Assembly: GCA_001799995.1 (NCBI GenBank)
Contig: MGUK01000013.1
Coordinates: 1 to 38,484 of the forward strand
DNA: 38,484 nt
From: Elusimicrobia bacterium GWF2_62_30
GTDB taxonomy: Bacteria > Elusimicrobiota > Elusimicrobia > Elusimicrobiales > UBA9959
Direction of reading: 5' to 3'
Numbering within the stretch: position 1 is the first letter of the stretch; each line of letters opens with the position of its first letter. The position numbers and the translations under genes were made by a program. The notes under the pieces are model-generated. The model was not told where the DNA came from and searched no databases. It saw nothing but the letters and a program-made list of their open reading frames with translations. Shown here one piece after another: positions 1 through 38,484 of this stretch.

Positions 1-674
1 GCACGGGCGTGCCGAGTATCGCCGTGGCCGTGGATTTCCCGACCCTGAACCAGGACACGACAGGCAACGCCGCTACAGCCACGAATATAGCCGGCGGTTC
101 GATCGGCCAGCTCCCTTACCAGTCAGGCGCTGACACCACGGCCCTGCTTGCGGCCGGTACTCCTGGACAGCTCCTGCAGAGCAATGGCGGCGCCGCGCCG
201 AGCTGGGTAACACCAAGCGCCGGGGATGTTGTAAAGGCGGGCACCCAGACCTTTACCGGGCAGAACACCTTCACCTCCACCATTACAGCTAAGGGTTACG
301 CAAGCGCGGTCCAATACGTCAGCCTTAACAATGTCTCTACCTTCGCGGCTGACGGCTCGGGTGTAGTCATGATGACCACGGCAAGCGGCACTGACGCTAT
401 TTCAACCATCACCGGCTGCAATTCGGGAGACGTGGGACAGGGGCAAAATGTCACCTTCGTCGTTGCGGCCTACACCGGAGGGACGCTGACGTTTACGGAC
501 ACCACCGCCGCGGGGATCACGACCCCCGACGCTATGATACTGAGCGGGATAGCGACCTCTTTCGCCCCGGCCGCCAGCGTCTCATCGCTGGGAGCGACCA
601 TCACGCTGCTCTGCACGACCATCAATTCGACAAAGGTCTGGGCCGAGGTCGGGCGTTCGCTCAACGGCAACTAG
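1..674 (+). CDS. Tail-fibre/adhesin-like protein, C-terminal part (5' truncated by window edge)
   Basis: The reading frame is open from the first bases, so the true start lies upstream; the GTG at 9 is only the first start-like codon. About 220 residues are visible, ending in TAG at 672-674. The N-terminal visible part has the low-complexity Thr/Ala/Gly style of phage tail fibres and large bacterial adhesins: DTTGNAATATN, then GQLPYQSGADTTALL and GTPGQLLQSNG. The remainder is Thr/Ser/Val-rich, predicted beta, with no membrane segment. These motifs are typical of repetitive trimeric fibre-like proteins, but no other phage gene is in view, so a cellular surface protein is as likely as a prophage remnant. 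It is followed by about 167 non-coding bases carrying the next gene's promoter. The family assignment rests on sequence style only. Confidence 0.6.
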   Translation, partial: TGVPSIAVAVDFPTLNQDTTGNAATATNIAGGSIGQLPYQSGADTTALLAAGTPGQLLQSNGGAAPSWVTPSAGDVVKAGTQTFTGQNTFTSTITAKGYASAVQYVSLNNVSTFAADGSGVVMMTTASGTDAISTITGCNSGDVGQGQNVTFVVAAYTGGTLTFTDTTAAGITTPDAMILSGIATSFAPAASVSSLGATITLLCTTINSTKVWAEVGRSLNGN

Positions 675-735
675 TGTTGCCTCTCTCCCGTCGTGAAAAT
701 GCGCGCGCAGGCAGCTTCGGAGCAACCGCGTACCC

Positions 736-800
736 GTAAAACTACTTAGTGCGGCGGGCAGAACTCCGAATAGATACTAAACCGGCGAAGGACTATACTT
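736..800 (+). promoter_or_regulatory. Shared promoter block, copy 1 (upstream of 842)
   Basis: Three elements occur in order: GTAAAACTAC (736-745), TCCGAATAG (765-773) and TATACTT (794-800). The gaps are exactly 19 and 20 bases. The same elements with the same gaps recur at 15410-15474 and 31852-31916. TATACT fits a -10 hexamer. It lies 48 bases before the ATG, the same distance as in copy 2. No TTGACA-like -35 is present, so activator or alternative sigma dependence is inferred. Confidence 0.65.
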
Positions 801-841
801 AAAGAATGCCGACAGCGGTATAACAGTAAGGGGACAAAAAA

Positions 842-3800
842 ATGAGATTGAATAAATGGGTTCTTCAGATAAGCCGTCTGTTCACAGCGATGACAATGCT
901 GGTAGGCCCCACGGGCCCGGTCTTCGCCGGTTTTGAGGCCGCGCAGCCGCCAACGCCGGCCGGCAGCGAGATCACGGCCGTCGCCGCGCCTGAAAGCGCG
1001 CCGCGCCCTTCTTATAAGGAAGGGGCCGCCGCTAGGCCTGACAACTCAGGGAAAGCAGTTCAAACCCCCGTGCTGTCCGCCGGGAATTTGAAGATCCCCA
1101 TGTATTTCGAGGCCAACCGCGGCCAGGTCGACGCATCGGTGAAATTTTTCACCCGCGCCGCCGGCTACAAACTTTATTTGACCGCTAATGAGGCCGTCAC
1201 GGTTCTGCCGCGGGCCAAAGCCGATAAGTCCAAAGACTCTCTTGTGGTGCGCATGAAACTTAAAGGCGCCAACGCCAGCCCCACGGTCCAGGGCTTGGAG
1301 ATCCTGCCCGGGCGTACCAGCTATTTTTTAGGCAGCGACAGCTCGAAATGGCAGACCGGAGTTGAACAATACAACAAAGTGAAGTTCGGCCAGGTTTACC
1401 CCGGCATCGACATGGTCTACCGTTTCGACAAGGGTAGCGTGGAATACGACTTCGTAGTGGCGCCGGGCGCTAACCCCGGGCGCATCCTCATGGGTTTCGA
1501 AGGAGCTAAGGACCTTCAGCTGGATACCAGGGGCAACCTGGTGCTCCGCGTTGACGGCGGCGAACTGACCTACAAAGCTCCCCAGCTTTACCAGACGCTG
1601 AATGACCGCAGGGTGTCCGTGAAAGGCCGCTTCGTGCTGGCGTCCAATAACCAGGCCCGCTTCGAAGTGGGCAGCTATGATAAGGCCAAAGAACTGGTCA
1701 TCGACCCCGAGATAATGTACGGTACGTACCTGGGCGGCAGCGTGGACGACGCCATCACCGGCATAAAGGTGGACGGCGCGCGCCAGGCCTATGTGACCGG
1801 CTGGGCCAATTCGGCCATGACAGGCAGCAGCGGCTTTCCGCCGTCGACCACCGCGGTTTCCGCTCCGGGTCCCGATAACGGCGGAAAAGACGTTTTTGTG
1901 GCGAAGCTCAGCGAGGACGGTTCGACCCTGCTGTGGCTGGCCTGGCTCGGCGGCGGACTTACCGACGAGGCCAAAGGCATCGCGCTGGATAATTCCAGCG
2001 TGGACAAGCCTAATGTCTACATAACCGGCGAAACGGCGTCGTCCGGGGCCGGGACCGCCTTCCCTGTTGCAGGGCCGGCGATGCAGATCTGCACCACCAA
2101 TACGGGTTCCCTTGCTTTCGTCGCGCAGCTGTCCCAGACCGGGACACCCGCTACACCCGCCCTGGTCTACTCTACCTGCTGGGGCGGCGTCAGCGGCACC
2201 CTTACAAATACCGGCAACGCTATCGCTGTGGACGCGACAGGCGCGGCTTATGTGACCGGAACCACGGAAGTGTCCGGGTTCCCCGTAGTGGGTACGGCCG
2301 CCGCTCCTTATAACGCCCTCGGCGGGGCGCAGGACGGTTTCATTTTTAAAGTAAATCCCGCCGGCACCGGCGGTGTCGCGTACTCGATGTTCCTGGGGCC
2401 TACCTCCGGAACCACTTTCAGCAACGCCGTCGCGGTCGACGCCCTTGGCAAAGCCTGGGTTACCGGCAGGACCACTTCCGACACCTGGCCCGCTGCGGCA
2501 AAAACGGGTCATTTCTCGGCAACAAGGACCGCGGGGGTAAATCCCGACGCGTTCGTAGCCCAGGTCAACGCGGCCGGCGACGCCCTGGATTACATGACCT
2601 ATATAAACGGCAACGTTTCCGAAGAAGGCACCGCCATAGTTCTGGACAACGACGGCGCCGCGCCCTACAATATCTACGTGGCAGGCTGGACCGATTCCGG
2701 TACCGACTTCCCCTCAACCGCTTATCTGCTTTTGCCGGTAGGTACAGGGGCGGGTGAGCGGCCGGTCCCATACCAGCAGGCGCTCCAGGGCGCTGCGGAC
2801 GCGTTCATATTAAGACTTAACCCGGCCGAGGTTGCCGTGGACCGTTCGCTGGAGATGGTATTCGCCACTCACGTGGGCGCTTCCGGAGGCGCGGACCGCG
2901 CCTATGGCGTGGCGCTGGACTCTCTCGGCGACGCGTATATCGCCGGCTGGACCAGGTCCAGTAACTGGCCCGTGGCAGGCAACGACACTCTTACGGCCGG
3001 AGCCAACGGCATAGGCGTGACCGGCGCCGTAGAGACCAACACCTCTACCGATCAGGCCGCTTTCGTGGCGGCGGTAGATCTGGCGGGTCTTACCCGGCCC
3101 TTCTTCTCTTACCTGGGCGCTTCGCCCGGCACGTTCGACCTGCAGAGGGCGAACGGTATAACCATAGACGCCCAGCATAACATCTATGTGGCGGGTATCA
3201 CGCCGTCAAACTCCTTCCCGCTGACCACCGGCTCGCTTATGGACAGGTCGGTCGCGTCCAAATCGCTGAACGGTACGGGCACGCAGGACGCTACGGACGG
3301 GTTCGTCGTTAAGATCGCCCCTGTAGTGGCGTTCGGCAGCCCGCTGGACATCTCGTCTCCTACTATCGCGATCGCTCTGCCGCTTGACGGCAGCTTCATG
3401 AACTACACCTCTACCACGGTCCTGGTCAACTACTCGGACCTCGGAGTTTCCGGGATCAGCACCTCTACCCTGGTCATAAGGCTGGACGGGCTGGCCCTTT
3501 CTACGAGCGCGCCCACGGTCGTGTTCTCCTCCGGCATCGCGAGCGCGATCTCGGTCTACCTCTCCTCCGCCACGGTAGAGCTAACGGCGCTGTCGCAGGC
3601 GGTCCACAGCCTGGACGCTTATATAGAGGACAACGTCGGCAACTCGACCAACGCGGTGCAGGTCTCCTTTACGGTGGACCTGGCTTCGCCGACCATCTCG
3701 GTAGTGCAGCCGGCCGACAACAGCTTCGTTAACGACACCTCAACTATGGTCGTGGTTAACTACGCCGATACGGGCGGCTCGGAGCTCAGTACTTCCACGC

Positions 3801-4555
3801 TCGTGATCATGCTGGACTCCGTGGCCCTTTCCACCAGCTCGTTCACGCGCTACGCCTCCTCGGCCACGGTGCTGCTTACGGGCCTGTCGGCGTCTACCCA
3901 CACGCTGGACGCTTCGATATCGGATTACGCGACCAACTTCACCAGCGCTACGCAGACAGGCTTCACTGTCACCTTGACGTCGCCCACTATCTCCGTAGCC
4001 AACCCGGCTAACGGCAGTTTCATAAACAACACCTCCACTACGGCCATTATCAACTACGCTGATTCCGGCGGATCAGGGCTTGATCTGACCAGTTTGGTGG
4101 TTGAGCTGGACGGGGTGGCGGTTTCCGGGGGCGCGATCACGGCCGGCGCGAGCCAGGCCACGGTCAACCTGACCGGGCTCAGCGTCGGGGTGCATACCCT
4201 GGACGCTACTATAGCCAACAACTTGGGGAACACCACCAACGCTACCCAGGTAAGCTTCACGGTGACGGCGGCAGCGGCGTGCGGAGACGACTTCTTCTAC
4301 CCTTCGCCGGCCACCGGCGCCACGGGGAACTTCGCCTACTGCATGGCCCAGGCCGGCACGGTAAAGATCCGTGTCTACAATACGGTCGGGGACCTGGCGG
4401 CTAAGATAGAGGAGGCCAAGGCGGCGGGCGCACAAACCTCGTCGATCAACACGGGCAGGCTGGCTCCCGGAGTCTATCTCTACCGCCTTGAAAAGAACTA
4501 CGGCGGCGGTAACTCCACCACCTCGAAAGTGAAGAAATTCGTAGTGCGGCATTAA
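842..4555 (+). CDS. Secreted DUF7948/SBBP beta-propeller protein with Ig-like repeats and C-terminal sorting-like domain (copy 1)
   Basis: A 1237-residue exported surface protein. The ATG follows an AAGGGG ribosome site by 8 bases. Residues 1-30 form a signal peptide ending near GPTGPVFAGF. Residues about 87-292 match the DUF7948 type (MYFEANRGQ, YPGIDMVYRF, EYDFVVAPGA). Residues about 293-835 are SBBP-type propeller repeats (TYLGG, AVD, YVTG.T, FP). Three Ig-like repeats (about 838-1140) begin SPTI. The last 90 residues form a beta-sandwich tail starting CGDDFFYPSPATG and ending in GVYLYRLEK and KKFVVRH, like FlgD-Ig or type IX sorting domains. It precedes a PorV-like barrel by 14 bases, so the two are probably one operon. 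The paralogue at 15516 shares the signal peptide, DUF7948, propeller and tail, but replaces the Ig repeats with one IPT/TIG-like domain. The ligand is unknown. Confidence 0.88.
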   Translation: MRLNKWVLQISRLFTAMTMLVGPTGPVFAGFEAAQPPTPAGSEITAVAAPESAPRPSYKEGAAARPDNSGKAVQTPVLSAGNLKIPMYFEANRGQVDASVKFFTRAAGYKLYLTANEAVTVLPRAKADKSKDSLVVRMKLKGANASPTVQGLEILPGRTSYFLGSDSSKWQTGVEQYNKVKFGQVYPGIDMVYRFDKGSVEYDFVVAPGANPGRILMGFEGAKDLQLDTRGNLVLRVDGGELTYKAPQLYQTLNDRRVSVKGRFVLASNNQARFEVGSYDKAKELVIDPEIMYGTYLGGSVDDAITGIKVDGARQAYVTGWANSAMTGSSGFPPSTTAVSAPGPDNGGKDVFVAKLSEDGSTLLWLAWLGGGLTDEAKGIALDNSSVDKPNVYITGETASSGAGTAFPVAGPAMQICTTNTGSLAFVAQLSQTGTPATPALVYSTCWGGVSGTLTNTGNAIAVDATGAAYVTGTTEVSGFPVVGTAAAPYNALGGAQDGFIFKVNPAGTGGVAYSMFLGPTSGTTFSNAVAVDALGKAWVTGRTTSDTWPAAAKTGHFSATRTAGVNPDAFVAQVNAAGDALDYMTYINGNVSEEGTAIVLDNDGAAPYNIYVAGWTDSGTDFPSTAYLLLPVGTGAGERPVPYQQALQGAADAFILRLNPAEVAVDRSLEMVFATHVGASGGADRAYGVALDSLGDAYIAGWTRSSNWPVAGNDTLTAGANGIGVTGAVETNTSTDQAAFVAAVDLAGLTRPFFSYLGASPGTFDLQRANGITIDAQHNIYVAGITPSNSFPLTTGSLMDRSVASKSLNGTGTQDATDGFVVKIAPVVAFGSPLDISSPTIAIALPLDGSFMNYTSTTVLVNYSDLGVSGISTSTLVIRLDGLALSTSAPTVVFSSGIASAISVYLSSATVELTALSQAVHSLDAYIEDNVGNSTNAVQVSFTVDLASPTISVVQPADNSFVNDTSTMVVVNYADTGGSELSTSTLVIMLDSVALSTSSFTRYASSATVLLTGLSASTHTLDASISDYATNFTSATQTGFTVTLTSPTISVANPANGSFINNTSTTAIINYADSGGSGLDLTSLVVELDGVAVSGGAITAGASQATVNLTGLSVGVHTLDATIANNLGNTTNATQVSFTVTAAAACGDDFFYPSPATGATGNFAYCMAQAGTVKIRVYNTVGDLAAKIEEAKAAGAQTSSINTGRLAPGVYLYRLEKNYGGGNSTTSKVKKFVVRH
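3355..4263 (+). repeat. Three tandem Ig-like domain repeats inside the copy-1 propeller protein
   Basis: Three units begin with Ser-Pro-Thr-Ile at about 3355, 3686 and 3978. Each carries a conserved series: SF.N.TST, NY.D, a LV..LD.VA.S strand, an LTGLS..H.LDA strand and a terminal FTV. Unit lengths are about 330, 292 and 285 bases. Only amino-acid similarity is clear, so these are diverged domain repeats and not recent DNA duplications. Confidence 0.75.
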
Positions 4556-4569
4556 CCAGGAGAATCCAC

Positions 4570-6081
4570 ATGAAAACATTATCTATAGGAATAGGGTTTA
4601 TCTCCGCCGCATTGCTCTGCGGCCAGGCTTCGGCCACCGAGACCTACTACGACGCCGGCACCAAGGCCGCGCCGCTGCAGCAGGCGGGCGGGACGGCCCG
4701 GGCCGCCGGCATGGGTTCGGCCGTGGTCGCCGTCTCTCAGGAATCGGCGTCCCTGCTCTGGAATCCGGCCGGCTTAAGCCGCATCGTCTGTACGGAGATA
4801 GGCCTGCATCACAATACAGGCCTTGGCGACACCGTTCAGGAGATCGCCATTTTCGGCATGCCGCTGGGCAAGACTAAAAAAGAATGCAACGGGAAAGAAT
4901 GCTTCGGGGGGAGCCTGGGCGGCCTCGCCGCCTCGTTCGGCTACGTGGACTATGGCAGTTTTGACGGCAGAAATTCCATAGGACTCGAGACCAGGGACTA
5001 CAGCGCCCGGGATTTTTCAGGCAGCCTGGGCTGGGGTATGAAGTTATTGCCCTACTTCTCGGGCGGCATAGTGCTGAAGAATAACCAGTCGCATTTGGCC
5101 AACAAGGTCTATTCCACCTACGCTTCGGATATAGGCGTTTTGTGGACCGTGCTTCCCTCGCTGGACCTCGGCGTGACCTATTCTAACATCAACATCGGCA
5201 GCAAGGTCGGCGGAAGCCAGCTGGCCGCAGGCTGGCGCGTAGGAGCGGGGTGGACGGTAGACAGGCACCTGCTGCTGGCCGCGTCCGGCGAATTCCAGAA
5301 TAAAGCCATGGACCGCCTCCAGGCCGGAGGCGAATACCTGATAGGCAACACGGCAAACAAAAAGAACGTTATAGCCATCCGCGCCGGCTACCAGGTGAAC
5401 TATCCCGACCCAAAGCTTACCGGCCTTACCGGCCTGACGCTGGGCCTGGGCTATACGCTCAGCCGCACGGTGGCGCTGGACTATGCCATGGTGCCCGCCG
5501 GGGACCTGGGCACTTCGCACCGCCTGAGCCTGACCGCCAAGTTCGACTGCCCGAAAAAAAGGCGGGCGCCCGTGGCCGTGGTCATAATCAAGCCGGCGCC
5601 TAAGCCGGTGCCCGCGGCCGCAGCGGCGCCGAAAGCGGCAGTTGTACCCGCGCCGAAACCTGTAGTGGTCAAGGAATTCCTGCTGGAAGATTCGTTCTTC
5701 GACTTCGACTCGTCCGAGCTGAGGCCCGAGGGCATGGAAGCGCTGATGGAAAACGTCCAGATCCTGAAGGATAATCCTGATACCATGGTGGACGTGGCGG
5801 GCTATGCCTCCAGGCGCGGTACCGAAGAATATAACCAGAAACTGAGCGAGAGAAGGGCCGCCGCTGTCGCCGACTTCTTCCTTAAAGCGGGCATTGAACC
5901 GGTCCGGATAACCTCGATAGGCTACGGCGAGACGCGCCCGGCCATGTATGAGGCCACTTCGGAGAAAGATACGGAAGCCGCCAGGGCCAATAAGCGGGTG
6001 GTCTCGACCGTAACCGAGGTGCCGCCAGGCGCAGTCCTGGACACCGATTCGACCAAGACTCCGGAAGAGAAGAAAAAGTAA
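4570..6081 (+). CDS. PorV/PorQ-like outer-membrane barrel fused to an OmpA-like domain
   Basis: A 503-residue protein with an AGGAG site before the ATG and a signal peptide ending near SASA. Residues about 22-325 resemble the PorV/PorQ (UPF0164) barrel family: GTARAAGMGSAVVAV, SLLWNPAGLSR and LTGLTLGLGYTL are hallmark stretches. PorV proteins shuttle type IX cargo at the outer membrane. An Ala/Pro/Lys linker (about 332-367) leads to an OmpA C-terminal-like domain (about 368-485) with FFDFDSSELRPEG, GTEEYNQKLSERRAAAV, GYGETRP and NKRVV. The usual GH[TA]D is GYAS here, so the aspartate that contacts peptidoglycan in OmpA/Pal appears to be replaced by serine; the LSERR arginine remains. The gene lies directly downstream of a propeller protein. 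The paralogue at 18400 lacks the OmpA part. A role as shuttle for the upstream protein is inference. Confidence 0.83.
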   Translation: MKTLSIGIGFISAALLCGQASATETYYDAGTKAAPLQQAGGTARAAGMGSAVVAVSQESASLLWNPAGLSRIVCTEIGLHHNTGLGDTVQEIAIFGMPLGKTKKECNGKECFGGSLGGLAASFGYVDYGSFDGRNSIGLETRDYSARDFSGSLGWGMKLLPYFSGGIVLKNNQSHLANKVYSTYASDIGVLWTVLPSLDLGVTYSNINIGSKVGGSQLAAGWRVGAGWTVDRHLLLAASGEFQNKAMDRLQAGGEYLIGNTANKKNVIAIRAGYQVNYPDPKLTGLTGLTLGLGYTLSRTVALDYAMVPAGDLGTSHRLSLTAKFDCPKKRRAPVAVVIIKPAPKPVPAAAAAPKAAVVPAPKPVVVKEFLLEDSFFDFDSSELRPEGMEALMENVQILKDNPDTMVDVAGYASRRGTEEYNQKLSERRAAAVADFFLKAGIEPVRITSIGYGETRPAMYEATSEKDTEAARANKRVVSTVTEVPPGAVLDTDSTKTPEEKKK

Positions 6082-6111
6082 AGACTTAACGGCCGCAGTA
6101 AATGCAACGAT

Positions 6112-6146
6112 GATCCCCTTCCACTTAGGAAAAGCGGAAGGGGATC
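6112..6146 (+). terminator. Hairpin terminator after the PorV-OmpA gene
   Basis: A perfect 11-bp inverted repeat, GATCCCCTTCC (6112-6122) and GGAAGGGGATC (6136-6146), encloses a 13-base loop. It sits 31 bases after the stop codon. The following TTACCT is a poor U-tract, so termination may be partial or Rho-assisted. Confidence 0.7.
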
Positions 6147-6218
6147 TTACCTAAAGCCGGGGATGAGGCGGTAGCGGTCTTGCGGCGCCTGCCGCAGTTG
6201 AAGCATAAAGGAAACTAA

Positions 6219-7022
6219 ATGAAAATATTACACGCTGGATATTCTCAACTCAGGCGGCTGGCCGCGGCGGCTATCGCCTGCGCGGTGCTGCTGCCGGCTG
6301 CGGCCGGGGCGGAGAACTGGAAGCTCAGCTCTTCGTTCAACTATGATACCGGCAAATACGGGACCGAATACCGCACGGATTCCGTCTATATGCCCTTCAC
6401 GCTCAAACGCTACTACAGCGAAGGGGACCTGTCCGTAACGGTGCCCTACCTGAGCCAGAGCTCCAGGGGACAGGTGACCTGGGTGGGCGGTAAGCCGGTG
6501 CGTTCTTCCGACAGGAATGCGGCCGCGACGGCCTCCAAGGCTTCGGGCCTTGGCGATATAATGCTGCGCGGCACCTACAATCTTAAACAGGACGGACCCG
6601 GCTCCTGCGCCCTGGCCCTGGCGGGGAAACTGAAACTGCCGTCGGCCGACGAGGATAAGGGGCTGGGCACAGGCGAAATGGACGAAGGGGCGGGGCTCGA
6701 GTTCGCGAAAGAAATAAATTCCTGGACGCTGCTTGCCGACGGCTACTATACCATCATAGGGGATCCGGCCGGCGTCGAGTACAACAACCAGGTCTCGCTG
6801 GACCTGGGTTTTTACGCGCCTCTGCGCGAGAACCTGGGGCTGACGGTGATGTATGAGACCCAGAGCGCCCTGGTTGACGGGAACGCGGACCCCCGCAGCC
6901 TCAGCGGCACGCTTTCTTACGCCGTACCTGAAGGGATGCAGATCTCCTGCGGGGTAGCGCTGGGGATGTCCGACGGCAGCCCTGCCCTGGGCCTGAGCGC
7001 GGGTTTAAGCCAGAAGTTTTAA
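6219..7022 (+). CDS. Exported beta-rich protein, probable outer-membrane barrel, function unknown
   Basis: A 267-residue protein whose ATG follows AAAGG. A long signal peptide (residues 1-31, ending AAAGA) precedes a mature part with regular alternating amphipathic strands and aromatic girdles: LSSSFNYDTGKYG, SVYMPFTLKRYY and LSVTVPYLSQSS. It ends in LGLSAGLSQKF, where the terminal Phe is typical of a BAM recognition strand. The KLPSADEDKGLGTGEMDEG stretch resembles the transporter-like barrel family often annotated as outer-membrane 'meta-pathway' or DUF3187-type proteins. It lies after a hairpin terminator and 28 bases before the next gene, so the two are likely co-transcribed. The substrate is not predictable. 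Confidence 0.65.
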   Translation: MKILHAGYSQLRRLAAAAIACAVLLPAAAGAENWKLSSSFNYDTGKYGTEYRTDSVYMPFTLKRYYSEGDLSVTVPYLSQSSRGQVTWVGGKPVRSSDRNAAATASKASGLGDIMLRGTYNLKQDGPGSCALALAGKLKLPSADEDKGLGTGEMDEGAGLEFAKEINSWTLLADGYYTIIGDPAGVEYNNQVSLDLGFYAPLRENLGLTVMYETQSALVDGNADPRSLSGTLSYAVPEGMQISCGVALGMSDGSPALGLSAGLSQKF

Positions 7023-7050
7023 GGAAGGTAAAGGGGATAAAGGATAAAAA

Positions 7051-7602
7051 ATGAGAAACAATAAACTGCGGTTGATGTTCGCGGGGCTCCTGCTGTGCGC
7101 GGCGGCCATGCCCGTTCTCGCCGAGGAGAAGTCAAAAGACGAGAAAAAACTGGAAACCAGTTCCGGGGAACTGGATAAATGCGCCGTCAAGCCGGAAGGC
7201 CAGGCGCGCGTAGTCGACCGGATAAAGGCGGAGTTCGACGTGAACGACGCCCGCGTCCAGGGCCTGCGCGACAAGAATATGGGGTATGGCGAGATCTCCA
7301 TAGCGCTGGGCCTGGCCCAGAGCCTGCCCGGCGGCATCACGGACGACAATGTGCAGAAGATCGTGGCGCTGCGCCAGGGTCCGCCCGTCATGGGCTGGGG
7401 CAGGATAGCCAAAGAACTGGGCCTGAAGCTCGGCCCGTTACAAAGCAAAGTTCATAAGATGTCCGCCAATGTGCGGAAATCTGAAAAAGCGGCTGACAAG
7501 GCCGGTAAAGAAAAGGATAATAAACCCGGGAAGATGGACAAGCCTGAAAAACCCGGGAAGATGGACCGGCCCGAGAAACCGGGAAACAGCGGCAAACGCT
7601 AA
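7051..7602 (+). CDS. Small secreted protein with duplicated helix-turn-helix-like motif (copy 1)
   Basis: A 183-residue protein with a signal peptide ending PVLAEE. The core (about 55-145) contains two similar helical stretches: GYGEISIALGLAQSLPGG and GWGRIAKELGLKLGP, separated by KIVALRQG. Each resembles the turn of a helix-turn-helix, but export argues against DNA binding. The C-terminus is Lys/Pro-rich with a repeated KPGKMD.PE unit. It is clearly paralogous to the gene at 21888, which has the same layout. Both sit near Omp85 genes. I do not recognise a named family. A cell-wall or outer-membrane associated role is only inferred from the positively charged tail and the context. Confidence 0.72.
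   Translation: MRNNKLRLMFAGLLLCAAAMPVLAEEKSKDEKKLETSSGELDKCAVKPEGQARVVDRIKAEFDVNDARVQGLRDKNMGYGEISIALGLAQSLPGGITDDNVQKIVALRQGPPVMGWGRIAKELGLKLGPLQSKVHKMSANVRKSEKAADKAGKEKDNKPGKMDKPEKPGKMDRPEKPGNSGKR
7522..7584 (+). repeat. 27-bp tandem repeat, 2.3 copies, encoding a KPGKMD-type tail
   Basis: Units at 7522-7548 and 7549-7575 are near identical, with a partial third at 7576-7584. Each encodes nine residues, KPGKMD(K/R)PE. The paralogue at 21888 lacks this repeat, so it arose after the two genes separated. Confidence 0.8.
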
Positions 7603-7658
7603 AATAGCGCCGCGGCCGAGACAGGGCGGATAGCCGCACGTGCGAGCGAGAACCGTTT

Positions 7659-9425
7659 ATGTTCCCCAAATACCAATGGTTTAGGCCGGTGTTGGGGACC
7701 CTGGCGGTTCTCACCGTGCTTGCGGCCGCCCGTCCCTTCCCGGCCTGCGCCGGCAAGGCCTCTTCGCCCTGTCCGCAGATCCGGTTCGTAGGTAATGAAA
7801 AGATAGACCTTAATAACATGGAGACCAGGCTGGTCTGCGGCGATCCCGGTACCGAAGGCTGGGAGCGGATCCCGTTCAACCAGGCCGAGAACTTTTTGCG
7901 GGCTTTCCTTCAGCAGCGGGGCTATCAGGAGCCCAGGTTCGACACCGGCCGGGACGTGCTCAGCGTGGACCCCGGCAGGAAGACCAGCGTAAGAGCCTTC
8001 AACGTCAGCGGCCTGCCGCCCGGTATCGACCCGCGCCGGCTGCGCAAGATCCGCGGCCAGGTCATGACACCGAGTCTGCTCGACGCGGCCAAGTCGGCCC
8101 TGGTCAACGCGCTCCAGAACCGGGGCTATGCCTGTCCTGTCATAGAAATGCAGGGCAACGCGACGACTGGAGAAGTCTCGGCGGAGGTGCGGCCGGGAGA
8201 GCTCTATCGGTTCGACACTATCCAGCCGCAAAAGGCCGGAGAAGCGTATCCGGAGGTCTTCCGCCGCTACGAGGCCTTCGTGCGAGGCCAGCGCTTCGAC
8301 TCCAGGCTCCTGGACCTGACCGCGCGGCGCACCATGGCGGACTCGCTGTTCCTGAGCACCTATTTCGACGTGAGCTGCTCCTCGTCCGGCTTGTCCATCA
8401 CCGAGCGGGTAGTTGAGGGCAAATCGCAGCTTTACAAGCTTGGCGTCGGTTTCGACACGGAAGGCTTGTTCATCGGCAAGGCCCAGTGGCGGGACTCCCG
8501 CGTCGGGGCGCCGGCGCATTCCATGGAAGCCTCCGTGTATTCCTCTTTCCGCGAACAGTCGGCCAGCGCGGATTTCCGCTATTATCCGGGGCCGGCCTCG
8601 CGCAGCTACCTGATGCCGAAACTTACGTTCGTGAGGCGCAACGAGGCGCAGTACGAATCCCTGCGTTCGGAGTTCGCCCTGCTTCCGGGGCGGAGTTGGG
8701 ACACCAGGAGCCTGCGCGCGGAGTTCTCGGCCGGCCCGGCGCTGGAGTACGTCAATACCATACGGGGCCTGGGGCCGGCCCGTGACAGGTATGCGGTCCT
8801 TCAGACCCAGCTGGAGCTGAGGGATCACCTGTTCGAATACTACGCCGGCGAGCCGCAGACCGGCTGGCGGCTGACCTTTAAGTCGCAGTCGCGTGTCGCT
8901 GGGCTGGCTTCTTCCATCACGGCGCACCGTATCGGCCTGCAAGGCGAGCATATCTGGAACCTTGGAAAAAATTATCCGCCTTCCCTGGTGCTGGCCACGC
9001 GCTATATCGGGCAGACCACGCTGGTACGCAACTCCCTGGTGGCGGCCGGGAAGGTGCCACTGGATATGCGCTTTTTCATGGGCGGAGATTCCAACCTGCG
9101 CGGGGCCGGGCTCAATGACGTGCCGGCCGACTCCGGCGGGCTGCTGACGACCGTCTATGACGGCCTCGAATTGAGGATGGGAGATGTGCTCCCTCACGGC
9201 CTCCAGCCGCTGGTCTTTGTCGACGCCGCCATGGGCGGGCGGACTTCCTCGCACCTGGACCCGAACGTGTATTGGTCGCCCGGGTTCGGCCTTCGCTGGA
9301 GTTCCCCTATCGGCTCGGTCCGCACCACGCTGGCGCGCGGCCTTGTCTGGCGGCGGAACCCGTCAGCCGAGGTCCTCCTGAGGCCCCAGTGGCGGTTCTT
9401 CCTGAGCCTGGGTAAGGAATTCTGA
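7659..9425 (+). CDS. tamA: TamA-like Omp85 outer-membrane assembly protein
   Basis: A 588-residue protein, close to the length of E. coli TamA (577). It has a signal peptide (about 1-30). POTRA-like repeats span roughly 36-240, for example IRFVGNEKIDLNNMETRL and VRAFNVSGLPPGIDPRRL. A 16-strand-type barrel follows to the end. The Omp85 lid-loop motif is visible as GGDSNLRGAGL, and the last residue is Phe (FLSLGKEF), as in BAM substrates. Its stop codon overlaps the start of the TamB gene (TGATG), so the two are translationally coupled. TamA with TamB moves some outer-membrane proteins and, by current evidence, phospholipids across the periplasm. No strong ribosome site precedes the ATG, so the start is moderately certain. 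Confidence 0.83.
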   Translation: MFPKYQWFRPVLGTLAVLTVLAAARPFPACAGKASSPCPQIRFVGNEKIDLNNMETRLVCGDPGTEGWERIPFNQAENFLRAFLQQRGYQEPRFDTGRDVLSVDPGRKTSVRAFNVSGLPPGIDPRRLRKIRGQVMTPSLLDAAKSALVNALQNRGYACPVIEMQGNATTGEVSAEVRPGELYRFDTIQPQKAGEAYPEVFRRYEAFVRGQRFDSRLLDLTARRTMADSLFLSTYFDVSCSSSGLSITERVVEGKSQLYKLGVGFDTEGLFIGKAQWRDSRVGAPAHSMEASVYSSFREQSASADFRYYPGPASRSYLMPKLTFVRRNEAQYESLRSEFALLPGRSWDTRSLRAEFSAGPALEYVNTIRGLGPARDRYAVLQTQLELRDHLFEYYAGEPQTGWRLTFKSQSRVAGLASSITAHRIGLQGEHIWNLGKNYPPSLVLATRYIGQTTLVRNSLVAAGKVPLDMRFFMGGDSNLRGAGLNDVPADSGGLLTTVYDGLELRMGDVLPHGLQPLVFVDAAMGGRTSSHLDPNVYWSPGFGLRWSSPIGSVRTTLARGLVWRRNPSAEVLLRPQWRFFLSLGKEF

Positions 9426-11794
9426 TGCGCTTTCTCAAAAAACTGTCTCTCAGCTTCCTCGCTCTGATCGGCGCGCTGCTCGCCGCCCTGGCGCTGGCCG
9501 CCGTCCTGCTCGTAGCCGAGCCGCAATGGTTCCTGACCTCCCGCACCGTCGCCCGGGCCGTCCAGGTTTTCGGCGGCGCGTATCAGCCCCGCTGGAAGAC
9601 CTTAACCTTCAACATCAGCTCCCTGAGTATTTCAAAAAAAGAGATACAGGTGCGGGTCCGGGACCTTTGCTTTGAAAATGCCGCCGCGGGCGTGGAGGGC
9701 TGCCTGAAAGACCTCGATGTCCGGCTGAACGTGCGCCTCTATTTCTGGGGCGCAAAGCTGACGAGGATCTCAAGATTGATCGTTTCCGGGGATCATTTTA
9801 ACCTGGACCGGACCAGGTTCCCGCCGGGCGCGGAGCCTGAAAAAAGCGCCGGTCTCCCCACCAGCATGCCGAACCTGCTCCCTGAATTCCTGCGCGGTCT
9901 CACGCTGGAATCGCTCAACGTTGAGCTGCCGGCCAACAAGATCATGCAGGCCGGGGGGGCTATCCAGGGCGGCCTCAATTTAAAGCTGGACCCGTCCAGG
10001 TCCCGCCCGCTGGCGCTCAGCATGGAAGTACAGACCAGCTCCGGGACCATCAGAAGACATTATCACGGCGAGGCCACGCTGGACTCCGACCTGCTGAAGG
10101 GCCGGCCGCTGACTTACCTGGACGCACGGGGGCGCCTTAGGGCGGAAGGCGTCGACGCCCGGTTCCAGGCCCGTGTTGAGGAGAGCGGGATCGGCGTGCT
10201 GGTCTTCGGCCTTAGCTCCTCCGCCCGGCTGCCCGGGCGGCGCGTGGCGGCGGACCTGAAAGGGACTCAGAAAGGGCAGGACTTCAGCTTGAACGGCTCG
10301 GCGGGGGTCTGGGAAACCACGGGCCCCGTTAAAAGCGTCCAGCTCGACCGCTGCACGCTGGAGGTCCGGCTGAAGAAAGATTCCGCCGAATGGGAAACGC
10401 TTAAGTTCGACGGCCTCTTCAAGCTGGAAACCGCTGTCTTCGGGATCAAGGGCGGCAGCCGCAGCCTTGGCAAAACGCTCGAAGGACGGCTGGAGGTCGG
10501 CGCCCGTTCCACTCCGGAAATACTGGCCGGCGACCATTTTGACGCGGACGTGTCTCTGAAGCTCAAGCCCGTCGCGGACTGGTACGAATTGTCCGGCGGC
10601 TTCGACGCAAAGGTTTCCGGCCGCGCCAGCCGGGTCCAGGAACTGGATCTCAGCCACAACCTCGCCTTCGCGCTGAAAGTGTCGAAGTTCGAGGACGTGG
10701 TGGAATATTTATCCCGCACGTCTTACTCGGTGCCGGCGCCGTTCAATGTGCTCCAGGGTCCGCTTGCCGTCACGGTTAAAGGTTCCGGCGACTCCCGCAA
10801 GGACCGCCAGGACCTGGACTACGAGCTGGTGAGCGGCCTTGCCGCCGGCAGGCAGGCCTTTAAGTTCGAAGTAAAGGGAAAGCTGTCCGCGGCAAAACTC
10901 TGGGCCCCGGGGCGTTCCTTCAGGGATGAGACGGAAGTGGTCCTCCAGGACGTCGCGCTGCAGCTGCCGCGTCTCGACATCAAGGGCATGGCGGCTTTTA
11001 CGCCGGACAGCCGCATCAGGACCGGGGCGGAGGCGGCTAAGGAGGACCTGGCCAGGGACGAGGAGCGCAGGCGCCCGGCTAAAAGTTCCGCCGCGGTATT
11101 TCAGGCGGGAATACGCGTAAAGACCGCCAAGCCCGTGATCCTCTACTCGAACCTGTCCAAAGACCCGATACCGATCGGGCTGGATATCAAGCTCAGCGTC
11201 CCGCAAGGCGCCATGGAGGGAGAGGTGGAGATAAAGTCGTTCCGGGCCGAGATCTTCCGCCGCATCGCCTCTGTCGACCATGTCAGGTTCACCGGCCGCG
11301 CCGGCACGCCGACCCTGGACCTGGACGGCCTGATCGTTTATAAAACCGCGGAAGCCAGGATACTTATCCGCCTGCTGGGAACGGCCCAAAAACCGAGGGT
11401 CGAATTCGAAAGCGAGCCGCCGATGAGCCAGGGCGATATAATGGCCATGCTGCTCTTCGGCAAATCTCCGGGCAAGCTGGACTCCGACCAGCAGGCCAGC
11501 GCGGCCAACACGCAGACGGCGGTGGCCAACAGCGCTTTCGGCCTGGCCTCGCTTTACGTGCTGGCCTCCACCCCGGTTGAGTATGTGGGCTACGACCCGG
11601 TTTCCAGGACATACACCGTGAAATTCCGGATCCCGGGCGGAGCCACGCTCCAGGTGGGTTCCGACGGCACCAACAGGGGCGTGCAGCTCCGCAAACGCCT
11701 GGCTGCCAACCTGGCGATACAGACCGAGCTGACCAACACGCAGACCCAGGGGAATGTGGTCACCACTCTCCTCGAATGGTACGGGAGGCGTTAG
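9425..11794 (+). CDS. tamB: TamB-like translocation/assembly protein (DUF490), short form
   Basis: A 789-residue inner-membrane-anchored periplasmic protein. One N-terminal transmembrane segment (about 7-33, very Ala/Leu-rich) is followed by long AsmA/TamB-type beta repeats. The C-terminal DUF490-like region contains SQGDIMAMLLFGKSPGKL, the recognisable TamB box, then TLQVGSDGTNRGVQLRKRL and a final LLEWYGRR. E. coli TamB is about 1259 residues, so this version has a much shorter periplasmic stalk. TamB forms a hydrophobic groove spanning the periplasm and docks on TamA, which is encoded immediately upstream with a one-base overlap. The YihY-family gene starts six bases after the stop, indicating one operon. 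Confidence 0.85.
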   Translation: MRFLKKLSLSFLALIGALLAALALAAVLLVAEPQWFLTSRTVARAVQVFGGAYQPRWKTLTFNISSLSISKKEIQVRVRDLCFENAAAGVEGCLKDLDVRLNVRLYFWGAKLTRISRLIVSGDHFNLDRTRFPPGAEPEKSAGLPTSMPNLLPEFLRGLTLESLNVELPANKIMQAGGAIQGGLNLKLDPSRSRPLALSMEVQTSSGTIRRHYHGEATLDSDLLKGRPLTYLDARGRLRAEGVDARFQARVEESGIGVLVFGLSSSARLPGRRVAADLKGTQKGQDFSLNGSAGVWETTGPVKSVQLDRCTLEVRLKKDSAEWETLKFDGLFKLETAVFGIKGGSRSLGKTLEGRLEVGARSTPEILAGDHFDADVSLKLKPVADWYELSGGFDAKVSGRASRVQELDLSHNLAFALKVSKFEDVVEYLSRTSYSVPAPFNVLQGPLAVTVKGSGDSRKDRQDLDYELVSGLAAGRQAFKFEVKGKLSAAKLWAPGRSFRDETEVVLQDVALQLPRLDIKGMAAFTPDSRIRTGAEAAKEDLARDEERRRPAKSSAAVFQAGIRVKTAKPVILYSNLSKDPIPIGLDIKLSVPQGAMEGEVEIKSFRAEIFRRIASVDHVRFTGRAGTPTLDLDGLIVYKTAEARILIRLLGTAQKPRVEFESEPPMSQGDIMAMLLFGKSPGKLDSDQQASAANTQTAVANSAFGLASLYVLASTPVEYVGYDPVSRTYTVKFRIPGGATLQVGSDGTNRGVQLRKRLAANLAIQTELTNTQTQGNVVTTLLEWYGRR

Positions 11795-11800
11795 GCGTCC

Positions 11801-12673
11801 ATGAGTACTGGAGTTAAAAACCGCGCGCTTTTTTACTGGCCCCTGCTCGGGCGGACCTTTAACTCCTGGCTCAACGACAACTGTCCCCGGATGGGGGCCG
11901 CGCTGGCGTATTACGCCCTGTTTTCGCTGGCGCCTATACTGCTTATCGCCGTAGCCGTAGCCGGGTCATTTTTCGGCGACGCGCAAACCCAGGACGAAGT
12001 GTTCAGGCAGGTGCGGCTCCACGTCGGCAGCCAGGGCGCGCAGGCGGTAAAGGGCCTTATGGGGTCCATGGCCGCCTTTGAGAGCGGTTTCTGGGGCGCC
12101 GCCGCGGGCGCCGCGGCGCTTATTTTCGCGGCCTCGGGCCTTGTAAGCGAACTGCAGTCGGGGTTGAACGATATCTGGAGGGTCGAGCCGGGGCCGCGGC
12201 CCTGGCTGGCCCTTATCCGGCGGCGCGCCCTGGCGCTGGGCTTCGTGTTCGGCTCCGGAGTGCTGCTGCTGCTGGCGCTTATCTTAAGCGCGCTGGTTTC
12301 CGTACTGGGTAAATACGTGAGCGCCAGGCTGCCGGTGCCGGTGGCCGCCCTGCACGCCGCGGATTTTCTACTGGTCTTCGGCGTGACCACGCTGTTTTTT
12401 GCGCTGGTCTATAAATACCTGCCCGATGTCCGTATTTCCTGGCGGGATGTCTGGACAGGCGCGGGCGTTACGTCGGGCCTGCTGACGCTGGGCAACCTGG
12501 TCATAGGCATCTACCTGGGCAAAAGCGATCTCTCTACCGCTTTCGGCGCCGCGGGCTCCCTGATCCTGGTCCTGGTCTGGGCCTTCTACTGTTCGCAGCT
12601 GCTGTACTTCGGCGCCGAGTTCACCCGCGTGCACGCCCAGGCGCGCGGGCTGGCGGCCGGCCAGAGACATTGA
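11801..12673 (+). CDS. YihY/BrkB-family inner-membrane protein
   Basis: A 290-residue polytopic membrane protein, the same length as E. coli YihY. The family hallmark NDNCPRMGAALAYYALFSLAPILL lies at residues about 26-50 (shown only in part: MGAALAYYALFSLAP). Around six hydrophobic segments follow, with SELQSGLNDIWRVEP in a loop and GAAGSLILVLVWAFYCSQLLYFGAEFT near the end. The biochemical role of the family is unsettled; older RNase BN naming is wrong. Links to envelope lipid transport have been proposed, because the family often lies near and overlaps genetically with AsmA/TamB-like proteins. That would fit this position six bases after TamB, but it remains inference here. Confidence 0.87.
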   Translation: MSTGVKNRALFYWPLLGRTFNSWLNDNCPRMGAALAYYALFSLAPILLIAVAVAGSFFGDAQTQDEVFRQVRLHVGSQGAQAVKGLMGSMAAFESGFWGAAAGAAALIFAASGLVSELQSGLNDIWRVEPGPRPWLALIRRRALALGFVFGSGVLLLLALILSALVSVLGKYVSARLPVPVAALHAADFLLVFGVTTLFFALVYKYLPDVRISWRDVWTGAGVTSGLLTLGNLVIGIYLGKSDLSTAFGAAGSLILVLVWAFYCSQLLYFGAEFTRVHAQARGLAAGQRH

Positions 12674-12726
12674 GGCCCCGGGCGCGGGTGTAGTATCATA
12701 ACGGGGTAATTTAATATCGAACGCCC

Positions 12727-13710
12727 ATGAAGAAAAAAGAGATCTTTGCCTGGTCTTTGTTCCTGGCCCTGCTGTGCTGGGGGACGCTGGCGATAGTTTA
12801 TTCCAATCTGCCGGCCTGGCCGCGCGCCGCGGCGGCCTCGGCCTTTATCCTGGCGGCGCTGGCCGGCGTGCTCCTGCCGCGAAAGGGCGGACTGAAAATA
12901 CTTTATTTCGCCTCATTGTTCGCGCTGCTGCTGGCCTGGTGGACGACCCTCCCCCCGAGCAATGACAGGGACTGGGCGCCCGACGTTAAAACGCTTGCCT
13001 CCGCCGAGGTGCACGCCGGCAGCGTTACTATCCGCAATATCCGCGACTGTGATTACCGGACGGAGAAAGACTATGACGTGCGCCATTATGACCGGACCTT
13101 CGACCTCGGGAACCTGCGCACCATGGACCTTTTCCTGGTGGACTGGGGCGCGCCGCAGATAGCGCATACCATGATCAGCTTCGGGTTCGGCGGGGACCAG
13201 TACCTTTGTTTTTCCATCGAGACCCGCAAGAAAAAAGGCGAGGAGTATTCTTCCGTCAGGGGTTTTTTTAAACAGTATGAGCTGACCTACGTGGTGGCGG
13301 ACGAGCGCGACGTGATCCGGCTGCGCACCAATTACAGGAAGGGGGAGAACGTTTACCTCTACCGCCTGAGCGCTGCCCCTGAACGGATCAGGAAGGTCTT
13401 CCTGGACTATCTGAGGAGCGTCAACAGGCTGCGGGAGAGACCGCAATGGTATAACGCCCTGACAGCGAACTGCACTACGGATATCTGGAAACATATCGCG
13501 CCCTACTACCCCAAAGCCAGGTTCGACTGGCGCATCCTCGCCAGCGGGCACGCGGACGAGCTGGCTTACGATCTCGGCGTGACGGATCAGGCGCTTCCCT
13601 TCCCGGAACTAAGGCGGCGCAGCCTCATCAACGGGCGCGGCCGGGCCGCCGGCCGTGACCGGGAATTTTCCAGGACGATACGCCGCGGGCTGCCCGGCTT
13701 CGATCAATAA
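12727..13710 (+). CDS. DUF4105 / Lnb-like N-terminal periplasmic domain protein
   Basis: A 327-residue protein with three N-terminal hydrophobic segments (about 8-28, 32-50, 57-75) and a periplasmic domain. The domain carries an AHTMISFGFGGDQYLCFSIE stretch and a NALTANCTTDIWKHI motif. The His in HTMISF and the Cys in NCTT are the expected papain-like catalytic pair of the DUF4105/Lnb family. Some Lnb proteins attach the N-terminal acyl chain of lipoproteins by transferring it intramolecularly, while others are uncharacterised. Whether this one acts on lipoproteins is not shown by sequence. It ends in TAA at 13708-13710, overlapping the stop of the convergent pldA by three bases of coding span. 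Confidence 0.78.
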   Translation: MKKKEIFAWSLFLALLCWGTLAIVYSNLPAWPRAAAASAFILAALAGVLLPRKGGLKILYFASLFALLLAWWTTLPPSNDRDWAPDVKTLASAEVHAGSVTIRNIRDCDYRTEKDYDVRHYDRTFDLGNLRTMDLFLVDWGAPQIAHTMISFGFGGDQYLCFSIETRKKKGEEYSSVRGFFKQYELTYVVADERDVIRLRTNYRKGENVYLYRLSAAPERIRKVFLDYLRSVNRLRERPQWYNALTANCTTDIWKHIAPYYPKARFDWRILASGHADELAYDLGVTDQALPFPELRRRSLINGRGRAAGRDREFSRTIRRGLPGFDQ

Positions 13711-14621
13711 GAGAAAGAGAGTCCTGCAAAGCCCCTGTGAGCGAGCTGGTCGAAGCGCAGGAGGGTCTCGCCGTAGCCGTACCAGTACTGCAGGTAGAGC
13801 GCGAAGTTCATCCGCGGGAGCTGCTGGCGGAACTCGAACTCGTAGGATTTTTTGCGCCGGTGCCGGAACAGCGGCGTTCTGAAGTCCAGCTGGTGGTTCT
13901 TGAGGCTGCCTCCCCAGAGGAAATTCCTGACGCTGACCCCGGCTTCTCCCAGGCCCATGTAATCCAAAAACTTTTCGCCGCTGCCGACGGACCTGAGATA
14001 ATCGTCCTGGCCGGAATACCCGGAAGCGTGCCAGATCTTGACGTACAGCAGGGCTTTGTCGACCAGGAAAGAGTTGGAGATCTTCTGCTTTTCTTTGGCC
14101 TCCATGCCGAACTTAAGGAGCAGATACTGCCTGTTCCAGCTCCGCGACCTGGCGCCGTCGAGGCCGTTGGATTCGTGCTCGAGCGGGCAGATAACGATGT
14201 TGCGCAGCTTGAAACGGCCGATGCTCAGGAGGTTCACCGGGTAATCCAGGAAGAATTCCGGGTTGTAATTGCTTTCCTCGAAGGGCATCGACCGCTGTCC
14301 CTTGTTCCAGAGGGATTTCTGCGTATAACCGACATAGGCCGGGAAAAGATTGTATTTCAGGACGTACAGGTTCGGCTCCAGCACCCGGAACTTCATGCTT
14401 ATCTGGAACTTTACCTGCGCGGCGTTGTCCCCGGGCCAGTGATTAATGGAAAAATAATTCACCTTGTGCGCGGAAACGGGCCGGTCGCTCTCTTTCCCGA
14501 AGAACGGCCTGTCGTACTGCAGGGCCGCAGGCGCGGTGCCGTACTGCACCGCCTGTTCGTTCGCTTTGCCGTCCGAGGCAAGCAGCAGCGCGGCGAGAGT
14601 GGAGAGAATAAATATTTTCAC
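13704..14621 (-). CDS. pldA: Outer-membrane phospholipase A1 (OMPLA)
   Basis: A beta-barrel phospholipase that degrades phospholipids misplaced in the outer leaflet. I prefer the GTG at 14621, which gives 305 residues and a clean signal peptide (KIFILSTLAALLLASDGKA). The frame stays open to a GTG at 14735, but that extension is Arg-rich and unlike a signal. Neither start has a good ribosome site. Family motifs are clear: YVGYTQKSLW, PFEESNYNPE and EHESNGLDG. With the 14621 start the catalytic triad is His149, Ser151 and Asn163 (SWNR). The 2- and 12-residue gaps match E. coli His142, Ser144 and Asn156. The end GYGETLLRFDQLAHRGFAGL is typical. It is probably co-transcribed with the YtxH-like gene and convergent with the Lnb-like gene. 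Confidence 0.92.
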   Translation of the reverse strand: MKIFILSTLAALLLASDGKANEQAVQYGTAPAALQYDRPFFGKESDRPVSAHKVNYFSINHWPGDNAAQVKFQISMKFRVLEPNLYVLKYNLFPAYVGYTQKSLWNKGQRSMPFEESNYNPEFFLDYPVNLLSIGRFKLRNIVICPLEHESNGLDGARSRSWNRQYLLLKFGMEAKEKQKISNSFLVDKALLYVKIWHASGYSGQDDYLRSVGSGEKFLDYMGLGEAGVSVRNFLWGGSLKNHQLDFRTPLFRHRRKKSYEFEFRQQLPRMNFALYLQYWYGYGETLLRFDQLAHRGFAGLSFSY

Positions 14622-14649
14622 ATGGCCAGGGGCGCGAAGTCTCCGGCGG

Positions 14650-14841
14650 CTAATACCAGCAGCGCCGCGCTTCCGGAGCCCAGACCTCCGTAATGAAGCT
14701 TGTGCAGGCGTCCGCCTCCGGATTTCCGCCGGCACCGGCGTGCTGGCTCCGCGCGGCCGGCAGTCTCTTGCCCGCGCTCCTCGCGGAACGGCGGCAGCTC
14801 TTCCGGCAGCTGCCGGGATGACGGCTGTGATAGTGTTTCAT
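14650..14841 (-). CDS. Possible small ORF between the YtxH-like gene and pldA
   Basis: A 63-codon frame begins MKHYHSRHPG and is preceded by GGAGAAAGAAAT, a good ribosome site at normal spacing. The product is Arg/Ser/Ala-rich with no signal peptide, membrane segment or recognised domain. It would fill the gap between two genes of the same orientation. Composition is what random GC-rich sequence would give, so the ribosome site is the only positive evidence. Confidence 0.25.
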   Translation of the reverse strand: MKHYHSRHPGSCRKSCRRSARSAGKRLPAARSQHAGAGGNPEADACTSFITEVWAPEARRCWY

Positions 14842-14913
14842 ATTTCTTTCTCCATCTGCGCTATGCCGCTGTCGGAAGGGCCTTGACGCCGTTAAAGCGC
14901 GCGGCCCCGCGTG

Positions 14914-15228
14914 CTACTGCAGCTCCTTGTTCAGGTGCAGCCACGCGTTCTTGAGCTCTACCGTAAGGTGCTTCAGCTCCGTCGCGCCGACTTTCCCGAG
15001 CCTGGCATAGCGGCCGGACACCTCGTCCACGATCTTGTAATACTCTTCCTTGTTGAGGTCTTTTATCTCTTCCACTTTTTCCAGCACCTCGCCTTTCAGC
15101 TTCAGCATCCACCCGGCCACCAGCTGGCGGTTCTTTTCGCCCCGCTTGCCGTACAGCAGGTAAGTCCCGAGCGCGGCCACAGCCGCTACTCCGATGCCCG
15201 CCCCGATCATTGTTTTAGTGTTTGTCAT
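14914..15228 (-). CDS. YtxH-like small membrane-anchored coiled-coil protein (copy 1)
   Basis: A 104-residue protein with a TAAGGAGT ribosome site before the ATG. The N-terminal glycine-rich membrane segment (IGAGIGVAAVAALGTYLLYG, residues about 8-27) is followed by KRGEKNR and an amphipathic helix rich in Lys/Glu (about 40-100). This is the layout of YtxH-domain and gas-vesicle-accessory-like stress proteins, whose function is poorly known. A shorter paralogue lies at 19610, with matching MT.T, IGAG and LLY...NR positions. The two copies flank the second propeller/PorV module. Confidence 0.72.
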   Translation of the reverse strand: MTNTKTMIGAGIGVAAVAALGTYLLYGKRGEKNRQLVAGWMLKLKGEVLEKVEEIKDLNKEEYYKIVDEVSGRYARLGKVGATELKHLTVELKNAWLHLNKELQ

Positions 15229-15309
15229 AATGACTCCTTAAAGAATAATGCGTTCCCGCTCCAGCCCTTCCTGTTTACGATACCTTTTGGCCGGCGCCGG
15301 CCGATATGC

Positions 15310-15335
15310 GGATTTATACTCGCCGGTATAGGTAA
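15310..15335 (-). promoter_or_regulatory. Divergent shared motif, copy A (upstream of the YtxH-like gene)
   Basis: Read on the minus strand, this block is TTACCTAT, eight bases, then GTATAAATCC. It matches the block at 31784-31809 in 22 of 26 positions. Both lie upstream of minus-strand genes and between divergent transcription units. GTATAA could be an extended -10. The 86 bases to the YtxH-like ATG are compatible with a promoter. Confidence 0.5.
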
Positions 15336-15409
15336 GAATACCCGAATCCCGCCGCTGGTCTTGTGCCGGATAAACCGTCCGGACCTGTTCTCCGGCGGCA
15401 CTACGCTAG

Positions 15410-15474
15410 GTAATTCTACGGAGCATGCCTCGCACAATTCCGAATAGGAACAAAACCGGGGAGAGGCTATACTT
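15410..15474 (+). promoter_or_regulatory. Shared promoter block, copy 2 (upstream of 15516)
   Basis: GTAATTCTAC (15410-15419), TCCGAATAG (15439-15447) and TATACTT (15468-15474) have the same 19- and 20-base gaps as copies 1 and 3. TATACTT starts exactly 48 bases before the ATG, as in copy 1. Confidence 0.65.
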
Positions 15475-15515
15475 ACTGCACATCAACTCAAGCGCGGCGG
15501 TAAAGGGGTATAAAA

Positions 15516-18386
15516 ATGAGATCAATTCCATTAGTCAGCAGGTTAAGCCGGGTGTTCATGGCCCTGGCCCTGGCAGCCGGACCGACAGGCCCGGTCTTCG
15601 CCGGATTTACCGGCGCGACCGCGCCCTCTAATAAGGAAGGGGCCCCGGTCCTGCGCGGCGGCTCCGAAACTGGAGAGAAGGCGCCGGCCCGTTCCGTGCG
15701 CCGTTCGGACCTTCCGATGTACTTCGAGGCCAACAGCGGCCAGACCGACGCCGCGGTGCAGTTCTTTACCCGCGCGGCCGGCTACAACCTGTACCTGACG
15801 GGCGCGGAAGCCGTCATGGTGATGCCGAAGGCCGGCGCCGCCGGCCGGACGCCCGGCGTGCTGCGCATGAAACTGAAAGGCGCGAACAAAGCCCCGCTGG
15901 CGCAGGGCCTTGAGGTCCAGCCCGGGTACAGCAACTATCTTATGGGCAGCGACCGCTCCAAATGGCATACCGGCGTAAAACATTACGCCAAGGTCAAACT
16001 CGCCCAGGTCTATCCCGGCATCGACATGGTCTACCGCTTCAGCAAAGGCCAGCTGGAATACGATTTTGTGGTCGCGCCCGGGGCGGATCCCTGGCGCATC
16101 ATCCTGGGTTTCGAAGGCGCCAAAGGGCTCCGGCTCGATAACCGGGGCAACCTGGTGCTGCGCACCGGGACCGGCGAACTGACTTACAAAGCTCCCGAGC
16201 TGTACCAGACGCTGGGCGCCAGGCGGGTTCCCGTGCAGGGGCGTTTCGTGCTGGCGTCGAACAATAATGTCAGGTTCGAAGTGGGCAACTATATAAAGAC
16301 CAGGGAGCTGGTCATCGACCCCGCGCTGGCCTATTCCAGCTTCCTGGGCGGCGCCGGCGCCACCGAGGACCAGGCCTTTGCTGTTGCCGTGGACGACAAT
16401 AATAACGCTTACGTTACCGGGACCACCAATTCCCCGGATTTTCCGACGGTGGGCCCCGTTGACGGCAGCTGGGGCGGCGGCTACGACATCTTCGTGACCA
16501 AGATAAGCCCGGACGGCACCAGCAGGGTCTGGTCTACCTACCTGGGCGGGGCCACTAACGAGGCCGGGCTCGGGATCGCTGTCGACGGACCTTCGGGCAG
16601 GGCGTATGTCACGGGCTCTATCAGCGGCGGCGCAAATCTCGGAGGCACCACGCTTACCGGCACGGCCGGAGTGCTGACCGGGATAAACGCTTTCGTGGTG
16701 GGCATCGCGGCCAGCGGCCTTTCCACGACCTTCAATGTCACCTTCGGCGCGGACGGAGACGATACCGCTTACGGTATCGCCATAGATTCAGGCGAGAACC
16801 TTTATGTGACCGGAACCGCCACCGCCGGTTCCATCGTTTCCGGCCCGCTCGTCCCGGCGGCCGCGACCTTCCCGGTCACGACCGACGCCTCCGCCTGCGC
16901 CGGCACGCGCAGCGCGTCCTCGCAGGCGTTCGTTATGAAATTCACTTCGGGCGGCGCGCAGGTGTACGGCACCTACCTGGGCTGCACGGGTTTCTCCGAA
17001 GGCAGGGGGATCGCCGTCGACGGCCTGAACGGCAGCGCTTATGTCACCGGCAACACCGGCGACGGGTTTGCGGATGCCGCCATTACAGGCGCTTTTAAGC
17101 CGACCTGGGGCGGCGGCAGCCTGGAAGGCGACGCGTTCGTGGCGAGACTGAACCCGAGCGGGACCAGTTTCGACTATAAGACGTACGTTGGCGGCGCCAA
17201 CGACGACCAGGGAACCTCCATCGCGGTGGACAGCCTGAATGATGTTTATATTACCGGCTATACTTTCTCCGCGGACTTCCCCGACAACTCGACCGTGTTC
17301 GCCACTATCCCCGGCTTGGGCGGGGGGCGGACGACCCTGTCCACCGGCCCGGACGCGTTCGTCTTAAAGCTTCGCATGGGCAACGGCGGCGGCCACAGCG
17401 ACGGCGTGTACGCAACCTACCTGGGCGGCAATACCGACGACAGGGCCACGGGCATAGCGGTGGACAGCGCGTTCAACGCCTATGTGACGGGGTACACCAC
17501 CTCCGGGGATTATCCTATCTTCGCCGCTAACGCCTCCGCCGGGCAGAACACCTTTGTGGGCAGCCCGGAAGCGTTCTTAACGGAACTTAACAGTACCGGC
17601 GGGCCTTATGTCTTTTCGACATGGCTGGGCGGGACCGGCGCGACGCGCAGCCAGGGGCTGGCCCTGGACAGCGCCAGGAACATCTATGTGACGGGATATA
17701 CCGGCTCGGGCGCCGGGACTTTCCCCCTGGTCGCCGGCGGGTTCCAGCAGGTACGCGGCTCGGGCACGAACACCGCGTTCGTCACCAAGTTCGGCGCTGC
17801 CGCGCTGCCGGCCGTCTGCTCTATCACCGCGCTCAACCCGGCTTCCGGGTTCAGGGTCGGCGGGACCACGGTCACCGTTAACATCAGCAACTTCACCGGC
17901 TTCATTGGCTCAAGCGTGACTTTCGGCGGGGTAGCGCCCCAGTCGTATACCGTGAACGCCTCTTCCACGGTGATCACCGCCGTATCGCCCAGGCATCCCC
18001 TGACGGGGCCGCTGACGGCGGCAACGGTGGCTTTAACGGTTATGTCACACGCCGGCAGCTGTTCGGCTAACTATAATTATGTCCTCGCGCCCATAACGGA
18101 CACCGGCGCCTGCGGAGAGGATTTCTTCTTCCCTTCGCCCGCCACCGGCGCCACGGCCAACTTCGCGTACTGCATGGCCCTGCCCGGCACGGCGCATGTC
18201 AGGGTCTACAATGCGGTCGGCGACCTGGCGGCCAAACTGGACGCGGCCTCTTCGGCCGGCCCCCAGCTCCTGCTGCTCAAGACGTCCAAGCTGGCCCCGG
18301 GCGTGTACCTGTACATCCTGGAGAAGAAATACGACGATGGCACTTCCGTAAAGTCGAACGTGCAGAAATTCGCCGTGAAGCGTTAA
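15516..18386 (+). CDS. Secreted DUF7948/SBBP beta-propeller protein with IPT/TIG-like domain and C-terminal sorting-like domain (copy 2)
   Basis: A 956-residue paralogue of the gene at 842. The ATG follows AAAGGGG. The signal peptide ends in the same GPTGPVFAGF. DUF7948 spans about 65-270 (MYFEANSGQ, YPGIDMVYRF, EYDFVVAPGA). SBBP propeller repeats span about 270-765, with repeated TYLGG, AVD, AYVTG and DFP. An IPT/TIG-like domain follows (about 768-860; SITALNPASGFRVGGTTVTV). The last 90 residues are the same tail as copy 1: CGEDFFFPSPATGAT, VRVYNAVGDLAAKL, APGVYLYILEKKY and KFAVKR. A PorV-like gene starts 13 bases downstream. The strongest conservation between copies is at both ends of the protein, as expected if export and sorting are what is kept. 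Confidence 0.88.
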   Translation: MRSIPLVSRLSRVFMALALAAGPTGPVFAGFTGATAPSNKEGAPVLRGGSETGEKAPARSVRRSDLPMYFEANSGQTDAAVQFFTRAAGYNLYLTGAEAVMVMPKAGAAGRTPGVLRMKLKGANKAPLAQGLEVQPGYSNYLMGSDRSKWHTGVKHYAKVKLAQVYPGIDMVYRFSKGQLEYDFVVAPGADPWRIILGFEGAKGLRLDNRGNLVLRTGTGELTYKAPELYQTLGARRVPVQGRFVLASNNNVRFEVGNYIKTRELVIDPALAYSSFLGGAGATEDQAFAVAVDDNNNAYVTGTTNSPDFPTVGPVDGSWGGGYDIFVTKISPDGTSRVWSTYLGGATNEAGLGIAVDGPSGRAYVTGSISGGANLGGTTLTGTAGVLTGINAFVVGIAASGLSTTFNVTFGADGDDTAYGIAIDSGENLYVTGTATAGSIVSGPLVPAAATFPVTTDASACAGTRSASSQAFVMKFTSGGAQVYGTYLGCTGFSEGRGIAVDGLNGSAYVTGNTGDGFADAAITGAFKPTWGGGSLEGDAFVARLNPSGTSFDYKTYVGGANDDQGTSIAVDSLNDVYITGYTFSADFPDNSTVFATIPGLGGGRTTLSTGPDAFVLKLRMGNGGGHSDGVYATYLGGNTDDRATGIAVDSAFNAYVTGYTTSGDYPIFAANASAGQNTFVGSPEAFLTELNSTGGPYVFSTWLGGTGATRSQGLALDSARNIYVTGYTGSGAGTFPLVAGGFQQVRGSGTNTAFVTKFGAAALPAVCSITALNPASGFRVGGTTVTVNISNFTGFIGSSVTFGGVAPQSYTVNASSTVITAVSPRHPLTGPLTAATVALTVMSHAGSCSANYNYVLAPITDTGACGEDFFFPSPATGATANFAYCMALPGTAHVRVYNAVGDLAAKLDAASSAGPQLLLLKTSKLAPGVYLYILEKKYDDGTSVKSNVQKFAVKR

Positions 18387-18399
18387 CCCGAGGAGCCAT

Positions 18400-19401
18400 A
18401 TGAAAATATTATCTATCTGGATAGGACTTATCTGCGCGGCCGCTCTGAGCGGCCCGGCCTCGGCCGGCGAAACGTATTACGACGCCGGCACTAAGGCCCT
18501 GCCGCTGCAGCAGGCGGCGGGCACGGCCCGGGCGACGGCCATGGGGTCGGCGGCGGTAGCGGTCCCGCAGGGCTCGGCGTCCCTGCTCTGGAACCCGGCC
18601 GGCCTGAGCCGGCTGGACTGCATGGAGGCCGGCATCCACCATTACTCGGGCCTGGGCGGCATCATCCAGGAAACCCTGCTCTTCGGCATGCCCCTGGGCA
18701 AAGCCGAGGGGTGCAAAGAGAATTGCAAAGGAAAGGGCTCGCTGGGCGGCATCGCCGCCTCCCTCGGCTACGTGACCTACGGCGAATTCGACGCCAGGAA
18801 CGACCTGGGGGGAGACGCAGGCACCTACCGCGCCGGAGATCTGTCAACCAGCCTGGGCTGGGGCCTGGACTTGCTGCCCGGGCTCTCGGGCGGTATAGCG
18901 CTGAAGGGCAACCAGTCGCGGTTCGACGGCAAGGCCTATAACGCCTATACTACGGATATAGGCTTCATGTATACGCTGATCCGGGACCTGGACCTGGGCT
19001 TGTCCTACTCCAACGTCAACCTGGGCGGCAAGATAGGCGGCAGCAAACTGGCTTCGGGCCTGCGCCTGGGCGCCGCCTGGACCCTGGACAAGGACCTGCT
19101 GCTTACCGCGGCGAGCGAAATACAGAACAAAGCGGTCAACCGCCTGCAGCTCGGCACGGAGTACCTTATCGGCAATACGGGCAAGGAAGACGCCCGTGTG
19201 CTGGCGCTGCGCGCCGGTTACCAGGCCAACTTCCCGGACCCCAAACTTAGCGGCCTGACCGGCCTTACCCTGGGCCTGGGCTATATGCTTAACCACGCCT
19301 GGACCCTGGATTACGCCATGGTGCCTACCGGCGAGCTGGGGACCTCCCACAGGTTCAGCCTTACCTATAAGTTCAATTGCCCGGCAAAGAAGAGTGTGTG
19401 A
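18400..19401 (+). CDS. PorV/PorQ-like outer-membrane barrel without OmpA domain
   Basis: A 333-residue paralogue of residues 1-330 of the gene at 4570. GAGGAG precedes the ATG. The signal peptide ends PASAGE. Shared hallmarks are YYDAGTKALPLQQAAGTARA, SLLWNPAGLSRLDC, LTGLTLGLGYML and LGTSHRFSLTYKFNCP. It stops at CPAKKSV, exactly where copy 1 enters its Ala/Pro linker. The next bases still encode a linker-like VTAAAAAPAPKPEV in another frame, so the OmpA part seems to have been lost in this lineage. The barrel itself is intact, and it follows its presumed partner propeller protein by 13 bases. Confidence 0.85.
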   Translation: MKILSIWIGLICAAALSGPASAGETYYDAGTKALPLQQAAGTARATAMGSAAVAVPQGSASLLWNPAGLSRLDCMEAGIHHYSGLGGIIQETLLFGMPLGKAEGCKENCKGKGSLGGIAASLGYVTYGEFDARNDLGGDAGTYRAGDLSTSLGWGLDLLPGLSGGIALKGNQSRFDGKAYNAYTTDIGFMYTLIRDLDLGLSYSNVNLGGKIGGSKLASGLRLGAAWTLDKDLLLTAASEIQNKAVNRLQLGTEYLIGNTGKEDARVLALRAGYQANFPDPKLSGLTGLTLGLGYMLNHAWTLDYAMVPTGELGTSHRFSLTYKFNCPAKKSV

Positions 19402-19442
19402 CCGCGGCCGCTGCGGCTCCCGCGCCAAAGCCGGAAGTTTAA
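19398..19442 (+). pseudogene. Vestige of the lost linker/OmpA extension
   Basis: Starting two bases out of frame with the PorV-like gene, codons 19398-19439 read VTAAAAAPAPKPEV, then TAA. Copy 1 has VPAAAAAPKAAVVPAPKPVVV at the equivalent point. A further possible trace, GYGEIS at 19468-19485 (compare GYGETRP), lies in yet another frame. No other OmpA motif is found before 19609. Low-complexity alanine codons make this suggestive and not proven. Confidence 0.4.
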
Positions 19443-19609
19443 AGTAGGTACGGGGAACGGTTCTCCGGGCTATGGAGAAATAAGCGCCGGCAAAAACTTT
19501 CACGTGAACGAGCCGCTTCAGAACTGGAGTAAACTTATGACACTACATGACAGGGCGTTCGTATCTTACTTAAGCGCTGCGCTGCGCGGCATTTTCACCA
19601 GGAGGCGGT

Positions 19610-19843
19610 ATGACAAGAACGGGGAAACTGATCGGAGCGGGACCGGGGGCGGCCCTAGCCGCGACGGGAACCAATCTTCTTTACCGGGAGAAGGGGGCCG
19701 CGAACCGGGCGCGCCAATTGACGCTGGCTCTGCAGGGAAAAGCGGGGAAGGAGAAAAGACCTGAAGAAGCGGAGGACCGGCCCGCTCCGGCCCCGGCGCC
19801 ACACAAAAAGGCCGTGCCAAAGAGCGCCCGAAAGCGCGCCTAG
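19610..19843 (+). CDS. YtxH-like small protein (copy 2, short)
   Basis: A 77-residue protein with AGGAGG four bases before the ATG. The N-terminus MTRTGKLIGAGPGAALAATG aligns with the YtxH-like protein at 14914 (MTNTKTMIGAGIGVAAVAAL). It continues with LLYREKGAANR against LLYGKRGEKNR. The long amphipathic helix of copy 1 is replaced by a short Lys/Glu stretch and an Ala/Pro/Lys tail. Its membrane segment is weaker because of a proline and threonines. It may be degenerating, but the ribosome site is excellent. Confidence 0.6.
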   Translation: MTRTGKLIGAGPGAALAATGTNLLYREKGAANRARQLTLALQGKAGKEKRPEEAEDRPAPAPAPHKKAVPKSARKRA

Positions 19844-19888
19844 CCCCTCACCCGCGGCCCCGGCACCCCTCCGCACGACCGGACCTTT

Positions 19889-21439
19889 ATGCGCCTTCTG
19901 ACCCTGCTGCTCTGCTTTTGCGCGGCGCCGCTCGAAGCCGCGCCCCGCGAGGCGCTGCGCCTGCCGGCGGGGCTGGTAATTTCTTCCATAACGATAGACG
20001 CCAACAACGTCTTCGAAACGGAGCTGCCCGCTGAAAATAAAATACTCTACCGGGCCGCCAACCGCATCCACCGCATTACCCGCGATCCCGTTATCATGCG
20101 GGAGCTGCTCTTTGCCGTCGGCGACCTTTATAATACGGCCCTGGTGGCCGAGACCGAGCGCAACCTCCGCGCCCTGCCCTACATCAGGCGCGCCGAGATA
20201 GAACCGGTCATCACCAAGAACGGCACCGTGGACATAATAGTCCACACCTACGATTCCTGGACCCTGGAGCTGGTGGTCGGTTACAAGCGCGCCGGCGGGG
20301 CGACCAGCATGAAGGCGGGCATAGCCGAGGAGAATATCATGGGGCAGGGGAAATCCGGCTCCGCGGTCTACAGCAACGACTGGGGCGCGGCTTCCGCCGA
20401 CCTGAAATACAAGGACCGTCAGCTGCTGAATTATAAGCGCCTGCAATACTCCATGGCAGCGCACACCAGCGCCGGGAACAAGGCCCTGTCGGTGCTCCTG
20501 GAGCGCCCTTTCTACGCCTCCATCGCGCGCTCGGCCATGGGCGGCACGGCCGGCTACACTGAGGCGCCGTACGGAGATTTTTCCCGGCGCACGGCGGAAG
20601 CGGGAGTAAATTACGGCATCTCCATGAAGCCCTCCGCCGAGCGGACGCGGCGCTTTAAGTTCGGCCTGCTCGCCCGCCGCGCGGAGTCGACCGGCCCGGT
20701 CCCCGCCGCGGAAAGAGCGGTGATCTTCCAGCTCGGCGCCGAGCTGGAGGAGCTGGATTTCCTAACGGTGCGGCGCATAAATAAATTCACCCACGACGAG
20801 GACTATAACCTGGGGCTTGGGATCTTCCCCAGCGTGGGCCTGGCGCCGGCCATCGGCGCCCTGGGCGCCACCCAGACGCAGATCATACCCGGCGTTAAAG
20901 TGAGCAAAGGCCTGACCTGGGGCACCCAGCTCCTGCTCTTGAACGGCAGCTACAGCTCAAGCTACGCCAACGGCGACAACAACGGGCTGAAAGCCGCGTT
21001 CAACGCGTCGTATTTCCTGCGGGGCCTGAAGTACCAGACGCTGGCCCTGCATTTAGGGCTGGACCTGGGCTGGCGCCTCGATCCGGCGCAGCCGCTGACC
21101 CTGGGCGAGTTTAACGGCCTGCGCGGCTATGGGGTGGACCAGTTCACCGGCAGCCGCCGCTTCCTGCTCAACTTAGAGGACCGGGTCTATGTCTGGGATA
21201 ACCTTTTCCAGCTGCTGGACATCGGCACGGTGTTCTTCTTCGACTCCGGGTACGTGTGGCCGTCGTCCGGGGCGGTAAAGCTGTCCGACCTCAAGAACAG
21301 CGTGGGGCTGGGGCTGCGCGTGGCGCCGTCCCGCTCGGCCAATAACAGCCCCGTGCGCATAGACCTGGCCCGCTCTCTTAACGGGACTCCGGCCCGACCG
21401 GACTGGTCGCTCTCGATCCTGGGGGGGCAGGCCTTTTAA
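19889..21439 (+). CDS. Omp85-superfamily outer-membrane protein (POTRA plus barrel)
   Basis: A 516-residue protein with a short signal peptide (about 1-18). One clear POTRA-like domain spans about 25-120: ISSITIDANNVFETE, FAVGDLYNTALVAETERNLRAL and PYIRRAEIEPV. A large barrel follows. The Omp85 lid-loop motif is GEFNGLRGYGVDQF, and the C-terminus LSILGGQAF ends in Phe. It differs from the TamA-like protein at 7659 in length and sequence, and has no TamB partner. It resembles the single-POTRA, ShlB/TamA-derived Omp85 proteins whose substrates are unknown. The start is the first ATG; no good ribosome site is visible. The next gene starts two bases after its stop. Confidence 0.78.
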   Translation: MRLLTLLLCFCAAPLEAAPREALRLPAGLVISSITIDANNVFETELPAENKILYRAANRIHRITRDPVIMRELLFAVGDLYNTALVAETERNLRALPYIRRAEIEPVITKNGTVDIIVHTYDSWTLELVVGYKRAGGATSMKAGIAEENIMGQGKSGSAVYSNDWGAASADLKYKDRQLLNYKRLQYSMAAHTSAGNKALSVLLERPFYASIARSAMGGTAGYTEAPYGDFSRRTAEAGVNYGISMKPSAERTRRFKFGLLARRAESTGPVPAAERAVIFQLGAELEELDFLTVRRINKFTHDEDYNLGLGIFPSVGLAPAIGALGATQTQIIPGVKVSKGLTWGTQLLLLNGSYSSSYANGDNNGLKAAFNASYFLRGLKYQTLALHLGLDLGWRLDPAQPLTLGEFNGLRGYGVDQFTGSRRFLLNLEDRVYVWDNLFQLLDIGTVFFFDSGYVWPSSGAVKLSDLKNSVGLGLRVAPSRSANNSPVRIDLARSLNGTPARPDWSLSILGGQAF

Positions 21440-21441
21440 AT

Positions 21442-21762
21442 ATGAAAACTAAAAGATTTATCGCAATGGCGTTTGTCGCTCTGGCTTTGATCGTCCTGCT
21501 GCTGCTCTTTTTCTCGCCGCGCGAAGGCAGCAGGTACGGAGAGAGCCCGGCGGCTCCCGCCCCGCCGGCCGCCAAGCCGGTAGAACACAAGGCTGCCGCA
21601 GTTGCAGTGAAAAAGGCAGCCCTCCCGCCCGTAATGGAAAAGGCCTCGAAGCAGCGCAAGAAAAGAGTTTCCAGGCTGCGGGACCCCGGCGAAGCTATGG
21701 GCGGCAGCGCTCCCGCCGGTCTGCCAGAAAAGCCGGCCGGCGCGGCCAAGACGGGCAAGTGA
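21442..21762 (+). CDS. Small single-pass anchored Ala/Pro/Lys-rich protein
   Basis: A 106-residue protein with one strong membrane segment (about 6-24, FIAMAFVALALIVLLLLFF). A charged, disordered Pro/Ala/Lys tail follows, including a QRKKRVSRLR patch. It starts two bases after the Omp85-like gene and is almost certainly translated with it. No domain is recognised. The N-in, tail-out layout suits a periplasmic tether or partner for the Omp85 protein, which is inference from coupling only. Confidence 0.6.
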   Translation: MKTKRFIAMAFVALALIVLLLLFFSPREGSRYGESPAAPAPPAAKPVEHKAAAVAVKKAALPPVMEKASKQRKKRVSRLRDPGEAMGGSAPAGLPEKPAGAAKTGK

Positions 21763-21780
21763 GCCCGGCTTGCGCGGAAA

Positions 21781-21845
21781 TTACTTATCGTTGCGGGTAT
21801 ATATACGCATAGCGGGAAGGACGCGGGAAGGGTATAGTATAAAAT
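21781..21845 (+). promoter_or_regulatory. Probable promoter of the second small secreted protein
   Basis: TTACTTAT (21781-21788), eight bases, then GTATA resembles the divergent motif at 15310 and 31784. About 30 bases on, TATAGTATAAAAT gives a strong -10-like element 50-60 bases before the ATG. GCATAG lies 20 bases before TATAGTAT, the same gap as in the three-copy block, although the sequence differs. Confidence 0.4.
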
Positions 21846-21887
21846 GCGCGCAGAAAGAGGGCCGGCACGGTCGCAGCGGGTAACTGT

Positions 21888-22421
21888 ATGAAAACAACAT
21901 CAACTTCAGCTTTCCTGCTGGCAGCGGCGTTGCTTTGCGCGGCGGCCGCTCCCGCCTCCGCCCAGGAAAGATCGAAGGAAGAGCTGCAGCTGCAGGCCAG
22001 CGCCGCGGAGCTGGATAAGAGCGCGGCCCGGCCCGGCGGCGAACAGCGCGTCGCGCACAAGATAAAGGCGCAGTTCGGGGTTGACGGCGCCCGCGTGCTC
22101 GGCCTTCACTACAAGGAACTGCACTACGGGGAGATCGCCGTGGTGCTGGGCCTGGCCCAGGGCATGCCCGGCGGCCTTAAGAAAGACGAGAACCTGCATA
22201 AGATAGTGGCGCTGCGCCAGGGAACGCCCGAAGCGAGCTGGGGCAGGATAGCCAAAGAACTCGGTCTAAAGCTCGGCCCGGCCGCGGTCAAGGTGCGCAA
22301 CATAGCCTCAGAGGTGCACAGGCTGGAAAGAGCCTCCAAGGCCAGGAAAGAAACTGGAAAGCATAAAGAGAAAAAGACCGCGGTTCCCGAAAAGGGCGAG
22401 AGCAGGGTCCGCGCCGAATAA
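21888..22421 (+). CDS. Small secreted protein with duplicated helix-turn-helix-like motif (copy 2)
   Basis: A 177-residue paralogue of the gene at 7051. The signal peptide ends PASAQE. Conserved blocks are ELDKSAARP, HYGEIAVVLGLAQGMPGG, KIVALRQGTP, WGRIAKELGLKLGP and a Lys/Glu-rich C-terminus. The charged tail differs from copy 1 and lacks its 27-bp repeat. It has its own putative promoter. No named family is recognised. The invariant motif spacing between two diverged copies argues for a structural, selected role. Confidence 0.72.
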   Translation: MKTTSTSAFLLAAALLCAAAAPASAQERSKEELQLQASAAELDKSAARPGGEQRVAHKIKAQFGVDGARVLGLHYKELHYGEIAVVLGLAQGMPGGLKKDENLHKIVALRQGTPEASWGRIAKELGLKLGPAAVKVRNIASEVHRLERASKARKETGKHKEKKTAVPEKGESRVRAE

Positions 22422-22513
22422 GACAGCCGCGGCAACCGCTTAAGTTCCGGGGTACCGGGAAAAGCGCGGGATAAATTAAAAAAGACAGAATCGGCGATAA
22501 TGGAGAACGAATC

Positions 22514-23269
22514 ATGAAAAAAACTAATTACCTGTTGCTGCTGGCAGCTGCGGCGGGCCTGGCTGTCCTCGCGGGGCCTGTGGCCGCTTCGAATATGGAC
22601 AGCCGCATAGAATTAGCCGCCAGGCAGTCGTATGTGTTCCGGAGCTATCTTCAGGGCGACGATATCAGGGTAGAATCCAAGGAAGGGGTCGTCACCCTGA
22701 CGGGGAGCGTCGCGGAAAACTCCCGCAAATCGCTGGCCCAGGAGACGGTGGCTTATCTGCCCGGGGTTATAAGCGTGGACAACAAGCTGGAGGTAAAAGG
22801 CGACCCTACCCCGAACTCGGACGCGTGGCTCAGCGACAAGGTGAAGATAACCCTGCTGTTCCACCGCAGCGAGAGCGTCGCCAAGGCCGAGGTGGAGGTC
22901 AAGGACGGCATCGTGACCCTGCGCGGCTTCGCCACCAGCATCGCCCAGAGGGGGACCACTAACGACTGCGTTATGGATGTCGACGGCGTTAAGGGCGTGA
23001 ATAACGAAATGATCGTGCCTGAGGGCCCGGAAAAGTTCCCCTGGATCCCGGGAGACAGGATCGACGACGCCTCCGTTACCGCCCAGGTCAAAATGGCCCT
23101 GCTGCTGCATCGTTCGACCAGAGCTCTTAAAATCTCTGTTGCAACCAGGAAGGGTGTAGTGACGGTGAGCGGCAAGGCCGGGAGCCTGGCGGAAATTAGC
23201 CTGGTGACCAAGGTCGTAGGCGATATTAACGGCGTGAGAAAAGTTAAGAACAAGATGACCGCCGAGTAG
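22514..23269 (+). CDS. Periplasmic triple-BON-domain protein (OsmY-like)
   Basis: A 251-residue protein with GGAGAA before the ATG and a signal peptide ending PVAAS. Three BON domains follow, at about 30-95, 105-175 and 183-251. Each has the strand and glycine pattern (I/V)(R/E/S)V..K.G.VTL.G, then a helix and GV..V.N.(L/M). BON domains bind membranes or lipids and are found in OsmY and DolP. OsmY has two, so three is an expanded form. A stress or outer-membrane-integrity role is inferred from the family and the neighbouring cell-wall genes. Confidence 0.85.
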   Translation: MKKTNYLLLLAAAAGLAVLAGPVAASNMDSRIELAARQSYVFRSYLQGDDIRVESKEGVVTLTGSVAENSRKSLAQETVAYLPGVISVDNKLEVKGDPTPNSDAWLSDKVKITLLFHRSESVAKAEVEVKDGIVTLRGFATSIAQRGTTNDCVMDVDGVKGVNNEMIVPEGPEKFPWIPGDRIDDASVTAQVKMALLLHRSTRALKISVATRKGVVTVSGKAGSLAEISLVTKVVGDINGVRKVKNKMTAE

Positions 23270-23346
23270 CACGGCTGCGCCGGGGCGGGCCCTGAAAAAA
23301 GCGCTATCAGCGGCCGCCGCCGGCAGTCGGGAACAGGCCCAGCATT

Positions 23347-25056
23347 ATGTTCGCAAAATTATTCAAGGCCGCACCGGGCGCGGGAGTGTTTCTAAGCGCG
23401 ACGATATTCGCGCTCGGATTATTTCCGGCCTGCGCGCAGGCGGCGCAAGGCGCGGCCGCTGTCTCCGACCGGCAGCGGCTCTCCGCAAAGGGAGAAGGTG
23501 AATTAAGGGGCATCATCGGCGCAGGGCGCCTGGAAACCCTCAGGTGGCCGCAGTTCGGCGACTACCAGGGAGAGATAGGGGACTTGTACCGGTCCGAAGG
23601 GTACGCTCTGGTCTGGGTGCGGAATTACAAGCCGACGGTGAAGGCGCGCGCCGTCATCAAGCGGCTGCAGGCGGCCGACAACGAAGGGCTGCTGGCCCAG
23701 GACTACGACAGCCCTTTGTGGGCGGAGCGTCTCGCGGGGCTTGAGCCCCAGGGCCGCCGCGCCTCTGAATCACAGCTTCTTCGCTTTGACCTGGCGCTGA
23801 CCATCTGCGCGATGCGCTATATCCTGGACCTGCACCTGGGCCGCATTAATCCGCAGGCTTTCCATTCTACTTTCGAGTTCGGCCCCGACATCCGCAAACC
23901 CTCGGAGTTCCTGCTCAAACGCGTCCTGTCAGCCGATGACGTGGCCGGCGCTTTCAGCGCGCTGGAGCCGCCGTTCCCCTCGTACCGCCGCTTGGTCGGC
24001 GCCGTGCAGCTTTATGCCAGATTAGCCGCCAGGGACGACGGCGGGCAGTTGCCCGCCTCCCGGTCCCCTGTCAGGCCGGGAGACCGCTACGCCGGCGCGG
24101 CGCGCCTGGCGCGCCTGCTGAAGCTCGTGGGGGATATCCCGCGGAAAGCAGTGCTGGTCCCGGACTTGTATTCCGGCGCTCTCGTGAAGGGCGTTAAGCG
24201 CTTTCAGCGCCGGCACGGGCTGGCCCCGGACGGGATCCTCGGCGAGGCGACGGTACGGCAGCTCAATACGCCGCTGGCCGCGCGCCTGCGCCAGCTGCGC
24301 CTTACCCTGGAGCGGTGGCGCTGGCAGCCCCGCACTTTTGCCAGGCCGCCCATAATCGTCAATATCCCGGAATTCCGTCTTTACGCCGGCGACGCGCCGT
24401 CGCAGAAGGTGGTGGTCGGCATGGCCTTTGAGCACGAGACGCCGGTTTTCTCCAGCCGGCTGACCGAGATAGTCTTCCGCCCTCCGTGGACCGTCCCGAT
24501 GAGCATCCAGCTCGCGGAGCTGGTGCCTAAGCTGGAGAAGAACGCCGCCTACCTGCAGGAGAACGATTTCGAGGTTATCGACGCCCGGGAAGCCGTGGTG
24601 AGCTCCGGAACGGTAAGCGCGGCGCTCCTGGACCAGTTGCGGGCCGGCCTGCTCTACCTCCGGCAAAGGCCGGGGCCGAATAATTCCCTGGGGCTGGTCA
24701 AGTTCCAGATACCCAACAAGAACAGCGTTTATATTCACGGCACGCCTTCAAGGAGCGGCTTCCGGGAAACGGCGCGGGACTTGAGCCATGGCTGTATCCG
24801 GGTCGCTAATTCCGAGGCCCTGGCGGTCTGGGCGCTGCGCGAACAGCCGGAGTGGACGCCTGAACGGATCCGGGCGGCGATGCTGGGGGCGGAGACGATA
24901 GAGGTAAAACTGACCGAACCGATACCCGTGCTGGTCCAGTACGGAACGGCCGCGGTCGGCGAGAACGGCGAGGTGCGGTTTTTTGACGATATCTACAGCC
25001 GCGACGCGGCGGAGGCCGCGGCCTTCGACCAGCGTGCTACGCTGGCGGCGCGGTAG
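23347..25056 (+). CDS. L,D-transpeptidase of the LdtD (YcbB) type
   Basis: A 569-residue periplasmic enzyme that forms 3-3 crosslinks in peptidoglycan; E. coli LdtD is 615. The signal peptide ends CAQAA. The large N-terminal scaffold is followed by a peptidoglycan-binding domain (about 262-320; LVKGVKRFQRRHGLAPDGILG). The YkuD catalytic domain spans about 335-500. The signature HGTP...SHGCIRV gives His464, His481 and the nucleophile Cys483. The capping subdomain expected of this subfamily lies between (VPMSIQLAELVPKL). The convergent MepK-like hydrolase ends 12 bases away. The first ATG is used, since earlier frames are closed. Confidence 0.9.
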   Translation: MFAKLFKAAPGAGVFLSATIFALGLFPACAQAAQGAAAVSDRQRLSAKGEGELRGIIGAGRLETLRWPQFGDYQGEIGDLYRSEGYALVWVRNYKPTVKARAVIKRLQAADNEGLLAQDYDSPLWAERLAGLEPQGRRASESQLLRFDLALTICAMRYILDLHLGRINPQAFHSTFEFGPDIRKPSEFLLKRVLSADDVAGAFSALEPPFPSYRRLVGAVQLYARLAARDDGGQLPASRSPVRPGDRYAGAARLARLLKLVGDIPRKAVLVPDLYSGALVKGVKRFQRRHGLAPDGILGEATVRQLNTPLAARLRQLRLTLERWRWQPRTFARPPIIVNIPEFRLYAGDAPSQKVVVGMAFEHETPVFSSRLTEIVFRPPWTVPMSIQLAELVPKLEKNAAYLQENDFEVIDAREAVVSSGTVSAALLDQLRAGLLYLRQRPGPNNSLGLVKFQIPNKNSVYIHGTPSRSGFRETARDLSHGCIRVANSEALAVWALREQPEWTPERIRAAMLGAETIEVKLTEPIPVLVQYGTAAVGENGEVRFFDDIYSRDAAEAAAFDQRATLAAR

Positions 25057-25068
25057 CGCCGGCTAGGC

Positions 25069-25590
25069 TCACCAGCGGCGGACGCGGCCAAGGTCCACGT
25101 GGATGAAATCCGAGCCGGGGTAGTAGCCCACCCCGCCGCCGCGCAGCGCCAGCGCCGTGTCGCGCAGGCGGGAGGTCCGTACTCCGGGAACGCGGATATC
25201 GATGGCTTTCGCCTGCATATGCAGGCTGTTGCCGGCGACGCCCGAGCCGCGGGTGCGGAGCCGCCGGTTGCTCTCGGGAGTGCGGTAGCCGCAGATAACC
25301 TGCAGCTCGGTTCCGGGCCGGTCTACCCTGGAGGCAAGTTCGTCGAGCAGGTCGAAGAGCCGCGGATCATGGTGTTTGACCCTGTCCGTCCGCCAGTCGC
25401 GGAGGAAATGGTCTAGTTTTTCCAGCGCCTGCGGATCGTAGACGCCGTCCCGGCTGTAAACTACGTCGAGACGCTCAAGGGTGTGGGTGTTGAACAGCCG
25501 CAAACGGCCTTCCCGCGGCGCCTGCTGAGGCACGGAGGCGAAAGAGCAGGATACCAGGAGAGCGACCAGTAGAAGGTGTCTCATGTTCAT
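25069..25590 (-). CDS. MepK/YcbK-like M15 endopeptidase (DUF882), probable lipoprotein
   Basis: A 173-residue zinc peptidase. The family ligand pattern is intact: His124 and Asp131 in SLHMQAKAID, and His164 in FIHVDLG, with GYRTPESN before them. E. coli MepK cleaves 3-3 crosslinks in peptidoglycan. Residues 12-15 (LVSC) fit a lipobox, so the mature protein may be lipid-anchored at Cys15, unlike the soluble E. coli enzyme. Two in-frame ATGs occur at 25590 and 25584, and either may start the protein. It converges on the L,D-transpeptidase gene, the counterpart that makes the bond it would cut. In E. coli the two genes are also neighbours. Confidence 0.88.
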   Translation of the reverse strand: MNMRHLLLVALLVSCSFASVPQQAPREGRLRLFNTHTLERLDVVYSRDGVYDPQALEKLDHFLRDWRTDRVKHHDPRLFDLLDELASRVDRPGTELQVICGYRTPESNRRLRTRGSGVAGNSLHMQAKAIDIRVPGVRTSRLRDTALALRGGGVGYYPGSDFIHVDLGRVRRW

Positions 25591-25644
25591 AGCTTAGCAG
25601 ATAGTTGTTGCGCATATATGTACAGGTTGGCCCGGGGAGGGAAA

Positions 25645-26091
25645 ATGAGCTGCAAAGTCATGATAGTGGACGATGATGTTATCATCCGGTCTCTCTTTGA
25701 AAAGTCTTTTTGCGACTCCTGCCAGTTGGTTATCGCGGCGGAAGGAGCAACCGCGCTGGAAATGATCAAGAAAGACAAACCGGACCTGCTTTTTCTGGAT
25801 ATAGACATGCCGGGAATTTCCGGAATGGAAGTGCTGCGGCTGCTGAAAGCCTCCGGGACCATGCCTATCATCTGGATGCTGACGGGCAATGAAAAGCTGG
25901 AGATCATAACGGAAGCCATAAACCTTGGCGCCGCCGGCTATCTGACCAAGCCTTTTGACCAGAAAAAGATAAAAGAGATCCTGGATAACGTCCTCACGCC
26001 TGAAGCCGAAAAGACCAGCGCCAGGCCCTGGTCGGTTAAGAGGAAAGGCGGGCAGGAGCCTGAAAAGCCGGGACAGAAAAATCAGCCCTAA
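25645..26091 (+). CDS. Stand-alone response-regulator receiver protein
   Basis: A 148-residue CheY-like protein. I use the ATG at 25645, which follows GGGGAGGG by three to four bases. The longer frame adds 23 residues that are not receiver-like. Phospho-acceptor Asp52 lies in LLFLDIDMP, with acidic Asp9-Asp11 (VDDD), Thr80 and Lys102 (LTKPF). There is no output domain; the C-terminal 30 residues are Lys/Pro/Gln-rich and disordered. The likely partner is one of the kinases encoded at 30934 or 32669, which is inference. It ends 32 bases from the convergent mlaD stop. Confidence 0.88.
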   Translation: MSCKVMIVDDDVIIRSLFEKSFCDSCQLVIAAEGATALEMIKKDKPDLLFLDIDMPGISGMEVLRLLKASGTMPIIWMLTGNEKLEIITEAINLGAAGYLTKPFDQKKIKEILDNVLTPEAEKTSARPWSVKRKGGQEPEKPGQKNQP

Positions 26092-26101
26092 GGCAGATCC
26101 A

Positions 26102-26122
26102 GCCCGGCTTTCCCGGCCGGGC
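26102..26122. terminator. Bidirectional hairpin between the response regulator and mlaD
   Basis: GCCCGGC (26102-26108) pairs with GCCGGGC (26116-26122) across a seven-base loop. It lies in the 32-base gap between two convergent genes and can serve both strands. On the plus side a CCTTTTTCT tract follows after a few bases. Confidence 0.55.
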
Positions 26123-26123
26123 G

Positions 26124-27245
26124 TTACTCCTTTTTCTCCGTCAGGTCCTTCAAGAGCCTGCTTTCCAGCGCCACGGACTTTTCCAGGTTTTTGTGGACCT
26201 GCTCGACAAGGGCGTTGAATTTTTCGGCGTTCAGCGGGCTCCCGCCGTACCTGGCGTCGGAGGCGGCCATCAAAGCCACAAGTTCTTTGACCGAATCGTT
26301 AAGCGACTCGGCTCCTTCGCTGAAGTCCAGCGCCGCGTTGTAGGCGCCGCGCTCGAGCTCGGAAGCTTTATCCGGTTTTTTCAGCAGCAGCCAGGGCTGC
26401 CAGCGCACCTGGCGGGTTACCGCCTTGAGGTTGGCGGAAGCTTTTTCCGCATTGGCAAAAGTGCGGATGAGCGGGTCCCGGCTTTTCAGCATCACTTTGT
26501 CGGCGTTCTCCCCGGTCCGTGCCAGCGACCCGGAGGCGGCGTGTAAATTGACCAGGGTGCCGGCGATCCGGTCCTTGTTTCCCGCGAGGACGGTGTTCAT
26601 CGTGCCCGAGGCCTGCTCGAGGTTCTTTACGCTGTTGACGATGCCCGATTCCGCGGCGGGGATGGACCGGTTGAGCGAGGCCATCACGGACCGGGCCAGT
26701 TCGCTGGTCTCCTTGAGATTTACCACGGCCGCGTGGGCCGCGCCCGCCAGCTCTTTATCCGCCAGCAGCGCGACAAAATCATCTATGCGCCGCACAATGG
26801 TCCCGGCCGTCTTGGCCAGTTCGGTAAGGGCAACGGGTTCGAGCCCGGTTATTTTCTCCCCAGGCGCCAGCTTCTCCGCGGCGCGCCCGGGCACTACCGT
26901 AAGCACCGTGATGCCGGTCAGCGTGCGGTCCACGGCGACGCCGGTATCTTTGGCGAACGCCTCCGCGTAGGTCACCCTGGCGGTCACCTCCACCGCCGCG
27001 GCCCGGCGGCCCGCCGCGTCCGTGAAATGGGTCACCTCTATGCCTGTTACCTTCCCGAGGTCCAGGCCCATTACCCGGACAGGGTCCTCTACCTGCAGGC
27101 CCTGGACGTCGGTGAACAGGATGCGCAGGGTCTGCTTCTTTTTGAAGGCCGCGCTCCAGTTCCCGGAGGCGACCAGTATCAGGCCCCCCAGGAAAAGCGC
27201 CCCCAGGATGACCGCCCCGGCCTTGATCTCAGATCGCGTTATCAT
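26124..27245 (-). CDS. mlaD: MlaD-like MCE-domain lipid-binding protein
   Basis: A 373-residue protein with one N-terminal membrane anchor (about 9-28, AGAVILGALFLGGLILVASG). An MCE domain follows at about 38-120 (LRILFTDVQGLQVEDPVRVMGLDLGKVTGI, given in part as VMGLDLGKVTGI). MCE rings carry lipids between membranes. E. coli MlaD has 183 residues; here a roughly 230-residue C-terminal helical region follows, rich in Ala/Leu heptads, which could extend into a tunnel as in longer MCE proteins. It is the last gene of the operon, 21 bases after mlaF. No separate MlaC or MlaA gene is seen in the window. Confidence 0.88.
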   Translation of the reverse strand: MITRSEIKAGAVILGALFLGGLILVASGNWSAAFKKKQTLRILFTDVQGLQVEDPVRVMGLDLGKVTGIEVTHFTDAAGRRAAAVEVTARVTYAEAFAKDTGVAVDRTLTGITVLTVVPGRAAEKLAPGEKITGLEPVALTELAKTAGTIVRRIDDFVALLADKELAGAAHAAVVNLKETSELARSVMASLNRSIPAAESGIVNSVKNLEQASGTMNTVLAGNKDRIAGTLVNLHAASGSLARTGENADKVMLKSRDPLIRTFANAEKASANLKAVTRQVRWQPWLLLKKPDKASELERGAYNAALDFSEGAESLNDSVKELVALMAASDARYGGSPLNAEKFNALVEQVHKNLEKSVALESRLLKDLTEKKE

Positions 27246-27266
27246 ATTCTCTCCTCTGAACTCAGG

Positions 27267-28088
27267 CTAAAATCGCTCCAGGAAGGGTTCAAGCAGGTCC
27301 TGCGCATAATCCTTTCTCGATACCCGCAGCGGGATAGGACCGTCCGCCAGGCCGTTTATGAACTGCTGCACCAGGGGGTCTTTGGAAGCGCGGATCTCGG
27401 CCGGCGTTCCCACCGCCACGGCGCGGCCCCGAAAAAGCAGGATCATCCGGTGGGCGATCTTGAAGGCGCTGCCCATGTCGTGGGTCACTACTATCGAGGT
27501 CACGCCGGTCTTTATGTTCAGGTCCATCATCAGCTCGTCGATCATGGCGCTGGCGATGGGGTCAAGCCCGGCCGAAGGCTCGTCGTAGAACATTATCCGC
27601 GGGTCCAGCGCCATGGCGCGCGCCAGGCCCACGCGCTTTTTCATGCCCCCGCTGATCTCGGCGGGCTTAAGATGCTCGAAGTCCCTTAAACCGACCATTT
27701 CCAGTTTCATTTTGACCATGATCCCTATCACGTCCGGCGAAAGCCTGGTATGCTCTTTAAGCGGCAGGGCGATGTTCTCTCCCACCGTCAGCGAGTTGAA
27801 GAGCGCGCCCGACTGGAAGAGGATACCGGTCTTCTTGCGAAGAGCGTCCAGCTCCTCTTCGTCGAGCCGCGCAATGTCCGTTCCCAGCATCTCGATGATC
27901 CCGGACGTGGGGCGCATCGCGCCGATAAGGAGGCGCAGCAGCGTAGACTTGCCGCAGCCGCTGCCGCCCATGATGACGAGGATCTCGCCTTTATTGACAT
28001 AGAAGTTGAGATCGTCGAGAACTACCTGGTCCCCGAATTTCTTGACCAGGTTCCTGACTACGATCGGCTTCTGCTGTTCTTCGCTCAT
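27267..28088 (-). CDS. mlaF: MlaF-like ABC transporter ATPase
   Basis: A 273-residue ATPase, close to E. coli MlaF (269). Walker A GGSGCGKST spans residues 41-49. The signature ISGGMKKR lies at 145-152, Walker B IMFYDE at 165-170 with catalytic Glu170, and switch His203 in VTHD. The stretch after the signature (VGLARAMALDPRIMFYDEP) is typical of Mla/Ttg2A ATPases. It lies four bases after mlaE and powers the MlaE permease. All catalytic residues are present. Confidence 0.93.
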   Translation of the reverse strand: MSEEQQKPIVVRNLVKKFGDQVVLDDLNFYVNKGEILVIMGGSGCGKSTLLRLLIGAMRPTSGIIEMLGTDIARLDEEELDALRKKTGILFQSGALFNSLTVGENIALPLKEHTRLSPDVIGIMVKMKLEMVGLRDFEHLKPAEISGGMKKRVGLARAMALDPRIMFYDEPSAGLDPIASAMIDELMMDLNIKTGVTSIVVTHDMGSAFKIAHRMILLFRGRAVAVGTPAEIRASKDPLVQQFINGLADGPIPLRVSRKDYAQDLLEPFLERF

Positions 28089-28092
28089 AAAT

Positions 28093-28899
28093 TCAGCGCC
28101 CCAGGATTATCCGGAATACCGCGGCGAACAAACAGTCCGCGGAGATGATCATCACGATAGAGTACACGACGGAGCGAGTGGCCGCCTTGCCTACTCCCTC
28201 GGCCCCCGAGTCGACACGCAGGCCCTCGAAGCAGGCGATGAGGGCGATCAGGATCGCGAAAACCCAGCTCTTGAAGATGCCGACGGCCACGTCCGAGGTG
28301 ACCAGCGTTTCAAGCATCTTCTGGACGAAGAGGTCCGGTGTGATGTGCAGGACGGTCCAGGCGATGCCCATCCCTCCAAGGACGCCTACAAAGTCCCCTA
28401 TCATGGTAACGCAGGGGATCATCAGCGCCGCCGCGATAACCCGCGGGACCACCAGGTAGCGGACCGGTGAGATAGCGAGGGCGCGCAGCGCCTCTATCTC
28501 CTCGCTTACGGCCATCGTGCCCAGCTCGGCCGACATCGCCGCTCCGGCGTAGCCGGCCATGATCATAGCGGTCATAAGCGGCCCCAGCTCCCGGAAGATG
28601 CCCAGCCCGACCACGCTTCCCACGTATTCCTTGATGCCGAATCTCTGGAGGAGGTTGGCCAGCTGCAGGGCTATCACTACGCCGATAAATAACTGCACCA
28701 GGCAGACTATCCCGAGGCTGGAGAAGCCGACGCGCACCATCTGCTCGAGGACCGGGGCGCCGCGGACCCGGAGCTTGCGCCTGTCGAAAGGCGCGATAAA
28801 AATGAACGAGAGCGTATCGGCGAACAGCCAGCCCATCCCGCCGATATAGCGGAGCCCCGAGTAGAACCTGGCGCCCAGTTCTCCCGCTATGTGCTCCAT
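28093..28899 (-). CDS. mlaE: MlaE-like ABC permease
   Basis: A 268-residue polytopic protein of the MlaE/YrbE family (E. coli 260). Typical stretches are LVQLFIGVVIALQLANLLQRFG, IFRELGPLMTAMIMAGYAGAAMSAELGTM (the family core) and EEIEALRALAISPVRYLVVPR. It forms the membrane dimer on which MlaD sits. It starts three bases after the STAS gene stop, so translation is coupled to it. Confidence 0.93.
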   Translation of the reverse strand: MEHIAGELGARFYSGLRYIGGMGWLFADTLSFIFIAPFDRRKLRVRGAPVLEQMVRVGFSSLGIVCLVQLFIGVVIALQLANLLQRFGIKEYVGSVVGLGIFRELGPLMTAMIMAGYAGAAMSAELGTMAVSEEIEALRALAISPVRYLVVPRVIAAALMIPCVTMIGDFVGVLGGMGIAWTVLHITPDLFVQKMLETLVTSDVAVGIFKSWVFAILIALIACFEGLRVDSGAEGVGKAATRSVVYSIVMIISADCLFAAVFRIILGR

Positions 28900-28902
28900 G
28901 GC

Positions 28903-29247
28903 CTATGCTCCCAGCGCTTCGCGGCGCGTGGCCGCGAGCCTGAAGAATTTATCCAGCCTGGCCAGCGCGAAGACGTCACGCACTTTGTCGTTCATGCCCG
29001 CCAGGATGAGCTCTACTCCGGCGGCTTTGGCCAGCTTCATGGCCTCGACCAGCGTGGCCACCCCCGAGCTGTCTATGAACGTTACCCCCGCCAGGTCCAC
29101 GACCACGGCCGCCGGCCTGAACGCTATGGAGTCTATCAGCGCTTTGCGCAGCCTGGGCGATTCGTGCATGTCCACTTCCCCGTCCGTAGAGATCACGACC
29201 GTGCGGCCCAGCCTGCTGTTTTCCAGGACTTCGGTTTTTATCTGCAT
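28903..29247 (-). CDS. STAS-domain protein: MlaB-position anti-sigma-antagonist-like switch
   Basis: A 114-residue single STAS domain, starting two bases after the upstream stop and ending three bases before mlaE. The motif GVTFIDSSGVATLV gives Asp59, Ser60 and Ser61. Ser60 aligns with phospho-acceptor Ser58 of SpoIIAA. In E. coli, MlaB is a STAS protein that binds MlaF and is needed for transport. The position here fits MlaB, while the intact serine and the adjacent phosphatase/kinase gene fit a phosphorylated antagonist. Both could be true. A longer frame reaching 29763 exists but only overlaps the upstream gene and is not the start. Confidence 0.87.
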   Translation of the reverse strand: MQIKTEVLENSRLGRTVVISTDGEVDMHESPRLRKALIDSIAFRPAAVVVDLAGVTFIDSSGVATLVEAMKLAKAAGVELILAGMNDKVRDVFALARLDKFFRLAATRREALGA

Positions 29248-29249
29248 AG

Positions 29250-30905
29250 CTATTTTTTCCCTTTCCCGCGGACCAGCATATGAAGCTCGTTCCCGTCCCA
29301 GAGCTTGTCGTCGAACTCCACCACGTCCATTACCTCGCGGATATACCTGACCCCGAGCCCGCCCGGGCGGATGTCGGCAAGATCGCGCGAGACGAAGCGC
29401 CCGGGATCCTGCCTGTCGCCCCAGTCGCGGAGGTGCAGCGCGAATTGCTCCGGGCCCCGGCCGACGCCTATGCGGATCTTCTCGTCGGGGTTCATGCGGT
29501 AGGTGTGCCTGATTATGTTGGACACGGCCTCGGTGAGCGCCAGCAGGATGGCCCCGGTAGTCCTGTCGTTTAACCCGTGCGCCAGCGCCAGCTTTTCCAC
29601 GAACTGCCGGGCCGGGGCCAGGGACTTGGTCTGCGACGGGAAGGTGCGTTCCTCGTAATCCCCGTAGCCTACCCCCACCACGGTAATGTCGTCGGCCAGG
29701 GCCTGCCCGGCGGTAAACCGGGTGATGGCCTTCATGAGCCTGGGCACCGCCAGCTCGGGGCAATCCGCCAGGATCTCCCGGACCTTCTCCGGACCGAGCC
29801 GCGCGCCGGCCGGAGACTTGGCGTCCCAGGCGCCGTCCGTCATAAAAATTATCCGTTCCCCGGGAGCCAGCGCGAGGCTGGTGCTTTTGTACCGCAGCCC
29901 GTCCAGCACGCCGAGGGGCGGGTACTCCGGAGCGCCCGCAGGGCGGCAGTCGCCGGGACGCGGGCCGACGATGAGGGGGGGGAGGTGTCCCGCGTTGACG
30001 AACTCCACGGCGCCGGTGGCGGGGTCGATCACGGCATAAACGGCGGTGATGAAGATACCCCGTTTCGAGCGTCTTGTGACGATAGCGTTCAACCGGCCCA
30101 GGAGCGCGCCGCCTTCGGGGTCGGCCTGGGCGAGATGCTCGAAATCGGCGGAAAATTTAGCCCCGAAGAGCGCCGCCGGCACGCCTTTGCCGGAGACGTC
30201 GGCCACCAGCACGGCCAGCCTTCCGTCGGCAAGCCTTGTTATATCGACAACGTCGCCGGCCACATAGCGGCAGGCTATGCTGCGGCATTCTACGCGCAGG
30301 TTAGGGATGGACGGGATATCGGAGGGCAGGGAAGCGCTCTGGATCTGTTCCGCTATCTCCATATCGTGCGTGATGCGGTCCTGGTCTATCGCGTTCTTTT
30401 TGAGGAGCGCGTTGTCTATGGCGCTGGCGGCGATGTCGCAATACCGGGTGAAGAGTTCCTGGTCGCCCGGAGTAAAGGAAGCCCCGTCTTTTTTGTTGAT
30501 GAGTTCGGCCACGCCGATAAGCCGGTCTTTGGCGACAAGCGGCAGGCAAAGCACGCTTTTTGTCAGGAAACCGGCTTTTTTGTCGAAACCGGAAAAGAAC
30601 CGGGGGTCCTTATAGGCGTCTTCGACGAGCAGCGCCCTGCGGTGTTTGGCCACCCACCCGGCCAGGCCGGCGCCGAGCTTGAGGCGCTGCCGGTCCCCGC
30701 CCGGCGCCCTGGTCCTGCCCAGTATGACTTCGTAGACCAGCTCGCCGGAAGCCGCGTCGAACGTCATGATATCGGAGGCCCCGGCCTGCAGCACGTCCCC
30801 GGCCTTTTCCAGCACCCGGGTCAGGACGGCTTCAAGGTCCAGCGTGGAGGTGAGCAGGGCATAAACGTCAAGCAGCTTTTCAAGGTCCTTGGTCTTAATA
30901 GCCAT
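29250..30905 (-). CDS. GAF - PP2C (RsbU/SpoIIE) - HATPase (RsbW-like) switch protein
   Basis: A 551-residue cytoplasmic protein using the ATG at 30905; a longer 39-residue basic extension has no support. A GAF sensor domain spans about 15-175. A PP2C/SpoIIE serine phosphatase spans about 185-410, with metal-site aspartates in VADVSGKGVPAALF, MTDGAWDA and ADDITVVGVG. An anti-sigma-type GHKL ATPase spans about 425-550, with N-box ALTEAVSNIIRH, LRDWGDR and GGLGVRYI. Thus a phosphatase and a kinase for a STAS partner lie in one chain, and the next gene encodes a STAS protein two bases on. No sigma factor is nearby. The receiver-DHp gene ends 28 bases upstream. Confidence 0.88.
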   Translation of the reverse strand: MAIKTKDLEKLLDVYALLTSTLDLEAVLTRVLEKAGDVLQAGASDIMTFDAASGELVYEVILGRTRAPGGDRQRLKLGAGLAGWVAKHRRALLVEDAYKDPRFFSGFDKKAGFLTKSVLCLPLVAKDRLIGVAELINKKDGASFTPGDQELFTRYCDIAASAIDNALLKKNAIDQDRITHDMEIAEQIQSASLPSDIPSIPNLRVECRSIACRYVAGDVVDITRLADGRLAVLVADVSGKGVPAALFGAKFSADFEHLAQADPEGGALLGRLNAIVTRRSKRGIFITAVYAVIDPATGAVEFVNAGHLPPLIVGPRPGDCRPAGAPEYPPLGVLDGLRYKSTSLALAPGERIIFMTDGAWDAKSPAGARLGPEKVREILADCPELAVPRLMKAITRFTAGQALADDITVVGVGYGDYEERTFPSQTKSLAPARQFVEKLALAHGLNDRTTGAILLALTEAVSNIIRHTYRMNPDEKIRIGVGRGPEQFALHLRDWGDRQDPGRFVSRDLADIRPGGLGVRYIREVMDVVEFDDKLWDGNELHMLVRGKGKK

Positions 30906-30933
30906 AGTTCTGCCGCCGCGGAACGTACTGCGG

Positions 30934-31650
30934 TTAATAATTTTCCGCCGGGGGGCGCGCCGCGGTCTCGTCCGGTGCCGGGCCTTTCGCCGGCTTCCCT
31001 TCTTCCAGACTGCTTTTGGCAAGGACCGTGCCGACCATGTGGACGAGCTGTTTCGCGGTCTTCATGGCTTCGGCAAGGCTGCGGGCCGATTCGCCCTGGA
31101 GCGAGGCGCCCTCTTTTGCTTTGATGAGTTCCAGATAGCCGCAGATGCCGGTCAGCGGCGGGCGAAGGTCGTGCAGGAGCATGTCCACCAGGCTGTCGCG
31201 CAGTTTTTTCAGCTCGCCCAGCTCGTTATAGTTTTCCTGCAGCCGGAGTTTCTGCCGGCGCAGCTCCAGGTGCGTCTCAACGCGCGCCTCCACTTCCTCG
31301 AACTGGAACGGCTTGGTGATGTAATCGACGCCGCCGGTCCCGAAGGCTTTCACTTTGTCGATGGTTTCGCTCAGGGCGCTCAGGAAAATTACTGGGATAT
31401 CCTTCAGTCTTTCGTCGGCCTTCAGCTGCGTGCAGACCTCGTAGCCGTCCATCCCCGGCATGCTGATGTCGAGAAGGATAAGGTCGGGCGGATCGTTGCG
31501 GGCGGCCTGCAGCGCAAGTTCGCCGCTGACGGCGGCGCGCACCTTGTAGCCCCGCCCCTTCAGCATGCCGGTAAGCAGCTCGAGGTTCTCGGGGGTGTCG
31601 TCCACCATCAGGACGCTGGGCGTGCTTCGGGGATAAATCGGTTCCTTCAT
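30934..31650 (-). CDS. Receiver-DHp protein lacking the kinase ATPase domain
   Basis: A 238-residue protein from the ATG at 31650, chosen because the paralogue at 32669 starts at the same point; a TTG at 31692 would add 14 residues. The receiver has phospho-acceptor Asp61 (LILLDISMP) and Lys113. A coiled linker leads to a HisKA (DHp) helix with His160 in LLHDLRPPLTG. The protein ends soon after the DHp bundle in a disordered Pro/Ala/Glu tail. No ATP-binding domain follows, whereas the 383-residue paralogue has one. It therefore cannot phosphorylate itself, but could be phosphorylated by another kinase or act as a phosphatase or a scaffold. It is the first gene of the operon leading to mlaEFD. 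Confidence 0.85.
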   Translation of the reverse strand: MKEPIYPRSTPSVLMVDDTPENLELLTGMLKGRGYKVRAAVSGELALQAARNDPPDLILLDISMPGMDGYEVCTQLKADERLKDIPVIFLSALSETIDKVKAFGTGGVDYITKPFQFEEVEARVETHLELRRQKLRLQENYNELGELKKLRDSLVDMLLHDLRPPLTGICGYLELIKAKEGASLQGESARSLAEAMKTAKQLVHMVGTVLAKSSLEEGKPAKGPAPDETAARPPAENY

Positions 31651-31783
31651 ATCCGGATCCCAACCTCCAGGTTCAAATCTGTCCGCGGACAAAGGGCTTC
31701 AGTTCCAGCCTTGAGACGGACCAGGCGGAACTTGCCCCTGTGTTCTTTAATAGGATACTTCCCAGGGCCTTTGGCGGCAATTA

Positions 31784-31809
31784 GGAGTTATACGCGGCGT
31801 TATAGGTAA
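31784..31809 (-). promoter_or_regulatory. Divergent shared motif, copy B (upstream of the receiver-DHp gene)
   Basis: Read on the minus strand: TTACCTAT, eight bases, then GTATAACTCC. It is the partner of the 15310-15335 block, with 22 of 26 positions equal. It lies 138 bases before the ATG at 31650 and could be the promoter or an operator of the signalling-Mla operon. Confidence 0.5.
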
Positions 31810-31851
31810 TATCCGCGCGCGGGAGAGCCGTGCACGCCGCGGCCCCCTTCC

Positions 31852-31916
31852 GTAATACTACTGCGCCTGCCGGGCAGAATTCCGAATAGCTGCCGGCCCG
31901 GAGGGAAGTTATACTT
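31852..31916 (+). promoter_or_regulatory. Shared promoter block, copy 3 (upstream of 31990)
   Basis: GTAATACTAC (31852-31861), TCCGAATAG (31881-31889) and TATACTT (31910-31916) repeat the elements and exact 19/20 gaps of copies 1 and 2. The distance to the ATG is 80 bases here instead of 48. Confidence 0.65.
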
Positions 31917-31989
31917 GAGCAAGGACCAGCGGGCGCCTGCGCCGGCTGGTCTGAAAGCGGTCAGGGAAGCGGACGCCTCTTAAAAGCTT

Positions 31990-32637
31990 ATGCCTAAACT
32001 GGAAGATCAAACGATGCTTATAGCGGGGTTGAGAAATTTTACCGGGAAGATGCCGAAGGCCTATGCCGGCGAACAGGAATTCTTCCTTACCTCGCTCAAT
32101 AACATGTCGCAGCATTTATACGACCTCCAAAAAGGGACGCTAAAGGAGATCTGCGACGAGTTCGTCCTTAAAGTGTACGCCGGGAAATTTACCATGGAAA
32201 CGATCGATGGCTTCAAGAGCAAGGTGGACAGTCTTATCTCCGCCGCTAATTTTCAGGCGGTAAGCGCCTGGATGGCCGGCAGCAAGGAGTTCATAAAGCA
32301 AAAGCTTTCCGCGCTGAAACCGGTTTCCAGGGTAGATGAAGGGAACAAGGCCGCGGGCGGAGACCCCGACGCGGAGCGTCATATCAGGGAAACCTACGCC
32401 CTGCTGAACTTTGACGCGCTGGAAAGGGAACTGAAGGCCTCGCCGGACGAACTTTCGGTGAATGCCGTTCTGGCCAGGGCCCGGGAAGAGGTAGCATACT
32501 ACTGCCGTCTTTACCGGCTGCCTTTGAACGAGGCGGAGACGCTGACCCCGTATTCCCTTTCCTGCATCGACGCGGCCCTGGCCGCAAGCTTCCGGCTGTT
32601 CAATAAAATATATCAGCCCTCCGGCCGCGAGGCGTAA
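31990..32637 (+). CDS. Uncharacterised mostly helical cytoplasmic protein
   Basis: A 215-residue protein of no recognised family. An in-frame TAA two codons before the ATG fixes 31990 as the earliest ATG start. A second ATG at 32014 (MLIAGLRNF) has TGGAAG eight bases upstream and may be the true start. There is no signal peptide or membrane segment. The first 115 residues look like a helical bundle (QEFFLTSLNNMSQHLYDLQ, KEICDEFVLKVYAG). A charged linker follows, then a second helical block with REEVAYYCRLYRLPLNEAE. It stands alone between two-component genes and carries the same promoter block as the two propeller genes, so it is probably expressed with them. Function is unknown. Confidence 0.72.
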   Translation: MPKLEDQTMLIAGLRNFTGKMPKAYAGEQEFFLTSLNNMSQHLYDLQKGTLKEICDEFVLKVYAGKFTMETIDGFKSKVDSLISAANFQAVSAWMAGSKEFIKQKLSALKPVSRVDEGNKAAGGDPDAERHIRETYALLNFDALERELKASPDELSVNAVLARAREEVAYYCRLYRLPLNEAETLTPYSLSCIDAALAASFRLFNKIYQPSGREA

Positions 32638-32668
32638 GCGCAAGGCTCCCGGGACGTCCGCCCTGCCC

Positions 32669-33820
32669 CTAAGGCTGGTCCGGCGCCGCCTGCGCGGGGC
32701 CGTTCACCGGCAGCTCGAACCAGAAGGCGCTTCCCTTGCCCTCTTCGCTGTCTGCCCCGATGCGCCCGCCGTGCGCTTCCACCGCCAGCTTGCAGAAGGT
32801 AAGGCCCATGCCCGCGGAGTATCTCTGGTTGCCGGCGCGGAGTTCGCTCTGCGCGGACTTGCTGAATATTTTCTGCTTATACTCCGGCGCAATGCCCAGC
32901 CCGTTGTCCTTTACGCTTACGCGGACCAGGTCGCCGGCGGGCTCGATGGCCAGCAGGATGAGGTCGCCGTCCCGCGTGAATTTCAGCGCGTTGGACAGGA
33001 GGTTCTGGATGACCCTGAGGATCAGTTCGCGGTCAGCCAGCACCGTTACCGGGCTTGCCGGCGGGGTGAGCCGGATCTCGCGCCTCCCGGAGAGAGGCTT
33101 CACTCCCGAGATCCCGTCTTCCAGGATGCGGCCCAGATCGCATACCGCCGTTTTCAGCTTCATCCGGCCCTCTTCCAGCTTGCTCGCCTCCAGGGTATCG
33201 CAGGCCATCTGGATCATCTGCATAACCGCCTTCATGGCTTCTGCGACGTAGCTGGAATGGACCGCTGAAAGCGTGTGGTCCGTGTTGTCCCTGATGAGCT
33301 TGAGGTAGGCGAAGGTGCCTGTCAGCGGGGAGCGGAGGTCGTGTATGATCATCTGCACAAGAGAGTCGCGCAAATTTTCCAGCTCGCGCAGCTTGTCGTA
33401 GGCCTCCTGCAGCCGGCGTTTCTGCCTGCGCAGTTCCAGGTGGGTCTCGACGCGCGCCTCCACTTCCTCAAGCTGGAACGGCTTGGTGATGTAGTCCACG
33501 CCCCCGGTGCCGAAGGCCTTTACCTTGTCCATCGTTTCGTTGAGGGCGCTCAGGAAAATAACGGGTATGTCCTTGAGCTTGTCGTCGGCTTTCAGCTCCG
33601 CGCACACCTCGAAGCCGTTCATCACGGGCATATTGATGTCCAGAAGTATAAGGTCGGGCGGATCGCTGCGGACGGCCTGCAGCGCGAACTTCCCGCTGAG
33701 GGCCGCGCGCACCTTGTAGCCGCGGTTTTTCAGCATCTCGGCCAGCAGCGCCAGGTTCGCCGGCATATCGTCCACCATGAGGATCGTTGACGGGTTATTG
33801 CTGTTGATGGGTTCGTTCAT
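32669..33820 (-). CDS. Hybrid receiver-histidine kinase
   Basis: A 383-residue cytoplasmic protein. The N-terminal receiver has Asp61 (LILLDINMP) and Lys113 (TKPF). A coiled linker joins it to a HisKA domain with His160 in IIHDLRSPLTG. A complete HATPase_c domain follows, with N-box NLLSNALKFT, G1 VKDNGLGIAP and G2 GMGLTFCKLAVEAHGG. There is no transmembrane or other sensor, so the input is probably phosphorylation of the receiver. Asp61 and His160 lie at the same positions as in the truncated paralogue at 30934. It lies 44 bases after the adenylate cyclase gene, likely in the same operon. Confidence 0.92.
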   Translation of the reverse strand: MNEPINSNNPSTILMVDDMPANLALLAEMLKNRGYKVRAALSGKFALQAVRSDPPDLILLDINMPVMNGFEVCAELKADDKLKDIPVIFLSALNETMDKVKAFGTGGVDYITKPFQLEEVEARVETHLELRRQKRRLQEAYDKLRELENLRDSLVQMIIHDLRSPLTGTFAYLKLIRDNTDHTLSAVHSSYVAEAMKAVMQMIQMACDTLEASKLEEGRMKLKTAVCDLGRILEDGISGVKPLSGRREIRLTPPASPVTVLADRELILRVIQNLLSNALKFTRDGDLILLAIEPAGDLVRVSVKDNGLGIAPEYKQKIFSKSAQSELRAGNQRYSAGMGLTFCKLAVEAHGGRIGADSEEGKGSAFWFELPVNGPAQAAPDQP

Positions 33821-33864
33821 AATTAATTTCCTCTCTTGCCTCGGTTCGTCTCCTGTTCGCGGGG

Positions 33865-35253
33865 CTATGCCCGGCTGTCTGTTCTAGGGCCTAGAACCTG
33901 GTAAATATGCACGGTTTCTTTGCGGCCCCGTACCGGCTTCTCTCCTATATCCTTGAATTCAAAATGCTCTTTGGTCGCCGCGTAAACAGGCTGGCTCACT
34001 ATCAGGTCGGTGCCGTACTCTTTGTTGCCCGCTTCCATCCGGGAGGTAACGTTCACGGCGTCGCCGATAACCGTGTACTGGACCTTCTCCTGGCTGCCGA
34101 TATTGCCGGCTACGGCCTTGCCCGAATGGATGGCGATGCCGATCGCGATAGGCTTGCGGCCTTCCTTCACCAGGGTCTCGTTGAGCGCGACCAGGCGGGC
34201 CTTCATGTCCAAAGCCGCGCTGACCGCCAGTTTCTCGTGGTCAAGGGTATACACGGGCCAGCCGAAAACGGCCAGGATGGCGTCCCCGATGAACTTGTCC
34301 ACGGTTCCGCTGTGCGCCCCGATGGCGTGTACCATTTCCGTGAAATAGCGGTTCAATAAATTGACCACTTCCTGGGGAGGCAGCTTTTCGGAAAACTCAG
34401 TGAACCCCCGGATATCGGACATAAGCACCGTCATTTCTTTCAGCTCCCCGCCGCCGAGCTCCATGGACACTTTCCCGTTCAGGAAGCCGTCCACCACTTC
34501 TTTGGACATGTAGCGCCCGAATGTGCTGCGGATCATTTCCTTCTCGCGCAGGCTGAGGACCATCTGGTTAAAGGCCTGCGTCAGCTGCCCTATTTCATCC
34601 GTCGTGGAAAAACTGATCTGCATGTCCAGGCGGCCCTCTCCCACGTCGCGCGCCGCCTTCGCCAGCACGGGCAGCGGCCGCAGCATCCACCCGACTATAA
34701 TGATCGTGCCGAGCATGTCCAGTATGACCGCTATACCGGCTACTACCAGCACCTGTCTCTTGGCGTCCCTCAGGCTGCTGGCCACGGAAGCCCTCGTGGA
34801 GCCGATATGCACGGTTCCCGTCCTGCGGTTGCCGGAGAATACCGGCGCCGAAATGTCGAAATAGGAAACGCCATGGCTGGTATATTGCTGGACAAGCGCG
34901 TCCTTGGACCCCGAGGCTATCCGGGCGATCGTGCTATTGTCGATGCCGCCTATCTTCTGCGGGTCCGTATGGGACAGGACCTTGCTGCCGGCGTCCAGTA
35001 TGCCGGCGTATTCCACGCCCTTTTCCTTCAGCATTTCGTGCGTGTTGAAATGAAGGGTAAAAGTGTCGAGCTGGGGGGAAATGGCCTCTCCCGCCGAGCG
35101 GGCGTAGGCGATAGACCGGAGCTTCATCTCCGTGGTCATCAGCTGCTCGCCCTGCTGCAGCAGGATCCAGGTCATCGCCGCGATGATCGCCAGCACGAAG
35201 AGCGAGGCGAATAGGGAGAGCTTTAACGCGATCTTGTTTATTTTATGTAGCAT
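33865..35253 (-). CDS. Membrane class III adenylate cyclase (sensor - HAMP - cyclase)
   Basis: A 462-residue protein from the ATG at 35253; a TTG at 35262, overlapping the previous stop, would add three residues. Two membrane segments (about 8-32 and 167-190) flank a periplasmic sensor of about 130 residues. A HAMP linker follows, then a class III cyclase domain (about 260-450). Metal-binding aspartates are in LMSDIRGFTEFSE and DKFIGDAILAVFG. The adenine-pocket Lys/Thr pair fits DKFIG and QYTVIGDAVNVTSRME, where Thr replaces Asp as in class IIIb. The product is predicted to be cAMP. Coupling to a surface-protein gene suggests that it senses envelope or external conditions; the ligand is unknown. 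Confidence 0.9.
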   Translation of the reverse strand: MLHKINKIALKLSLFASLFVLAIIAAMTWILLQQGEQLMTTEMKLRSIAYARSAGEAISPQLDTFTLHFNTHEMLKEKGVEYAGILDAGSKVLSHTDPQKIGGIDNSTIARIASGSKDALVQQYTSHGVSYFDISAPVFSGNRRTGTVHIGSTRASVASSLRDAKRQVLVVAGIAVILDMLGTIIIVGWMLRPLPVLAKAARDVGEGRLDMQISFSTTDEIGQLTQAFNQMVLSLREKEMIRSTFGRYMSKEVVDGFLNGKVSMELGGGELKEMTVLMSDIRGFTEFSEKLPPQEVVNLLNRYFTEMVHAIGAHSGTVDKFIGDAILAVFGWPVYTLDHEKLAVSAALDMKARLVALNETLVKEGRKPIAIGIAIHSGKAVAGNIGSQEKVQYTVIGDAVNVTSRMEAGNKEYGTDLIVSQPVYAATKEHFEFKDIGEKPVRGRKETVHIYQVLGPRTDSRA

Positions 35254-35258
35254 AATTT

Positions 35259-38200
35259 TCAATAGAGTACCGCTAATTTGAATTGCTGCCGTTCCGTTTT
35301 GCCCGCATACTTCTTTTCAATGATGCACACGTAGCCGCCCGGCGCCGTAATTTTTCCCGTGCCGCTGCGTCCGGCCCAGGGCCAGACCTTATTGCCCGCC
35401 GAACCTTCACCGCGTGTTTCTTCATACACCAGGTTCCCCTCAAGGGTAAATAGTTTTAAAGTCACTTTCGCAGGGGCTTTCAGGTAAAAACCTATCTGGG
35501 TCGGCCCGGCCAGGGGATCGAACGGGTTGGGCCAGTTATACGGCTGGACCATGGGGGGTTCCTGACTCAGGGACCAGACCGGGATGCCCGGGCCGGGATC
35601 CGAATAATCGCTGACCCCTCCCGCATTGTTTTCCGCCCGCACCCGGGCGAAAACGGTCTTGCCGCTGGGGAGCCCGGTCTCCAGGGAGGAAAGCGCCAGG
35701 CCCATGTTTTTAGCGTTGAAGATATCATTCCCATTGACGGTAGTTCCAAGGTCCAGCAGGTACGCTTTGATCCCGCTTTCCTGGTCCGCGGACGCGGACC
35801 AGGAGAACAGCGCGGCGGAATCGTAGGAGAATTCGCGGTCTGACTGCACGGCCACGAGGCGGGCTGGCGCGGTGCGGTCCACCAGCACTCCGGGACTGGA
35901 GACGGCGGAGTGTTGGCTGAAGATCCCGCCTTCGTCGATAGCCTTGACCTTCAGGTAATAGGTCTTGCCGTTGGCCGCCGGGTCCAGGGTGAAGCTTGCC
36001 AGCGGGCCGATCTCGGAATCGACCAGCACATTAAAATCGGCCGGCGTCGTGCCTACGGACACTACATAGGTGGAAATAGTGGTGTCGCCGAAGGCCAGGG
36101 CGGGCGGCCAGTTCCAGGTGATCCCCGAGGTGGCGGTGAAGGCTCCCGGCACCGGGACGGGCTGGCCCGGGGGCATTACCGTGCTTAAGGCCACGTGGAA
36201 GGGCCCGATGTCGGCCGTCTTGTAGCCTAGCGCATTGAAGTTGTAGCTGCGCAGGTGGAGGAACCAGAAGCCGTTGCCTGTGGCGGTGGTCGTCAGGACC
36301 GCCAGGGCGGTCCAGCCCGGTTCCTGATCGTTCCAGGCATGAGTGGCGTCCCTGTCCCAGACGGTACGGTAGAACACCAGGCCTCCCGTCCCGGTGGAGA
36401 CCGTGTTTACGAAACTGAAGGTGGTCACGCTGACCGGGCCCGTTGTGGTGCTGGCCGAGACGGCCGGCGCGGCCGCGTAGGTGAGTTCGCCGCCGAGCTC
36501 CAGGTCCGCGGTCGGTCTGCCGTTGTGGTTGCGCGCGCGCACGCGGGCGTAATAAGTCGTGTTCGCAGCCAGGGCGAAATTCCCGCTCACGCCCGCGGCG
36601 GCGGCGCTGGCCCACAGCACCGCGAAGTCGGACCGCGTGGAGACTTCCGTCTCGTACATCGTCCCGGAGGGATTGTCGCCCGCTGACCAGCGTACTGTCA
36701 GGCCGTTGTCGGTCAAGGTGAAGGAGGAAACCACGGACTGCGGGGGAACGGCCAAGGTGGCGGTGGACACGAAAGTATCGGCATATGGCCCCGCGCTCCC
36801 CGAGAAGTTTATTGCCCTGACCCTGGCCGTATAAGTAGTATTCGGGGTCAGGCCCGTGAAAGCGGCCGGGATGTTCAGGGTGGTTGAGGAGAGCGAAACG
36901 CTCACGAAGTTATCTTTGGAGATCTCGGCCAAATAGGTAGTGTTCTGCGGGTTGCCGTTGGCCGTCCAGTTGAACGCGAGGCCCGAACTGGTCACCCCGC
37001 TGAAAGGCGCGGCCGCAAGGGCGGGGGGCAGGGGCAAAGTGACCGCCGCTACGGCCGGCGAGTAACCGCCCGGCACATTGTCCATGTTCACCGCCCTGGC
37101 GCGGCCGTAATAGGTGGTGTTGGGCAGCAGGCCGCCGAAGGTCTGGCTGAGGGCCAGGGTCGAGGCCGAGGATATAGCCGTGCCGGGGGCGAAGCCCGCG
37201 CTTGACAGCTCGACGGTGTAGGAGGTTCCTCCGGGATTGCCGCCGGAAGCCCAGGTGAAGGTGAGGGTGCTGGCCGAGACCGCGGTGAACGGCTGGGCCG
37301 CGTTGAGCGGGTCGGTGACCAGGGTGGTCGTAGAACGGACCGGGCTGGAGTAGGGGCCGTCCAGGCCCAGGAAGTTAATGGCCTTTACGCGCGCCTGGTG
37401 GACGGTATTTGGCGTCAGGGCGGAGAAAACCGTGCTATTGGACAGCGTGGAAGCGGAAGCGATAAGAGTGTCGAAGTTGTTCCTGGAGAGCTCGGCCGCG
37501 TAGCGCGTATTGAGCGGGTTGCCGCCATCGCTCCAAGTGAAGGTAAAGCTGTTCGTGCTGATGGTTATGAAAGGCGCGGCGGAGACAGCGGGGGGCAAAG
37601 TATATGTAACCGTGGAGACGGCACCTGTGTAGGCGGTGTAATTGCCGCCGGCCCCGACGGCACGGACATGGGCGTAATAGGTGGTATTGGCCGACAGGCC
37701 CGTGAGAACGTAACTCAGGTTGGTCGTGACGTCCGAAGAGACCGGGGCGGAGAAGCTGCTGTTTGTGGAGACCTCCAGGTTGTAGCCGGTCCCGGCGGCA
37801 TTGCCGCCGTCGCCCCAGGCGAAGGTAAGCCCTCCGGCGGAGAGGTTCAGGAAAGGCGCCGCGACATTGACGGGCGCCGAGCCGGCGGTGGCGGTGGAAA
37901 CTATTGGCGAGGAAAACTGGCCGGGGATGCCGGCGAAGTTGACGGCCCGGACCCGCGCCTGGTAGACCGTGTTGGCCGTAAGCGCGGAGAACACCGCGCC
38001 CAGGGCGCTGGTCAGGGCGGCGCTGGACACGCTGACAAACCCGTCTTTGGAGATCTCCGCCGTGTAGAGCGTCCCTCCCGGGTTGCCGCCGTTCTCCCAG
38101 CTGAAAGTGAAGCTCCCGGCAAAGACCCCCGTGAACGGCGGGTCGGCGGTAACTGGTGATAGCGTCAGCGTCACCGTAGACACTACGGGGCTGGAATAGG

Positions 38201-38484
38201 GGCTTGCCAGCCCTCCAACCCCGAGGGCGCGGACGCGGGCGTAATAAGTGGCGTTGACCGACAGGCCCGTGAAAACATAATTGAGGTTGACCGTAACGTC
38301 CGAAGAGACGGGGGCCGAGAAGTCGCTGTTCGTGGAGATCTCCGGATTGTAACTTGTTCCCGCGCTGTTGCCGCCCGATTCCCAATTAAAGGTTAAACCG
38401 TTGGCCGAAAGGTTCAGGAAAGGTACGGCGGCATTGACGGGCAGCGAACTGGCGGTGGCGGTGGAAACGATGGGCGAGGAATAG
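35259..38484 (-). CDS. Giant Fn3-repeat surface protein with C-terminal sorting-like domain (5' end outside window)
   Basis: The frame is open from the window edge to the TGA at 35259-35261. At least 1074 codons are visible and the start lies beyond 38484; the GTG at 38183 is internal. Six or more fibronectin-III repeats of about 97 residues carry motifs such as FTW..GGNP.GT.Y, L..NT.Y.ARVRA.N and YSSPV.ST. Toward the C-terminus come diverged Fn3/Ig domains. The last 95 residues start NWPNPFDPLAGP and end GGYVCIIEKKYAGKTERQQFKLAVLY (final strand QQFKLAVLY). This tail resembles type IX/FlgD-Ig sorting domains and the tails of the proteins at 842 and 15516. No PorV-like gene follows; a cyclase and a kinase do. 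Confidence 0.85.
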   Translation of the reverse strand, partial: YSSPIVSTATASSLPVNAAVPFLNLSANGLTFNWESGGNSAGTSYNPEISTNSDFSAPVSSDVTVNLNYVFTGLSVNATYYARVRALGVGGLASPYSSPVVSTVTLTLSPVTADPPFTGVFAGSFTFSWENGGNPGGTLYTAEISKDGFVSVSSAALTSALGAVFSALTANTVYQARVRAVNFAGIPGQFSSPIVSTATAGSAPVNVAAPFLNLSAGGLTFAWGDGGNAAGTGYNLEVSTNSSFSAPVSSDVTTNLSYVLTGLSANTTYYAHVRAVGAGGNYTAYTGAVSTVTYTLPPAVSAAPFITISTNSFTFTWSDGGNPLNTRYAAELSRNNFDTLIASASTLSNSTVFSALTPNTVHQARVKAINFLGLDGPYSSPVRSTTTLVTDPLNAAQPFTAVSASTLTFTWASGGNPGGTSYTVELSSAGFAPGTAISSASTLALSQTFGGLLPNTTYYGRARAVNMDNVPGGYSPAVAAVTLPLPPALAAAPFSGVTSSGLAFNWTANGNPQNTTYLAEISKDNFVSVSLSSTTLNIPAAFTGLTPNTTYTARVRAINFSGSAGPYADTFVSTATLAVPPQSVVSSFTLTDNGLTVRWSAGDNPSGTMYETEVSTRSDFAVLWASAAAAGVSGNFALAANTTYYARVRARNHNGRPTADLELGGELTYAAAPAVSASTTTGPVSVTTFSFVNTVSTGTGGLVFYRTVWDRDATHAWNDQEPGWTALAVLTTTATGNGFWFLHLRSYNFNALGYKTADIGPFHVALSTVMPPGQPVPVPGAFTATSGITWNWPPALAFGDTTISTYVVSVGTTPADFNVLVDSEIGPLASFTLDPAANGKTYYLKVKAIDEGGIFSQHSAVSSPGVLVDRTAPARLVAVQSDREFSYDSAALFSWSASADQESGIKAYLLDLGTTVNGNDIFNAKNMGLALSSLETGLPSGKTVFARVRAENNAGGVSDYSDPGPGIPVWSLSQEPPMVQPYNWPNPFDPLAGPTQIGFYLKAPAKVTLKLFTLEGNLVYEETRGEGSAGNKVWPWAGRSGTGKITAPGGYVCIIEKKYAGKTERQQFKLAVLY
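37276..38484 (-). repeat. Higher-order Fn3 double-unit repeat, about 567-bp period
   Basis: DNA around 37843-37915 and 38410-38482 is near identical, offset by 567 bases, or 189 residues: two Fn3 domains. Similar matches lie about 37700-37770 against 38265-38340. Adjacent single units are much more diverged. Hence a two-domain block was duplicated recently, and the array continues past the window edge. Confidence 0.65.

Follow-up and report, generated by a model that had tools for sequence, protein, structure and literature searches.

The window, that is, the whole 38,484-nucleotide stretch that was analysed, contains an operon of six genes, all on the minus strand and separated by gaps of 28, 2, 3, 4 and 21 bases, exactly as the initial annotation had described them; its domain calls were likewise borne out by Pfam, every domain of the six genes scoring above its cut-off. 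The first gene (30934..31650) encodes a receiver followed by a truncated DHp domain (Response_reg and HisKA, no HATPase) and would provide accessory input; its start is an ATG, and a TTG at 31692, farther upstream, is also open. It is followed by a 551-aa protein (29250..30905) combining a GAF domain (residues 23-163), a PP2C phosphatase of the SpoIIE/RsbU type (SpoIIE, 227-411) and a GHKL ATPase of the RsbW type (HATPase_c_2, 422-543), and by a single-domain, RsbV/SpoIIAA-like STAS protein of 114 aa (28903..29247; PF01740 and TIGR00377 above cut-off) at the place of MlaB. The remaining genes encode the MlaE permease (28093..28899; 268 aa; PF02405 250 bits, TIGR00056 220.2 bits against a cut-off of 212.2), the MlaF ATPase (27267..28088; 273 aa; ABC_tran) and MlaD, an MCE protein with a long C-terminal part (26124..27245; 373 aa; PF02470 at residues 37-117, 33.1 bits against a cut-off of 25.1). 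Among solved structures, the closest relatives of the ATPase are P. aeruginosa MlaF, E. coli MlaF and an ABC ATPase from 7d06/6z5u.

The five-gene core (GAF-PP2C-GHKL, STAS, MlaE, MlaF, MlaD; hereafter the module) was carried by 8 of 340 genomes of the phylum, a set of only eight from uncultured bacteria, in which the five named genomes are all MAGs, and its order was identical in all of them, so that the gene order singled out for checking by the initial annotation did hold in relatives. Spacing between the PP2C and STAS genes ranged from a 17-base overlap to a 2-base gap (in G024 from an alignment that begins one codon late), and the constant order together with abutting or overlapping PP2C and STAS genes in all eight carriers implies that the arrangement is more than chance. 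The PP2C-GHKL protein was found in exactly those 8/340 genomes that hold the module MlaE, and the flanks of the core differ in G026, G024 and G230. No STAS or PP2C-GHKL profile match (E <= 0.01) was obtained at the other 53 MlaE/MlaF loci of the phylum, for most of which about 1.5 kb of flank was scanned, with positive controls at three of three module loci. Beyond the phylum, the survey was a single-protein query of genome contigs that reaches close relatives only, and it returned five loci, apparently those of G018, G027, G026, G002 and G003; a tblastn search of plasmids for the module gave only matches below 60% identity (356 and 402 records, six of which were opened).

The stretches GDV[VIL]D, [AG]DVSGKGVPAAL, TDG, LADDIT, EAxxN, RDWG and GGLG, which we take to be the catalytic motifs, were kept in the seven PP2C-GHKL copies that were aligned; the G002 copy was left out because its PP2C domain has an internal deletion. 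The receiver-DHp gene, which had been counted as a part of the system, fared differently: it adjoins the core in six carriers but not in G024 or G230, and two of the six copies have another residue in place of the H-box histidine (Arg in G002, Asn in G003). It is therefore not a conserved part, and the same observations rule it out as an essential component of a phosphorelay; by these sequence comparisons the gene is accessory. A receiver-DHp-HATPase histidine kinase on the minus strand (32669..33820; domains by Pfam), a paralogue of the receiver-DHp protein according to their alignment, has matches next to the operon in G018, G002 and G003 as well, and is a possible candidate for an upstream signal outside the conserved core.

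The STAS protein carries the expected phospho-acceptor, Ser60, in an IDSSG motif (codon AGC, 29070-29068, minus strand). This serine was invariant in all eight module copies, as was every position from Ser60 to Ala69, and in the structure model (pLDDT 87.9) it opens helix 60-76. The phosphorylated serine of SpoIIAA is Ser58. In the alignment with E. coli MlaB, Ser60 falls on Thr52, which the reported crystal structure puts close to the middle of the interface with MlaF (PMC7367683), supporting the predicted position of Ser60 at that interface. Two papers on MlaB equate Thr52 with the phosphorylated SpoIIAA serine (PMC7367683, PMC5016091).

The designation of this protein as MlaB-like holds for its place among mlaE, mlaF and mlaD, but its sequence model and fold are nearer SpoIIAA and RsbV. 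It passed the anti-sigma factor antagonist superfamily model TIGR00377 (75.9 bits against a cut-off of 53.45) and failed the NCBIfam MlaB equivalog NF033618 (30.9 bits against 90), and the nearest folds to its model were SpoIIAA and RsbV, E. coli MlaB appearing from rank 25; on these two results the reading as an MlaB orthologue was rejected. Unlike E. coli MlaB, a minimal four-strand STAS domain reported to lack the fifth strand and last helix (PMC7367683), the modelled protein includes a short strand at 103-105 and a helix at 108-111. A match of an NDKV stretch with E. coli MlaB was dropped because Asn86 varies within the module. The protein thus pairs its lone STAS domain, encoded alongside mlaE, mlaF and mlaD in 8/8 carriers, with the features of the RsbV/SpoIIAA type, namely a conserved putative acceptor serine that opens helix 2 and a likely cognate PP2C and GHKL protein encoded nearby. 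In five of the eight carriers (G000, G018, G026, G002, G024) it was the only STAS found outside SulP permeases; further STAS and PP2C genes occur in G003 and G230, and a STAS-FHA protein in G027.

The C-terminal tail of the module MlaF, residues 261-266 (YAQDLL; 27291..27308, minus strand), shares with E. coli MlaF, position for position, the residues Tyr261, Leu265 and Leu266, which are reported to clamp MlaB there (PMC7367683). These three residues were found in all eight module MlaF proteins and in none of 40 others of the phylum (Fisher p 2.7e-9, kinship among the sequences ignored), a contrast at the sequence level that is new in this analysis. The 40 remained of 46 MlaF frames after six were dropped, three as unreliable or cut (L019, L025, L091) and three as diverged ATPases (L039, L040, L041); with all six kept, an earlier residue pattern found the tail in 0/46. 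Identity to E. coli MlaF in the tail was 0.45 for the module and 0.05 for the others, against 0.48 and 0.34 in the presumed helical subdomain (Q-loop to signature), the region where MlaB docks, and 0.39 and 0.35 elsewhere; the enrichment of the helical subdomain taken alone is marginal (p 0.045). Because the module MlaF proteins form a separate clade (100/97), tail and STAS may share descent and the eight copies are non-independent.

Fused STAS domains provide a comparison for the tail. In MpcE, an MlaE protein with an N-terminal STAS domain (PMC12436622), and other STAS-MlaE fusions, the STAS is tied to the MlaE/MlaF transporter as in the module, but lies inside the permease chain. A fused STAS scored above a Pfam cut-off at all six plasmid MlaE loci, and the MlaF tail was absent in all five examined (Methylomagnum L112 was left out, its annotated ATPase gene being short). 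An extension of the tail rule to fused STAS was therefore rejected; on this small set, the tail appears to go with a free STAS. No PP2C-GHKL gene is annotated beside fused STAS-MlaE in the stretches opened, for which the gene table is incomplete. A STAS domain was also considered for the MlaE proteins of 363-372 aa in family f2 and rejected, with no STAS match in two of seven loci scanned.

We consider it probable, at roughly 0.6, that the module is a self-contained partner switch with MlaF as its output, in which the co-encoded kinase and phosphatase act on the STAS subunit of the transporter. Its fuller form seems to us about evenly balanced: a closed, sigma-free switch for the post-translational gating of an ABC lipid transporter, with phosphorylation of Ser60 shuttling the STAS protein between kinase and MlaF, and with sensor, phosphatase and kinase in one protein that acts on an auxiliary subunit of the transporter itself. 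The operon would then produce an MCE/Mla-type phospholipid ABC transporter. The unphosphorylated STAS protein would place its helical face on MlaF, gripped by the C-terminal tail, and would be needed there for the transporter to assemble and be active. The GHKL domain would bind the same face and phosphorylate Ser60, releasing STAS from MlaF and leaving the transporter idle, and the PP2C domain, under the control of GAF and perhaps, in most carriers, also of the receiver-DHp protein, would strip the phosphate and restore transport. STAS would thus swap between the kinase and an ABC ATPase standing at the classical position of the sigma factor. Here we infer the kinase and phosphatase activities on Ser60, the gating and its direction, and the signals, as well as the binding of STAS to MlaF, the last by homology.

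Phosphorylation of MlaB is proposed, with the kinase unnamed, in the available text of both MlaB papers, and the phosphomimetic substitution T52E of E. coli MlaB is reported to weaken binding to MlaF (PMC7367683, PMC5016091). In the available portions of the literature searched, no enzyme that phosphorylates or dephosphorylates an Mla STAS subunit is described. In E. coli, T52A is reported to keep the complex and abolish ATPase activity (PMC7367683, PMC5016091), a phenotype that would not be expected from simple on/off docking.

No SigB/F/G sigma factor scored above the TIGR02980 cut-off in any of the eight carrier genomes, and such factors were rejected as a target of the switch. The domain order of HsbR and CrsR is receiver-PP2C-GHKL. 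Both are reported to interact with RpoS, and HsbA, their STAS partner, to bind FlgM when unphosphorylated (PMC6482189). A circuit of this kind is the main rival to a partner switch acting on MlaF: the GHKL domain would sequester an RpoS-like or ECF sigma factor with STAS as the antagonist, the mla genes being merely co-transcribed. The genome of the window does encode an RpoS-like sigma factor (L068; best NCBIfam match RpoS, 240 against a cut-off of 394) and has 10 further sigma matches of ECF size, and the modelled RsbV/SpoIIAA-like fold of the STAS protein would also suit such a circuit. The initial proposal of gating without a sigma factor therefore stands as regards SigB/F/G, but less so given an RpoS-like factor and the interaction of HsbR and CrsR with RpoS. 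A query in the shadow frame, which makes the evidence indirect, flagged the RpoS-like locus in 29 of 32 genomes of the genus, including 22 of the 25 without the module; the locus thus seems independent of the module. This, the lack of SigB/F/G above cut-off, and the mlaE, mlaF and mlaD genes that follow in 8/8 carriers and the MlaF tail, both of which such a circuit leaves unexplained, make it unlikely in our view.

Slightly less likely still, the STAS protein could be a constitutive structural subunit of the MlaB type, with the PP2C-GHKL protein regulating something else or being a co-inherited neighbour. E. coli MlaB, according to the available text, carries a Thr that resembles an acceptor, and no kinase is known for it (PMC7367683); a Thr is also kept there in five proteobacterial fused STAS-MlaE proteins with no PP2C or GHKL annotated nearby in an incomplete gene table. 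In the module, however, a Ser within D-S-S-G occupies the acceptor position, the motif stretches of both kinase and phosphatase are retained and the genes abut or overlap, and no other single-domain STAS that could be a substrate of the PP2C-GHKL protein was found in five of the eight carriers. Least probable is a dual output, in which free STAS would activate MlaF and also free the GHKL domain for a sigma factor or other target, coupling transport to transcription; it would have the same anatomy and could draw on the RpoS-like sigma factor and on HsbA as a precedent for one STAS with two partners (PMC6482189), but the locus shows nothing pointing to a second target.

Compared with known systems, the module shares MlaE, MlaF, MlaD and a free STAS with E. 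coli MlaFEDB, as well as the positions of the acceptor site and of Tyr261/Leu265/Leu266, but the order is STAS-E-F-D instead of F-E-D-C-B, the STAS is RsbV-like, and the operon itself encodes a candidate kinase and phosphatase. MlaC is not encoded in the module operon; PF05494 was detected in two of the eight carrier genomes (G018, G026) and not in that of the window, which is 84% complete. RsbU-RsbV-RsbW and SpoIIE-SpoIIAA-SpoIIAB comprise a PP2C phosphatase, a GHKL kinase and a STAS substrate with D-S-S-G, and the module likewise has all three, but with phosphatase and kinase fused, no SigB/F/G found and a lipid ABC transporter following in the operon. With HsbR-HsbA and CrsR-CrsA it shares one PP2C and GHKL protein and a free STAS partner; those proteins fuse an N-terminal receiver, whereas the module fuses a GAF sensor and has the receiver in a separate gene (6/8 carriers), and their reported output is FlgM/RpoS (PMC6482189), whereas the candidate output here is MlaF. 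Vibrio fischeri SypA is reported to be phosphorylated under the control of SypE and to act below transcription (PMC10120452). Regulated phosphorylation of STAS would be common to SypE-SypA and the module, and in the module a candidate target, MlaF, is co-encoded.

For the regulation of MlaB-type STAS proteins, the operon offers candidates for the kinase, the phosphatase and the substrate together, which opens the question to direct tests with purified proteins. If the partner switch on MlaF is correct, a SypA-like switch would gain a named target, and partner switching, so far mainly a form of sigma-factor control, would extend to the post-translational control of an ABC transporter, lipid transport being toggled by protein phosphorylation instead of gene switching.

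The initial annotation described six minus-strand genes separated by gaps of 28, 2, 3, 4 and 21 bases, and re-reading the open reading frames of the window returned the same positions and spacing. A receiver-DHp gene (30934-31650) lies ahead of a core (26124-30905) coding for GAF-PP2C-GHKL, STAS, MlaE, MlaF and MlaD; Pfam assigned to the six genes a receiver-HisKA without ATPase, GAF-SpoIIE-HATPase_c_2, STAS, MlaE, ABC_tran and MlaD, respectively. MlaE was searched in 61 genomes and then in 340 genomes of the phylum. Copies at least 64% identical to that of the window were found in eight of the 340, the next match by E-value being 40% identical, and the phosphatase-kinase, searched separately (E ≤ 1e-60), was present in those same 8/340 genomes and no others. 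Seven carriers (our own genome G000, a 2.91 Mb assembly that is 84% complete, and G018, G027, G026, G002, G003 and G024) belong to one genus (7/32), and the eighth (G230) to another family of the class. The order and strand of the five core genes were identical in all eight, and because the operon flanks differ in G026, G024 and G230, the core is maintained as a unit. Six of the eight carriers have the receiver-DHp gene ahead of the core, and in G027 this gene runs off the contig.

Several other genes lie near the operon. A Cache-HAMP adenylate/guanylate cyclase gene (33865-35262) adjoins the REC-HK gene upstream and also lies beside the operon in G018 and G002, and a 974-aa ORF (35259-38183) contains six fibronectin type III stretches and, near its end, a FlgD Ig-like match below cut-off. 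Downstream of mlaD, a DUF882/M15 peptidase gene (25069-25590, same strand) occurs in six of eight carriers (own, G018, G027, G026, G002 and G003), including G026 although its flanks differ otherwise; a plus-strand receiver gene separates it from mlaD in the own genome, G027 and G003.

MlaE outside the module are widespread across the phylum, with at least one match in 60/61 genomes and in 288/340 at E ≤ 1e-40. Profiles of the module STAS and PP2C-GHKL, which matched 3/3 module loci included as controls, gave no match at E ≤ 0.01 in 53 other MlaE/MlaF loci, including the second copy of the own genome (L042), most of these loci spanning only about 1.5 kb per side.

The module STAS scored over the cut-off of the anti-sigma-antagonist superfamily model (75.9 vs 53.45) and under that of the MlaB equivalog (30.9 vs 90). 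Its predicted structure (pLDDT 87.9), in which helix 2 begins at Ser60, was closest to the solved folds of SpoIIAA, RsbV and TM1442; E. coli MlaB did not appear before rank 25 (TM 0.51). Alignment of the eight copies gave 53 invariant positions, including D59 and S60-A69, and Ser60 of the window, the expected phospho-acceptor, aligned with Thr52 of E. coli MlaB. GDV[VIL]D, [AG]DVSGKGVPAAL, TDG, LADDIT, EAxxN, RDWG and GGLG, which we take to be PP2C and GHKL motifs, are conserved in all seven aligned PP2C-GHKL copies. The G002 copy (L036, 7193-8890) lacks an internal stretch of the PP2C domain with the frame still open, either a real loss or a fault of MAG assembly.

The MlaF of the module also carries features that may serve STAS docking. 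In E. coli, MlaB docks on the helical subdomain of MlaF, and the C-terminal extension of the other MlaF clamps it via Tyr261, Leu265 and Leu266; Thr52 lies near the centre of the interface, and T52E weakens binding (PMC7367683). The three MlaF residues are found at the E. coli positions in the window MlaF and in all 8/8 module MlaF, against 0/40 for the other MlaF of the phylum compared (0/46 before six rows were dropped). Sites common to E. coli and the module but not to other MlaF were enriched in the helical subdomain plus tail (14/67 vs 12/202 elsewhere; Fisher p 0.0008); this is driven by the tail, the helical subdomain alone, with bounds set by our choice from Q-loop to signature, giving p 0.045. 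Outside these regions, identity to E. coli MlaF is about equal (module 0.39 vs others 0.35). All module MlaF group in a single clade (support 100/97), separate from the other 40, and E. coli MlaF joins this clade only weakly (88/37) on a long branch; because of this separate clade, tail and STAS may share a single origin. They are kept together while the proteins have diverged to 59-64% identity. The arrangement differs from that of six proteobacterial plasmid loci, where a STAS domain is fused to MlaE and the tail is absent from the five MlaF examined. A second MlaE type (363-372 aa), extended at its N-terminus by about 150 aa, occurs in seven genomes of family f2 (L101-L107); a STAS of the proteobacterial fusion type had no Pfam match in this extension in the two of seven scanned.

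RsbU-type PP2C covering most of the model were confined to the module in G000, G018, G026, G024, G027 and, with its deletion, G002; two of the weak extra matches, scanned in G000 and G018, fit ordinary PP2C families better. STAS matches besides that of the module were SulP permeases only in G000, G018 (listed as 100% complete), G026, G002 and G024, and G003 and G230 hold additional STAS and PP2C genes. The additional STAS of G027 is a STAS-FHA protein (L131, G027:C223:2601-2894), which combines a type of domain that can be phosphorylated with one that binds phosphopeptides. SulP permeases with STAS and a C-terminal cyclic-nucleotide-binding domain occur in six carriers (L043 2844-5078, G000:C88; L124-L127, L130), and the window itself carries a cyclase gene.

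The chief rival target is a sigma factor. No sigma in any of the eight carrier genomes exceeded the SigB/F/G cut-off; the own genome encodes an RpoD-like sigma, an RpoS-like sigma (under the RpoS cut-off) and ten further matches of ECF size. Because HsbR and CrsR interact with RpoS (PMC6482189), the switch could act in a similar way on the RpoS-like sigma instead of MlaF. An out-of-frame query, whose positions match those of the sigma-model search in the six carriers compared, marked the RpoS-like locus in 29/32 genomes of the genus, including 22 of the 25 that lack the module.

Control of MlaF by the co-encoded enzymes is the most likely reading: activation by STAS countered by the GHKL kinase and restored by PP2C, in a direction and with signals that we infer. 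Unphosphorylated STAS would activate MlaF, the GHKL kinase would compete for the same STAS face and phosphorylate Ser60, and the GAF-controlled PP2C would reverse this phosphorylation. A difficulty for this reading is that the E. coli MlaB T52A complex stays intact yet inactive (PMC7367683), so the acceptor residue may matter for catalysis too. Both E. coli papers propose that MlaB is phosphorylated, and neither names the enzyme (PMC7367683; PMC5016091). No paper on a partner switch acting on Mla appeared among the listings and excerpts of the open-access literature searched (most subscription papers and all preprints fell outside its scope), and a text search of a review of STAS-only proteins returned no mention of Mla, ABC transport or lipid. 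MlaC was found in only 2/8 carrier genomes and outside the operon; therefore, module transport probably proceeds without the E. coli-type MlaC shuttle, and MlaD, with its greater length, may reach further across the periplasm.
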